A DNA stretch of 60,880 nt from Nitrospiraceae bacterium (GCA_003599425.1 QZKC01000052.1:1-60880); one strand, 5' to 3'; positions 1-60,880 are shown, counted from the stretch's first letter. Program-made: numbers and translations. The notes: a model not told the origin generated them from the letters alone.

Positions 1-2007
1 TACACTGCCGCGCTGTTCATCGCATGGATCATTATTGTGGTCACATCGCTGGCATGGAACGTTTTTCATGAAAAGCAGAATACCCGTGAATTGGCCCTCA
101 TGGAGGCCCGGATTCATTTTAATAAGGACTTGGCGTTCCGCTCATGGGCAGCAATGAATGGTGGCGTATATGTGCCTCCTACTCAGAAGACCCCTCCCAA
201 CCCCTATCTGTATGTGGCGGAGCGCGATATTAAGACCACATCAGGGCAAGCGCTGACATTAATAAATCCAGCCTATATGCTGCGCCAGGTAATGACTTAT
301 TATTCAGAACTCTACGGGGTCAAGGGGCGCCTCACCAGCCTGAAGGTCTTGAATCCTGTGAATGAACCTGATGCGTGGGAACGCTCGGCCCTTCAGGACT
401 TTGAGCGCGGCCAAAAGGAAGTAGTCGATTTTATTAAAACGGAAGGCGAGCCCCGCCTGCGGTTGATGCGGCCGCTGTTTACTGAAAAAGAATGCCTGCA
501 GTGCCATGCTTTTCAGGGCTATCGGGAAGGAGATGTCCGCGGTGGAATCTCTGTCACAGTTCCGCTCAGGCCCTACTTGGCTATTGAACAGAAGGTGATA
601 ATGGGGGTTGCTTTGTCTCATGGAATATTCTGGCTCCTTGGTATGCTTGCTATTGGTCTTGCATCCAACAGGATAGAGAAGCGTGTGCGGGAACGGAACA
701 TGGCGCAGGAGCAGCTTGAGCACCAGGCGTTTTATGACAAGCTGACCAAACTTCCGAACCGGACGCTGTTCATTCAGCATGTGAAGGAAGAGATAATCCG
801 TTCTAAAGATATGGGGAATCAGTTTGCTGTGCTTTTTCTTGATCTTGACCGCTTTAAAAATATCAACGACAGTCTCGGGCATGTTATTGGTGATAAACTT
901 CTTGTCATCATGTCTGAGAGACTGAAGGACTGCATTCGTCCTGATGATGTGATAGCCCGCTTTGGAGGGGATGAGTTTGCGATACTGCTCAGGAATTGTA
1001 AAGAGGTATCAGGTGCGACACGCTCTGCAGAAAGGATACAGAAAAAGATATCCGTCCCGTTCAGGCTGGATAAACATGAAATATTTCTTTCCGTGAGTAT
1101 TGGAATTGCCCTGAGTGAAACCGGTTATGAGAGTGAAGAAGATGTCCTTCGTGATGCTGACACAGCGATGTACCGGGCCAAGGCACGGGGCAGGGCATGT
1201 TATGAATTATTTGATGTGCATATGTATACTGCTGCAATAAATCTCCTGCAACTGGAAGCAGATCTCAGGAGGGCTGTCGAGAACAAAGATTTTCAGGTCT
1301 ATTATCAGCCGATTATATCGCTGCATGATGACAGGATTCTCGGGGCTGAGGCCGTAATCAGATGGACCCACCCTCAGCGGGGGCCTATTTCTCCGATGGA
1401 GTTTATCCCGCTGGCTGAAGAAACAGGCCTCATTTCAGAGATAGGCGGATGGATACTCAGGACAGCGTGTGCACAGAACAGGGCATGGCATGGAGCAGGA
1501 TATGAGCATCTTCTCATAAAGGTAAATTTTTCTGCATGCCAGTTTTATCATGAGGACATTCTGGAGCTGATCAGGAAGGCGTTGCGGGAAAGCAACATGA
1601 ATGCCCAATTTCTGGACATCGAGATCACCGAGGGTGTTGCTGCTGCTGATAAAAGTATTGCCCTGTTCCGCGAGTTAAGCAACCTGGGCATAAAGATTTC
1701 GATTGATGATTTTGGCACGGGATATTCTTCCCTTGGTTCCCTGAATCGCCTTCCCGTTAATACAATAAAAATCGACAGGTCCTTTGTAAGAGACATTGCA
1801 GTAGATCATCATGCCGGCGCCATTGTCAAAACAATTATTTCCATGGCACATAATCTGAGCATGAAGGTGCTGGCAGAGGGGGTTGAAAATGAGCAGCAGC
1901 GTTTATTCCTTAAGTCACATGGATGTGATGAAGCCCAGGGGTTTCTGTTCAGTCCGCCCGTGCCTGATATAGAGTTTTCAAGACTTCTTGTAAGATGGGG
2001 ACAATAA
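1..2007 (+). CDS. Membrane GGDEF-EAL diguanylate cyclase/phosphodiesterase with N-terminal DUF3365-like sensor domain (5' end outside window)
   Basis: Frame is open from base 1 (YTAALFIAWIIIVVTSLAWN, a TM helix) upstream of the tracked GTG at 37; CLQCH heme-like motif; RFGGDEFAILL; EAL-domain motifs QPIISL, AEAVIRW, DDFGTGYSS, KIDRSFV. Confidence 0.9.
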   Translation, partial: YTAALFIAWIIIVVTSLAWNVFHEKQNTRELALMEARIHFNKDLAFRSWAAMNGGVYVPPTQKTPPNPYLYVAERDIKTTSGQALTLINPAYMLRQVMTYYSELYGVKGRLTSLKVLNPVNEPDAWERSALQDFERGQKEVVDFIKTEGEPRLRLMRPLFTEKECLQCHAFQGYREGDVRGGISVTVPLRPYLAIEQKVIMGVALSHGIFWLLGMLAIGLASNRIEKRVRERNMAQEQLEHQAFYDKLTKLPNRTLFIQHVKEEIIRSKDMGNQFAVLFLDLDRFKNINDSLGHVIGDKLLVIMSERLKDCIRPDDVIARFGGDEFAILLRNCKEVSGATRSAERIQKKISVPFRLDKHEIFLSVSIGIALSETGYESEEDVLRDADTAMYRAKARGRACYELFDVHMYTAAINLLQLEADLRRAVENKDFQVYYQPIISLHDDRILGAEAVIRWTHPQRGPISPMEFIPLAEETGLISEIGGWILRTACAQNRAWHGAGYEHLLIKVNFSACQFYHEDILELIRKALRESNMNAQFLDIEITEGVAAADKSIALFRELSNLGIKISIDDFGTGYSSLGSLNRLPVNTIKIDRSFVRDIAVDHHAGAIVKTIISMAHNLSMKVLAEGVENEQQRLFLKSHGCDEAQGFLFSPPVPDIEFSRLLVRWGQ

Positions 2008-2123
2008 AGCTTTAGTGGTGCTATAGAGAGAGCTTTATCAGTTGTCTCTGTCTCTATCCACATACTATCAAAGGGTTCTCTCACGTTATTGAGACATAAT
2101 TATTTTAGGCGGGATCGCTTGAC

Positions 2124-2136
2124 AATAATGGTTATT
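2124..2136 (+). promoter_or_regulatory. Candidate Fur/PerR-type operator (AATAATGGTTATT) overlapping a sigma70-like promoter
   Basis: TTGACA (2119-2124), 18 bp, TATGAT upstream of the Fur-family gene; AATAA-TGG-TTATT inverted repeat in the spacer. Confidence 0.4.
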
Positions 2137-2178
2137 AGTTGATATGATTTATCTACAGAAAATAGGTATTGAGCAATT

Positions 2179-2589
2179 ATGGAAAGATACAGAAAAATAA
2201 ACTTAAAGCTCACACCACAACGGATGGCGATTTTTGACTATCTTGATGGAAATAAAGCCCATCCTTCTGCAGAGCAGATCTACAGGGGAATCAGGAAAAA
2301 ATTCCCGACCACTTCATTTGCAACGGTTTACAAGACACTTGAGGCCCTTAAAAAGAAAGGGCAGATACATGAATTGACTATTGATGAGTCGAGAAGACGT
2401 TATGATCCTGATACAAACTATCATCATCATCTCATCTGTCTTGATTGCAAAAGTATAGTAGATGTCAACATTGATTTTAACATCACGATACCCGATGACC
2501 AGAAATATTCCTATGACGTCATCGGTAATCATATACAGTTTTTTGGCGTGTGTCCAAAGTGCAGGGACAACCACGATAGTCAAAAATAA
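2179..2589 (+). CDS. Fur family transcriptional regulator, PerR-like
   Basis: Protein LTPQRMAIFDYL...HPSAEQIY...TSFATVYKTLEAL...HHHLICLDC...CPKC: Fur winged helix plus paired CxxC zinc site. Confidence 0.9.
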   Translation: MERYRKINLKLTPQRMAIFDYLDGNKAHPSAEQIYRGIRKKFPTTSFATVYKTLEALKKKGQIHELTIDESRRRYDPDTNYHHHLICLDCKSIVDVNIDFNITIPDDQKYSYDVIGNHIQFFGVCPKCRDNHDSQK

Positions 2590-2605
2590 AGAAGGAGGAC
2601 TTCAT

Positions 2606-3049
2606 ATGTGTACTGACCATGCGATGGCATGTAAATGCGGCAATAACGTTGCTAACTTCAATTTCAGAAATGATTTTATGCCCCCTGAGGTAATAGAGGC
2701 CTTGTATTGTCCAATTTGCTCGGACGAATTAAAGCTGGACGCTGAAACTATGCTCAATGATAACGGGTGGGTAATTGAATTCGATATGGAGGTGGCAGGC
2801 TTTTACAGGAACAGGCTTCCTGCCGGTGATGCGGAGCGTTTGTCCCCTGAGATCCTTTTTAATGAAGGATACGCAACATGGCGCGGAATTTATCCCGGCG
2901 ATCACATTGACAGCATAAAAGAACGACAGGAACTGACAGCGCTGGCAAAGACCGATCCAAGGAAGTATTTTGAAGAGGTGAAAAACTGGGCCAACTGCAG
3001 GATGGCCAGGCTAAAAGAAAAAGGCTGGAGGAAGGCACATGAAGGATAG
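2606..3049 (+). CDS. Conserved hypothetical Cys-rich protein in peroxide-stress operon
   Basis: ATG at 2606 preceded by GGAGG; MCTDHAMACKCGNN...CPICSDE. Tracked start at 2462 overlaps the Fur gene and is unlikely. Confidence 0.75.
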   Translation: MCTDHAMACKCGNNVANFNFRNDFMPPEVIEALYCPICSDELKLDAETMLNDNGWVIEFDMEVAGFYRNRLPAGDAERLSPEILFNEGYATWRGIYPGDHIDSIKERQELTALAKTDPRKYFEEVKNWANCRMARLKEKGWRKAHEG

Positions 3050-3215
3050 GCGTCTTGAAGAAAAACCGGGATGCTCTGATAAACGTGCTCTATTCCCGGA
3101 AGAAATTGCATGTCCGCAATGTGGTATTGAGACGGAAATATGGAACGATGAGACGGAAGCATCCTGCAAAAAATGCGGGACTCTTTTTATCAAGGCAAAT
3201 ATAGCCAGCAGTTAG
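3039..3215 (+). CDS. Small zinc-ribbon protein (58 aa)
   Basis: Below the ORF-track length cutoff; MKDRRLEEKPGCSDKRALFPEEIACPQCGIETEIWNDETEASCKKCGTLFIKANIASS, two CxxC pairs; overlaps the preceding stop by 11 bp. Confidence 0.7.
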   Translation: MKDRRLEEKPGCSDKRALFPEEIACPQCGIETEIWNDETEASCKKCGTLFIKANIASS

Positions 3216-3298
3216 AATAAATTTTTTACAAACTTGATTCTGAGGGATTAGAGTTCAATAAATACAACAAGGAATAAAGAACTGAAAGGAGAGAAATA

Positions 3299-3793
3299 AT
3301 GTCTAAAACAGAAAAGAACCTGCAGGATGCCTTTGCAGGAGAATCACAGGCAAACAGGAAATATCTCGCTTTTGCAAAAAAGGCCGGGAAGGAAGGGTAC
3401 AAGCAAGCAGCAAAACTGTTCAGGGCCGCTGCCGAAGCAGAAACAGTACATGCACACAATCATCTGAGGGAGCTCAAGGGAATAAAGAGTACAAAGGAAA
3501 ACCTTGAGGAAGCAGTTAACGGAGAATCCTTTGAATTTCAGAAGATGTATCCACAGATGATTAAGGACGCTGAGGAAGAGGGGAACAAGTCAGCGCTGAG
3601 GAGCTTTAACTTTGCCAATGAGGTCGAAAAGATACATGCTGACCTGTATAAAAAAGCGCTCGCAAGTCTTGGCAGCAACGAAGAGACAGATTATTATATC
3701 TGTGATGTCTGCGGATATACTGCTGAAGGACATGCGCCTGACAAATGTCCTGTGTGCAGCGCAAAGAAAGAGATGTTCAGGAAGATAGATTAG
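3299..3793 (+). CDS. Rubrerythrin
   Basis: Ferritin-like diiron domain (AFAGESQANRKYLAFAKKA...EAETVHAHNHL) and C-terminal rubredoxin YICDVCGYTAEGHAPDKCPVCSAKK. Confidence 0.95.
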   Translation: MSKTEKNLQDAFAGESQANRKYLAFAKKAGKEGYKQAAKLFRAAAEAETVHAHNHLRELKGIKSTKENLEEAVNGESFEFQKMYPQMIKDAEEEGNKSALRSFNFANEVEKIHADLYKKALASLGSNEETDYYICDVCGYTAEGHAPDKCPVCSAKKEMFRKID

Positions 3794-4458
3794 GTCTCTA
3801 AAAACTTTTTCAATTCATCTTCATCAATTTTGTATTCACGCGCAAGGTGCTGCGCTGTAGCTCCTGTCTGTTTCATGACCTCTTTGACATAATCTCCAAA
3901 GCTGGTCTGCTTTTCACAGGTATTAAAATAGCTCTTGAGCACCATGGACAGCCCTTCTGAAGGGATCCGGTATCCCTTTCCAGTAGCCTCGGCCTCGCCG
4001 ATGCTTTCAGGGATGCCAATGACAGCCATCCTGTCATCCACGATAATGAACCTCATGTTATGCACCATGAGACAACTGCTGTACATAATTTCAGCCCCAG
4101 CTTTTGTATAAAGAGAACCTACATGCAGCCTGTCAGGGAATTTTGGCAGGAGATATTTCACGCGGACTCCTTTTTTTGTAAGGGTTTCGAGGATTGCCGA
4201 TATGTCTTTTGTCATCTGGCTATCGCTTTTCCCGGGAAACCTGCCCGTAATGCAGCCGACTATTTCCTCCTTTGCGCTCATCATGGCATCCAGCACTGTG
4301 AGGAAATACTCCTGACGCGTAAGGATTCTTGTCGCCTTGCTCATTTCTCCAAGGAGCTTGTCCCTCTGCCTGCCTTCCTTTAAGCTGAGAACAAGAAGAA
4401 TGATTGTGGCGACGAGCAAAACGGATTCAAGCAGGAGAAGGCCGATTTCAATGGACAT
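3790..4458 (-). CDS. Membrane-anchored PLD-like domain protein (degenerate HxK motif)
   Basis: N-terminal TM; MVHNMRFIIVDDRMAVIGIPES resembles a PLD HxKxxxxD motif; GGAGG RBS before ATG. Confidence 0.6.
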   Translation of the reverse strand: MSIEIGLLLLESVLLVATIILLVLSLKEGRQRDKLLGEMSKATRILTRQEYFLTVLDAMMSAKEEIVGCITGRFPGKSDSQMTKDISAILETLTKKGVRVKYLLPKFPDRLHVGSLYTKAGAEIMYSSCLMVHNMRFIIVDDRMAVIGIPESIGEAEATGKGYRIPSEGLSMVLKSYFNTCEKQTSFGDYVKEVMKQTGATAQHLAREYKIDEDELKKFLET

Positions 4459-4574
4459 AATTTACCTCCTTTGTTGAGAAACCGTATTGATCCGGCATGA
4501 TCGATAAACAGTATGCCGTCGCTGATATGGTCGAGTATGATCCTGAGTTCTTTTACGTTTCCTCTGAAAGGCAT
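4459..4574 (-). pseudogene. Possible PAS-domain N-terminal remnant
   Basis: MPFRGNVKELRIILDHISDGILFIDHAGSIRFLN resembles the first strands of a PAS domain, then runs into the RBS/start of the PLD-like gene. Confidence 0.4.
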
Positions 4575-4644
4575 AACTACCTCTTCTCATAAAAAGTATA
4601 ACGTCTATCCTGAAAAAAGCAATTGATAACAGACCTGCAGGAGA

Positions 4645-6015
4645 TTAAAATTCCTTTATTATCCTGTCTAATCTGTTCTCTACAAGCTGCCTTATCTCAG
4701 AAATACGTTGCTGAGATTGTGCCTCAAAGCGGAGCACAAGCACAGGCTGCGTGTTCGACGCACGGATGAGAGCCCAGCCATCGGGAAACTGTATCCTTAT
4801 TCCATCGATGGTAATAGATGGGTATTCGTTAAATGCTGTTTGAGCCTTTTCAGCGATCATGAATTTTATTTCATCAGGACAGTCAAACCTGATCTCCGGG
4901 GTTGCGACAGTGTGCGGAACATCTTTTAAAAGATTTTTCGTGCTGTACGGCATTCCGGCTTTTTTTATGATCTCAAGGAGCCTCAGGCTTGCGTAGACAG
5001 CGTCATCATAGCCGAAGTACCGGTGCGCGAAGAACAGATGCCCGCTCATCTCTCCGGCAAGAAGGGCATGCTCTTTTTTCAGTTTCTCCTTGATCAGGGA
5101 ATGCCCGGTCTTCCACATGATCGGGATCCCCCCATGAGCGGCTATATCATCATACATGGTCTGTGAACACTTCACCTCGCCGATTATCTTTGCTCCGGGA
5201 TTGTCTTTCAGTATGTCGCGTGAAAAGATTATCATCAGTTTGTCTCCCCATATGATATTGCCGTCCTCGTCTATCGCGCCGATCCTGTCGGCATCTCCGT
5301 CATATCCGATCCCGACATGTGCTTTTGTTTCTTTTACCTTGGCGATAAGGGCTGTAAGATTCTTCTCGACTGTCGGGTCAGGATGGTGATTCGGGAAATT
5401 GCCGTCCGGCTCACAGTAAAGCTCTATCACTTCCGCGCCGAGCGCTTTCATGATCTTTGGGGCAACAAGCCCGCCGGTGCCGTTCCCGGCATCAACAACA
5501 ACTTTTATTCCTGACAGGCTGGGGAATTTGTCTCTTAAATGATCAATGTAATCGTTGATTACCGGATACGTTTCTGTATTGCCGCGGCCTCTCTTAAAAT
5601 CATCAGCATCTATAATTTTTCTGACATCCTGAATTGCGTCTCCGAAAATAGTGGCCTTGCCCACGCTTAATTTGAAACCGTTGAATTCAGGAGGATTGTG
5701 GCTGCCGGTGATCATGACCCCGCCGTCAAGTGATAGTTTATACATCGAATAGTACTGGAGGGGCGTAGGACACACGCCGAGGTCAACAACATCAATTCCT
5801 GAACCTGTCAGCCCTTTCAACAGTGAGTCCCTGATCGCCGGGGAATGAAGACGGGCATCCCTGCCGACGCTTATCTTTGCTGTTTCTTTATTCAGGGATT
5901 TCAGTAAATACGAAGCGAATCCTCTGCCGATCAACTCAACCACATCCGGGGTCAGGTCTTTTTCCCATATCCCTCTGATGTCATACTGCCTGAATATTGA
6001 CGGATTGATCATCAA
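4645..6015 (-). CDS. Phosphomannomutase/phosphoglucomutase
   Basis: FRQYDIRGIW, MITGSHNPPEFNGFK (phosphoserine loop), GYDGDADRIGAID, GEMSGHLFF, RASNTQPVLVLRFE. Confidence 0.93.
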   Translation of the reverse strand: MMINPSIFRQYDIRGIWEKDLTPDVVELIGRGFASYLLKSLNKETAKISVGRDARLHSPAIRDSLLKGLTGSGIDVVDLGVCPTPLQYYSMYKLSLDGGVMITGSHNPPEFNGFKLSVGKATIFGDAIQDVRKIIDADDFKRGRGNTETYPVINDYIDHLRDKFPSLSGIKVVVDAGNGTGGLVAPKIMKALGAEVIELYCEPDGNFPNHHPDPTVEKNLTALIAKVKETKAHVGIGYDGDADRIGAIDEDGNIIWGDKLMIIFSRDILKDNPGAKIIGEVKCSQTMYDDIAAHGGIPIMWKTGHSLIKEKLKKEHALLAGEMSGHLFFAHRYFGYDDAVYASLRLLEIIKKAGMPYSTKNLLKDVPHTVATPEIRFDCPDEIKFMIAEKAQTAFNEYPSITIDGIRIQFPDGWALIRASNTQPVLVLRFEAQSQQRISEIRQLVENRLDRIIKEF

Positions 6016-6182
6016 GCCTCCATGGATTTTGGTATCAGGAATTATAGCATACCTGCCCTGATATCATTATTTTCATGTTATAAATCTTCTTGCCGTTTCG
6101 CATAGCTACGATTATAATTAACCAATAGTTTTTAAAGTGAAAAGCAGGGGGAATTTCATCTATTTTTTTGTGAAAGAGTGTA

Positions 6183-6452
6183 ATGCCCATAACACCTGAA
6201 GACAAAGCCCGTGAAGTAATCGACAACATGTTGGGAAAAGCAGGTTGGCATGTCTGCGACCTGAAGGATGCCAATATCTCCTCACATCGAGGCGTTGTCA
6301 TAAGAAACTTCCCGCTTAAGACAGGACATGGCTTTGCTGATTATCTTTTTTACATTGCCGGTAAGGCTGCCGGCGTTATTGAAGCCAATCTGGGACGGCA
6401 GACATTGAAGGAGTTTCAGCAGTTTCAGTCTCCTCAGGTGTTGGCGACTTGA
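6183..6452 (+). pseudogene. Truncated type I restriction enzyme R subunit (HsdR N-terminal stub)
   Basis: TPEDKAREVIDNMLGKAGWHVCDLKD...GVVIRNFPLKTGHGFADYLFYIAGKAAGVIEANLG matches the HsdR N-terminus; stops at 89 aa; expected catalytic VIEAK reads VIEAN. Confidence 0.8.
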
Positions 6453-6513
6453 TAATCAAGAGTCTTGTTGGTATAATTAAGGTACTGTATTAAGTACTGA
6501 AAGGAGTGTTGAT

Positions 6514-6777
6514 ATGAATACCTTGACTGCGCAGGAAATTAAGAGAAAAGGAATTTCAGCTGTTGATGAAGTCCTTAAAGACGGCCCGGTCCATATTATT
6601 AAAAACAATCAGCCTCAGTATGTTGTCCTCTCTGAAGAGAGATACCGGGAATTGCTTGAGGCCGAGGGTGAGGCATATAATGCGCGCATCCGGGCATCCC
6701 TTGAGGACTTAAAAGCAGGAAGGGTAAAACGCGGGTCTGCAAAAGATCTGATAAAAGAATTGAAGCTCGAAGACTGA
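6514..6777 (+). CDS. Type II antitoxin, Phd/YefM family
   Basis: TAQEIKRKGISAVDEVLKDGPVHIIKNNQPQYVVLSEERYRELLE. Confidence 0.88.
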   Translation: MNTLTAQEIKRKGISAVDEVLKDGPVHIIKNNQPQYVVLSEERYRELLEAEGEAYNARIRASLEDLKAGRVKRGSAKDLIKELKLED

Positions 6778-6780
6778 GGC

Positions 6781-7062
6781 ATGTATACTCTTGTCTGGAC
6801 TGCTCATTTTACCCGCTCGGTTGAAAAGTTCAAGAAGCGCCATCCCGAACTGAAAAAGAAGCTTGCCCAGGTATTGCGCGACCTTGAGAAAGACCCCTTC
6901 CAGCCGCATCTTCATTATCATCATCTCGGGGGAAAGCTTAAAGGTATTCAGGCGGTAAGCATAAATGATAAATACCGGGTCTCGTTGACGGTTGTTATAA
7001 CAGAAAAAGAGATCGTTCTTCTCGATGTTGGGAGTCACGATGAGGTTTATGGAAAAAGATGA
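6781..7062 (+). CDS. Type II toxin, RelE/ParE superfamily
   Basis: YTLVWTAHFTRSVEKFKKRHPELKKKL...LKGIQAVSINDKYRVSLTV...IVLLDVGSHDEVY; 3 nt after antitoxin stop. Confidence 0.88.
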   Translation: MYTLVWTAHFTRSVEKFKKRHPELKKKLAQVLRDLEKDPFQPHLHYHHLGGKLKGIQAVSINDKYRVSLTVVITEKEIVLLDVGSHDEVYGKR

Positions 7063-7068
7063 GTTGAG

Positions 7069-7090
7069 GGGGTAATTCATGAATTACCCC
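7069..7090. repeat. Perfect 22 bp palindrome GGGGTAATTCATGAATTACCCC
   Basis: Self reverse-complementary; same GGGG...CCCC(TACA) architecture as 38245-38274. Confidence 0.85.
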
Positions 7091-7101
7091 TACAAAAGAC
7101 A

Positions 7102-7308
7102 TTGCCGGCGGGGTGGGTTATTAAGAAATTAGACGATGCCTGCAACATCATAATGGGACAATCGCCCCCCGGAAATACGTACAATAAAGATAAATCGGGG
7201 CTACCATTTTTCCAGGGGAAAGCAGAATTTGGAGTCCGTTATCCAACCGTTGTTAAATGGTGTTCAAACCCTAAAAAAGTTGCCTATAGAGGGGAGGAGG
7301 AGACATAA
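7102..7308 (+). pseudogene. Truncated type I restriction specificity subunit (HsdS N-terminal stub)
   Basis: PAGWVIKKLDDACNIIMGQSPPGNTYNKDKSGLPFFQGKAEFGVRYPTVVKWCSNPKKVAYRGE resembles the start of an HsdS target recognition domain; ends after ~68 codons. Confidence 0.82.
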
Positions 7309-7390
7309 CTTCCTGAAAGGTGAAGTCAAATTGACACTAATCAAATCTTTCATTGCAAAATCAGAAGCCAGAATTTAAAATCCATATACC

Positions 7391-7852
7391 ATGAAAACCA
7401 AGATAATTGACAGGGCAGAGATTCAAAACATTGCTGCACAACTCAAACAGCAGGGCAAAAAGATCGTCTTCACCAACGGCTGTTTCGACATCCTCCATGT
7501 CGGACATGTCCGCTATCTGATGGAGGCAAAAAAGCTCGGCGACATCCTTATTGTCGGCTTGAATGCGGACAGCTCTGTATCACGGATCAAACCCGGCAGG
7601 CCGGTCAATTCAGAGAAAGACAGGGCCGAGGTACTTGCAGCTCTCCATATGGTTGATTATGTAACGCTGTTCAGCGAAGACACTCCGTATGAGCTTATTA
7701 AGACTGTTCAGCCGGACGTCCTTGTAAAAGGCTCGGACTGGAATGTCAAAGATATCATCGGAGCAGACATTGCCAAGGAAGTCCGCACGATCCCCTTTAT
7801 TGAAGGGGTATCGACTACAGGGCTTATCAAAAAGATCCAGGATATGAAATAA
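7391..7852 (+). CDS. rfaE2: D-glycero-beta-D-manno-heptose 1-phosphate adenylyltransferase
   Basis: [20 protein letters not shown]...[17 protein letters not shown]...VKGSDW: cytidylyltransferase-like RfaE C-terminal family. Confidence 0.92.
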
Positions 7853-8002
7853 ATCATTTGTGACGCTCTTTCCGTAAGTTCCCCCAAAAACTCACTTCTG
7901 TAAAAAATTAAAGTGCAGCCATTCTTTTCTCGATAAGATGTCAGGATTTCACTTAAGGGACAATGCATGTGACATGCAGCTCTTGAACAAAGGAATGAAA
8001 GC

Positions 8003-9364
8003 TTGAATAAAAAGATTACCAAAACATTGCTCTTATTTTGCCTGATCTTGTTTACCATTGTATTTTTTTCAAAGCAAGTTTCAGCGGAAGAAACAATCAA
8101 TTACGATACGGGGTTGCAGAAGGTGCGTGACTATACGAAGACAAAGAACTTCCAGGAGGCTGAAACCTTATTGAAGGGAATGCTTTCCCGGTATCCGGAC
8201 AATTCAGAACTGCTCGAAATGTTAGGCAGGATACTTTTCTGGGAAAAGAAATATGATGAGTCCCTGACTGTGTATAAAAGGCTTCTCGAGGTCAGACCAT
8301 CTCAGAAAGCAGAAGAGGATATGAACAGGGTCATCTCGGCAAAAGAGTTACAGATAGCTCAGGAACTCCAGGACCGCGGCAATATAAAAGAAGCGGAAGA
8401 GAGGCTGAAGTTACTTTATAATTCCGGCCGCGATCGTTACTCAGCAGGCTATCAGCTCGGAATCCTGTACATAAGGCAGCGAGACTATGATGAGGCCCTA
8501 AAAATATTTTCAGAGCTGAGGACATATTATCCTGAAGATTCCGGATTTGAAGAGCTCTATCTGGAGTCGTTGATACTTACAGGCAATATTAGTATGGCTA
8601 AAGAGGGTCTCAACAGCCTTCCAGAGGACAGGAGGGCAAAGCTGCATGACAGAAGGGACGACCTTTTTTATCGGGTCAGAAGAAATTACATGATGATCGG
8701 CACTACGTGGGGAGATTACGACCAGGGGATGAAAGATGAAAGACAGCATGACGTCAAATGGAGGCAGCGAATAGCTGAAAAGACATTTGTATTCAGCTTT
8801 TCGAATATTGAGAGATTCGGGATAACAGATTCACAGGCCGGGCTTGAGATTTATTCAAAGCTCGGTGAGAAAACAAAAAGATGGGGATATCTGTCTTTTA
8901 CTGCAAGCCCCGGAGCTGACTTTCTGCCCCGCTGGACTGCCGAAGCCGCGGCCTATCAGGGGTACAGGAACCTTGATCTATCGTTGGGCTATGCGCATAT
9001 GGAATTCAACAGTTCATCAGTTGACAGGCTTATGCCCGGAATTATCGTTTACCTGCCGTACAGGCTTGCCCTGAACGAGACCCTTTTCATAAACCTGCGC
9101 AGAGGTACAACCACCCTGCTCTCTAAGATCCATTATGAGCCCAATCATAAATTCAACTGTTATTACAGTTATTCCTCCGGAAGTTCTGCGGAGGAAATAG
9201 GTTCGCTTCAGGACATCGAGAAGATCAGCACGTATTCTCACGGGGCTGAATTTGAATACAGGTTTGTAGAGCAGTTCAGCATCGGAGCAGGACTGAAATT
9301 CAGCCGCAGAGAAAACAGCTACACCCAGAACGACATCACTTTTTTCGCGAAATACTGGTGGTAA
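8003..9364 (+). CDS. TPR-containing outer-membrane beta-barrel protein, YaiO-like
   Basis: Signal peptide, TPR-like repeats (FQEAETLLKGMLSRYPDNSELLEMLGRILFWEKKYDESL), C-terminal barrel ending in aromatics (FAKYWW); TTG start. Confidence 0.75.
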   Translation: MNKKITKTLLLFCLILFTIVFFSKQVSAEETINYDTGLQKVRDYTKTKNFQEAETLLKGMLSRYPDNSELLEMLGRILFWEKKYDESLTVYKRLLEVRPSQKAEEDMNRVISAKELQIAQELQDRGNIKEAEERLKLLYNSGRDRYSAGYQLGILYIRQRDYDEALKIFSELRTYYPEDSGFEELYLESLILTGNISMAKEGLNSLPEDRRAKLHDRRDDLFYRVRRNYMMIGTTWGDYDQGMKDERQHDVKWRQRIAEKTFVFSFSNIERFGITDSQAGLEIYSKLGEKTKRWGYLSFTASPGADFLPRWTAEAAAYQGYRNLDLSLGYAHMEFNSSSVDRLMPGIIVYLPYRLALNETLFINLRRGTTTLLSKIHYEPNHKFNCYYSYSSGSSAEEIGSLQDIEKISTYSHGAEFEYRFVEQFSIGAGLKFSRRENSYTQNDITFFAKYWW

Positions 9365-9365
9365 T

Positions 9366-10481
9366 ATGTATACCGCACAGGATACGATCTTCCCATACTT
9401 ACTGAAAGAATACCTGATCTATTTTATCGGATTTCTTACTGTTACCGTGCTGGCCCTTTTTTTGACCCTCATCGTTCACAAACTACATACTGAAAAAAAG
9501 GAAAGGAAGAAACGGAGATTTACTGCAGAATACAAGTCCGCTGTCTCTCAACATGTAAACTTTTATGCCCCGCTGGCTGTGTCACCTGAAAACGATCTGC
9601 AGTTCAAGGCCTTTGCAGATGTTTGCGTCGACATGCTTGCAGGCGCTTCACCGTCAGAAGCTGAGAAAATAAAGTCTCTTCTGAAAGAGCTCCAGGTAGT
9701 GGACCATTTCAAGAGAGTTGCAGCTTCCGCATCATGGACCAAAAGGTTTTACGCAGTAGAAATACTTGGGTTCTTCATGATCGATGACCTGAAGGGATTT
9801 TTCAGAGAAGTTCTCATCAGGGACAGCAGCCGGGAAGTGAGATCAAGGGCTTTATGGGCGTTGAGCCTTATCGCGGATAAAGAGGATATTGAACTTATCA
9901 CCCGGCTTCTTGCAACAGATATCTCAAATTCTTCAAAGTTCAATGTGTATATCTATTCGAACGTAATCAGTTCATGCAGGAAGCGGGGAATACAGGACTC
10001 TGTGACAGATTTTATAAAGGGCATGAAAGAAGATCAGGCTATGCCTATCATTCTTAAAAGAGATTTGATCGAGGCGTGCGGGGTTTCGGGACTTAAAGAA
10101 GCCGCTGGTTTGATCATCGGTTATTTTTCCTCACATCAGCATGATTCCCTCATGAAGATCGCCTGCCTTCGGGGGTTAGGCGCACTCGGCAGCCTGAATG
10201 CTGGGATCATAATGAACAACCTTACTGACAAAGACTGGAGGGTCCGCGCAGTTGCTGCAAAGGCTTCACATACGCCTGAGGATACCGTCATATCAGAATT
10301 ACAGAAACTGCTCTATGATCCTGTTTATATCGTAAGAATAAATTCAGCGAGGGCCCTGTCCAGATCAGGAACAAAAGGTTCATTGATACTCGAAAGAGAA
10401 CGGAATTCAGAGGACAGATTCGTGAGGGATACGGCGCGTTTTATACTGGAAGAGGCGGAGGGCAGATGTTTGAAAGTGTAA
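9366..10481 (+). CDS. Membrane-anchored HEAT-repeat protein
   Basis: N-terminal TM (YLIYFIGFLTVTVLALFLTLIV) then HEAT-like repeats (SREVRSRALWALSLIADKEDIELITRLL; DKDWRVRAVAAKAS; PVYIVRINSARALSRSG). Confidence 0.75.
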   Translation: MYTAQDTIFPYLLKEYLIYFIGFLTVTVLALFLTLIVHKLHTEKKERKKRRFTAEYKSAVSQHVNFYAPLAVSPENDLQFKAFADVCVDMLAGASPSEAEKIKSLLKELQVVDHFKRVAASASWTKRFYAVEILGFFMIDDLKGFFREVLIRDSSREVRSRALWALSLIADKEDIELITRLLATDISNSSKFNVYIYSNVISSCRKRGIQDSVTDFIKGMKEDQAMPIILKRDLIEACGVSGLKEAAGLIIGYFSSHQHDSLMKIACLRGLGALGSLNAGIIMNNLTDKDWRVRAVAAKASHTPEDTVISELQKLLYDPVYIVRINSARALSRSGTKGSLILERERNSEDRFVRDTARFILEEAEGRCLKV

Positions 10482-11884
10482 CTGCTTTTTTATGGTATTT
10501 CCAGATCGTGATACTCATATATTTTGTCATAGCCAATGGCACATACACTCTCTTTACACTGCTCTCGCTCAGAGACATCACTAAATATGCCTCCATCGTA
10601 ACGCGCCATAACATAAACACCCTTTTGTCGGGTGTGTTCTATAAGCCGTTATCCATAATTGTCCCCGCATATAATGAGGAAGCTACAATAGCAACAAGCA
10701 TAACATCGCTCCTTTCGCTCCAATACCCGGAATATGAGGTCATCGTTGTCAATGACGGGTCCACGGACGATACAATGGCTAAACTGATAGAGACTTTCAA
10801 GCTTGTAAAAATTGACAGGGTAACAAGGCTGAATTTAATTCACAAACCTGTCCGTGAGATTTATGTCTCTCTCAATTACCCGAATCTCCTCATCTTGAAC
10901 AAGGAAAGGGGAGGAAAGGCTGACGCGCTGAATGCCGGGATCAATGCCTCAACTTTTCCGCTCTTCTGCAGTATTGACGCCGACTCCCTGCTCGAGAATG
11001 AAGCCCTTTTGAGGGCAGCACGTCTTTTTGTCGAAGATAAAAGGGTTATCGCCACCGGTGGTATTGTGAGGGTACTGAACGGTTCGAGGATCGAAAACGG
11101 GGCAGTGACTGAAATACTTGCACCAAAAAAGATGATCGAATGCTTCCAGGCCGTGGAATACATAAAAGGTTTCCTGTCGGGCAGGACCGCGTGGAATTAT
11201 TTCGGAAGCCTCCTCATTATATCAGGTGCTTTTGGGATCTTCAGGAAAGACGTAGTGCTTGCGATAAAAGGATACAGGGAAACGGTCGGAGAAGATATGG
11301 ACCTCGTGGTAAGGCTCCACAAACACTGCCGCGAACAGAAGATCCCATATAAGATTATGTTTGTTCCTGATCCCATATGTTTTACGCAGGTACCGTCTGA
11401 CATGAAATCACTCCTGGACCAGCGGAACCGATGGCACCGGGGGCTGATAGACAGTCTGTTATACAGTAAAAAGATGTTCCTGAACCCCAGATACGGTGCA
11501 GTCGGCATATTAGGATATCTGTATTTCTGCCTTCTGGAGGGACTGGGCCCTATAGTGGAATTTTTAGGGTATGTCGGATTTATTCTGTTTTTCCTCTTCG
11601 GCTATATAAACAGTGATTTTGCGCTGCTGTTTTTTGTGGTGGCAGTGCTCTGGGGCATGTGGATAAATATCGGTTCTGTGCTGCTGGATGACATCCTGTA
11701 TAAACGGTATAAGCAAGTGAAGGACCTTACGAAACTGTGCCTGTACGGATTTTTCGAGATGCTCGGATACAGGCAGATCATAACCATTGAACGCATGCTT
11801 GCCACGTTTATGTTCTGGAGGAAGAGCTGGGGCAAGGCCAAACGTCAAAAGTTAAGGATGAACGAAACCCATGGGCATACTTAA
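10466..11884 (+). CDS. Processive family 2 glycosyltransferase (polysaccharide synthase-like)
   Basis: SIIVPAYNEEATI, VVNDGSTDDT, CSIDADSLL, GEDMDLVVRL, QRNRWHRG (QxxRW), multiple TMs; overlaps upstream gene. Confidence 0.9.
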   Translation: MFESVTAFLWYFQIVILIYFVIANGTYTLFTLLSLRDITKYASIVTRHNINTLLSGVFYKPLSIIVPAYNEEATIATSITSLLSLQYPEYEVIVVNDGSTDDTMAKLIETFKLVKIDRVTRLNLIHKPVREIYVSLNYPNLLILNKERGGKADALNAGINASTFPLFCSIDADSLLENEALLRAARLFVEDKRVIATGGIVRVLNGSRIENGAVTEILAPKKMIECFQAVEYIKGFLSGRTAWNYFGSLLIISGAFGIFRKDVVLAIKGYRETVGEDMDLVVRLHKHCREQKIPYKIMFVPDPICFTQVPSDMKSLLDQRNRWHRGLIDSLLYSKKMFLNPRYGAVGILGYLYFCLLEGLGPIVEFLGYVGFILFFLFGYINSDFALLFFVVAVLWGMWINIGSVLLDDILYKRYKQVKDLTKLCLYGFFEMLGYRQIITIERMLATFMFWRKSWGKAKRQKLRMNETHGHT

Positions 11885-12392
11885 AAAAATATTTTATCTC
11901 TTGCCGAGGCTTATACTTTTTTCCATCTTTGGAGTCTATGCAGTCTTTGCGCTCCTGTCATATTTTGATTATATCGAGCGGTTCCTGTTCCCTCTCCATT
12001 TTATCCAGGGAGAAGTTCAGAAACTCGATGATAATATCCTCCTCGGCCCCTATCCTCACTTTGACGAACTCAAGAAACTGCAAAAGGAGACCGGAATCAA
12101 CACTGTCATCAGCCTGCTGAACGACAGCCTGCCGCAGGAAAAGGCCCTTCTCAACCGGGAAAGAAAAATAGCAGAGAGACTGGGGATAGACCTCTACAGT
12201 TATCCCATGACGTACTTCAATTTAAACGGGACGCATAACCGCCGCAATGCCGAAGAGATCAGCGCTCTGGTCAGGAAAATAAATGGGAGCAAGATATATA
12301 TCCACTGCTATCTCGGCAGGCACAGGGTAAATTTTGTCAGAGACAATCTGATAAAGGCGGGGCTGGGACGTGAAGTTTCGGCTCACAATTGA
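11871..12392 (+). CDS. Dual-specificity/tyrosine phosphatase-like protein with N-terminal TM
   Basis: NILLGPYPHFDELKKLQKETGINTVISLL...IYIHCYLGRHR: HCX5R catalytic loop. Confidence 0.75.
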   Translation: MGILKKIFYLLPRLILFSIFGVYAVFALLSYFDYIERFLFPLHFIQGEVQKLDDNILLGPYPHFDELKKLQKETGINTVISLLNDSLPQEKALLNRERKIAERLGIDLYSYPMTYFNLNGTHNRRNAEEISALVRKINGSKIYIHCYLGRHRVNFVRDNLIKAGLGREVSAHN

Positions 12393-12406
12393 CTATACTG
12401 CCTCTT

Positions 12407-12484
12407 TTATTTCACAGAAGCAAAATTGTGTATAGCGAGTATAATTGCAAAAATAATTCCTGCTGATACTGATATGAAGATCAT
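12407..12484 (-). CDS. Possible 25-aa membrane microprotein
   Basis: GAGGGGG-6-ATG; MIFISVSAGIIFAIILAIHNFASVK, one hydrophobic helix. Confidence 0.3.
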   Translation of the reverse strand: MIFISVSAGIIFAIILAIHNFASVK

Positions 12485-12802
12485 GTTGTTCCCCCTCGTG
12501 GTCTGTCTTCTCTTTCAGGAGAAGTTTCCAGATGGCAGTGAATACACCTCAGGTTACATTTATAACCAACATTTACCTGAAGGCAGAGACATCTTTAGCT
12601 GTAAGAGGGTAGTGTCCGGTTTCCTTGAGTTTTTGATCAAAGGTATTCATGGGAATTCAATATACTGCAGTTACTGAATGCAAATTTTATGCTTTGTAGA
12701 ATATTGAAATAATCTTTTAAGAATCAGATGAATAATGAAAAGCTGCCTGAAGTAAACTGATCAATAGCTGAGCATTCTGCTCACTCTTTGAACAGGGGGA
12801 TA

Positions 12803-13576
12803 TTATTTCTGAGTTATGAGCAGTCTCTTGATAGGTTTGGGGATCGGCAGCAGGACAAGGTCCTGTCTGCATATCTCCGGCTTGTAAGATTCGTAGTCAA
12901 GTATCCCCAATTTTTTCTCAAGCATCTGCGAAGCTATCGAGAGGAGATAGCAGGATATCCAGAATCCTATTGCCATACAGATATATGCTGCATAGATCCT
13001 GTTGGGCTGACGCTGGCTTATGATGACGCCTGTCCGTGTCATGTCTACGATGCCGACGATATAAACAATAGATGTGCTCTTGTACAGAGAGTTGAAAAAG
13101 CTGACAAACGATGGGAGCATCTTTTTGAAGGCCTGGGGCAAAATGACGAGTTTTACCGCCTGGTAGCGCGTCATGCCTGTTGACAGTGCGGCCTCCATCT
13201 GTCCGAACGGAACTGCCAATATGCCGGCCCTGACTATTTCCGCCTGGTAGGCGGATGCATATACTGAAAGGGAAATGATAGCGCACCAGAAGAGCGGTAT
13301 CCGTGCGCCAACAACAGGAAGGAAGAAATAAAACCAGAAAAGAAGCAGCAGCAGAGGAGTTGATCTGATCACATCGACATAAAGGCCGCAGGGGTACCGC
13401 AGATATCTCCTGCAAGACGTCCGGCCCAGCCCGAACAGAATACCAAAGAACAGTCCGATCACAATGGAGAGCACCGCAAGGATAATGTTCATGGACAACC
13501 CTGTCAGCGGGCCGTTCGGGTATGCGCCGATAAGGTAATATCTCCAGTTGCCAAGTTGTTCGATCAGGAATTCCAT
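12803..13576 (-). CDS. Polar amino acid ABC transporter permease
   Basis: HisM/GltJK family: DVIRSTPLLLLLFWFYF, YQAEIVRAGILAVPFGQMEAALSTGMTRYQAVKLVILPQAFKKMLP. Confidence 0.9.
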   Translation of the reverse strand: MEFLIEQLGNWRYYLIGAYPNGPLTGLSMNIILAVLSIVIGLFFGILFGLGRTSCRRYLRYPCGLYVDVIRSTPLLLLLFWFYFFLPVVGARIPLFWCAIISLSVYASAYQAEIVRAGILAVPFGQMEAALSTGMTRYQAVKLVILPQAFKKMLPSFVSFFNSLYKSTSIVYIVGIVDMTRTGVIISQRQPNRIYAAYICMAIGFWISCYLLSIASQMLEKKLGILDYESYKPEICRQDLVLLPIPKPIKRLLITQK

Positions 13577-13577
13577 A

Positions 13578-14315
13578 TTATGTCCTCATTTGAGTGATAC
13601 TGGTAACATCGATATTCAGCCACCTCTCAAGGCGGATCATAAGCACTGCAAGGGTGAGGGACAGGCCGATATAAAAACCCGTTGCGAGAAGCGTAACTTC
13701 AAGGCCGCGAAACGTGATAGACTCCACCTGCTGTGTGGCCCATGTCAGTTCAGGGGCTGCTATGGCCATGCAGAGAGAGCTGTTTTTGAAATTATGGATC
13801 ATACGCGTTCCCAGAGGAGGGAGCACGGTCCTGAATGCCATAGGAAGGATTATGTACCGTATCTGCTGAAACCTGTTGAGGCCGGTAGATACCGCTGCCT
13901 CAATATGGCCTCTCGGTACACTGAGGATACCTGTCCTTACAATGTCTGAGACATATGCGGAATTATCAATAGTAAGCCCCAGTATTCCTGCTACGACCGA
14001 ATAATACGTATATTGATTTAATGTTTCGGTGAGGCCGAAAGGGAGCATCTGAGGAAAAACAAAATAGAAGAATAAAAGCCAGAACAGCCCGGGGATGTTT
14101 CGCACGGTCTCCACATACATTCTGGCGGGCAAGTTAAGGAATTTGAAGCGCGAGGTGCGCATGATGGCAAGGATGGTCCCGGCGATGAGGGATAGAGCAG
14201 TCGTCACTATGGCGATCAGGAAGGTAAGCTTTACGCCGGTTATCAGCCAGCCTGCAAAGGGTTCTCTGAACGGAATGCTCCAGTCGAAGTCATATCGGAG
14301 GTTCAGGATCTTCAT
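13578..14315 (-). CDS. Polar amino acid ABC transporter permease
   Basis: VETVRNIPGLFWLLFFYF, VSDIVRTGILSVPRGHIEAAVSTGLNRFQQIRYIILPMAFRTVLPPLG; 1 nt from the next permease. Confidence 0.9.
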   Translation of the reverse strand: MKILNLRYDFDWSIPFREPFAGWLITGVKLTFLIAIVTTALSLIAGTILAIMRTSRFKFLNLPARMYVETVRNIPGLFWLLFFYFVFPQMLPFGLTETLNQYTYYSVVAGILGLTIDNSAYVSDIVRTGILSVPRGHIEAAVSTGLNRFQQIRYIILPMAFRTVLPPLGTRMIHNFKNSSLCMAIAAPELTWATQQVESITFRGLEVTLLATGFYIGLSLTLAVLMIRLERWLNIDVTSITQMRT

Positions 14316-14422
14316 TTGTTAAGTTTCAATTCAAGAATCCAAAAAGTCAGGTGATAGAAATTGGCTGTTGGTTTTTAAAGATATAAAATATTACCCTGAC
14401 AACGGTATGAAATGCAAATCAT

Positions 14423-14454
14423 AAACGGCACGGACCTTTTGTTCCGTGCCGTTT
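14423..14454 (-). terminator. Intercistronic hairpin between binding-protein and permease genes
   Basis: AAACGGCACGGA...TCCGTGCCGTTT, 12 bp perfect stem; no clear U-tract, so attenuator/3' stabiliser rather than a certain terminator. Confidence 0.6.
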
Positions 14455-14501
14455 GTCTGTAAAGTCTGTACGGGCATATTGCAATACGCCCTTACTCAAT
14501 C

Positions 14502-15368
14502 TCAATCAGGCCATATGTAAAGCATATCGCCGAAAGTATCCTTCGGCAATCTTGGCCGTGCATTTATCGGGAGGGGAGAAATACCCTTCGGGCCGAACCA
14601 TTTCTGGTAAATTTTTTCATATGATCCGTCTTTGAGTATATCCTGGAGGACAAAGCTTACTTTGTCTCTCCATTTGCTGTCATCAGGCGGTACGCCGATG
14701 CCATAAAGGCCCGGGCTCCATATTGCGCCGCCGACTGCTTCATATTCCTCGCCAAGGCTGCCTGCTACTGCAGCCAATATCTGTGCGTCCTGTGAATATG
14801 AGTCGATCTTGCCCTGTTTCAACGCAAGAAATCCTTCCGCACTGTTCTGGAAAGAAAGCATTTCCGGTTTCTTGTCCGTGTACTTGGCAATCTCCTGCGG
14901 AGCCGCAATGAATGCATTGGACCCCTGATCAACTCCTATCTTCTTCCCGCCAAGGTCTTTTATTGATTTGAATTTGCCTTTTTTGGAATAAAATATCTTG
15001 CCTGTCCAGAAATACGGCGGCTCAGCATAATCCATCTGCTCATCGCGGCTTCTGGTATGGCTTATGTTTGCAAGGGAAATGTCGATCGACCTGTTCGCAA
15101 GAAACGCGATCCTTGTTTTATTGTCTACAAGAACCCTTTCTACTTTTACTCCAAGTTTTTCTGCTATCACAGTTCCGAGGTCCACATCAAATCCGACCCA
15201 TTCACCTTTGTCATCGATATAATTCATGGGTGGGGTCGCATTTCCATGCCCTATGCGCACGGTGCCCCTCTTTGTCACTTCATTGAGGAGGCTTTCTCCT
15301 GCCGCATATGAAATAAGCGACATGAGAAAAAGTACAGATAACAGCGCTACCAAACAACTTTTTTTCAT
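14502..15368 (-). CDS. Polar amino acid ABC transporter substrate-binding protein
   Basis: Signal peptide; VRIGHGNATPPMNYIDDKGEWVGFDVDLGTVIAEKLGVKVERV, SBP_bac_3 family. Confidence 0.92.
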   Translation of the reverse strand: MKKSCLVALLSVLFLMSLISYAAGESLLNEVTKRGTVRIGHGNATPPMNYIDDKGEWVGFDVDLGTVIAEKLGVKVERVLVDNKTRIAFLANRSIDISLANISHTRSRDEQMDYAEPPYFWTGKIFYSKKGKFKSIKDLGGKKIGVDQGSNAFIAAPQEIAKYTDKKPEMLSFQNSAEGFLALKQGKIDSYSQDAQILAAVAGSLGEEYEAVGGAIWSPGLYGIGVPPDDSKWRDKVSFVLQDILKDGSYEKIYQKWFGPKGISPLPINARPRLPKDTFGDMLYIWPD

Positions 15369-15480
15369 TCTACTGCTCCTTTCGTTTTGAGGCCTTGATT
15401 AAAGGCTTAAAATAAGCCTGGTGAGAGAATATATGAGTTGGAAAACAGAGAGTCATCATATGGAATCAGCAAACTGTACA

Positions 15481-15498
15481 CTGCAATGTTGATGCCAA
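15481..15498 (-). promoter_or_regulatory. Sigma54-type -24/-12 promoter
   Basis: Minus strand TTGGCATCAACATTGCAG: GG-N10-GC spacing with TGGCA and TTGCA boxes; ~110 bp upstream of the binding-protein gene and next to an NtrC-family gene. Confidence 0.75.
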
Positions 15499-15572
15499 TC
15501 GCGTTTTTTTGAATTTAAATGAAAATTTTGTATGCGGATGGTTCAGAGCTGTGCAGAAACTGAACATTATGT

Positions 15573-16979
15573 TCAGTTTTCGTGCAGTTTGTCGTCACTG
15601 CCCCTGCTCATTTTTTCCCGGAGTGTATTCCTTGAGATGCCGAGTAGCTTGGCTGCAAGGGCCTGATTGTTGTTCGTTAACGCAAGCGCCCTCTTGACCA
15701 GCAGGTATTCAAAGCCGGCAACTGCTTCTTTATATATATCAGCACCTCCCCTTTGCAGGATCTCATTAACTATACCGGCAAGATTTTTCTCCATATCGTC
15801 AGCACTTGTCTCTGAAAAGCGCTTCTGAGAGATCCATTCGCAGTCTTTGGCTGAAAGAATATTTTCCCTGCACATAACCATTCCCCGCTGAATTATGTTT
15901 TCAAGCTCTCTCACATTTCCGGGCCAGTCATAGTTCATAAATTCATTCAGCAGCGCAGGGTCTATCCCCTGGACCTCTTTACCTAATTCCCGGTTATAGG
16001 TGCGGATAAAATAATATATCAGGTCTTTGATATCGTCTTTTCTTTCCCTGAGAGGGGGTACAGTGACGCTGACAACGTTCAGGCGCCAGTAAAGGTCGTC
16101 CCTGAATCTCCCTGCGCTGATGAGTGATTCGAGGTTTTTATTTGTTGCTGCAATAACTCTCACATCTGTTTTAATGAGCTCGCTGCTGCCAAGACGCTGG
16201 GAAGAGCCGTCCTGAAGGACTCTGAGCATCTTTGCCTGAAGTGACATCGGCATGTCTCCTATTTCATCAAGGAACATCGTACCTCTGTCACACTGCTCAA
16301 ATTTCCCGATCTTTTTATTATCAGCTCCGGTAAATGCCCCTTTTTCATGTCCAAAGAGTTCGCTCTCAAGGAGTGTCTCCGGTATTGCAGCGCAGTTCAC
16401 GGGGAGAAATGGTTTGTTCACCCGATCACTGTGTTGATAGATCGCCCGCGCAATGAGTTCCTTCCCTGTGCCGGTCTCGCCGCGCAGGAGCACGGTCATG
16501 GCGCTTGCAGCGATCTGTCCGATCTTCTTGAATATCTCAAGCATGGCAGGACTGTTTCCGATGATCCGCTCTGTCTCATCCCCGCTGGTCTGTTCAAATG
16601 TCACGGGTGAGCTCATTTTCCCCGTCAGGATGGCTTTTTCAACGAGAGATAAAAGCATATCGTTATCAACAGGTTTTGTTATGTAATCATAGGCCCCAAA
16701 CTTCATCGCGGTGATCGCCTTTTCAGAAGTGGAGAAGGCTGTCATGATGACCACAGTGAGGAGAGGCTCCAGAGATTTAAGCTGCTTAAGGGTTTCGATA
16801 CCGTCCATCCCGGGCATGTTAACATCCATGATGACGAGCGAAGGATGCTCTCTGTCCACTTTTTCAAGGGCCTCTTCACCGCTTGAGGCAGTGGTTACAC
16901 TATAATCCTGTCTTCCGAGGACTTTTTTGAATGAGTGCAGTATGCCTGGCTCGTCATCTACTACAAGGATTTTGTCCAT
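15573..16979 (-). CDS. NtrC-family sigma54-dependent response regulator
   Basis: REC domain; GETGTGKELIARAIY, ESELFGHEKGAFTGA, DWPGNVRELENIIQRG; C-terminal Fis-type HTH. Confidence 0.95.
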   Translation of the reverse strand: MDKILVVDDEPGILHSFKKVLGRQDYSVTTASSGEEALEKVDREHPSLVIMDVNMPGMDGIETLKQLKSLEPLLTVVIMTAFSTSEKAITAMKFGAYDYITKPVDNDMLLSLVEKAILTGKMSSPVTFEQTSGDETERIIGNSPAMLEIFKKIGQIAASAMTVLLRGETGTGKELIARAIYQHSDRVNKPFLPVNCAAIPETLLESELFGHEKGAFTGADNKKIGKFEQCDRGTMFLDEIGDMPMSLQAKMLRVLQDGSSQRLGSSELIKTDVRVIAATNKNLESLISAGRFRDDLYWRLNVVSVTVPPLRERKDDIKDLIYYFIRTYNRELGKEVQGIDPALLNEFMNYDWPGNVRELENIIQRGMVMCRENILSAKDCEWISQKRFSETSADDMEKNLAGIVNEILQRGGADIYKEAVAGFEYLLVKRALALTNNNQALAAKLLGISRNTLREKMSRGSDDKLHEN

Positions 16980-17023
16980 TTTCTCTCTAACTCAGACATT
17001 AAAATATTAAGATGTTTATATCT

Positions 17024-17188
17024 CACAAAGGTAAGGCTATCTCAGGATTTCTCTAATCGACAAAAATCATTTTAAATTTTTGCTGCTGCGCAATTCTTGT
17101 CTTTGTTATTTTCTAAACTCCTAACTCCAAACTCTTAACTCGTTTTTAGCGGTGTCGTATAGAAATCTTCGCCAGCCTTACCTTTGTG
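17024..17188 (+). repeat. MITE-like element, copy 1
   Basis: Left end CACAAAGGTAAGGCTATCTCAGGATTTCTCTAATCGACA; right end reverse complement CACAAAGGTAAGGCTGGCGAAGATTTCTATACGACA. Confidence 0.85.
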
Positions 17189-17217
17189 CCAGTAGTCCTT
17201 CTTGTTATTATCATCAT

Positions 17218-18615
17218 TTATGTTTCCCCTACCGGCAACTTAACAGTAAACACAGTTCCAGCGCCTTCGTTGCTGTGAAAGAATATCTTTCCGCCATGTG
17301 ATTTCACGATATTATATACGATTGACAGCCCGAGTCCTGTGCCGTTTTCTTTTGTGGTGAAAAAAGGCTCGAAAACCTTTGAACGGATGTCAGGTGATAT
17401 TCCGCTGCCTTTGTCCCAGATCATGACCTCGACAAATCTGTCATCTGTCTTGCCTGAGATTCTTATTTCTCCTCCATCAGGCATTGCCTGCACGGCATTC
17501 AGGATCAGGTTAAGAAATACATGTTCAAGGAGCGCCCGGTCCGCCTTGATCGTTGGGAGTGTATCGATCATGTCCTGCTGAACTGTTATGCCGCTGTTCC
17601 TGATATCAAAAGAGGCGAGTGTCAGGACACGCTCTATGAGCGAGTGTATATTGGTATCCGAGGCCTGGAAGGATTTCTGTTTTATAAATCCGGTAAATCT
17701 CGTGATTATCGTATCGATCTTTTCTATTTCCCTGCTGATGATCTCGGCATCCTCTTTTGTCATATCCGGCTGATCTTTGAAGGCCTGGAAAAGCATCTTG
17801 AGGGTAGTCATGGGATTTTTCAGTTCATGTGCAAGGCCGGACGATATCTGCCCGATCGTCGAGAGCTTTTCCGCTTCAAGAAGATGAGTATAGGTATAGG
17901 CTTCCTCCATCTTCTCGCTGACTCTCTTGAGCTCCATTGAAAGCCTGTTGAAGTTGCGCGCCAGGTATCCTAGCTCATCTCCGTAAGGGACATCCACCCT
18001 TTTCCCGAATTCCCCTCTGCCGAGCACTTTAGTGAACTCTACAAATTTATTCAGGGGCTCAGTGAGGAGGCGGCTGAAAATAAATGAGACGATCACTCCC
18101 AAAAGTGTAACAAGCAATATTATCGGAACAGTTATTTTTCTTACCTCAGCGATGGTCTGCTTCAGATCGTCCTCTCTGATCCCAAGGTGAAGTTCAGCAT
18201 GTGTTCCGGCAAAAATCTTTATCCCGACATCCCTGATATACCCTTTCTCGGTGTCCAGAAGCTGGATGTTTTTAGTAATGTCATGGAGCGGATTCCATGT
18301 AAGGATATCAGGAGGGATCTCATTTTTGAATGTATGCGCAATGAGATTTCCTTCTTCATCCGTGACAAAGATATATTCCACGTCGTTTTCCTTGCCCAGA
18401 ACCTCGGTGAGGTCATTTGTTGCCTGAAAATAATCTTTCCGGATAACATGATCTGCCACCCGGTCTGAAAGATTTCCCGCAATAGAGACCGCCCTTTTTT
18501 CCAGCTCTTCCCTGAAGGCGCTGATAATTACACCTCTTATAGCGAGGAGCGTGAAAAAGACAACGCTTACCGCCATCACTGTCGTAAGGAGAGTTATCCT
18601 GGTACGCAGTTTCAT
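17218..18615 (-). CDS. Membrane sensor histidine kinase (HAMP-HisKA-HATPase)
   Basis: ISSGLAHELKNPMTTLKML, LILNAVQAMPDGG, GSGISP, FTTKENGTGLGLSIV. Confidence 0.94.
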   Translation of the reverse strand: MKLRTRITLLTTVMAVSVVFFTLLAIRGVIISAFREELEKRAVSIAGNLSDRVADHVIRKDYFQATNDLTEVLGKENDVEYIFVTDEEGNLIAHTFKNEIPPDILTWNPLHDITKNIQLLDTEKGYIRDVGIKIFAGTHAELHLGIREDDLKQTIAEVRKITVPIILLVTLLGVIVSFIFSRLLTEPLNKFVEFTKVLGRGEFGKRVDVPYGDELGYLARNFNRLSMELKRVSEKMEEAYTYTHLLEAEKLSTIGQISSGLAHELKNPMTTLKMLFQAFKDQPDMTKEDAEIISREIEKIDTIITRFTGFIKQKSFQASDTNIHSLIERVLTLASFDIRNSGITVQQDMIDTLPTIKADRALLEHVFLNLILNAVQAMPDGGEIRISGKTDDRFVEVMIWDKGSGISPDIRSKVFEPFFTTKENGTGLGLSIVYNIVKSHGGKIFFHSNEGAGTVFTVKLPVGET

Positions 18616-19547
18616 TCTGTCAGCACCCCGTACTTTTTCGCGAGCGTTTTTACCTTGTTCAGTTCCAGTTCGTCAACCTTCGAAAACCCTAACGGCATCT
18701 CTGTCTGGTCCCAGTCAACAAGCATTGTTTTATGTTTCCCTCGAGGATCAAAAGCAAGGAGCGCGGCACGGACCGCCTCAGCGGTCTTACTGTCAACGGA
18801 ACTGCTGTAAGCGATAAGGCTTCCCGGAAATGGCTCCGATATTTTCAGTATTTTTATCTTGCCCTCTGATGCCAGTGTTTTTGCAAGGGTATCCTGAATT
18901 CCCCCTGCGTCGCACTCTCCGTTCAGGACGGTCTTTACTGTTTCGAGATGAGACCCTGTATAAATATACCTAACAAGGTCTTCAAGATGAATACCCTCGT
19001 CCTCAAGCATATTCCTTGGGATCAGATGCCCCTGTGTAGACATCCTTGAACCGAATGCAAAACATTTCCCCTTCAGGTCTTTCAGGCCCTCAATGCTGCT
19101 TCCCGGGGAAGTAAATATTATCGAATTATATGTAGTGTCTCCCTCTTTGTTCACTCCGCTTACAAGGTATCGTATCCCGTACCTGGCCTCGCCAATGAGG
19201 TAGCTGAGCGTTCCGACAGCAGCAAAGTGCGTAACACCTTTGCCAAGGTCTTCAACGGTACTTTCATATTTCTCGGCGAACTTAATGCGGAAATGCCTGC
19301 CAGTGTCTTTTTCAAGATATTGAAGAAGGGGGAGGTATATCCTAACATCTTCTTTGGGCCCGATCCTGAGGTCAAATCCGAACCAGAGGGCATCCTGGGG
19401 CGCATACTCATTTAACTCTGCTTTCTCATTGGTCTTTGTGGTCAGACTAACCTTTTTGGGTGTTTCTTTTTCTACGCAGCCTGATGATACCAGCACAAGC
19501 AGACAGATAAGAAAAGACAATATTTTCACCTTGATTGCTGCACCCAT
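18612..19547 (-). CDS. PhnD-like periplasmic binding lipoprotein
   Basis: Lipobox LVSSGC; GFDLRIGPKEDVRIYLPLLQYLEKDTGRHFRIKFAEKYESTVEDL; ATGA overlap with the kinase gene. Confidence 0.85.
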   Translation of the reverse strand: MGAAIKVKILSFLICLLVLVSSGCVEKETPKKVSLTTKTNEKAELNEYAPQDALWFGFDLRIGPKEDVRIYLPLLQYLEKDTGRHFRIKFAEKYESTVEDLGKGVTHFAAVGTLSYLIGEARYGIRYLVSGVNKEGDTTYNSIIFTSPGSSIEGLKDLKGKCFAFGSRMSTQGHLIPRNMLEDEGIHLEDLVRYIYTGSHLETVKTVLNGECDAGGIQDTLAKTLASEGKIKILKISEPFPGSLIAYSSSVDSKTAEAVRAALLAFDPRGKHKTMLVDWDQTEMPLGFSKVDELELNKVKTLAKKYGVLTE

Positions 19548-19608
19548 GAAAATTATTTTAACTTTTATAAAAAAAATTAGCCCAGACAGTTAAACTGCTT
19601 GTTCCTCT

Positions 19609-19640
19609 GTCATTGCGAGAACCGAAATGAAATGGTTTAG
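19609..19640 (+). repeat. Partial (half) copy of the TCATTGCGAG-type palindromic element
   Basis: CTCTGTCATTGCGAGAACCGAAATGAA resembles the left arm of the element at 53338-53407; right arm not seen. Confidence 0.4.
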
Positions 19641-19755
19641 GGATGAACCTAAGCTGAACCCTTAAGTTATTTGCGGGCTTGCCCGATATAAATAAAAAAA
19701 CATATACATAACGTATGCGTTATTAGGCGAGATCCTGGCTCATCATAACAGGCCT

Positions 19756-22023
19756 ATGACAAAGGAAAAATTAATAAAAAACATCTTTCTTGTTTCTGTT
19801 GCAATCGCAATTATTTTTCCGCTGACCAATATCTATATCATTTTTCCTGCGTTCACAAAACTTCTTATAACGAACACGGAACATGAAGCTGAGCGCGTGG
19901 GCTCTCACCTTGCGAGCATGATCCTGAAACATGACCATGAGCTGACCCGCGAGAGTGTATCAGAACATTTTTCAGGCGGAAAATCCGATGTTGTTCTGAA
20001 AGATTTCCACCTCTTGAAACTGAAAATATTCTCCCCTTCAGGACAGATCATTCACTCCTCTGACCAGTCTGAGACAGGGGAAATGAACACAAACCATTAC
20101 TTTAATGAAATCGTGGCAGGGGGAAAGCCATACACAAATGTTGTGAAAAAGGGCACTCAATCCCTTGAAGGGGAAACCGTGACTGCTGATATTGTCGAAA
20201 CATATGTCCCTGTAATGCGCAATGGACAGTTCGCCGGCGCCTTTGAGATCTACTATGACATAACCGGGAGGAGCCAGATTCTTAACTCCCTGGTGTTACG
20301 TTCTTCTTTTATTCCACTTGGGATTATGATGTGTTTCCTGGTCGTCATTATCATTATCCTGTTTAAGGGCAACAAAGCTCTCGATGATGATAAAGCATAT
20401 ATTTTGCCTAAGCGGTATCTGTCGCCTTACTATTCATTTTTGCTGCTTACGGTATCGATATTTATAGCGGAAACGATCATTATGCTGCTCATTGCAGCGT
20501 TCCCTTCACTTTCCCAGTGGAACATGGCCATCCTCGATGCTGTACTGCTGGTTATCATAATTTCTCCCACAATTTATTTTTTCCTGATGAGACCCCTGCT
20601 GGCACATATTGCTGAACGCCAAAAAACTGAAGAGCGCATCAAGGAAATAGCCTTTTATGATGAAGTGACAAAATTGCCGAACCGTAATCTGTTTCAGGAC
20701 CGGCTGAAAAAAGCTATTGAACATGCCGGGCGCTACAAAAGATGCATGACGGTGATCTCTCTCGATATAGACAATTTCAAGAGGATCAATGACACCTTCG
20801 AACACAAAGTGGGGGATCTGCTCCTCAGAGAAGTGGCTGAACGGCTGAACAGGTGTGTGCGGGCCTCTGACTCCATCTCACGACCTGGTGAAGACAGCGC
20901 CGTCGGTACGGTTGCCCGCATTGGAGGCGATGAATTCATTGTGCTGCTGTCAGAGATCAGTTCTGCCCTGGACGCATCGAGGGTTGCTCAGCGTATCCTT
21001 GACGCCATTTCCAGCCCGTTTCAGCTTGCCGGACACGATATTTTCATCACAGCGAGCACAGGCATTGCGCTGTATCCTCAAAATGGTGAAGACCTTGACA
21101 GCCTTCTTAAGAATGCGGATACAGCCATGCATCATGCAAAAGATCTCGGCAGGAATAATTATCAGTTTCATGAAGATGCCATGAATGTTTTATCCCTGAA
21201 GCGCCTCACCATTGAGAATGAACTGAGAAAGGCGGTGGAACGGGACGAGTTTCTCCTTTACTATCAACCGCAGATCGATATGGTCATGGGCAGGGTGATC
21301 GGCTTTGAGGCGCTTATCAGATGGGACCATCCCGTAAAGGGACTTATTCCCCCGGGTGAGTTTATCCCTGTTGCTGAAGAAAGCGGCCTCATATCGCTGA
21401 TAGATAAGTGGGTGCTGAAAAATGTGTGCTGGCAGCTTAAACACTGGGAGGCGTCGGGCATTGACACACTCAGGGTCTCATTGAACCTTTCTGCGCAGCA
21501 GTTCATGAACAGGGATCTGCCGGATATGGTATCACGCTCGGTTGATATGTTCTCAGTTGATCCGCGCAAACTGGAATTTGAGATCACGGAGGGGGTGCTT
21601 ATGCAGAATGCCGAAATGGCCACGGGGATACTGAAGTCCCTGAAGGATATGGGCATCCGGCTGGCAATGGATGATTTCGGCACAGGGTACTCCTCCTTCA
21701 GTTATCTGAAGCGGCTGCCTCTTGACATCATCAAGATAGACCGTTCGTTCATTAATGATGTCCCCGGCGACCCTGATGATGCAGCTATAGTTACGGCCAT
21801 AATCGCGATGGCAAAAAACCTGAGACTCGATATTGTTGCCGAAGGAGTAGAAAAGATAGAGCAAAAAAAGTTTCTGGTGGAACACGGGTGCATGACTGCG
21901 CAGGGGTATCTGTTCAGTGTCCCTTTGTCTGCCGAAAAAGCTTCTTTGCTGCTTCAGGAGAATGCTGTGTTCTGGCATCATGGCCATGGATTTAAGGCAG
22001 GGTGCGGCTCAATGAGTCCGTAA
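19756..22023 (+). CDS. Membrane sensor GGDEF-EAL protein
   Basis: Two TM regions around an extracytoplasmic domain; RIGGDEFIVLL; FEALIRWDHP; DDFGTGYSS; KIDRSFI. Confidence 0.93.
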   Translation: MTKEKLIKNIFLVSVAIAIIFPLTNIYIIFPAFTKLLITNTEHEAERVGSHLASMILKHDHELTRESVSEHFSGGKSDVVLKDFHLLKLKIFSPSGQIIHSSDQSETGEMNTNHYFNEIVAGGKPYTNVVKKGTQSLEGETVTADIVETYVPVMRNGQFAGAFEIYYDITGRSQILNSLVLRSSFIPLGIMMCFLVVIIIILFKGNKALDDDKAYILPKRYLSPYYSFLLLTVSIFIAETIIMLLIAAFPSLSQWNMAILDAVLLVIIISPTIYFFLMRPLLAHIAERQKTEERIKEIAFYDEVTKLPNRNLFQDRLKKAIEHAGRYKRCMTVISLDIDNFKRINDTFEHKVGDLLLREVAERLNRCVRASDSISRPGEDSAVGTVARIGGDEFIVLLSEISSALDASRVAQRILDAISSPFQLAGHDIFITASTGIALYPQNGEDLDSLLKNADTAMHHAKDLGRNNYQFHEDAMNVLSLKRLTIENELRKAVERDEFLLYYQPQIDMVMGRVIGFEALIRWDHPVKGLIPPGEFIPVAEESGLISLIDKWVLKNVCWQLKHWEASGIDTLRVSLNLSAQQFMNRDLPDMVSRSVDMFSVDPRKLEFEITEGVLMQNAEMATGILKSLKDMGIRLAMDDFGTGYSSFSYLKRLPLDIIKIDRSFINDVPGDPDDAAIVTAIIAMAKNLRLDIVAEGVEKIEQKKFLVEHGCMTAQGYLFSVPLSAEKASLLLQENAVFWHHGHGFKAGCGSMSP

Positions 22024-22136
22024 TATTTCACTTCCGCAGAGCACTATTTAAGAAATTTATTTTAGATACCGATAGATATACATGTAAATTGCCCTTGGAG
22101 AGGTAAAATATTTTTTCAGCAGAAAGGATTAAGTTT

Positions 22137-23567
22137 ATGCCGAAAGATAAGAACCTGAAAATCATGCTTTTCATCTCTTTAGCGATAACACTGCTCGTGC
22201 CGGCTGTCAATTATCACTTTATATATCCGTCTTTTACCAAAATGATACTTGATAATACGGAGGAGGAGGCAGAGCGCGCGGCACGTCATCTTCAGACAAT
22301 GATCATCCCTGACACCATAGACCTCAAGAGAGAATCCCTTGTGAAAGACTTGCCTGATAAAGTGGACCAGGCAAAAAAAGATCTTTCCTTCATAAAACTT
22401 AAGCTGTTTTCAAGGGAAGGAGAGATCATCTACTCAACCGATTCTAAGGATATCAGGGAAATAAATAAACATGATTATTTTCATCAAGTCGTTGCCAGGG
22501 GGGCAAAGTATACAAAAGTTGTTAAAAAGGACACCAAATCTCTCGAAGGAAAAATAGTAAAAGCGGATGTGGTAGAGACATACATCCCCATCATGAGAAA
22601 CGGAAATTTCGTCGGGGCGTTTGAGATCTATTACGACATTACCCTCAGGTACGAGAAATTGATCAGCGCTGTTTTTAACTTTTCACTCCCCCCCCTGATC
22701 ATGATGCTCGGTTTTTTTTCCTTTATCGCCATGATGATATTCAGGCTGGACAAAAACATCCTGTACCGCAAACGTGCTGAGACAGAGGCGGTGCTCTATG
22801 CTGAAAAACTTAAAAAGAGCAATCGCGAGCTGGAAGAATTTGCCTATATCGCATCACACGACCTGCAGGAACCGCTCAGAAAGATCATGTCGTTCGGAGA
22901 CCGCCTGAAAGAAAAATACTCCGGGGCGTTTGACGAAAAAGGCCTCGATTATCTTGAGCGGATGCAGAGCGCAGCATTCAGGATGCGGAACCTTATTCAG
23001 GGGCTGCTGATGTTCTCCCGCGTTACATCAAAGGCACAGCCTTTTGTCCCTGTAAACCTTTCTGCAGTTGCTCAGGAAGTTTTGTCTGATATGGAAATCC
23101 GTATCCAGGAGTCAAAGGGACGCATAGAAGTCGAGCATCTTCCGGTTGTCAATGCAGACCCGATGCAGATGCGGCAGTTGATGCAGAACCTTATCAGTAA
23201 TGCTCTGAAATTCACCAAGGAGGGAGAAGCTCCTGTTGTAAAGGTCTCCGGCGCTCCGGTAACCGGGCAGGAGAGGACGCAGGACAATGAATTGTATCAA
23301 ATCACGATTGAGGACAATGGTATCGGGTTTGATGAAAAATATGCTGACCGCATCTTCGGGATGTTCCAGAGACTGCACGGAAGGAAGGAATATGAGGGGA
23401 CCGGCATCGGACTGACCGTCTGCAAGAAGATCGTTGAACGGCATGGAGGAAGCATTGCTGCAAAGAGTGTTCCAGGAGCGGGAACAAAGTTTATCATCAC
23501 CCTTCCGGCAAAGCAGTCCGGAAATGACGGCGCAGAGGCAGCGGCGGATAAAGCCATCATATTGTGA
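22137..23567 (+). CDS. Membrane sensor histidine kinase
   Basis: N-terminus homologous to the 19756 product; EEFAYIASHDLQEPLRKIMSFGDRL; HATPase NLISNALKFT, EGTGIGLTVCKKIV. Confidence 0.93.
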   Translation: MPKDKNLKIMLFISLAITLLVPAVNYHFIYPSFTKMILDNTEEEAERAARHLQTMIIPDTIDLKRESLVKDLPDKVDQAKKDLSFIKLKLFSREGEIIYSTDSKDIREINKHDYFHQVVARGAKYTKVVKKDTKSLEGKIVKADVVETYIPIMRNGNFVGAFEIYYDITLRYEKLISAVFNFSLPPLIMMLGFFSFIAMMIFRLDKNILYRKRAETEAVLYAEKLKKSNRELEEFAYIASHDLQEPLRKIMSFGDRLKEKYSGAFDEKGLDYLERMQSAAFRMRNLIQGLLMFSRVTSKAQPFVPVNLSAVAQEVLSDMEIRIQESKGRIEVEHLPVVNADPMQMRQLMQNLISNALKFTKEGEAPVVKVSGAPVTGQERTQDNELYQITIEDNGIGFDEKYADRIFGMFQRLHGRKEYEGTGIGLTVCKKIVERHGGSIAAKSVPGAGTKFIITLPAKQSGNDGAEAAADKAIIL

Positions 23568-23568
23568 G

Positions 23569-25356
23569 ATGAGCAGGAAAACAATAAAAATATTACTTGT
23601 CGACGACGATGAAGATGATTATATAATGACCCGGGACCTCCTTTCTGAAATTGACGGGACGACATATGATCTGCAATGGACGACAAACTTTGACGGTGCA
23701 GTCACGCTTATTGAGCAAAGAGAGCATGACGTATATCTTTTTGATTATCGTCTCGGAGAACGCACGGGACTTGAGCTTTTACGCGCAGCCATTGAAAAAG
23801 GCTGCAGGGCCCCGATCATAATATTAACGGGGCAGGGCGACAAGGAACTGGACATGCTCGCGATGAGGTCTGGTGCGGCAGATTATCTGGTGAAGGGACA
23901 GATCAATGCCCCACTGATAGAGAGGTCTATCAGATATGCGATTGAACGCAAACGGTCTGAAGAGGATATCTACCGGATGGCATATTACGATGTCCTGACC
24001 AGTCTTCCCAACCGGCTGTTGTTCAGGGATCGTTTGTCACAGGCCATGGGTCTTGCGGAGAGACATGACAGGAAGGTGGCAGTATTATTTATAGATCTCG
24101 ATAATTTCAAGCGCATTAATGATACCTTTGGCCACCATATGGGGGACCAGTTGCTGAAGAACATTGCGGAGCGTTTGAAAAACTGCATGAGAAAATGCGA
24201 TTCACTGTCACGGCAGCATCCTGATAGTGCGGTTGATACGGTTGCCCGGCTTGGCGGCGATGAGTTCACCATCCTGCTGTCGGAAATCGGGCATGGCGAG
24301 GACGCGGCCAAGGTAGCGCAGCGGATCATTGAGACCCTGGCACAGCAATTTACGCTGAATGCATATGAAATATTCATCAGCGCGAGCATCGGGATTGCCA
24401 TATATCCGCATGACGGAAATGATATTGATACCCTTTTAAAGAACGCAGATGCTGCGATGTACCATGCAAAATCGGAAGGCAAGAACAATTACCAGTATTA
24501 CAGGCAGTCCATGAATGCCTCTGCCTTTGAAAGGCTGACTATAGAGAACAAACTGCGCAAGGCAGTGGACAGGAACGAATTTGTCCTTCATTACCAGCCA
24601 CAGATCGAAGTCAGGACCGGCAAGATAGTCGGACTGGAAGCACTTATACGGTGGCAGCAGGATGACAAACTGATAGAACCCGCAGAATTCATTCCGATAG
24701 CAGAAGAGACGTGTTTGATCATTCCCATGAGTGAATGGGTGCTGCATACAGCGGCGACACAGATAAAAGCATGGCAGGCAGCTGGGTTTCACAATATCCC
24801 TGTTTCGGTCAATATTTCAAGCCAGCAGTTTCAGCATAAAAAATTTATAGGTTCATTACACGGAGTTATAAAAGATACAGGCATCAGATCCAGGGATATG
24901 ATATTGGAAATAACAGAGAGCACCATAATGCGGAATACCGACATAGTATTTCATACGCTGTATGAATTATCCAAGATAGGATTGCGGCTTTCGATCGATG
25001 ATTTCGGCACCGGGTATTCATCGCTGAGCTACCTGAAGCGTTTCCCTCTGCATGCCATAAAGATTGACCGCTCGTTCATAAAGGAGATCAGCACCAGCCC
25101 TGATGACGCGGCCATATCAAAGGCCATTATCTCCATGGCGCACAGTCTGAAGATCAGGGTTGTAGCCGAAGGAGTCGAGACAAAGCATCAGCTTGCGTTC
25201 CTGTCCGAACAGGGATGCGATGAAGCGCAAGGTTTTCTGTTCAGCCGTCCCTTGCCGGCTGAGGATATCGAGAAACTTTTAGCGATGGATAAAAATACTG
25301 AGGGCAGTATATTCCCGATCCTGCACAGGGGCTATGGTATTGTGCAGAGAAGATAA
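23569..25356 (+). CDS. Response regulator with GGDEF-EAL output
   Basis: Start ATG 23569 (MSRKTIKILLVDDDEDDY) rather than tracked 23434; RLGGDEFTILL; LEALIRW; DDFGTGYSS. Confidence 0.93.
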   Translation: MSRKTIKILLVDDDEDDYIMTRDLLSEIDGTTYDLQWTTNFDGAVTLIEQREHDVYLFDYRLGERTGLELLRAAIEKGCRAPIIILTGQGDKELDMLAMRSGAADYLVKGQINAPLIERSIRYAIERKRSEEDIYRMAYYDVLTSLPNRLLFRDRLSQAMGLAERHDRKVAVLFIDLDNFKRINDTFGHHMGDQLLKNIAERLKNCMRKCDSLSRQHPDSAVDTVARLGGDEFTILLSEIGHGEDAAKVAQRIIETLAQQFTLNAYEIFISASIGIAIYPHDGNDIDTLLKNADAAMYHAKSEGKNNYQYYRQSMNASAFERLTIENKLRKAVDRNEFVLHYQPQIEVRTGKIVGLEALIRWQQDDKLIEPAEFIPIAEETCLIIPMSEWVLHTAATQIKAWQAAGFHNIPVSVNISSQQFQHKKFIGSLHGVIKDTGIRSRDMILEITESTIMRNTDIVFHTLYELSKIGLRLSIDDFGTGYSSLSYLKRFPLHAIKIDRSFIKEISTSPDDAAISKAIISMAHSLKIRVVAEGVETKHQLAFLSEQGCDEAQGFLFSRPLPAEDIEKLLAMDKNTEGSIFPILHRGYGIVQRR

Positions 25357-25365
25357 AAGAAAAAA

Positions 25366-25438
25366 AGCGATCAGCGGTAAGCGGGGGAGAGTCCATTTTT
25401 TGATCTGATCGCTGAAAGTTGATAACCGACAGCTTATT
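25366..25438. repeat. Imperfect palindromic repeat, AGCGATCAGCGGTAAGC family, copy A
   Basis: AAAAAGCGATCAGCGGTAAGC paired with CTGATCGCTGAAAGTTGATAACCGACAGCTTA. Confidence 0.5.
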
Positions 25439-25513
25439 GTTCTGCAGGCTGTCATTTGTGTGCGTAATAAATATTGAAAAAATTGTAAACAATTTAAAGG
25501 AAGGGGAATAACC

Positions 25514-25978
25514 ATGAACGAAGATTTTAAATCTATAACAATTCTGATGGCAGATGATGATGAGGATGACCGCATGATGGCTGAGGAGGCTTTAAAAGAG
25601 GCAAAGCTGCTGAACCCGATCCGGTTCGTCAATGACGGTGAGGAATTGCTTGATTACCTGTACCGGCGGGGTGAATATTCCAACGGCGCTGATGTGCCGC
25701 GGCCGGGCTTGATCCTGCTTGATCTTAATATGCCGAGAAAAGACGGGCGTGAGGCTCTTAAGGAAATCAAGGCAGACCCGGAACTGCGGCAAATACCTAT
25801 TGTTGTGCTGACAACGTCGATAGCTGAGGAGGATATCTATCGGACATACAATCTCGGCGTGAACTCGTATATAACAAAACCAGTTGCATTTGAAGGGTTG
25901 GTGGAAGTGATGAAAAGCCTCGCCAACTACTGGTTCAATATTGTCAGGCTTCCAGTGAGCGGGGGAGGAGCATCCTAA
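25514..25978 (+). CDS. Single-domain response regulator, Rcp1-like
   Basis: ILMADDDEDDRMMAEEALKEA...GLILLDLNMPRKDGREALKEIK...PIVVLTTS...YITKPVAFEGL. Confidence 0.93.
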   Translation: MNEDFKSITILMADDDEDDRMMAEEALKEAKLLNPIRFVNDGEELLDYLYRRGEYSNGADVPRPGLILLDLNMPRKDGREALKEIKADPELRQIPIVVLTTSIAEEDIYRTYNLGVNSYITKPVAFEGLVEVMKSLANYWFNIVRLPVSGGGAS

Positions 25979-27237
25979 AGCCTTGTAATCTTGACCTTCT
26001 CCACTTTCTTGCCATCCATTTCGAGGATGAGGAATCTCAGCCCGTGGTATCTTAACTGCTCCCCGACTTTCGGGAGACGGCCGAACAACCCGAAGAGAAA
26101 ACCGCCGATCGTGTGAAATTCTTCCGTGTCGAGTTTGATACCGACAAGCTCGTTGATCTCATCCATTCCCGTATAGCCTGAAACAACGAAAGTCCTTTCG
26201 TCGACAACCTCAACTTCTTTTTCTGACTCCATCGCTTCAAATTCGTCCTGCAGCCCGCCAACTATCTCTTCCATGATATCTTCGAGGGTTATGAGGCCCG
26301 CGGTCCCTCCGTGTTCATCCAGGACGATGGCGATCTGGAACTTGTTCTTCTGCATTTCATCAAGCAGCGCTGTGACCATCTTGCTTTCCGGTATGTAATA
26401 CGCGTCCCGGATGAAATTTTTTATCGGGGTATTAGGAGTTATTTCTTCTTTCGACATCTTCCGCAAAATGTCCTTGACGTATAATACCCCGATTATGTTA
26501 TCCACGTTTTCCATGATGACCGGATAACGCGAGTAGCCCTCTTCAGAGACAAGGGAGAGAACATCAGCAACTATCGCTTCTTCCGGAACTGCTACGATCT
26601 CGGTTCTTGGCACCATGGCCTCGGTAACCTTCTTGTCTCCAAAGGCGAACACATTATGGAGCATCTCTTTTTCTTCCTTCTCGAGGGCGCCCTCTTCTTC
26701 ACCTATTTTAATCATGGACTTCATTTCTTCTTCCGTCAAAAACTGCGGGGCTGGTTTAATGTCTCCTCCGAAAAGACGGATGATACCGTTTGATAATTTA
26801 TTAAATATCCAGACAAAAGGAGATATCAGTTTTATATACATTTGCATTGGCCGTGCCATTAACAGGGAGAGGCCTTCAGCATATGTAACGGCAAAGGTCT
26901 TCGGTGTCAGTTCGCCGAACACTACGGTAAGGAAAGTCATCACGATGGTGGCTATGACAATGCCTTTATCCTCGCCGAAATAATCGATGGCGATGACTGT
27001 CCCCATGGAAGTCGCAAGGACGGTGAAAAGGTTGCCGGAAAGGATCACGGCGCTGAAGAGCCGGTCATGCTGGTCGCGGATCTTCTGGACAATTTCGGCG
27101 CGGCTGACGCCTTTTTCGATGAGATGGCGGAGCCTGATACGGTTCACAGAGATAAAAGCCACTTCTGAACCGGAAAGCAGCGCAATAAAGACCAGGCAGA
27201 CGATTATGATTATGAAGCTGTAAGGGTCAGGGTCCAT
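25975..27237 (-). CDS. HlyC/CorC (CNNM/DUF21-CBS) family transporter
   Basis: DUF21 TMs; MVPRTEIVAVPEEA; CBS FQIAIVLDEHGGTAGLITLEDIMEEIVG; CorC_HlyC C-terminus. Confidence 0.94.
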   Translation of the reverse strand: MDPDPYSFIIIIVCLVFIALLSGSEVAFISVNRIRLRHLIEKGVSRAEIVQKIRDQHDRLFSAVILSGNLFTVLATSMGTVIAIDYFGEDKGIVIATIVMTFLTVVFGELTPKTFAVTYAEGLSLLMARPMQMYIKLISPFVWIFNKLSNGIIRLFGGDIKPAPQFLTEEEMKSMIKIGEEEGALEKEEKEMLHNVFAFGDKKVTEAMVPRTEIVAVPEEAIVADVLSLVSEEGYSRYPVIMENVDNIIGVLYVKDILRKMSKEEITPNTPIKNFIRDAYYIPESKMVTALLDEMQKNKFQIAIVLDEHGGTAGLITLEDIMEEIVGGLQDEFEAMESEKEVEVVDERTFVVSGYTGMDEINELVGIKLDTEEFHTIGGFLFGLFGRLPKVGEQLRYHGLRFLILEMDGKKVEKVKITRL

Positions 27238-27240
27238 GTA

Positions 27241-28320
27241 TTATAATTTGATTTTTGAGATGATGGCGTCAGCGACACCCGACGTTGTTTCCGCAGTCGG
27301 ATCGTCAGGGGCCGGCTTCATGTCATATGTAACGGATTTCCCCTCTTTTATGACAGAAGCAATCGCGCTTTCAAGTTTTTCCGCAGCAGTTGTCTCTCCA
27401 AGATGTCGCAGCATCATAACACCGCTGAGCATCATGGCCAGGGGATTTACTTTGTTAAGTCCCTTGTATTTAGGGGCGCTGCCGTGGGTTGCTTCAAATA
27501 CGGCGTATTCATTGCCAAGGTTGGCGCCAGGGGCAAGGCCCAGTCCCCCGATCAGTCCGGCAGCAAGATCCGAGACTATGTCACCGTACAGGTTTGGAAG
27601 CACAAGAACATCGTACAGTTCAGGTTTTTGCACAAGCTGCATGCACATATTATCGATGATTTTGTCTTCAAATTCAATATCAGGATAGTTTTTGGCGACC
27701 TCTCGCGATACTTCCAGAAATAGTCCGTCTGAATGCTTCATGATGTTAGCCTTGTGCACGGACGTGACCTTCCGCCTTTTGTTCTTCCTCGCATATTCAA
27801 ATGCGAAGCGGACAATTCGCTCTGTACCAAACACAGAGATAGGCTTGATGCTGATCCCTGAATCAAGACGGATCATCCTGCCTGACAGGTTTTGAATCAG
27901 GTCAATGATCGCTTTGGCGCCAGCCGAGTCTTTTTGATATTCTATCCCCGCATAGAGGTCTTCAGTATTCTCACGGACAATAACAAGATCGATGTTCTCA
28001 TACCTGGTCCTGGCGCCTGCATATGATTTGCAGGGTCTCAGGCAGCTATAGAGGTCAAGCGCCTGCCGCAGCGTGACATTGACACTCCTGAAGCCTGTGC
28101 CGACAGGAGTGGTTATCGGCCCCTTAAGCGCCACTTTGTTTTTCTTGATGGATTCAAGCACCCTGTCAGGCAAGGGGTTGCCTTCCTTATGGTACACATC
28201 CTCGCCTGCATTCTGAATGTCCCATGCAAAGGCAACGCCTGTTGCTTCAAGGACCCTTCTCACCGCTTCTGTTATTTCCGGCCCTGTGCCGTCTCCTGGT
28301 ATAAGTGTTACGTTGTACAT
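27241..28320 (-). CDS. Isocitrate/isopropylmalate dehydrogenase family, probably NAD-dependent isocitrate dehydrogenase
   Basis: [68 protein letters not shown]. Confidence 0.88.
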
Positions 28321-28398
28321 GGCAAATTTATTTACTGACCTCCTTAATATTTAATGAATTGCTTTCGTATTCTCTGTGTTCTCAGTGGTTAAACAAAA

Positions 28399-29655
28399 TC
28401 AAAACTGCGGGGTAACAGTCAATATCTTGCAAACGGCCTCCGGATACTCCGCTGTGAACCTCAATTCGTCATCGGTAAGTGGACGCTGTGTATGCAGGTT
28501 GGCATATTGCACGAGTTCGAGTATTCTACGCGCTTCCCTGTCGTCATGGAAATGGATGCCGAGTTTGTCATATACATGCCTGAACCCTTTAACCCCGCCA
28601 TATTCGCCAGTTGTTATCATCCTCCCTGTGTCGAGCAGCTCCGGTTCACCCCTGCCAACGTCCTCAGGGTCATACAGCTCATAGTTGCGCCTGTCTTTCA
28701 GGGCGCCGTCCGCATGTATGCCGGACTCATGGGCAAAGGCATTGGCGCCGACGCCTGCCTGATTAATGGGGATAGGGATGCCAAAGGCATACGATGCATA
28801 CCGGGCGATCCTCCACGACTTCTTCAGATCAACATGTTCGTCGAGATGCACTTTTTCAGCAAAACCGTGAGAATATTTGAGGGCCAGAATCGTGGATACG
28901 AGGTCGCAGTTGCCTGCCCGCTCGCCGAACCCGTTTACAGTAGTATTAATGTAAGCATCTACCCCGCTTTCTATCGCTCCCTGTGCTCCTGCAACAGATA
29001 CGGCCTCTGCCATGCCGAGGTCATTGTGGCAGTGCATTTCAATCGGGAACCGCGTTGCCTCTGCGATCTTTTTTATCCTCTGATAGATCGTTATAGGGTC
29101 GTCTGCGCCGAGCGTGTCGCAATATCTGAAACGGTCAGCGCCGTTTTCCCGTGCGGCTATCGAAAATTCTATAAGCTTCCCTACATCTGTACGGGAAGCG
29201 TCCTCTGCGTTTACCCCAACTGTGTCAGCACCCAGTTCTTTTGCGAGCCTTAGCGCTTCAACCGTGGAATTCATAATATCATTCCAGGTCTTTCGTCCCT
29301 GGAATTTTCCCTGTATCATAATATCTGATGTGGATATGGAGATGTTCAGGTGCTTGATGTCAGGGCAATTCCTGAAGGCCTGCTCAACGTCCTCTTTCAC
29401 GGCCCTGCACCACCCTTCGAGATGCATACGCTTTATTCGCCCCTTTTTCACAAGGTCGAGGTTGGCATTAATGTAATTTACTTCATGTTTCAGGGTAGGG
29501 AACCCGATCTCGCTCTGGAAAAGTCCCATTTCATCCAGATAGATGTTCAGCATGGTCTTGGCAAGCTTGCTAAGCAGTATACGCGAGGTCTGAACTCCAT
29601 CCCGGTTTGTTACATCAATAAGAAATATGTTTTTCAAAGTCAAATATTTAACCAT
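28399..29655 (-). CDS. Homocitrate synthase/Re-citrate synthase family enzyme (HMGL-like)
   Basis: DVTNRDGVQTSRILLSKLAKTMLNIYLDEMG, EMHCHNDLGMAEAVS, NTTVNGFGERAGNCDL, HESGIHADG. Confidence 0.85.
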   Translation of the reverse strand: MVKYLTLKNIFLIDVTNRDGVQTSRILLSKLAKTMLNIYLDEMGLFQSEIGFPTLKHEVNYINANLDLVKKGRIKRMHLEGWCRAVKEDVEQAFRNCPDIKHLNISISTSDIMIQGKFQGRKTWNDIMNSTVEALRLAKELGADTVGVNAEDASRTDVGKLIEFSIAARENGADRFRYCDTLGADDPITIYQRIKKIAEATRFPIEMHCHNDLGMAEAVSVAGAQGAIESGVDAYINTTVNGFGERAGNCDLVSTILALKYSHGFAEKVHLDEHVDLKKSWRIARYASYAFGIPIPINQAGVGANAFAHESGIHADGALKDRRNYELYDPEDVGRGEPELLDTGRMITTGEYGGVKGFRHVYDKLGIHFHDDREARRILELVQYANLHTQRPLTDDELRFTAEYPEAVCKILTVTPQF

Positions 29656-29690
29656 ATCTCAGAAACTATTTACAACGCGGACCGGAGGGG

Positions 29691-29753
29691 TAAGCGTTAA
29701 GCAGTCAACAAAGGGGATGTCAATTCTTTTGAGCTGACAGCTTACCTTCTTGA
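29691..29753. repeat. Imperfect palindromic repeat, GGTAAGCGTTAAGC / GAGCTGACAGCTTACC, copy C
   Basis: Arms are near reverse complements and resemble repeats at 25366 and 37611. Confidence 0.45.
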
Positions 29754-29805
29754 TGCGGCAACCCGGGAACTGGTATCATGTAGCATCTTTTGAAGGAGGT
29801 ATCAC

Positions 29806-29979
29806 ATGGCTATTAAGAAGGAACTTCTTGACATACTTGCCTGCCCGAAATGCAAGGGAGACCTCAAGCTTAACGAGCAGGAGAACGGCCTCATATGCGA
29901 TGCGTGCAAACTCCTTTATCACATCAAAGACGACATCCCGATAATGCTCATTGACGAAGCTGAAAAGATCGAGGGATAA
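29806..29979 (+). CDS. Trm112/UPF0434 family small zinc-binding protein
   Basis: MAIKKELLDILACPKCKGDLKLNEQENGLICDACKLLYHIKDDIPIMLIDEAEKIEG; GAAGGAGGT RBS; too short for ORF track. Confidence 0.92.
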   Translation: MAIKKELLDILACPKCKGDLKLNEQENGLICDACKLLYHIKDDIPIMLIDEAEKIEG

Positions 29980-30045
29980 TCCGCTCCAACCCCTTACCCT
30001 GCCTATCCTTTTTGGCGAACAGATTATGATTTTGAATTAAGCAGA

Positions 30046-30258
30046 TTACCTTTTTTCCATTACTGCCTTCAGGATAAGCACGATCCAAGGCGCGCTGTGC
30101 AGGAAGAGATCGAACCAGTCGATGGGACGCTTCAGTTGCCCTTTCGAGAGCATCACGATCTTCTCAAAAAGATGCGGAGGAAAGAACGGCGCAAGCCCAA
30201 GCGTAAGGCAGAGAAAAAGGACCGCGGGCCACGGCAGCTTGTCCAGGAGCTGTTCCAT
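30046..30258 (-). CDS. Small conserved membrane protein (often labelled RND transporter)
   Basis: Two hydrophobic segments; KLPWPAVLFLCLTLGLAPFFPPHLFEK...PIDWFDLFLHSAPWIVLILKAV. Confidence 0.65.
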   Translation of the reverse strand: MEQLLDKLPWPAVLFLCLTLGLAPFFPPHLFEKIVMLSKGQLKRPIDWFDLFLHSAPWIVLILKAVMEKR

Positions 30259-30289
30259 ACGTCAAGTATATCATATGGTATAATCCCCC

Positions 30290-31528
30290 ATGCGTTTCGT
30301 CGCCGACCTCCACATCCATTCCAGATATTCACGCGCCACGAGCAAAGACATGTCTCCGGAGAGCATCTGGAGATGGGCGCAGCTCAAAGGCATTACAGTA
30401 ATAGGCACTGGCGATTTTACCCATCCAAAGTGGTTTGAGGAACTGAATGAAAAGCTTCAACCTCAGGGGAACGGGCTGTTCGGTCTCAATAAATCGTTTC
30501 GCACAGATAATGTCCCTGATTCATGCAGAAGCGAGGTCTCTTTTCTCCTTTCAGCAGAGATAAGCTGCATATACAGCAAGAACGGCAGAACCCGGAAGAT
30601 ACATGCCCTTGTATTTGTCCAGGATTTTCGCGATGCCGCAAAGATAAACCTGGCGTTGGCAAAGATCGGCAACCTCACTGCTGACGGAAGGCCGATATTA
30701 GGGCTGGATGCAAAGAAGCTTCTGAAGATAGTGCTCGATAGCGCTCCTGGCGCGATGCTTGTACCGGCACATGCGTGGACCCCGCATTTCTCCGTGTTCG
30801 GCGCAGCATCAGGTTTTGACTCACTTGAGGAATGCTTTGAAGAGCTGACTCCTCATATACATGCCATTGAAACAGGATTATCATCAGACCCTGCAATGAA
30901 CTGGAGGCTCTCGGCGCTCGACAGGATTGCTCTCATATCAAATTCTGACGCACACTCCGCAGCCAAAATAGGCCGGGAGGCGAATGTCTTTGACACGGAT
31001 ATTTCGTATGCCAATATGGTCAATGCCTTGAAACAGAAAAAAGGTTTTTCAGGGACCATCGAGTTTTTCCCCGAAGAGGGGAAATATCATTATGACGGAC
31101 ACAGCAACTGCGGCGTCAGCCTCTCTCCGAAGGAGACGATCAGGCATAATAATCTCTGCCCGGCATGCGGGAAAAAGGTCACAGTAGGCGTTATGCACAG
31201 GGTTGAAAAACTTGCTGACCGGGATGAAGGGTTCAGGCCTCATGGATCGCCCGGCTTCCATTCGATCATCCCGCTCCCTGAAATTGTCGCCGAGACATAT
31301 AATGTGGGTGTTGGAAGCAAGAAAGTTGAAAAGACATATCATCAGCTCCTGCAGGACCTCGGAAATGAGTTCACCATCCTTATGGATGCATCTCTTGATG
31401 ACATAGAAAAAGCAGGTTCTCCCCTTCTCAGGGAAGCCATTTCACGGATGCGTTCGGGCAATATCCATATTGCCCCCGGATATGACGGTGAGTATGGAAA
31501 AGTGAAAATATTTAAAGAACACCCATAA
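30290..31528 (+). CDS. Endonuclease Q-like PHP domain protein
   Basis: DLHIHSRYSRATSKDMSPESIWRWAQLKGITVIGTGDFTHPKW; ISNSDAHSAAKIGREAN; CGVSLSPKETIRHNNLCPACGKKVTVGVMHRVEKLADR. Confidence 0.85.
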   Translation: MRFVADLHIHSRYSRATSKDMSPESIWRWAQLKGITVIGTGDFTHPKWFEELNEKLQPQGNGLFGLNKSFRTDNVPDSCRSEVSFLLSAEISCIYSKNGRTRKIHALVFVQDFRDAAKINLALAKIGNLTADGRPILGLDAKKLLKIVLDSAPGAMLVPAHAWTPHFSVFGAASGFDSLEECFEELTPHIHAIETGLSSDPAMNWRLSALDRIALISNSDAHSAAKIGREANVFDTDISYANMVNALKQKKGFSGTIEFFPEEGKYHYDGHSNCGVSLSPKETIRHNNLCPACGKKVTVGVMHRVEKLADRDEGFRPHGSPGFHSIIPLPEIVAETYNVGVGSKKVEKTYHQLLQDLGNEFTILMDASLDDIEKAGSPLLREAISRMRSGNIHIAPGYDGEYGKVKIFKEHP

Positions 31529-31610
31529 CGATTTGCTCCCTGATGATATGTCAATAAGGGGAGCAGACTGCCCTTGAAATAATGAATGAAATTTATCGAG
31601 GTAACAATTC

Positions 31611-32945
31611 CTAAGGCTGCTCTCCGACAACCGCATCCTTAAGTGTCTTCTGCCCAAGAGTATCACTGAAGGCTGCGTCAACTCTTTTCATCACATCCTC
31701 TACCCCGGGCACGGAGACGATCTTACTCTCGACCAGAAGAGCTTCTCTATCAACTGTCCTTACAGCATCAAAGATCTCTTTCTGCGCGATCTTGCCGATA
31801 TCATGCGCCGGGAGGTAAGCCGGAGGGTCATCGCCTGTTTCAAGGAGCAGATCATTCTGCTGGAGCAGGATAATGATATCATGAATGACGTCAACAGGCA
31901 GATTGAGGTGTTCGACAAGAGTGTTCAGTGTCCAGGGCTTCCTGTTATTTAAAAAATTATATCCAACATAATACATTACAAGGAAGGCGATCTTTTCCCT
32001 GAGCCTGCTGCTGAGGAAGATCGTCCCTTTCTTTACGGCAAGGAATTGCGGGTACTGGTGATAAAAAGATATCTGCGCGCCGATGAGGAGGATGAACCAG
32101 CTCAGGTAAAGCCATATCATGAACAGGATCAGTATCGCAAATCCGGAATATACGGCTGCATACTTTACTGAGGTGACAATAAAAGATGCAAACCCCCATC
32201 CCGCGATCTCCCATAATACGCCGCCAAGTATACCGCCGAACAGGGCTGATGTGATCTTTACTTTTGTGTTCGGAACGAAATAATAGAGAAACGTAAAGAC
32301 CCCGCAGATCATCACATATGGGAGCACCTGGAGCACATAATAAAAGACCGTGCCAAAGGGCTCTATAGAAATGATATATTGCATGACGGTTGAGCTCATG
32401 AAGGATGCTGTGATGCCTATCGCTGCAAGCATCATGACAGGGCCAACAAGAATAATGCTGATATAGTCGCTGAACTGCCTCATGAAACTCCTCGAACGCT
32501 TCACCCGCCAGACATAATTGAAGGTATGCTCTATCTTCTGAATAACAGAAATGACCGTATAGATCAGCAGGGCCAGCCCAAGAGAGCCGAGGATGCCTGC
32601 CCTCATGTTTTTTACAAATCCAATGATCCTTGACGTTATTTCTTCTCCCCTGCTACCCAGCGGGGAGAGGAACTCTTGCAGGTAAGGCTCGATCTGGTCC
32701 TGAACTCCAAAAGCCTTCAGGACTGAAAAACTTATAGCGAGAATAGGTACAATGGAAAGGAGGGTGGAGTATACGAGGCTCATGGCCCTGAGCGTGAGCT
32801 GCCCTTCAAAGAGCTCCTGCAAGGCGACATTGAGCAGCCTCAGGGATTTGATCAGGAATGTTCTGTACTTTCCCAGAGAGCTGGTGTCTATCTCCCAGAG
32901 GTCCTTTGTGAAAAACTCGATCAGTCTTTTTCTGGCATTGATCAT
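31611..32945 (-). CDS. YihY/virulence factor BrkB family membrane protein
   Basis: RAMSLVYSTLLSIVPILAISFSVLKAFG; six-TM BrkB core; YFVPNTKVKITSALFGGILGGVLWEIAGWGFASFI. Confidence 0.92.
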   Translation of the reverse strand: MINARKRLIEFFTKDLWEIDTSSLGKYRTFLIKSLRLLNVALQELFEGQLTLRAMSLVYSTLLSIVPILAISFSVLKAFGVQDQIEPYLQEFLSPLGSRGEEITSRIIGFVKNMRAGILGSLGLALLIYTVISVIQKIEHTFNYVWRVKRSRSFMRQFSDYISIILVGPVMMLAAIGITASFMSSTVMQYIISIEPFGTVFYYVLQVLPYVMICGVFTFLYYFVPNTKVKITSALFGGILGGVLWEIAGWGFASFIVTSVKYAAVYSGFAILILFMIWLYLSWFILLIGAQISFYHQYPQFLAVKKGTIFLSSRLREKIAFLVMYYVGYNFLNNRKPWTLNTLVEHLNLPVDVIHDIIILLQQNDLLLETGDDPPAYLPAHDIGKIAQKEIFDAVRTVDREALLVESKIVSVPGVEDVMKRVDAAFSDTLGQKTLKDAVVGEQP

Positions 32946-33012
32946 GGTTGTGTTTTCATTTTATCACGTGAAGAGCTGATTTCATAATAAAAAAACATGG
33001 TATAGTAAACCC

Positions 33013-33762
33013 ATGAACCCTTTCGATGTGTACAAAAAGCTCCCGCGCAAAAACTGCGGCAAGTGCTCTGCGGGGACCTGCATGGCTTTTGCGGTTCAAC
33101 TATTGAGGAGGTCTGCCAGAATTCAGGAGTGCACTGAACTGGATGAAAAGGCTCAGCAGGAGATCGAATCCATGATCTCCGGACCCGGGGACTGGAAAGA
33201 GCGCAGGGTGCTGGAACTTTTTCAGGAATTATCCGAACGCAATTTTGCTGACATTGCGAAAGGGATAGGCGCACTGGCAGAAAATGACGGCCTTCGTATT
33301 CATTATCTGGGCAGGGATATTCTACTCACGCATACTGATTTTGTGGAACCCCTCGATATCTTCGACAAGCTGCTCATCCTCATGTATGTGAAAATTGCAG
33401 GGAACAAATCCCTTACGGGCAAGTGGGCGCCTTTCAGAGATCTGAAGGACGGGTTGATCAGGTCAGAGAGCTTTCATGAGGCGTGTGAAATGTCTCTCGC
33501 AAAAATGTTTGGGGAAAATTCTGAAGCCCTGCTGCAAAAAATGTCCGCACTCGGAGCACAGGCCGTGTCCGGCTTTTCTGCAGCGCACAGTCTCGTGGCC
33601 TATCCCCTGCCGAAGATCCCCTTTCTCGTCCTTCTCTGGCAGGGAGACGATGAGTTCGAACCAGACTGCAAGATACTCTTTGACTCTACGGTCACAGATT
33701 ATATTGATGTCGAGGCATTGCTGTATCTCGGGATCGCGCTGGTACGGGCTGTCGGAAGCTGA
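33013..33762 (+). CDS. DUF3786-like protein with N-terminal 4Fe-4S binding motif
   Basis: NPFDVYKKLPRKNCGKCSAGTCMAFAVQLLRR...C resembles the CFeSP/RnfB-type 4Fe-4S motif. Confidence 0.75.
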   Translation: MNPFDVYKKLPRKNCGKCSAGTCMAFAVQLLRRSARIQECTELDEKAQQEIESMISGPGDWKERRVLELFQELSERNFADIAKGIGALAENDGLRIHYLGRDILLTHTDFVEPLDIFDKLLILMYVKIAGNKSLTGKWAPFRDLKDGLIRSESFHEACEMSLAKMFGENSEALLQKMSALGAQAVSGFSAAHSLVAYPLPKIPFLVLLWQGDDEFEPDCKILFDSTVTDYIDVEALLYLGIALVRAVGS

Positions 33763-33802
33763 GCCTTCGTCAATCTTACAACGACAAGCCTGCCAGCGTA
33801 AT

Positions 33803-36800
33803 TTATTTGTCCAGTATTTGCCTGACTGTTTTCAGCAATTCATTCGGCATGACAGGTTTTGGGAGAAAGCTCAGGCCTGCCTCAATAATGTCCCTTGTGT
33901 GGATCACATCTGCGGTATATCCGCTCATGAATAATACTTTGATATCAGATTTTATTTTAAGGATCTCTTCGTAGGCCTCTTTCCCGTTTCTGCCGGGCAT
34001 TATCACGTCAAAAATGAGCAGCTTAATGTCTTCTGCCCTCTCATTGAATTTCCTTATTGCTTCGTTGCCGTCTTTTGCTTCTATGATCGTGTATCCAAAC
34101 TCGCTGAGTATTGAGCTTATAAGGCTCCTGAGCGCTTTGTCATCCTCAGCAACAAGAACAGTTTCAGTTCCGCCCCTGATGAAGACAGACTCCCCGGCAG
34201 ATGAACCGTCACTTTGTGCAGATTTCAGAAGAGGTAGATACATCCTGAATGTTGTCCCTTTTTCCGGCTCGCTGTATACAGTAATATACCCATTATTCTG
34301 ATGCACTGCGCCGTACACCATCGCAAGCCCCAGACCGGTGCCCCTGCCTACTTCCTTTGTCGTAAAAAATGGTTCAAATATCCTGTCCTGTGTCTTCTCA
34401 TCCATTCCAACGCCGGTATCGGTCACAGACAAGGTCGCGTATTCACCCTGAACTCCGAATCCATTACGCGTGATAAATTCATCGTCCATGATCCTCATCC
34501 CTGTCTCAATAAAGAAACTCCCTCCATGCGGCATGGCGTCCCTCGCGTTGGTTGCGAGGTTCATCAGGATCTGTTCGATTTGCACGCTGTCAGCCATGAT
34601 GTACAGCGGCTTCCCGGAAAGGACGACTTTCATCTCTATATCTTCACGTATCACCCGGGACAGGATTCTCTGCACATTGTGTATTATCACATTGAGGTCT
34701 ACAGGCCTGGGGCTGATGATCTGCCTCCTGCTGAACGCGAGGAGGCTCTGTGTGAGATTGGCCCCTCGTTCCGCCGATCTGAGTATATGGTCAATGTTGA
34801 TCCTCAAGGGTTCATCCGGTTTCATTTTCATTTTGAGGATATTCGAAAACCCTATTATTGCTGTGAGAATATTGTTAAAGTCATGCGCGATCCCTCCTGC
34901 AAGGAGCCCGACAGCTTCCATTTTCTGCGCCTGAAAGAGCTGCTCCTGCAGTTTCTTTTGTCCCGAGACGTCTCTTAAAGCTACGATCCTGGCATTACGT
35001 CCATGATATTTACAGTTAGCGCCGAAAGCCTCTATCTGGAGTATGTGGCCATCTTTTCGCCGAAGTTCAACCTCATATACCCCCCTTCTGCCTGAGCGTA
35101 TGTACTCATGAATGCGTTGTTGTGAATCAGGGGGGAAAAGGTCAATTACATTACTCCCGAGCAGATCAGAACCTGGATATCCTGCCATCTCAGCCATACG
35201 CTCATTAAGGTCAATGATCATCAAATTCTCATGAATAAATATGCCGTCGAAACCCCGTTCAAGAAGTATCCTGAAGCGCTCCTCGCTTTCAAACACCTCC
35301 TCTTCCGCCTGCTTGCGTTCAGTGATGTCCACAATAAGGCCGTCATATGCAATTAACTTCCCTTCATTACCATACCGGGGAACAGGCGTGTTTCTTACCC
35401 ATCTGACAGTCCCGGCCTTATGGATGATCCTGTGCTCGATGGGCTGCATGCTTTCACCGGATGATATTTTTTTAGCATGCTCCCTTACACTTTCCTTGTC
35501 CTCCTCATGCACCATCCTGTACCAGAGATACGGGTCGGCGTCATATTCTTCAGTTGTATACCCTGTGACAGCAACGCAGCCGGGCCCGTGCTTTGTTGAG
35601 GCAGGTTGTCCGTCCTTTATCTCTACGGTAAAGATATAATCTGTTACCGAATCGACAAGTTTTCGATACCGCTCTTCGCTTTTCCTGAGCGCGTGCTCCG
35701 CTGTCTTACGTTCTGTGACGTCGTAACATGATCCGATATACCCTGCGAATATACCGCTAAGGTCATAAAACGGCCGGCCCATATCGACTATCCAGCGGTA
35801 CTCGCCGCTATGGTGACGGAGGCGGTATTCCATTTGAAATGGCTGGCGCGCTTGGAAGGAGTCAAAATATATTTTTACAGAGCGTTCCACATCCCCTGGG
35901 TGTACTCCTTCAGCCCATCCGTCGCCCAATTCCTGTTTCAGGGTGCGTCCCGTGAAATCCATCCATGTCTTATTGAAGTAATCACATTTCGCATCAAGCC
36001 CTGAACGCCAGATAAGGGCAGGGAAATCATCAAACAGGGTAAGATAAAAATCCCTCCCCTTTATTATTTCGGATTCCGCCTTTTTGCGTTTGGTGATATC
36101 ATGGGCGATCCCCTGCACCGCCACGACTGTTCCCTTTGGAACAGCCACAGGGACCTCGGTAACCTCCAGCCATCTCTTGCGCCCGTCTTTGTGAAATATC
36201 TCTACTTCATAGGGCGGCTGTCTGACGCCTTTGATGCTGAGATCTGAATGTCTTACGACTTCCTGATTGACGGGATGGTCCGTGAGGTATTGTGTATAGT
36301 GAGTCATTAACTCTTCCGGCGTGTACCCCAAAATATTCTTCACAGAAGAGCTCAGGTAGGTAAATATCCCCTCTGTGTTATGAATGTAAATAAAGTGGTT
36401 CTCCTCCACGCTCTCAACAAGACTCTGATATGTCTGCCTGCTTTTTTCGAGTTCTTCTATATGCAGAACATTTTGCAAACAATGGGCAAGGCGGGGAGCA
36501 AGCAATTCGAGGATCAGGCGTTTGTCTTGCGTGATTCCGTCAGTTTTTTTTGAGGCCGTGTTTAAGGTGCCTATGCACTGGTTGTTGCTGATAAGGGGTA
36601 TGAGGAAATAGGACTTGAACCCTGACTGAAGAAGAATCTTATCAACTTCATAAAAGGTTTTCAATTTCTTTATTTCCGGCCTGTAAAGCGGTTTGGCCTG
36701 TTTAGTTACCTCTGTGATAACAGTCTTCTCAAAAGACAGGAAGTCCCCTGATTCAATTCCCTGGATCCCGGTTACTGCATCATAGACCCTGAAGCCACCG

Positions 36801-36967
36801 GCGTCATTTTGCAAAAGGGCAATAGATACACGCCCGATACGGAGCCTCTTGTGGATGAAATTCAATGCCCTGCCGACAACCAGCGAGAATTCATAATGAG
36901 CAATTTCGCTGTCAAATGCCTGAATAGTCCTGAGGGCCTTGCTGAGAGATTCTTTTGTAACCGGCAT
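33803..36967 (-). CDS. Multi-PAS/GAF hybrid sensor histidine kinase with C-terminal REC
   Basis: GAF, several [82 protein letters not shown]. Confidence 0.94.
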
Positions 36968-37030
36968 ACAGGAATTTTAGCACAAAAAGACATGTTCGAG
37001 ATGAGGAGAGAAAATAAAAGCGTCTGCTTC

Positions 37031-37495
37031 TCAGCCCCTGAGAATCAGGCCCGGCAACACGAGCACGTACATGATCATAACGACTGAGCCGCTGATAAGC
37101 CATGCCGGCGGTTTCACGGTGCCGGAGTTGTCTTCACAGGTCCTGCACTTATGATATGCATACGTTCCCTTGATCCCCTGATACAGGAAAAAGAGGAATA
37201 TCCATCCGACCATGAAAGAGACCGGTTCTATCCGGGATGATATCGATGTCCTGAGTATCATACTGAAGAGAAAATATTCGAACATCAGCACGGCACAGGT
37301 ACGGTTTTTCTTATATATTCCGTACGCCATACCGAAAATGAACGCACCATCGATCAGTGCAAGGAAATTGAATAACGATATACCATTCTGCGGGTTTACG
37401 ATCAATGCGATTGCCCCGGCAACTGTTATGACGCCGCACACTATCGCGGCTATCTGGGCACACTTTATTTTTTTCTCGATTCTGGGATGTTCCAT
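37031..37495 (-). CDS. Conserved hypothetical membrane protein
   Basis: MEHPRIEKKIKCAQIAAIVCGVITVAGAIALIV..., four hydrophobic segments; inner ATG preferred over tracked 37567. Confidence 0.6.
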   Translation of the reverse strand: MEHPRIEKKIKCAQIAAIVCGVITVAGAIALIVNPQNGISLFNFLALIDGAFIFGMAYGIYKKNRTCAVLMFEYFLFSMILRTSISSRIEPVSFMVGWIFLFFLYQGIKGTYAYHKCRTCEDNSGTVKPPAWLISGSVVMIMYVLVLPGLILRG

Positions 37496-37610
37496 ATGAG
37501 TACCTCCGGGCAGCTTCCTGGTTCGTTGGATGCAGATGCCGCTCTCATTACTTGTATCGGCTATCATGAGCAGTTCCTTAAAAACCGGGGAAAGACTGAA
37601 GAAAGCAAAC

Positions 37611-37682
37611 AGCTATCAGCGGTCAGCAGTTAGCGATCAGCTTACTGTTTTTTAAAAGCTTATCGCTGAAAGCTGACAGCCG
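37611..37682. repeat. Imperfect palindromic repeat, CAGCTATCAGCGGTCAGCAGTTAGCGATCAGC family, copy B
   Basis: GCTATCAGCGGTCAGC...GATCAGC / TTATCGCTGAAAGCTGACAGC. Confidence 0.55.
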
Positions 37683-37756
37683 TTGTTATAATATTTCTTG
37701 ACAACCTGAAATCAATTGCTATACTTAAGGTCACAGTATAAAGAAAGGAGAAAATC

Positions 37757-38215
37757 ATGTTAAAGGAATTCAAGGAATTTGCCATGCGGGGGAATGTAGT
37801 CGACATGGCCGTCGGTATCATCATCGGCGCTGCATTTGGGACCATCATAACATCGCTCGTCTCGGATATTCTCATGCCGCCTATAGGGCTCCTGCTTGGA
37901 GGTGTGGACTTTTCAAATCTTTTTATTACCGTTAAGGAGGGAGCGACAGCAGGGCCATTCGCGACCCTTGCGGATGCGCAGAAGGCAGGCGCTGTCACCG
38001 TCAATTATGGTGTGTTCCTCAACAAAGTGATCTCCTTCATTATCGTTGCATTTGCCATCTTCATGGTCATCAAAGGCATGAACAGCCTGAAACGCAAGGA
38101 AGAAGCTGCCCCGGCAGCGCCCACGACAAAAGAATGCAACTACTGTTTCTCTACAATTCCGATCAAGGCGATCCGCTGCCCGAGCTGCACATCAGATTTG
38201 ACCGTTAAGGCTTAA
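37757..38215 (+). CDS. mscL: Large-conductance mechanosensitive channel with C-terminal zinc ribbon
   Basis: [45 protein letters not shown]; tail [24 protein letters not shown]. Confidence 0.94.
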
Positions 38216-38244
38216 GAGAGAAAGATAGAGCATGATCCAGAACC

Positions 38245-38274
38245 TGTAGGGGTTTGATTAATCAAACCCCTACA
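38245..38274. repeat. Perfect 30 bp palindrome TGTAGGGGTTTGATTAATCAAACCCCTACA
   Basis: Self reverse-complementary; 30 bp after mscL stop; could act as a terminator. Confidence 0.9.
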
Positions 38275-38398
38275 ATTCTAAAAACCCGTTATACCAGGCC
38301 CGGACTCCTCTTCTGAAAATGCTATTCTCACAGCTTCTTTGAAAGTGGTTTTTTCCATATGAATGATCTTGTCTATACCGTTGTCCCTGCAAACCACC

Positions 38399-38573
38399 TC
38401 ATTCTTCAACCCTTCGATCAGGACCGGTGAGGTTGTTCCTGAAATATCCCATGATGTGCATGAGCACATTGGTATTCTTTTTTACTGTTGCCACAAGGCG
38501 GAGCCCCTCCGTCATACCTCACGTTCTCGCCAAGGAGGCACCTGCTTATCCCTATCCTGATTTTTTCTCCCAT
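38399..38573 (-). pseudogene. Internally deleted DUF523-DUF1722 (YbgA-like) gene remnant
   Basis: From ATG 38573: MGEKIRIGISRCLLGENVRYDGG (DUF523 start); in another frame from 38515: MTEGLRLVATVKKNTNVLMHIMGYFRNNLTGPDRRVEE (DUF1722-like). Confidence 0.7.
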
Positions 38574-39031
38574 AGCCCGCTCTCTGATATCTTTTCCGGC
38601 ATGGCGCTGTTTTCAGCAGCATATTTCAGGTCCTGCAGCATCAGGACCGAAAGCTGGTGCAGCCGTCTTTTGGGAATGTGGAAAAAAAGTCTTTTCATCC
38701 AGTTCAGCCTGAATACTTCCCGGCTGGTAAGAAGTGTCTTTCCATTCTGCTCCGCGAAATGAAATTCATGACGCGCAAATATTCCGTGTTTGGAACCCGA
38801 CCAGACGACCCGCTGTCCTGGTATCAACTCTTCAACTACCGGTTCAATATTCACGGGGAATGTAAACGGACGGATGCAGAACTTGAAGGTTTTGCCCTCA
38901 GTCAGTTGGGCTGAATCAGATGTAACATCGCTCACGACCGTGCTCCAGTCCTTCCAGCAGGAGAGGTCTGTAAAGGTATGCCAAACCTTCCTGATCGGCG
39001 CGTTAATTACTATCGATTCACTGATTATCAT
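38552..39031 (-). CDS. SRPBCC family protein
   Basis: SIVINAPIRKVWHTFTDLSCWKDWSTVVSDV...GQRVVWSGSKHGIFARHEFHF. Confidence 0.8.
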   Translation of the reverse strand: MIISESIVINAPIRKVWHTFTDLSCWKDWSTVVSDVTSDSAQLTEGKTFKFCIRPFTFPVNIEPVVEELIPGQRVVWSGSKHGIFARHEFHFAEQNGKTLLTSREVFRLNWMKRLFFHIPKRRLHQLSVLMLQDLKYAAENSAMPEKISESGLWEKKSG

Positions 39032-39167
39032 CGGTCTCTTGTTTTACGGGAATTATACGATATAATTTAATTGTCTGGAAAGAAAATTCCGGAAGTGTCA
39101 GTCGTTTCATTACTGACACTGACACCTTTACTTTTGAAATCTATATCTTATTGGAGCTACATTCGTC

Positions 39168-40079
39168 ATGAACAAGACACGAAAAATCTGGAAGGTTCTA
39201 AAGAGTAAACCCACCATCGAAGGTGCCGGTGTTCATTTAAGGAGGGCCTTTGGTTTCAGTGAAGTCCCCCTGTTCGACCCGTTCCTCATGCTTGATGATT
39301 TCCGTTCAGACGATCCCGAATGCTATCTCAAAGGCTTTCCCTGGCACCCTCACCGGGGCATTGAAACAATAACATATGTCCTGAACGGAAAAGTGGAGCA
39401 CGGCGACAGCATGGGGAACAAGGGAGTAATTACGCCCGGCGATGTTCAATGGATGACAGCGGGAAGCGGGATTATCCATCAGGAGATGCCAAAGGGAGAC
39501 AATGACGGCGTAATGGGAGGATTTCAGCTATGGGCAAATCTCCCCGCGTCTCACAAGATGATGGAACCCAGGTACAGAGATGTAAAAAGCGCACAGATAC
39601 CTGAGATGGAACTTGAAAATGGAGTAAGGATCAGAATCATATGCGGCAAGGTTGGCACCAAGCAAGGCCCCGTCAGGGACATTGTCATTGATCCTGAATA
39701 CCTTGACATCTCTGTCCCGCCTGGTTCAGAGTGGGCACACCCAACAAAGCGCGGGCACACGGTATTAGCATATGTGATCGAAGGCAAGGGATATTTCTGC
39801 AAAGAGAAAAACCCGTTCACCTATGAAGTCACAGGAGAGAACTATTTCGATATCCAGCGCGACCCCTTCATCGGCAATGGCACGCTTGTCCTGTTTGATG
39901 ACGGCGATGAAGTCATGGCCATGACCGAAAATGAACCGGTCAGGTTCCTGCTGATATCAGGAAAACCGATCGGCGAGCCGGTTGCGTGGTATGGACCTAT
40001 TGTCATGAACACGCAGGAAGAACTTAAACTTGCCTTTGAGGAATACCGGAACGGTACGTTTATCAGGCACAGGACGTGA
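39168..40079 (+). CDS. Pirin family protein
   Basis: FDPFLMLDDFRSDDPECYLKGFPWHPHRGIETITYVLNGKVEHGDSMGNKGVITPGDVQWMTAGSGIIHQEMP. Confidence 0.95.
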   Translation: MNKTRKIWKVLKSKPTIEGAGVHLRRAFGFSEVPLFDPFLMLDDFRSDDPECYLKGFPWHPHRGIETITYVLNGKVEHGDSMGNKGVITPGDVQWMTAGSGIIHQEMPKGDNDGVMGGFQLWANLPASHKMMEPRYRDVKSAQIPEMELENGVRIRIICGKVGTKQGPVRDIVIDPEYLDISVPPGSEWAHPTKRGHTVLAYVIEGKGYFCKEKNPFTYEVTGENYFDIQRDPFIGNGTLVLFDDGDEVMAMTENEPVRFLLISGKPIGEPVAWYGPIVMNTQEELKLAFEEYRNGTFIRHRT

Positions 40080-40789
40080 GGACAGACATTGTACGGGACA
40101 TAAAGGCTGCACTGAGAAAATCAGGCGATAAAAAGATCGCTGAGCATTCCCGGAGATTTTTCAAGACAGGCAAGGGCGAATATGCTGAAGGGGATAAATT
40201 TCTGGGGATAAGGGTGCCGGTGCTGCGAAAGCTGGTGAGAAAATACCGTGGGATAACGATTGATGAAGCGATGATGCTTCTCATATCAGAATTTCACGAA
40301 GAGCGGTTATTCTCCCTCTTGTCTCTTATTGAGTTATACAAAAAATCAGGAGATGATGCTCAGGGAAGTATATTCAAGCTCTATTTAAGCAGTACGGAGT
40401 ATATCAACAACTGGGACCTTATAGATCTTTCAGCGCCGCATATAGTCGGCGTTTATCTGCAACGCCGTAACAGGGCTCCGCTTTACACACTCGCAGAATC
40501 GGAAAGCCTGTGGGAGCGGAGGATCGCGATCATGGCAACATTCCATTTTATCAGGCAGAATGATTTTAGTGATGCACTGGAGATATCGCGACTTTTTTTG
40601 AAAGACAGGGAAGACCTGATACATAAGGCAACCGGCTGGATGCTGCGGGAGGTCTGGAAGAGGGACACTGAGTCTGCGGAACAGTTTCTCAGCAAGCGCT
40701 GCAGGAGCATGCCGCGCACCACGTTACGTTACGCGATAGAGAAATTACCTGAAAAGAAAAGGATCCGTTATCTGAAAGGAGAAATATAA
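40076..40789 (+). CDS. DNA alkylation repair (AlkD-like) protein
   Basis: GDKFLGIRVPVLRKLVRKYRG; NNWDLIDLSAPHIVG; ERRIAIMATFHFIRQ; ATGWMLREVWKRD. Confidence 0.9.
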   Translation: MRTDIVRDIKAALRKSGDKKIAEHSRRFFKTGKGEYAEGDKFLGIRVPVLRKLVRKYRGITIDEAMMLLISEFHEERLFSLLSLIELYKKSGDDAQGSIFKLYLSSTEYINNWDLIDLSAPHIVGVYLQRRNRAPLYTLAESESLWERRIAIMATFHFIRQNDFSDALEISRLFLKDREDLIHKATGWMLREVWKRDTESAEQFLSKRCRSMPRTTLRYAIEKLPEKKRIRYLKGEI

Positions 40790-40791
40790 TT

Positions 40792-41151
40792 ATGCCAATA
40801 CTGATCAGAAGACCTGTCGTGATCGCCTCGGCAGGAAATAAGCCAAAGGAGATCAGGGAATATGTCGGACGTGTCAATACTAAGACAAGTGATGTAAGCA
40901 TTGCGCGGATGAAGAGTCCAGGCGGATGGATCGAGCCCGGGCAGCAGCCTGAGTTCGATGAGTATACCCTAATATTGCGCGGCATGCTCAGGGTCACGAC
41001 AAAGACAGAGATGATCGATGTCCATGAAGGAGAGGCGGTACTTGTACAGCAGGGCGAATGGGTGCAATACAGCACTCCGGAGCCGGATGGGGCAGAGTAT
41101 GTCGCCGTGTGTCTTCCCGCATTCTCGCCTGAGAGTGTGCACAGGGATTAA
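40792..41151 (+). CDS. Cupin domain protein
   Basis: GQQPEFDEYTLILRGMLRVTTKTEMIDVHEGEAVLVQQGEWVQYSTPE. Confidence 0.85.
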   Translation: MPILIRRPVVIASAGNKPKEIREYVGRVNTKTSDVSIARMKSPGGWIEPGQQPEFDEYTLILRGMLRVTTKTEMIDVHEGEAVLVQQGEWVQYSTPEPDGAEYVAVCLPAFSPESVHRD

Positions 41152-41277
41152 TTCGGACTATTCGCAAGTCTGGAGCAAGTATGGGTGGCTTGCTCCAAAA
41201 TAAATTTATGAACAATCCGAATAAAGCGCATTGTGATATGCTATCCAGATGAAAGACCAGAAGGGATGTTTAGATAT

Positions 41278-41426
41278 CACAAAGGCAAGCCTGTCTCAGG
41301 ATTTCTATAATCGACAGGATTGTTTGCATTTTGTCTTTTCATTTTACAAAGGTAATCTTTCGATAAGATTCGAAGTCTTTTTTTCAAAGGTGTCGTACAG
41401 AAATCTTCGTCAGCCTCACCTTTGTG
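41278..41426 (+). repeat. MITE-like element, copy 2
   Basis: Left CACAAAGGCAAGCCTGTCTCAGGATTTCTATAATCGACA, right TGTCGTACAGAAATCTTCGTCAGCCTCACCTTTGTG; interior diverges from the others. Confidence 0.82.
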
Positions 41427-41491
41427 CCTTTGCTCCTTTGTCCCTGGGTGCCTTCTATTGGAACAGAGTTCGCTATGAATAACCTGTGCTG

Positions 41492-44473
41492 CTACAATAT
41501 CACCTCGATCACCATCTTTTTATCCTTTCGCTGCACTTCTACCTTCACGCTGCCGCCGGTGGATTTATAAAGGAGATGGATCTTGACATCCTCTATGCTC
41601 TTCACGGGTTCGCCGTCAACTGACAGTATCAGATCGCCTGCCTTGATCCCGGCCTTCTCAGAGACGCTGCCTTCAGGAAACCCGGTTATCTTAAGCCCCT
41701 CTTTTTCTTCTGACAGGAAGACCATGAGCCTGGGCGACGTAATGCCTTCTACAGATTTTGGAAAGACAACATAATCGGCTATTCCCTTTTCCACCTCGGA
41801 GTCTATCAGTATGATCGCGTAGTCTTTGCCGTTACGCCTGAACGTCCTTTTAGGGATGCCTGAGCCGTATTCAAGATGCCCCCTCCCGGCGAGCGCTACG
41901 ACCTGAAAATCGGGATTTGATGAGAGGAACTTGTCTATGGAGCGCGACATTGTCTCATCCCACAATAACTGCGCCTGGTAAAAATATTCAAAGTTTTTCT
42001 TCTCGGAGTTTTTATGCTGCTCGAAAATGTTCTTCAGCCGCTCCCGGTACTCGCCGTCTGAAAAATCCATATGCAGCGGTATCTGCCCCTTTTCATCTTC
42101 AGTGAGAGAATCAATGCCTTCACGCGATACTTTTTCAATGACCTCCCGCTGCATGTTCAGGGCGATCACAGGCAGCTTCTGTTCCCGTGCAAAATCGAGT
42201 ATCGGCTTGTAAAGGTTGTAATCAAATCCCCATCTTTTGAAGTATTCCGATTCCCTGAGAAAGTCAGCCTCTTCCATAGTCCCTGCTATATACTTGTCGA
42301 GGGTCTCCTGGAACGGCCTCTGGAACATCTCCATCCCGACCGCAACCTTTTTATTCTTGCCGTATAACCCTTTGATGATGTCAAGCTGCACCGCATGATG
42401 CGCGAACACGTCATGCATCTCTCCGACATAGACTATCTTCCTGCCAGCGATGTTCTCAGTGATCTCTGACAGCTTTCTCAGTGTGGAGAGATCGACAACC
42501 GGAGCCTCTTCATGCGTATACATAATAATTCCCCTCTCTGTCTGCTCTGTTTCCTTCGCAGTATTTTTACCGTTCTCAAACAGGAGCCTGCTGTATTTGC
42601 CATAATGGGTGATCTTACCGAAAGCGGCATCAGCCTCCTCCTTTGTTTTAGCGTTTATTACCGCAATGACTTTTTGCGGGTTCAGGGGGTTTTCTTTTAC
42701 CTGCACCAGAAACCCCGCGTCGTCAGATGTGAGCTTTCCAAACAGTCTGCTGAGCACCGGGCTGTCAGCTCCAAGAACCAGCACAGAGCACGTTTGTATG
42801 TCTGAGTCCTTCAGTTCCTCTGCTGTTTTTCGGACCCCGTCCTGTTTTGCAAAGTAGTCGATGATATTTTGATACATCTCTTCATTGCCGGGGGACGCAA
42901 CAATGTATGGGCCCTTTTCTGCCAGAAGCCGCTCGATCACAGGCGGGAACTCTCTGGCGGAAAGTTCACGGGCCGTATCATAATTCTCATCAAATACTAT
43001 CTTCTCCGGCCTCTCCCGAAAGGTAAAATAGAACCTGTTCTTTTCCCTGTCAATAAGAAGCTGTTTCTCAAAAGCATTATTGTTTGCCTGCACAGTCATG
43101 GGAAGCGTGAGAGAAAAAGGTTTGCCCGTCTGGCTGACCATGAAACTGACCGCGTATTCACTGCCCTGCTGCTGTACCTGCAAGTCCTCTATCGAAATCC
43201 CTGCCAATCCCTTGTCAGCGACCCATTGTGTGAAAAACGGCATCAGGTCCTCCCGGTAATATTTCTGGAACGATTTTTTCAGGTCCTCCCATGAAGCCGC
43301 CTGAAAACGGTTTTCCCGGACAATATCGCGCAGCCCTTCAAAAAATGCCTCATCCCCCATCATCTTCCTGAGCATATGAAAGACCATCGCAGTTTTCCCG
43401 TATCCGATGACCCGTGTCGCGGGATCAAATCTCCCCTTGAAATCAATGAGCGGGAATTCATTCTCCGGCGTGATATAGCTCTGATAGTCTGTAAGTATCT
43501 GCTTTCTGTATTCCCATCCCTTATCTTTCTGTTCTTCATACCAATGGTCAGAAAGATAGGTGGTCAACCCCTCAGCCCAGTTGCCCTTTTGATGATCAAT
43601 ATATACGTGATTGCCGAACCACTGGTGCAGTATCTCGTGTCCCAGGGAAGTTTCAACTATGAACGGGAGGTTGACTATTGTCTTGCCAAGCAGCGTAAAT
43701 GTCGGGAAGGAATAACCCGTGGGAAGGAAATTTTCAACCACGGAAAATCTCCTGTAGGGGAATTTACCCGCAAACTCTTCGTAGAGCTTCAGGTATTTTT
43801 TCGTGAATTCAATATAGGTATCCGCAAGATGTGAGTCTTCTGCAAAAAAATATGCATAGATCTCTATGTCATTGTACATGCCTTTTTTGACATCATATTT
43901 GTCCGACGCCATCAGGTTCACTCCATCAAGAGGATTGGGAAAATCGAAATAAAACTCCACGGTGTCATTCAGGACAACCTTCCTGATGCTCTCTGCCTCG
44001 GATACTGCTTCATATCCTTTTGGCAGGGTTGCTTTAACTTTATAATAATAGTCTCCTCCGATATCAGGATACCATGCGTCTGTAAGTGAAATGCCTCTTG
44101 AATCAATCACATTGGATACCATATCCACGGAATGCCGGGGCAGCGGTTTGCTGTCCTTGAATGACAGGGTATAGCCAATCTCCAGGGTTCCGTCCTTATC
44201 GGGAAAGACATTCACAGTTCTTACCTTATCTTTCAGGGGGATATCTTCGCCGTTTAGTTTCATGAAATGTATCCTGAGCGCCCCCTTTCTTACCAGCATG
44301 ATTTCCTTCCATGCGGCGACCCCGATGCGGGCTGTTCCCGAAAGCTCAGATTTTTCGATATCTATTAAGACATCAAGGTCATAAGTGTTCACAGGCGAGG
44401 CATGCGGGGCCTCAGGTAGAAATAAAAGTAATATTGCCATGAGTACTATGCTTGCAAGGTATCTCTGTTTCAT
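41492..44473 (-). CDS. M1-type metallopeptidase / ChaN (DUF399) / PDZ fusion protein
   Basis: HEILHQWFGNH...NWAEGLTTYLSDHW (HExxH); IVYVGEMHDVFAHHAVQLDII...VAVGMEMFQRPFQ...FDYNLYKPIL (ChaN-like); C-terminal PDZ VSEKAGIKAGDLILSVDGEPVKSIEDVK. Start ATG 44473 gives a signal peptide. Confidence 0.87.
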   Translation of the reverse strand: MKQRYLASIVLMAILLLFLPEAPHASPVNTYDLDVLIDIEKSELSGTARIGVAAWKEIMLVRKGALRIHFMKLNGEDIPLKDKVRTVNVFPDKDGTLEIGYTLSFKDSKPLPRHSVDMVSNVIDSRGISLTDAWYPDIGGDYYYKVKATLPKGYEAVSEAESIRKVVLNDTVEFYFDFPNPLDGVNLMASDKYDVKKGMYNDIEIYAYFFAEDSHLADTYIEFTKKYLKLYEEFAGKFPYRRFSVVENFLPTGYSFPTFTLLGKTIVNLPFIVETSLGHEILHQWFGNHVYIDHQKGNWAEGLTTYLSDHWYEEQKDKGWEYRKQILTDYQSYITPENEFPLIDFKGRFDPATRVIGYGKTAMVFHMLRKMMGDEAFFEGLRDIVRENRFQAASWEDLKKSFQKYYREDLMPFFTQWVADKGLAGISIEDLQVQQQGSEYAVSFMVSQTGKPFSLTLPMTVQANNNAFEKQLLIDREKNRFYFTFRERPEKIVFDENYDTARELSAREFPPVIERLLAEKGPYIVASPGNEEMYQNIIDYFAKQDGVRKTAEELKDSDIQTCSVLVLGADSPVLSRLFGKLTSDDAGFLVQVKENPLNPQKVIAVINAKTKEEADAAFGKITHYGKYSRLLFENGKNTAKETEQTERGIIMYTHEEAPVVDLSTLRKLSEITENIAGRKIVYVGEMHDVFAHHAVQLDIIKGLYGKNKKVAVGMEMFQRPFQETLDKYIAGTMEEADFLRESEYFKRWGFDYNLYKPILDFAREQKLPVIALNMQREVIEKVSREGIDSLTEDEKGQIPLHMDFSDGEYRERLKNIFEQHKNSEKKNFEYFYQAQLLWDETMSRSIDKFLSSNPDFQVVALAGRGHLEYGSGIPKRTFRRNGKDYAIILIDSEVEKGIADYVVFPKSVEGITSPRLMVFLSEEKEGLKITGFPEGSVSEKAGIKAGDLILSVDGEPVKSIEDVKIHLLYKSTGGSVKVEVQRKDKKMVIEVIL

Positions 44474-44833
44474 TTCTTTTGTTGGGCTCCTTAATATCAG
44501 ATTCACTATGAAAAACAATGTACCAACAAGTATATCAAAACAGGACACGGAGAGCTAACCTTCTACACAAAATAGTTTCAATGCAGGGAGCGGGCAGGTT
44601 TTAAAAATGCATAACTCGATATGTGGTATACAATTCTTTTCCCCTGTTTTGTTCATGAATCATTTTAATTTTTTAATAGATACGTCATTATTACTCATGG
44701 TATCGACATGCATTTTTTTAAAATCTGCCCTCTCCTTGCGCTATCAGACATAACTGTTGATACCGTCCCATTCCTTGAATAAATATTGAAGACAGGATAT
44801 ATTGAACAGTAAAAAAATACACTTGTTTAACCG

Positions 44834-45316
44834 ATGAAACAAAAAACAAAAAATTCTCTCCTGCTCGGGATCATTTCCGACACTCACGGCCTGCTGCGTC
44901 CTGAAGCTGTTCAAGTCCTGCAAGGAAGTAATATGATCATTCATGCAGGGGATATTGGCAAAGTGGAGATCATTGATCAACTGAGCACAATTGCCCCTGT
45001 TATCGCAGTAAGGGGGAATATGGACAGCGATCACTGGGCATCTAAGCTCCGGCTGACTGAGATCGTGGAACTGGATAAAACGATGCTCTACGTCATCCAT
45101 AATCTTTCATCACTTGATCTGGAACCTGCGGTTTCAAATCTTCATATTGTTGTCAGCGGGCATACACACAGGCCTTCCATAAGCACACATAAGGGGGTGC
45201 TCTACATCAATCCCGGAAGCGCTGGGCCAAAGCGGTTCACCCTCCCGGTGTCAGTTGCCCTGCTCAGGATCAACAGGACATCGCTGGACCCAAAAATTGT
45301 GGAACTGACCCGATGA
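44834..45316 (+). CDS. YfcE/MJ0936-type metallophosphoesterase
   Basis: GIISDTHGLLRPEAVQVL, IHAGDIG, VRGNMD, VSGHTHRPSI, LYINPGSAGPKR. Confidence 0.94.
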   Translation: MKQKTKNSLLLGIISDTHGLLRPEAVQVLQGSNMIIHAGDIGKVEIIDQLSTIAPVIAVRGNMDSDHWASKLRLTEIVELDKTMLYVIHNLSSLDLEPAVSNLHIVVSGHTHRPSISTHKGVLYINPGSAGPKRFTLPVSVALLRINRTSLDPKIVELTR

Positions 45317-45344
45317 TACATTCTGATTCCGTCCCAATTCAAGG

Positions 45345-45499
45345 CACAAAGGGAAATCTGCGGAGGAATTTCTGTACGACACCTCTAAAAACGAGTCAGG
45401 AGTTTAGAGTTTGGAAAATAATAAAAACAAAACAGCGCAAAGAAAAATGTAAAATGTCTTGTGTCGATTAGAGAAATTCCGGAGCAGGCTTCCCTTTTT
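45345..45499 (-). repeat. MITE-like element, copy 3
   Basis: GCACAAAGGGAAATCTGCGGAGGAATTTCTGTACGACACCTC...TGTCTTGTGTCGATTAGAGAAATTCCGGAGCAGGCTTCCCT; reverse complement of copy 1. Confidence 0.82.
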
Positions 45500-45514
45500 T
45501 AGGGACACTTTTTT

Positions 45515-46307
45515 AGGGACACATCCCATATTTTCACATATCATTATGCTTTCTTGGTCTTCCCCGAGGCAACGGGAACATTCTCCTCTGAAATTTATTT
45601 TCCATTTCTCCGACAAACTGCTCCTTACCAAGCGGCCTGCCTGTTCTCGTGAAATATCTTATTTCGTTCATTTCATCTTCAGGAATACTTGTCCGAACAA
45701 ATTCTGCATAATCCTTCCCTTGCTTTTCGTCAAATAATGGTTCGCCTATAATTTCATCTTTCGTCCCATTCAGGTGAGCACACGCGCTCGAATAAGGAAA
45801 TTCATCAACCATCCTTACAATCTTTGCCCTCACAGGATTCTGTTCAATGTACCTTGCCACTGCCCACAGATATTTCTCGTTATCAACTATGCATGAATGA
45901 TATCTGCTTTCCCATAGTCTGCCAGTGCGCTTGTATTTTCTGTTTACATATTGTGTATAACATAGCGTGATCCCCTGCATCATTTTGCAAAGTGATTTTT
46001 CTTCATGAGGCTTGACCAGCAAATGTACATGATTGGTCATTAAACAATAGACCAGTATCTGTGATTTCCATTTTTCGGAATATTTCTTCAGCAAAAACAG
46101 ATATTTTTCTTTATCCCTCTTATCGAAAAAAACTTGTTCCTTATTGTTCCCTCTTTGAACAACATGATGCGGATATCCCTCTGCTACTGCCCGCGCAATT
46201 CTCGGCATTGTGTCCCCTTAATTTGTTGGATGAAATGAATCTGAGTCCCACGCGGAAATTATTCTACTGAATGAAGTTTTTGTTTGTCAAAAATGGGATG
46301 TGTCCCT
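45515..46307 (-). mobile_element. RAYT element: transposase gene bounded by inverted repeats
   Basis: AGGGACACATCCCATATTTT at 45515-45534 and AAAATGGGATGTGTCCCT at 46290-46307 are inverted around the transposase CDS. Confidence 0.75.
45534..46208 (-). CDS. REP-associated tyrosine transposase (Y1_Tnp/RAYT)
   Basis: MPRIARAVAEGYPHHVVQRGNNKEQVFF; YCLMTNHVHLLVKP (HUH); GRLWESRYHSCIVDNEKYLWAVARYIEQNPVRAKIV. Confidence 0.94.
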   Translation of the reverse strand: MPRIARAVAEGYPHHVVQRGNNKEQVFFDKRDKEKYLFLLKKYSEKWKSQILVYCLMTNHVHLLVKPHEEKSLCKMMQGITLCYTQYVNRKYKRTGRLWESRYHSCIVDNEKYLWAVARYIEQNPVRAKIVRMVDEFPYSSACAHLNGTKDEIIGEPLFDEKQGKDYAEFVRTSIPEDEMNEIRYFTRTGRPLGKEQFVGEMENKFQRRMFPLPRGRPRKHNDM

Positions 46308-46346
46308 CTTTTTCAATTCCTGCTCCTTTCAGTGTATGATAGAACC

Positions 46347-46976
46347 ATGAACTTTAAGATCGATCTGCATGTACATACAAAATTCAGCGGAGACAATTAT
46401 ACGGAACCCGAAGAAACCGTTATAAACGCCATTCAGAGGAACCTGCAGGGGATCGTTTTTACTGAACACTACTCATATGAAGCATCAGAACACGCGGAGT
46501 CGTTGAAAGAAAAATATAGAAATGAGATCATGATCTTCCGTGGAGTTGAGTTTTCAGCGGCAGAAGGTCACTGCCTTATCTTTGGAGTCAATACAGACAA
46601 GCTGTCCATGTCTCACGCGCCGATTGAGGATATTGTCAGGATCGTCAGTGAATCCGGCGGGATTGTCATCCCTTCCCATCCGTTCCGTGGAGGGACCGGC
46701 ATAGGCAGTATTGTCGAAAAGATAAAAGGCTTCACTGCCATTGAAGGCTATAACGGTTACAGCCATCATTCCCAGAACATGAAGGCCATAGAGGCTGCAA
46801 AAATATTGAACCTCCCTTTTACCGGAGGTTCTGACGCTCATGAGCCCGGGGAGGTCGGAGCCTGTTATACCGAGTGTTATGAAGAGGTGACCATCGATAA
46901 CTTCCTCACTGTGTTGAAGGCAGGTAATTATCAGGGAGTGGATACCAGAAAAGTAAGCAAAGCCTGGGTGTTTTAA
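46347..46976 (+). CDS. PHP domain metal-dependent phosphoesterase
   Basis: MNFKIDLHVHTKFSGDNYTEPEETV, FTEHYS, VIPSHPFRGGTGIG, GGSDAHEPGEVG; tracked start 46284 lies in the RAYT repeat. Confidence 0.88.
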   Translation: MNFKIDLHVHTKFSGDNYTEPEETVINAIQRNLQGIVFTEHYSYEASEHAESLKEKYRNEIMIFRGVEFSAAEGHCLIFGVNTDKLSMSHAPIEDIVRIVSESGGIVIPSHPFRGGTGIGSIVEKIKGFTAIEGYNGYSHHSQNMKAIEAAKILNLPFTGGSDAHEPGEVGACYTECYEEVTIDNFLTVLKAGNYQGVDTRKVSKAWVF

Positions 46977-47008
46977 AAACCGGTTGCAAAGGGACAAAGT
47001 GGCAAAGG

Positions 47009-47171
47009 CACAAAGGGTAGTTTGCGAAGGAATTTCTGTACGACACCGTTAAAAGCGAGCTATGAGTTTGGAGTTATTGGTTCAGAAAAAGATAAAATGA
47101 AACAGCGCAAAGAAAAAATTCAAAATGTCTTGTGTCGATTAGAGAAATTCTGCAGTAAACTGACCTTTGTG
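47009..47171 (-). repeat. MITE-like element, copy 4
   Basis: CACAAAGGGTAGTTTGCGAAGGAATTTCTGTACGACACCGTTAAAAGCGAG...CTTGTGTCGATTAGAGAAATTCTGCAGTAAACTGACCTTTGTG. Confidence 0.85.
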
Positions 47172-47196
47172 CAAGAGTGAGGTCTTGAATTAACTA

Positions 47197-47841
47197 ATGA
47201 AAAAAGCTCTCATCACATTTGTAAAAGCGCCTGTGCCCGGCACGGTAAAGACCCGTCTGCAGGCTGACCTGCCTGCAGAGACAGTTACTGATATTTACAA
47301 ATCTTTCGTAACTGAAATAGCATCCCGATGCTCGCGTCTGAAGGGAATTGACAGATTGCTGGGCTGTGCGCCCTCAACGGAACATGATTTTCTGATGGAA
47401 ATTTCTCGCAGATACAAACTGAAAGGTTTTGACCAGAAGGGCAGCGATCTTGGAGAAAAGATCATTAACGCCTTTCAGGACCATTTCAGGAAAGGGTATT
47501 CAGAAATAGTTTTGATCGGAAGCGACAGTCCCACGATCCCGATGAATTATATCAGGAAGGCTTTTTCCGCCTTAACAAAGCATGACTTTGTCCTTGGGCC
47601 CTGCTGCGACGGAGGCCTTTACCTCATAGGGGCAAAAAAGAAAATCGAAACCGCAATATTTCAGAACATTGCGTGGGACACATCCGGGGTCCTGAATAAG
47701 GTCCTTGACAACGTCGAACCTCTTGGCCTCAAACTCTCTCTCCTCCCATTCTGGTATGATGTGGATACTATTGCGGAACTGCGGTTCCTGAAAAAGCACC
47801 TCCGCTACCTGAACAGAAAGCTCCCCCTTCCCGGCGTCTGA
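47197..47841 (+). CDS. TIGR04282/DUF2064-type glycosyltransferase
   Basis: ALITFVKAPVPGTVKTRLQADLPAE; IVLIGSDSPTIPMNYIRKAF; VLGPCCDGGLYLIGAKK; WYDVDTIAEL. Confidence 0.88.
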   Translation: MKKALITFVKAPVPGTVKTRLQADLPAETVTDIYKSFVTEIASRCSRLKGIDRLLGCAPSTEHDFLMEISRRYKLKGFDQKGSDLGEKIINAFQDHFRKGYSEIVLIGSDSPTIPMNYIRKAFSALTKHDFVLGPCCDGGLYLIGAKKKIETAIFQNIAWDTSGVLNKVLDNVEPLGLKLSLLPFWYDVDTIAELRFLKKHLRYLNRKLPLPGV

Positions 47842-47934
47842 TCTTTTCCTGCCTTCATTCTATCTTCCCCTTGCTTTCTTCTTTTTTATATGATATATGC
47901 TTATTAAACATTTAAGAGGAACTGTATAATACGG

Positions 47935-47964
47935 CTTGACACAAATCGTATCAAGATGTATTCT
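47935..47964 (+). promoter_or_regulatory. HAIR-like HspR operator over a sigma70-like promoter upstream of dnaJ
   Basis: CTTGACA-CAAATCG-TATCAAG has 7-7-7 HAIR geometry; TTGACA (47936)-17-TATTCT (47959) promoter overlaps it. Confidence 0.6.
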
Positions 47965-48011
47965 ATTTTTTAGCGGCTAGAGTTTTTTAACAATTTAATA
48001 AAGGAACATGC

Positions 48012-49067
48012 ATGGCTGCAACGACACAGGATTATTACGAGGTGCTCGGCGTTAAAAGGGAAGCCTCTCAGGATGAGATAAAGAAAACTTACCGCAGGCT
48101 TGCCCGGAAGTATCATCCCGACCTGAACCCCGGAGACAAGAATGCTGAGAAAAAGTTCAAGGAAATAAATGAGGCATACGAAGTACTGAGCGATTCTAAA
48201 AAGAGGTCAGAATATGACCAGTTTGGCAAAGCAGCGTTTGATGGCCAGCAGGGATTTGAAGGCTTCAGGTCCCAGAATTTTGATTTCGGCTTCGGCGGCC
48301 ATGAGGATATATTTTCAAATCTGTTCCGTAATTTCAGGCATGAGGAGATACCCGAAAAAGGCGCTGACCTCGTAACGTCGCTCGACATCTCTCTTGAAGA
48401 TGCGTTTGCTGGAATGACAAGGCCTATCACCCTCACAAAAGAGACCTCATGCAGAACCTGTTCCGGCACCGGGGCAGAAGATCTTCGTACATGTCCCCAG
48501 TGCAAAGGAGCCGGAACGCTTAAGCAGAGCAGGGGTGTTTTCAGGGTCAACCAGCCGTGTCCGGCCTGCCGGGGAACGGGAAAAACAATAACAAAGGCCT
48601 GCAAGGCCTGCAGAGGCAAAGGAAGTGTAGCTGCTTCTGAGACTATAAAAGTAAAGATCCCGCCCGGAGCAGATACAGGCAGCAGGATCAGGCTGAGAGG
48701 TATGGGGAACCCCGGCACAAGAGGCGGACCAACCGGAGATCTTTATATTGAATTAAGAGTGAAGCCTCACCCCCTGTTTAAACGGGAGGGCAACAACATT
48801 ATCACGGAAGTTCCGGTAACAGTTCCTGAGGCCGTACTCGGCGGCAAAATACAGGTGCCGACGCTTGAAGGAACAGTGACCATGACGCTCCCGCAGGGAA
48901 CAGACAGCGGGAAAAAATTCAGGCTGAAAGGCAAGGGCATCCCTGACAGGAAGACCGGGACACGGGGAGACGAGTATGCGGTCATAAAGATAGTTGTCCC
49001 CAAAACAGTAAGCGGCAAGACAAAAGAAGCCTTGCAGGAGCTGGAGAAAGCGTACAAGAATGCATGA
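48012..49067 (+). CDS. dnaJ: Chaperone DnaJ
   Basis: J domain with HPD ([29 protein letters not shown]); four CxxCxGxG-type zinc repeats; C-terminal substrate domain. Confidence 0.95.
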
Positions 49068-49178
49068 TAACTCAATACATAAAAGGGAACTGAAATTTAA
49101 GGAGGTCTCAGCCCGAAGCAAATTCTACTTTGTGTCTTCGTGCCTTTGTGGCTCTGTACCGGTTATCTTGAGGTAATT

Positions 49179-49520
49179 ATGGAACATAAAAAACGTCCTC
49201 TGTTCATGATCGGTGTGGTATGTGAAATGTTTCACATTCATCCGCAAACACTTCGACTCTATGAAAGAGAGGGTTTCCTGCACCCGAAACGGGTAGGCGG
49301 GGCACGCTTGTATTCACCGGAAGACCTTGAACGGATAAAGACCATACTTAGCCTCACAAAGGACCTCGGGGTGAACAGGGCCGGTGTTGATATCATTCTC
49401 CGGATGAGACGGAGAATGGAAGTTCTGCAAAGAGAAATGGAAGAAATGATGGATCATCTGGAAAGAGATACAAGGAGCAGATTTCGCAAGCGGATGCAGA
49501 ATATGTTCGCTGAAGAGTGA
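49179..49520 (+). CDS. hspR: MerR-family heat-shock repressor HspR
   Basis: MEHKKRPLFMIGVVCEMFHIHPQTLRLYEREGFLHPKRVGGARLYSPEDLERIKTI; between dnaJ and clpB. Confidence 0.87.
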   Translation: MEHKKRPLFMIGVVCEMFHIHPQTLRLYEREGFLHPKRVGGARLYSPEDLERIKTILSLTKDLGVNRAGVDIILRMRRRMEVLQREMEEMMDHLERDTRSRFRKRMQNMFAEE

Positions 49521-49556
49521 TTGAACTATTAAATCGGCAAGCAAATACTATAATCC

Positions 49557-49631
49557 GTCATTCCCGCCTGTCGGGAATCTGGTAGCTTATCTTGCTGAAA
49601 ATTATAAAGATTCCGTACAAGCCGGAATGAC
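49557..49631. repeat. Palindromic GTCATTCCCGCC...GCCGGAATGAC element
   Basis: GTCATTCCCGCCTGTCGGGAATCT and AGATTCCGTACAAGCCGGAATGAC arms, inside an outer TAAATCGGCA/TGCCGATTTTA pair. Confidence 0.75.
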
Positions 49632-49689
49632 AGCACTCAAGCATTTAAGTGCCGATTTTATATATTGAAAAAATAGTTGGAGGATAACC

Positions 49690-52296
49690 ATGAGACAGGA
49701 CAAATTCACCATAAAAAGCCAGGAAGCGATAAATAAGGCTCAGGAGTTTGCACAGCAGAACGGCAACCAGCAAGTCGATGTCGAACACCTTCTTCATATA
49801 CTTCTCGAAGAAGGCATCACGCTGGAGATCATAAAGTCACTCGGCATCGATACTGCAAGGCTCCGGAAAGATCTGGAAGCAGAGATCGAGAAATTCCCCA
49901 AAGTCCTTGGCGCTTCGCCTGTGGGACAGCTTTATATTACTCAGGAGCTTAAGAATGTATTTGAAAGCGCATTCAGGGAAGCTGAGCACCTGAAGGATGA
50001 TTATGTCAGTGTAGAGCATCTGCTTCTCGGGATAATAAAGACCAGGAACCGTTCGGAGAAAATTCTCAAGCGCCTTGGAATCACAGATGATAAAGTCCTT
50101 GCCGCGATGCGGGAGATACGCGGGACGCAGAGGGTGACGGACCCGACGCCTGAAGACAAATATCAGGCATTGAAAAGATATGCGAGGGACCTCACAGATC
50201 TCGCGAAAAGAGGCAAACTTGATCCTGTCATCGGGAGGGATGAAGAAATAAGGAGAGTTATACAGGTGCTTTCAAGAAGGACCAAGAACAATCCCGTAGT
50301 GATCGGAGAGCCGGGGGTCGGCAAAACAGCAATTGCCGAAGGGCTTGCGCAGAGAATAACATCAGGCGATGTCCCGCAGAGCCTGAAAGAAAAGAAGGTC
50401 GTGGCCCTTGACATGGGCGCCCTCGTTGCCGGAGCAAAATTCAGAGGTGAATTCGAAGAAAGGCTCAAGGCAGTACTGAAAGAGGTCGAAGAGGCGCAGG
50501 GCAATGTAATCCTTTTTATCGACGAGCTTCACACAGTAGTGGGAGCCGGCGCAGCAGAAGGCGCCATAGACGCCTCCAATATGCTGAAACCAGCGCTTGC
50601 CAGGGGAGAGCTCAGGTGCGTAGGCGCGACGACGCTTTCTGAATACAGGAAACACATCGAAAAAGACCCTGCCCTCGAAAGGAGATTCCAGCCTGTTTAT
50701 ATTAAGGAGCCGAATGTTGAAGATACTATATCGATCCTCAGGGGCCTGAAAGAGCGTTACGAAGTCCATCACGGGGTAAAGATAAAAGATTCCGCTCTTG
50801 TGGCGGCCGCAGTCTTAAGCAACAGATATATATCCGACCGCTTTCTTCCTGACAAGGCTATAGACCTGATAGATGAATCAGCCTCGCGCCTGAAGATGGA
50901 GATCGACAGCATGCCCAGTGAACTCGACGAGCTCGAAAGGAAATTGAGGCAGTACGAGATAGAAAAGCAGGCAGTAAAGAAAGAGAAAGATGAGGCCTCA
51001 CAGGAAAGGCTTAAACGCATCAATGAAGAGATTGCGGAGCTCTCTGGAAAGCGTGATCTCCTGAAAGCGCAATGGCTGAGGGAGAAAGAGGCCATCGGAA
51101 GAATCAGCTCGATCAAAGAGGAGCTTGAGAAAACAAAGATCGAGACAGAAAAGGCGGAGAGAGAAGGCGATCTAAACAGGGCTGCCGAGCTGAAATACGG
51201 CAAACTCCTTTCCCTCCAGAAAAAACTTGAGGAGGAAAATATATCGCTCCTGAAACAGGGCAAGAACAGAATGCTGAAAGAAGAGGTCGATGAGGAAGAC
51301 GTAGCTGAGATCGTGTCCAAATGGACCGGCATACCCGTCAGCAAGATGCTTGAAGGAGAGATAGATAAACTCCTGAAAATGGAAGACCGGCTGAAGCTCC
51401 GGGTAGTCGGCCAGGAAGAAGCTATCAAGGCGGTCTCGGATGCGGTAAGAAGGGCGCGCGCTGGCATACAGGATCCCAACAAACCTATCGGCTCATTTAT
51501 TTTCCTGGGCCCTACAGGCGTCGGGAAAACAGAACTGGCGCGGGCGCTTGCAGAGTTCCTCTTTGATGACGAAGAGGCGATGATACGCATTGATATGTCT
51601 GAGTATCAGGAAAGGCATACTGTATCTCGTCTCATCGGCGCTCCTCCCGGCTACGTGGGCTATGAGGAAGGCGGCCAGTTGACAGAGGCCATCCGGAGAA
51701 GGCCGTATGCCGTGATACTCTTTGATGAAGTTGAAAAGGCCCATCCTGAGGTATTCAATGTGCTCCTGCAATTGCTTGACGACGGCAGGCTTACTGATGG
51801 ACACGGAAGGACAGTTGATTTCAGAAATACCGTAGTTATCATGACCTCCAATATCGGAAGCCAGCACATTCAAGAAATGCTCACAAAATGGACTGAGGAA
51901 GTGCAGATCCGCAAGGGTATTATGGAGGATCTGAAAAAATTCTTCAGGCCCGAGTTTCTCAACAGGGTTGACGAGATCATCATATTCCACGCGCTCACCA
52001 AGGAACTGCTGATTAAGATCGTTGATATCCAGATCAACAGGATGAAGCGGTATCTGAAGGACAGAAATGTGGATATTGTCCTGACCAACAGTGCAAAGGC
52101 ATATCTTGCGGAAGCTGGATACGACCAGGTTTATGGAGCGCGTCCTCTTAAGCGGGCGATACAGAAGGATATACTGACCCCTCTCGCTACAAAACTCCTT
52201 GACGGGACATTCAGGTCCGGAGATGTCATAGAAGCCGACATGGACGGAGACAGGCTGGTTTTCAGGAACAGGGTCGAGACAGAGATGAAGGTGTGA
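49690..52296 (+). CDS. clpB: ATP-dependent disaggregase ClpB
   Basis: Two Walker A motifs ([33 protein letters not shown]), ClpN repeats, middle coiled coil, [31 protein letters not shown]. Confidence 0.98.
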
Positions 52297-52561
52297 GGGA
52301 CAGCAGTCTTTCTCAACGCAAATACAAAGCAAGATATGAGGCGGAGACGCCTTCAAAATCTCTATAAAGCAACAAGTCAGTTTAAATCCACATGTCATTC
52401 ACTTTGCAAAAGACTATACCGGTCAAGGCGATAACTCTTGATCTTCAAAGGTGTTGCTGATAGAGCTTTTTCAGTCATCTCTGCCTCATACTATATGTTA
52501 TCAAATGCCTTTTTCTGGTCAGCATTGACATGCCTGTATGCCTGTTTTAAACTCAATGCAC

Positions 52562-53272
52562 ATGGACAAGTCCGCAAAAGATCCCGCAAAGATTCAGACG
52601 ATGTTTTCTACAATAGCGCCACGCTATGACCTCCTCAACAGAGTTCTGAGCCTGGGAATAGACGGCTACTGGAGAAAGTTTGCAGTAAGCCAGCTCCCAA
52701 AGGTCGGCAACGCCCGGTTCCTTGATGTTGCTACCGGCACATGCGACGTGGCGCTGGAGATAATGAAAAGGTTCCCGCCTGATGCAAAAGTGGTCGGGGT
52801 TGATTTCAGTGAAGGGATGCTTGAGCTTGGAAAGGAAAAAGTCCGGAAGGCCGGCTATCAAAACAGGATCGACATCCGCTTTGCTGATGTCACATCCCTT
52901 CCTTTTGAAGACAATACCTTTGATGCATCGATCATCGCATTCGGCATTCGGAATGTCCAGGATTACAGGAAGGGCATTTCAGAGATGGGCCGGGTCGTAA
53001 AGAGAGGCGGCAAGGTAGTGGTCCTTGAGTTCACGAGCATACAGAACAGGTTTTTCAGGGCGCCGTACCGTTTCTATATTACAAAAGTATTGCCGTATAT
53101 AGGCGAACTTATCTCAGGCAAAAAAGGCGCATATAAGTACCTTCCTTCGTCCATGATAGAATTCCCCGGGCCTGAAGAGTTCAAAAAAGTTATCCAGGCG
53201 GCCGGACTGCATGATGTGAGGTACTGGAAACTGACATTCGGCATCGCTGCGGTGCATGTCGGGACTAAATAA
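52562..53272 (+). CDS. ubiE: Demethylmenaquinone/ubiquinone methyltransferase
   Basis: VQTMFSTIAPRYDLLNRVLSLGIDGYWRKF-type start; FLDVATGTCDVALEI; GVDFSEGMLELG; AFGIRNVQDYRKGISEM. Confidence 0.94.
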   Translation: MDKSAKDPAKIQTMFSTIAPRYDLLNRVLSLGIDGYWRKFAVSQLPKVGNARFLDVATGTCDVALEIMKRFPPDAKVVGVDFSEGMLELGKEKVRKAGYQNRIDIRFADVTSLPFEDNTFDASIIAFGIRNVQDYRKGISEMGRVVKRGGKVVVLEFTSIQNRFFRAPYRFYITKVLPYIGELISGKKGAYKYLPSSMIEFPGPEEFKKVIQAAGLHDVRYWKLTFGIAAVHVGTK

Positions 53273-53277
53273 AGAAC

Positions 53278-53475
53278 ATCCGCAGATTACACAGATTAAC
53301 ACAGATTTCTTTAGTAAAGTTGAATCACATGGGAAAGTTGTCATTACGAGGAACGTAGCGACAAAGTAATCTCCAGAGATTGCTTCGCCTTCGGCTTGCA
53401 ATGACAATATGGATGTCAACTTATATGACTATTACTATAAATCTGTATCTCTGATAATCTGCGACATCTGTGGAT
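53278..53475. repeat. Outer palindromic element ATCCGCAGATTACACAGATT...AATCTGCGACATCTGTGGAT
   Basis: Ends are imperfect inverted repeats enclosing a second palindrome. Confidence 0.7.
53338..53407. repeat. Inner palindromic element TTGTCATTACGAGG...GCAATGACAA
   Basis: TTGTCATTACGAGGAACGTAGCGACAAAGTAATCTCCAGAGATTGCTTCGCCTTCGGCTTGCAATGACAA; long imperfect hairpin. Confidence 0.8.
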
Positions 53476-53492
53476 CAATATTTTTAAGACTT

Positions 53493-54149
53493 ATGAAAGC
53501 TGATGACCTGTTTAAAAAGGGACTCAACGAGCTGAATATCCCCTGTTACCCGGAACAGATCCGCGCCTTCATGACATTCCTCTCTGAGCTTAAAAAATGG
53601 AACGGGGCCTACAACCTCACTGCCCTTAAAACTGATGAAGATATTGTCATTAAGCACTTCCTCGATTCTCTTTTATATCTGAGGACCCTGCCCGCAGGAA
53701 CCTTAAAACTTGTTGATGCCGGAACCGGCGCGGGGTTTCCGGGAATACCGATAAAGATCATTATGCCTGGGATCGACCTTACACTCATCGAATCATCAAA
53801 GAAAAAAGCAGCCTTCCTCAGGCATATTATCAGGTCACTAAAATTGTCCAGCGTTACTGTGCTCGAACAGAGGCTTGAAAGTTTGGGCAAAGAATATGAA
53901 AGTACTTTTGATGTGATAGTATCACGTGCCACCTTCAGCATAAAAGAATTTCTCAAACTTGCAGGTCCCTATATAAAGGAGGGCGGCATACTCGTATTGA
54001 ATAAAGGACCGAAGGCAGCAAAAGAGATCAGGGATTCGGGTGCTGAAAATGCAGTCAGGGATATTCTCCATGTGCGCCTTCCGTTTACCCATGCAGAAAG
54101 ACAGCTCCTTGTGCTTGAGTGTAAAAACAGGCCGTATGGTAAAATGTAG
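53493..54149 (+). CDS. rsmG: 16S rRNA (guanine(527)-N(7))-methyltransferase
   Basis: LKKWNGAYNLTALKTDEDIVIKHFLDSL; LVDAGTGAGFPGIPIKI; VIVSRATFSIKEFL. Start ATG 53493 preferred to tracked 53409. Confidence 0.92.
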   Translation: MKADDLFKKGLNELNIPCYPEQIRAFMTFLSELKKWNGAYNLTALKTDEDIVIKHFLDSLLYLRTLPAGTLKLVDAGTGAGFPGIPIKIIMPGIDLTLIESSKKKAAFLRHIIRSLKLSSVTVLEQRLESLGKEYESTFDVIVSRATFSIKEFLKLAGPYIKEGGILVLNKGPKAAKEIRDSGAENAVRDILHVRLPFTHAERQLLVLECKNRPYGKM

Positions 54150-54151
54150 CA

Positions 54152-54781
54152 ATGAAGCGTCAGGCTCCCACGTTGACCCAGGACAAAAAACCAACCTTTA
54201 TTGTTGCGGTCTCAGGCGCGAGCGGTTCCATATACGGCGTCAGGCTGGTGGAAGAACTTCTCAAGTCACAATACAATGTTCATCTCTGCATTTCCACCAC
54301 TGCTTTTTCCATCATCAGGGTTGAGACCGGCATCGAGCTTGAAGGCACGACCGTGGCTGAATCAGCACGGAAGATACAGAGCCACTTTTCGAGCAGGAAT
54401 ATCAGGTACCATAGCGAGCATAATCTTGCGGCTCCGGTCTCAAGCGGCTCCTTCATGACAGACGGCATGTTTGTTGTTCCCTGCTCCATGAAAACACTTT
54501 CAGGGATCGCCAACGGTTACGCGAATAACCTTATTGAACGGGCAGCGGATGTAATTCTTAAAGAGGGAAGAAGGCTGATACTGGCGCCCCGGGAGATGCC
54601 TTTTAATTCAATTCACCTTGAGAACATGCTGAAGCTTTCCCGCCTGGGAGTGACCATTGCCCCGCCTGTCCCGGCATTCTATCAAAAGCCAAAAGACATA
54701 CATGACATCGTAGATTTTGTCGTAGGGAAGATCCTTGACAGCGCAGGTATCCAGCATGATCTTTTCAAACGCTGGGAATAG
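54152..54781 (+). CDS. ubiX: UbiX family flavin prenyltransferase
   Basis: IVAVSGASGSIYGVRLVEELL; APVSSGSFMTDGMFVVPCSMKTLSGIANGYANNLIERAADVILKEGRRLILAPREMPFNSIHLENMLKL. Confidence 0.95.
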   Translation: MKRQAPTLTQDKKPTFIVAVSGASGSIYGVRLVEELLKSQYNVHLCISTTAFSIIRVETGIELEGTTVAESARKIQSHFSSRNIRYHSEHNLAAPVSSGSFMTDGMFVVPCSMKTLSGIANGYANNLIERAADVILKEGRRLILAPREMPFNSIHLENMLKLSRLGVTIAPPVPAFYQKPKDIHDIVDFVVGKILDSAGIQHDLFKRWE

Positions 54782-54783
54782 AT

Positions 54784-55836
54784 CTAATCCGGATGGTATT
54801 CGAAAATATCCTTGAATGTCGGGGCCAGTTGATTGAATGCATTTAAAACCCTGGAGTCAAAATGCCCAGGAAGCGTCCTTCCGTCACCCTCTGTTATTAT
54901 CCTGACTACCTCTTCATGCCATAGTGCAGGCTTGTACGGCCTTTTGCTCATCAATGCGTCATACTGATCACAAATGATCACAACCCTTCCCTCTATCGGG
55001 ATATCTTTCCCTTTCAGTTTTCTCGGGTAACCGGTGCCGTCCCAACGTTCATGGTGGCTGAGCGCAACAGACGCAGCCATCTGCAGGACATGATGAGAAG
55101 ACCCTTGTAATATATGATGCCCTATCGTGGTATGGGCCTTCATGATCTCAAATTCTTCGGGGGTAAAAGCTCCCGGTTTAAGGAGCACTTTGTCCGGTAT
55201 CCCGATCTTCCCGATGTCGTGGAGGGAAGCTGCGTAGGTTATGGCATCAACAAACTCGATAGGCATATTGAGGAATTCAGCGATCTTGTTTGCATACAGC
55301 CCCATTCTGGAAACATGCGCTCCGCCGCAGGTGTCCCTGAATTCCGCGACCGCGGTCAGGCGCTTTATGACCTCCCTGCTCAGGGTAAATATTTGCTGGG
55401 TCTGCTTTCTTACGGTTTCTTCAAGCCTGTGTTTATAGTCTTCCTCAAGGCGCAGCAGTTCAGTGTATCTTTTCGCCTTCTCTATTGTATGAAGGATATA
55501 CTCAGGATTATAGGGTTTTGTAACAAAATCAAAAGCGCCCTTCTTTACAGCATTGATGGCCATTTCAAGCTCAGCATAACCAGTCATCAGGATTACCGGC
55601 ATCTGGGGCTTTATGTCGTGAATCTTTGCAAGCAGTTCGATCCCCGATATTCCCGGCATTTTTATATCGGTCAATACCAGGCTGACATTGCTTCCCAATA
55701 GCCTGGAAATCGCTTCCTCGCCGGATTTGCAGGCTATAACTTCAAAGCCATATTCCCTGAGCAGATTTGAGACTGCTTCAAGTACGTACGGGTCATCGTC
55801 GACAACAAGAATAGAGTTGCTGTCTTCCAGTCTCAT
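54784..55836 (-). CDS. Response regulator with HD-GYP domain
   Basis: REC; ASLHDIGKIGIPD; HHERWDGTGYPRKLKGKDIPIEGRVV (HD-GYP). Confidence 0.95.
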   Translation of the reverse strand: MRLEDSNSILVVDDDPYVLEAVSNLLREYGFEVIACKSGEEAISRLLGSNVSLVLTDIKMPGISGIELLAKIHDIKPQMPVILMTGYAELEMAINAVKKGAFDFVTKPYNPEYILHTIEKAKRYTELLRLEEDYKHRLEETVRKQTQQIFTLSREVIKRLTAVAEFRDTCGGAHVSRMGLYANKIAEFLNMPIEFVDAITYAASLHDIGKIGIPDKVLLKPGAFTPEEFEIMKAHTTIGHHILQGSSHHVLQMAASVALSHHERWDGTGYPRKLKGKDIPIEGRVVIICDQYDALMSKRPYKPALWHEEVVRIITEGDGRTLPGHFDSRVLNAFNQLAPTFKDIFEYHPD

Positions 55837-58697
55837 GTATCCAGCACCTTTCTGATTTGTTTTATAAGTTCTTCCGGATGAACAGGTTTTGCTATGAAGT
55901 TTAATTCGTCAACCAGTATCATTTTTGCCTGCTGAATGTTCCAGGCGTACCCGCTTGTAAAGATCGCCTTTTGATCTGGGGATATCTTCTTTATTTCTTC
56001 ATAGGCTTCAAGTCCGCTCTTTTTCGGCATCGCCACATCAAAAAGGAGGAGATGTATCCTGTGCTTGCTGTTTTTAAACTTTTCTATGGCATCCTCACCG
56101 TCAACGGCCTCGAGGACTGAGAAGCCGAATTCCTGGAGTATTGTCTTCACGGCATTTCTTACATCAGGTTCATCCTCGGCAAGCAGAATGGTCTCTGTTC
56201 CTCCTGCTGGCTCAGACGCTTCAGCATGGCTGGCTGCTTCTACCGATCTTGTGCTTACCGGGAAATATACGTTGAATGTCGTACCGTTGCCGAGTTCGCT
56301 GAAAACCAGTATAAAACCGTTATGCTGCCTTATAATACCATATATCATCGCAAGGCCAAGGCCCGTCCCTTTTCCCACCTCTTTGGTCGTGAAAAAAGGC
56401 TCAAAGATCCTCTCTATCGTCTCTTCATCCATGCCGGTGCCTGTGTCGCTTACTGACAGGAGCGCATATGTTCCGGGCACCCCATGTCCATATGCTTCAA
56501 TGAATGCGTTGTCTATTTCAACACGTTCTGTTGATATGGAGAAAACCCCTCCCCGGGGCATCGCGTCACGCGCGTTTGATGCGAGATTCATCATTACCTG
56601 TTCGAGCTGGATACTGTCTGCCATAATAACAAGGTCTTGTTCTGCAAGATTTTTCCTTATCTCTATTCTTTCACCGAGCAGCCGCGGCAGAAGCTTGAGA
56701 GTGTTCTCGATCATCGTAAAGAGGTGTAAGGGTTTCAGCTCGATGATCTGTTTCCTGCTGAAGGCGAGGAGGTCCCGTATCAGGCTTGCTCCCCGTTCTG
56801 TTATACCGAGTATCTGATTGACGATGTGCGTCAGATTCTCATTGTCCTTCAGTTTTATCTTCAGGAGATTTCCGTATCCGATCAGGGCAGTAAGCATATT
56901 GTTGAAGTCATGGGCGATTCCGCCTGCAAGCTGGCCTATCGCCTCCATTCTCTGTGCGTGGATAAGCTGGTCTTCGAGCTTTTTACGCTCGGAAATATCT
57001 CTGACAATGCTCAGATTAAAAAGCTTGCCGCCGATATCAACCATTGAGGCATTGACTTCAATCGGAACAATCTTTCCGTCTTTTCTTTTGTGATGAAGCC
57101 CGGTTATATTATTGCTGAAACCTTTCTCTGCAACTTCCCTGAATATTGCAGGGAGAATTGCCCACTCCTGTTCTGGATGAAGATCTTTGGCTGTCATCTT
57201 TTTCAGCTCTCCAACAGCATAGCAATCCATTTCCGCTGACTTTGTATTGCAATCAACAATACGGGTTGTCTCAGGGTTGATCAGATATATGGCATCATTT
57301 GCATTTTCAAAAAGCATGCGGTATTTTGTTTCACTTTCATTCAATTTTTTTTCATACTTCCTGCGTTCCAGTTCTGCTGCGGAACGGGATGCCAGTACAC
57401 TGAGCAACGACTCTGCAAATTTTGCGTCCGCCAATGGTTTACTGTCCAGCGCAACCAGTATGCCGATGGGATGTTTTCCTGAATCAAAAAGAGGCGTGCC
57501 TATGTAGCTTTCTATTTCCATATCTGTCAGCATGTGGTCTTCCGGGAACTGCTGCTGCACATTGCTGGGAAAAGTGCACGGGCTTTTTCCGACAACATGT
57601 TCGCAGGGCGTATGGGCCAGATCATACTCAAAATTGTCGGTTATCTGTTCCGACGCAAACACCGCTATCGTTTTAACAGTATTAGTCTTCTCCGTGCTTA
57701 ATTCACCTATAAAGGCGTACTCTGTCCCCAATGTTTGCGCAAGGAATGTCACCAGCGAGTGGAAAAAGGCTTCTCCTGTTTCCGCTGATAACTCTTCAGC
57801 AATATGTCTGAGTATTTCCTCATATTTTTTTTGCTCGGAAATATCCTCAAAAACCGCAATGCCGCCTGTTACATATCCTTCGTTTGCAAACATGCAGGAG
57901 AAACGGGCTCTCAGCGGGGTGAGTTTGTTGCCGAGAACAGAAAGATAGTTGCCTTCATAATACCCTGTATGTCCTGACAGACAGCTTTCAACTGCGGCTT
58001 TCATCTTCTCATCTTTCAATGATGTGCGCATATTAAAGCCGGCTATCCTGCTTTTGGGAGCGCCTATAATTGCTGCAAAAGCGTCATTGCATGCAGTTGC
58101 TGTCCCGTCTTTGTCAAAATGAAGGATGCCAAGGGGAGAGTTTTCAAAGATCATACGGTGTTTTTCTTCTGACTTTCTGAGCGCGGCGTCTTTTTCGAGA
58201 AGCTCTTTCTGTTTAGCCTCAAGCTCATCAACCTTGGCGCTCAGTTTCCTTGAAAGGCTGTGATCATACATCCTGCTCAGTTCAGTTTCATCTTCAACAG
58301 GGAGCGCCGGTTCCCTGAATCTGTCCTCCCTGTATTCGGCGACAATAGAGCTAATTGTTTTCAGGAATGCATCAATGTCAATGGGTTTTTTTATGAAACA
58401 TGAAGCTCCAAGGGCTAAGCCAAGTTTCTCATCCTCAGGCTCAATATATGCAGCAGTATAAAAAATAAATGGGATGTCCCTGAGATGTTTATTTTTTTTC
58501 ACTTCCCGGCAGAGTTTGAACCCGTCCATTTCGGGCATGAGGATGTCGGAAATAAGAATGTCAGGGCGCGATGTGCGGATTATCCCGAGGGCCTCGATGC
58601 CATTGGATGCTTCTTCGACCATATAGCCCGCTGATTCAAGCATCCTTTTAAGTGCCCGTCTGGAATCCAGGCTGTCATCTACAATAAGGATACGCAT
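55833..58697 (-). CDS. Hybrid histidine kinase with REC at both ends, PAS and GAF domains
   Basis: N-terminal REC (MRILIVDDSLDSRRALK), [47 protein letters not shown]-terminal REC; ATGA overlap with HD-GYP gene. Confidence 0.94.
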   Translation of the reverse strand: MRILIVDDSLDSRRALKRMLESAGYMVEEASNGIEALGIIRTSRPDILISDILMPEMDGFKLCREVKKNKHLRDIPFIFYTAAYIEPEDEKLGLALGASCFIKKPIDIDAFLKTISSIVAEYREDRFREPALPVEDETELSRMYDHSLSRKLSAKVDELEAKQKELLEKDAALRKSEEKHRMIFENSPLGILHFDKDGTATACNDAFAAIIGAPKSRIAGFNMRTSLKDEKMKAAVESCLSGHTGYYEGNYLSVLGNKLTPLRARFSCMFANEGYVTGGIAVFEDISEQKKYEEILRHIAEELSAETGEAFFHSLVTFLAQTLGTEYAFIGELSTEKTNTVKTIAVFASEQITDNFEYDLAHTPCEHVVGKSPCTFPSNVQQQFPEDHMLTDMEIESYIGTPLFDSGKHPIGILVALDSKPLADAKFAESLLSVLASRSAAELERRKYEKKLNESETKYRMLFENANDAIYLINPETTRIVDCNTKSAEMDCYAVGELKKMTAKDLHPEQEWAILPAIFREVAEKGFSNNITGLHHKRKDGKIVPIEVNASMVDIGGKLFNLSIVRDISERKKLEDQLIHAQRMEAIGQLAGGIAHDFNNMLTALIGYGNLLKIKLKDNENLTHIVNQILGITERGASLIRDLLAFSRKQIIELKPLHLFTMIENTLKLLPRLLGERIEIRKNLAEQDLVIMADSIQLEQVMMNLASNARDAMPRGGVFSISTERVEIDNAFIEAYGHGVPGTYALLSVSDTGTGMDEETIERIFEPFFTTKEVGKGTGLGLAMIYGIIRQHNGFILVFSELGNGTTFNVYFPVSTRSVEAASHAEASEPAGGTETILLAEDEPDVRNAVKTILQEFGFSVLEAVDGEDAIEKFKNSKHRIHLLLFDVAMPKKSGLEAYEEIKKISPDQKAIFTSGYAWNIQQAKMILVDELNFIAKPVHPEELIKQIRKVLDT

Positions 58698-58952
58698 CTT
58701 TTTCTCTAAATAAAATAAAAAGCACTATCTGAATTAAGTATTTTTCTGTTATCCTGACTATTCATTAACCCGGACAATTCATGTATCCCCCGGCTCATGT
58801 TATTCCCTTTTCCTGACGATATTATTGTACATTATTGGCCATATTCTCTGCCGTACCAATTTGTTACACCTCCCCGGCCAGTTAGTTTCATCACTTGTTA
58901 AAAAGCATATGACTTGGATATAATGACAATCCATTTGCTCAAAAAGCAGGTG

Positions 58953-59001
58953 TTCACGGATTGCACAGGTTTATTGATCTGTGTAATCTGCGTAATCTGT
59001 G
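58953..59001. repeat. CAGATTACACAGAT-type repeat upstream of mdh
   Basis: CACGGATTGCACAGGTTTATTGATCTGTGTAATCTGCGTAATCTGTGG; imperfect hairpin related to 53278-53475 ends. Confidence 0.6.
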
Positions 59002-59016
59002 GAAAACGAGGGAACC

Positions 59017-59943
59017 ATGCGAAAAAAGATCACGATCATCGGAGCAGGTAACGTAGGCGCCTCAACAGCGCAACTGGTGGCGAAAGAAGGTATTGCTGAT
59101 GTAATGCTTTTTGATATCGCCGAAGGGATTCCCCAGGGAAAGGCGCTTGACATCGCTGAGGCATGTCCGCTCTGGGGTTCTGCTGTCTCTGTAAAAGGAA
59201 CAAATAATTATGCTGACACAAAAAACTCTGACATTGTTGTCATAACTGCGGGCTTTCCCCGCAAGCCCAATATGTCAAGGGATGATCTCCTCCATGCCAA
59301 TGCTGACGTGGTCAAGGCCGCATCTCAGGCGATCGCGAAAAATTCCCCTAATGCGATTATCATTGTGGTGACCAATCCAATGGATGCAATGGCGCAGCTT
59401 GCATGGAAGACCACAGAGTTTTCCTGCAGGCGAGTTATGGGGATGGGAGGGATACTTGATGCTGCGCGGTTCAGGACCTTCCTTGCATGGGAACTGAATG
59501 TTTCTCCGGAAGATATTGAAGCCATGCTCCTTGGCGGCCATGGCGATCAGATGGTCCCGCTTCCGAGATTCACTACAGTGAAAGGCATTCCGGTCGGTGA
59601 AATACTGAAAAAGAAAACACTCGGTGCCCTTATCCAGAGAACCAGAAGCGGTGGAGCTGAAATAGTGGGACTGCTCAAGTCAGGAAGCGCCTATTACGCA
59701 CCTGCAGCCGCAACCTTTCAGATGATAAAATCTATCCTTCTTGACGAGAAGCGTGTCCTGCCGTGCGCTGCCTATCTCAATGGGGAATATGGCGTGAAAG
59801 ACCTCTATGTCGGCGTACCAGTCGTCCTTGGCAAAGAAGGCGTTGAGAAGGTTGTGGAGATAAAACTCACAAGGGATGAAAAGACTTTGTTCAGGGCATC
59901 CTGCACCGCTGTAAGAAAGCTCGTGAAGAAACTCGCGATATAG
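59017..59943 (+). CDS. mdh: Malate dehydrogenase
   Basis: KITIIGAGNVGASTAQLVAKEGIADVMLFDI; VVTNPMDAMAQLAWK; GMGGILDAARFRTFLA; GGHGDQMVPLPR. Start 59017 preferred to tracked GTG 58999. Confidence 0.94.
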   Translation: MRKKITIIGAGNVGASTAQLVAKEGIADVMLFDIAEGIPQGKALDIAEACPLWGSAVSVKGTNNYADTKNSDIVVITAGFPRKPNMSRDDLLHANADVVKAASQAIAKNSPNAIIIVVTNPMDAMAQLAWKTTEFSCRRVMGMGGILDAARFRTFLAWELNVSPEDIEAMLLGGHGDQMVPLPRFTTVKGIPVGEILKKKTLGALIQRTRSGGAEIVGLLKSGSAYYAPAAATFQMIKSILLDEKRVLPCAAYLNGEYGVKDLYVGVPVVLGKEGVEKVVEIKLTRDEKTLFRASCTAVRKLVKKLAI

Positions 59944-59944
59944 A

Positions 59945-60009
59945 AGAGACACATCCCATATTTTTTAATGGAATAAGTCTGGATAGCAGATATGTGAAAT
60001 ATGTCTCTC
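59945..60009. repeat. Orphan copy of RAYT-associated AGAGACACATCCCATATTTT repeat
   Basis: AGAGACACATCCCATATTTT matches the left end at 45515 with one mismatch; partner GAAATATGTCTCTCT downstream. Confidence 0.7.
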
Positions 60010-60331
60010 TATTTTCATATACCGGACATAATGCCAACTCTCGACTCAAAATCAACACTATATTTGCCTAATTGCGCAACTAAAAATTTTATTTACAAAG
60101 TGGCCACACTATGCTATTTTAAAAAACCTCTAATCCTTCAAAAATAGCTTATTACATATATAGTTAATAAAGCCACATTACTTTCTTTAATTTGGAATGG
60201 AAAACCAAGTAAAAAGGAGACCATTCATAGCATGTGAATTAAGACATTTCCTGTAGAAGACATGCCAGAGGCAGGCAATACCAGACTTAAGTCTGAATAA
60301 TATTTCATTAGAATGATGGGGAGGGGCGTCC

Positions 60332-60880
60332 ATGAAAACAATGTCAAAGATGTATCTTTTACTTTTGGGAATAATATCTTTGGTTGTATTTTTTATAGCC
60401 GATGTGGCAAAGGCAAACGAAACCTATCTGCAATATGACACCACTACCGATCCAAGTATTTGTGGTGATCGAATTAGTGATATTTTCTACGATGAAATAA
60501 ACAATAGAGTACTAATATCTACAGGTTATTTTTGGGACCCAGCAGTAATCAGTATTTGGAGAGATGCGTCAGAGCAATACTCTAATGGCATATGCGTCTT
60601 AAATAGGAATACAAATACGGTTACAAAATATAATGTATCGAACTCTGCAATACCGACAAATGTTTATAAAAGCATAACATGGGGTGATAATTTAATTATA
60701 GCTGGCAGTTATTATTCGGGGATTGTTGTTATAAATGAGATCACTGGAGAAATCAGGGTCTTCAACAAAAATTCTTCCCCTGCATTAAAAACAGGAATTT
60801 ACAGTTTGGAGACTGCACCCATTAGTTCGCTCAAATATGAAAACGGGAAAATTTATTTTTCTTATGGTGAATATACTGAA
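60332..60880 (+). CDS. Secreted protein of unknown function, propeller-like repeats (3' end outside window)
   Basis: Open frame to window end, absent from ORF track; signal peptide MKTMSKMYLLLLGIISLVVFFIADVAKANE; repeat pattern NNRVLISTGYF / NRNTNTVTKYN / NEITGEIRVFN. Confidence 0.6.
   Translation, partial: MKTMSKMYLLLLGIISLVVFFIADVAKANETYLQYDTTTDPSICGDRISDIFYDEINNRVLISTGYFWDPAVISIWRDASEQYSNGICVLNRNTNTVTKYNVSNSAIPTNVYKSITWGDNLIIAGSYYSGIVVINEITGEIRVFNKNSSPALKTGIYSLETAPISSLKYENGKIYFSYGEYTE

Follow-up and report, generated by a model that had tools for sequence, protein, structure and literature searches.

A candidate synthase-dependent exopolysaccharide locus pairing a HEAT-repeat protein with a GT2 synthase in a Nitrospiraceae bacterium

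The window, a stretch of 60,880 nucleotides from a Nitrospiraceae bacterium (assembly of 2.9 Mb in 106 contigs, approximately 90% complete), contains four co-directional genes on the + strand at positions 8003-12392, which probably encode a synthase-dependent exopolysaccharide system (probability about 0.7). Comparison with related loci indicates that a HEAT-repeat protein and a family 2 glycosyltransferase (GT2) form the near-constant core of this system, while the outer-membrane barrel appears to be its variable part, mostly absent in Gram-positives. ORF calling recovered all four genes exactly where the original prediction had placed them, tightly spaced or overlapping: a 1-nt gap separates genes 1 and 2, and overlaps of 16 nt and 14 nt join genes 2/3 and 3/4, respectively, so that a single transcript is likely. 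HMM matches, motifs and structural models agree with the four proposed identities (barrel, HEAT, GT2, phosphatase):

8003-9364, + strand: gene 1, YaiO-family outer-membrane export protein (TIGR04390 and PF19413 over cut-off; model; C-terminal Trp)
9366-10481, + strand: gene 2, HEAT-repeat protein with one N-terminal TM helix (PF13646 over cut-off)
10466-11884, + strand: gene 3, predicted multi-TM GT2 polysaccharide synthase (PF13641 and PF00535 over cut-off; NDGS, DAD, ED and QRNRW motifs)
11871-12392, + strand: gene 4, TM-anchored CX5R phosphatase, catalytic domain predicted extracytoplasmic (GPYP and HCYLG..R conserved; model)
12303-12326, + strand: phosphatase P-loop HCYLGRHR (residues 145-152 in the alignment)

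Several further genes surround the operon. A cytidylyltransferase-like gene (7391-7852; PF01467; RfaE2-like by eye) lies 150 bases upstream, and a four-domain phosphoglucomutase/phosphomannomutase is encoded nearby on the - strand (4645-6015); it could supply sugar-phosphate precursors to the operon. Positions 6514-6777 and 6781-7062 likely encode a type II toxin-antitoxin pair, consisting of a Phd/YefM-like antitoxin, judged by eye, and a YafQ-family toxin (PF15738 at 2.2e-8). A remnant at about 7100-7310 resembles, by eye only, a broken type I restriction specificity subunit.

The predicted YaiO-type barrel and GT2 synthase

Gene 1 starts with a TTG codon preceded by AAAGGA, and its product passes both curated cut-offs for the YaiO family, scoring 65.1 bits against TIGR04390 (YaiO domain; cut-off 32) and 45.1 bits against PF19413 (cut-off 23.9), with additional TPR matches. 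The AlphaFold model (pLDDT 90.6; 20-row alignment) displays an N-terminal signal helix, a TPR solenoid (residues 34-225, about 8102-8677) and a 14-strand barrel (residues 229-452, about 8687-9358). It resembles, among other PDB entries, the 14-strand porin OmpG as well as BcsC and PelB; the presence of these two polysaccharide exporters among the model's matches is consistent with an exopolysaccharide system. A C-terminal F, W or Y is typical of outer-membrane barrels and is found in 35 of 36 relatives of gene 1, the window protein ending in Trp. Both the HMMs and the model thus point to an outer-membrane barrel with periplasmic TPRs, as used in synthase-dependent secretion, in agreement with the signal peptide, TPRs and barrel-like C-terminus read earlier from the sequence. 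The case that gene 1 might encode no outer-membrane barrel, named at that time as a reason to abandon the proposal, did not arise, the C-terminal domain being a predicted 14-strand barrel.

The membrane GT2 encoded by gene 3 carries the D, DxD, ED and QxxRW signatures that had been described as processive (NDGS 96-99, DAD 171-173, ED 276-277, QRNRW 319-323), and these are kept in 76-81 of 82 relatives. They suggest a processive enzyme, while motifs alone are no proof of processivity and QxxRW-type motifs occur in some non-processive GT2s, too. The best NCBIfam match is PgaC_IcaA at 119.3 bits, below the equivalog cut-off of 422.3, and membership in the PNAG (Pga) system was rejected on this basis. 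The GT2 shares 31% identity over 299 aa with a PgaC from the same bacterial family and 29% over 222 aa with YaiP. In a tree, HEAT-associated GT2s are split from PgaC, YaiP, NfrB and other GT2s by a branch with support of 93, a split that constitutes moderate evidence because the tree was built by a quick method and has long outgroup branches. The GT2 therefore seems nearer to PgaC types than to YaiP, within a separate HEAT-associated branch.

The low PgaC_IcaA score would also fit a non-processive GT2 whose acceptor is a lipid or envelope component, with barrel and HEAT protein serving this glycoconjugate instead of polymer export. This explanation is improbable, since the closest named families are polymer synthases, and the TPR-barrel partner and the glycosidase-like neighbours seen in related loci fit the export of a polymer. 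Domain scans detected no PilZ domain in the GT2 or HEAT protein and no recognisable PgaD or BcsB partner among the four proteins, as had been noted before; the HEAT protein is present instead.

Conservation and likely role of the HEAT-GT2 pair

Gene 2 matches HEAT_2 (PF13646) with 59.2 bits (cut-off 27.7), the repeats following a single N-terminal TM helix. Lysine and arginine are more frequent after this helix than before it in 59 of 62 HEAT proteins (mean 4.9 versus 1.0), which by the charge rule predicts a cytosolic HEAT domain. The catalytic domain of such GT2 synthases lies in the cytosol, and both domains are thus predicted on the same side of the membrane.

Scanning a species-genome collection with the GT2 confirmed at least 459 relatives, the best 80 of which were analysed by six-frame HMM search; as resemblance to this GT2 was the criterion of selection, the counts describe a subfamily and not GT2s in general. 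Among these best 80 of at least 459, a HEAT homologue is found directly upstream of the GT2 in 79 loci, L077 being the one relative lacking it, and 62 have a receiver domain in the 4 kb upstream. Of the same 80 loci, 27 show TPR/YaiO matches upstream and 8 show them downstream, some of the latter perhaps being TPR alone. The original prediction had placed the HEAT gene between a yaiO-yaiP pair, but the adjacency in 79 loci and the variability of the barrel show that the HEAT-GT2 pair is the more constant unit. The rows of the GT2 tree span 16 named phyla, and plasmid records with HEAT-GT2 come from Mesorhizobium, Erythrobacter, Deinococcus, Paenibacillus and the archaeon Halosolutus. The Mesorhizobium plasmid carries an annotated response regulator, a YaiO barrel, HEAT and GT2, and on the haloarchaeal plasmid a sugar nucleotidyltransferase gene and glmS come after HEAT-GT2. 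As a control, the HEAT model was run on the yai, pga, nfr and bcs stretches of E. coli and on 13 further GT2 loci from relatives, with flanks of some 1.5 kb; it matched nothing. The adjacency in 79 loci and the recurring gene order described below exceed what chance would give.

GT2 and HEAT distances correlate with a rho of 0.72 (permutations at most 0.23), as would be predicted for co-inheritance. Furthermore, HEAT and GT2 are fused in a single ORF in five loci (L052, L060, L097, L099 and L101), which lie in one clade and thus indicate one fusion event. Such natural fusion speaks for a joint function of the two domains. Near-universal adjacency, fusions and predicted cytosolic topology make the HEAT protein a likely synthase partner, either as co-synthase or as regulator, which supports its earlier description as a possible co-polymerase or regulator. 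Besides the limits of the motifs, the single origin of the fusions and the exception L077 count against the exopolysaccharide reading, as does the lack, in the window copy, of a receiver and of the first glycosidase-like family described below. In its favour stand the domain scores and barrel model, the HEAT adjacency and predicted cytosolic topology, upstream receivers, fusions, the Mesorhizobium gene set, GGDEF domains, glycosidase-like neighbours and haloarchaeal sugar genes.

Twelve larger receiver proteins were scanned, of which seven contain GGDEF and three Hpt, one of them together with GGDEF; two, both from the fusion clade, additionally contain an ODP domain. ODP-GGDEF-receiver proteins are encoded directly before the fusions at L060 and L099, which hints at a signal linked to oxygen or redox state. 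In the window copy, no receiver gene adjoins the cassette. Two GGDEF-EAL proteins (37-2007 and 19756-22023), one with a Tll0287 sensor domain, indicate c-di-GMP signalling genes near the operon, outside it.

That the HEAT protein carries a signal to the synthase is given roughly even odds. It might instead be a structural or assembly scaffold without signalling, the receivers acting on transcription or elsewhere, and the window copy and some relatives, which lack an adjacent receiver, would fit this proposal. This is nonetheless the less likely of the two, considering the upstream receivers in 62 of the best 80 loci, and the fact that many receivers stand alone without an output domain, which suggests contact between proteins.

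Two secreted families accompany related loci. The first, present in 14 loci, resembles a putative glycoside hydrolase of known structure from Cellulomonas (4.5e-20) and has no match in the window's own genome, whose assembly is about 90% complete. The second (15 loci, including L035, L036, L040, L060 and L099), with proteins of 700-1050 aa, is glycosidase-like only by eye and has no Pfam or PDB match; it is possibly an undescribed glycosidase-like family.

The complete order barrel-HEAT-GT2-phosphatase, whose conservation had been proposed as a check, occurs in the window and in five other genomes from two phyla, namely G014, the WY3.bin163 MAG (seen again as G137), G096, G095 and Geobacter argillaceus. 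Four of these six members are present on the tree and form one clade (support 100). G137 belongs to the same class as the window genome and carries the same cassette; in the WY3.bin163 MAG the four-gene set is flanked by a receiver in front and a glycosidase-like gene behind, both missing from the window copy. A variant without the phosphatase, comprising a HEAT protein of 1100-1400 aa and GT2, is found in some close kin, namely G001, G017, G020, G022 and G029. HEAT genes of this length precede the GT2 at L022, L023, L024, L025, L026 and L075, and the hosts of this variant are close kin of the window and a Myxococcota MAG (shorter contig).

The putative accessory phosphatase

Gene 4 has no Pfam match above cut-off and encodes one TM helix and a CX5R loop, HCYLGRHR at residues 145-152. 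The Cys and Arg of this loop are kept in nine homologues, which share a G(P/S)YP-type motif and HCYLG..R. The AlphaFold model (pLDDT 88.7) adopts a phosphatase fold with LSF2 as the top match (E 1.0e-6, TM about 0.53), followed by DUF442, laforin, PFA-DSP1, SIW14 and TpbA. A single-sequence search of the PDB returned nothing, and the best PDB matches of the profile, SIW14 (0.0079) and LSF2 (0.036), are weak by themselves. Catalytic loop and fold together place gene 4 among the CX5R dual-specificity-type phosphatases, and its TM anchor and position after the GT2 agree with the membrane-anchored enzyme foreseen. It shares the CX5R fold with the glucan phosphatases LSF2 and laforin, with the PFA-DSP SIW14, and with TpbA, a periplasmic phosphatase linked to Pel; a GKHR-type P-loop is common to SIW14 and gene 4. 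In contrast, identity to these proteins is about 15-20%, the TM anchor and GPYP motif are its own features, and there is no evident Asp general acid, as no conserved Asp lies between PM and HC in the sequence alignment of the homologues. The likeness to glucan phosphatases is thus best taken as fold resemblance only, and the papers searched on glucan phosphatases gave nothing useful.

Judged by inspection of the window protein and eight relatives, the catalytic domain seems to lie outside the cytoplasm. An action of the phosphatase on the HEAT or GT2 domains in the cytosol is therefore improbable, and the proposal that it could be the co-polymerase or regulator was not upheld; it is rather an occasional add-on, whose substrate would most likely be the polymer or a periplasmic partner. 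Its presence downstream in only 7 of the best 80 of at least 459 loci, and the position of more distant members in the class, away from a cassette, could mean that it is a passenger gene, merely sharing a transcript. We regard this as unlikely, because the reading frames overlap and the same position is kept in six genomes. In addition, the distribution of the phosphatase across the tree requires five or more changes, and the enzyme is associated with the cassette in Gemmatimonadota, Actinomycetota, Bacillota and Pseudomonadota. In Bacillota the phosphatase domain is repeated, and later copies lack the Cys, by eye.

Proposed mechanism and related systems

With gene content, order and conservation established and folds and topology predicted, we infer a polymer, its processive synthesis, a HEAT-GT2 contact, a signal route and a phosphatase substrate as follows. 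The GT2 would polymerise a sugar from a nucleotide-sugar donor and pass the polymer through the inner membrane; an aminosugar polymer is the best guess, weakly suggested by the likeness to PgaC and the haloarchaeal glmS neighbour. The HEAT protein would be the usual cytosolic, membrane-tethered partner of the synthase, standing where other systems have a partner of the PgaD/BcsB/PilZ type; it probably connects the synthase to a phosphorelay or c-di-GMP input, in most relatives through a co-encoded receiver/GGDEF protein. In the periplasm, the TPRs would lead the polymer to the YaiO-type barrel of 14 strands for export, and the phosphatase, an accessory of some loci only, would work outside the cytoplasm on the polymer or on a partner in the periplasm. 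A more far-reaching version, speculative and with slim chances, proposes an unnamed synthase class of bacteria and haloarchaea, in which the synthase is bound by the HEAT solenoid and switched by it in response to a phosphorylated receiver, replacing the PilZ/PgaD c-di-GMP switch, while in this clade a periplasmic enzyme with glucan-phosphatase fold trims phosphate from the polymer. HEAT-GT2 is probably a common route to surface or biofilm polymers, now annotated under unlinked generic names. The cassette predicts a control step from receiver via HEAT to synthase, and the natural fusions provide material for structural work.

A published description of the HEAT-GT2/YaiO cassette was not found, which is weak evidence as most subscription literature lay outside the search; the EmbRS gene cluster was rejected as a literature lead, being a different cluster. 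On this basis the HEAT pairing may be undescribed, and the nearest known systems are PgaABCD, NfrAB, BcsABC and yaiO/yaiP. The comparison with E. coli yaiS-yaiP-yaiX-yaiO held for the YaiO-family barrel near a GT2, but not for the GT2 itself, which is nearer to PgaC. YaiO-YaiP was rejected as a direct model, as the GT2s are weakly similar, gene order and neighbours differ, and the E. coli locus lacks HEAT. BcsABC combines the TPR-barrel BcsC with the processive GT2 BcsA, but its BcsB and PilZ have no counterpart in the cassette. NfrA-NfrB-YbcH of E. coli likewise contains a TPR outer-membrane barrel and an inner-membrane exopolysaccharide synthase, NfrB, with its own c-di-GMP-binding MshEN domain (PMC8669469); in contrast, GT2 similarity is negligible and HEAT is absent. 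PgaABCD of E. coli and relatives has the closest GT2, PgaC, and joins a TPR-barrel exporter and membrane GT2 to a small TM partner, whereas the cassette, with a GT2 at 119 bits against the 422-bit PgaC cut-off, contains a HEAT protein in place of PgaB or PgaD.
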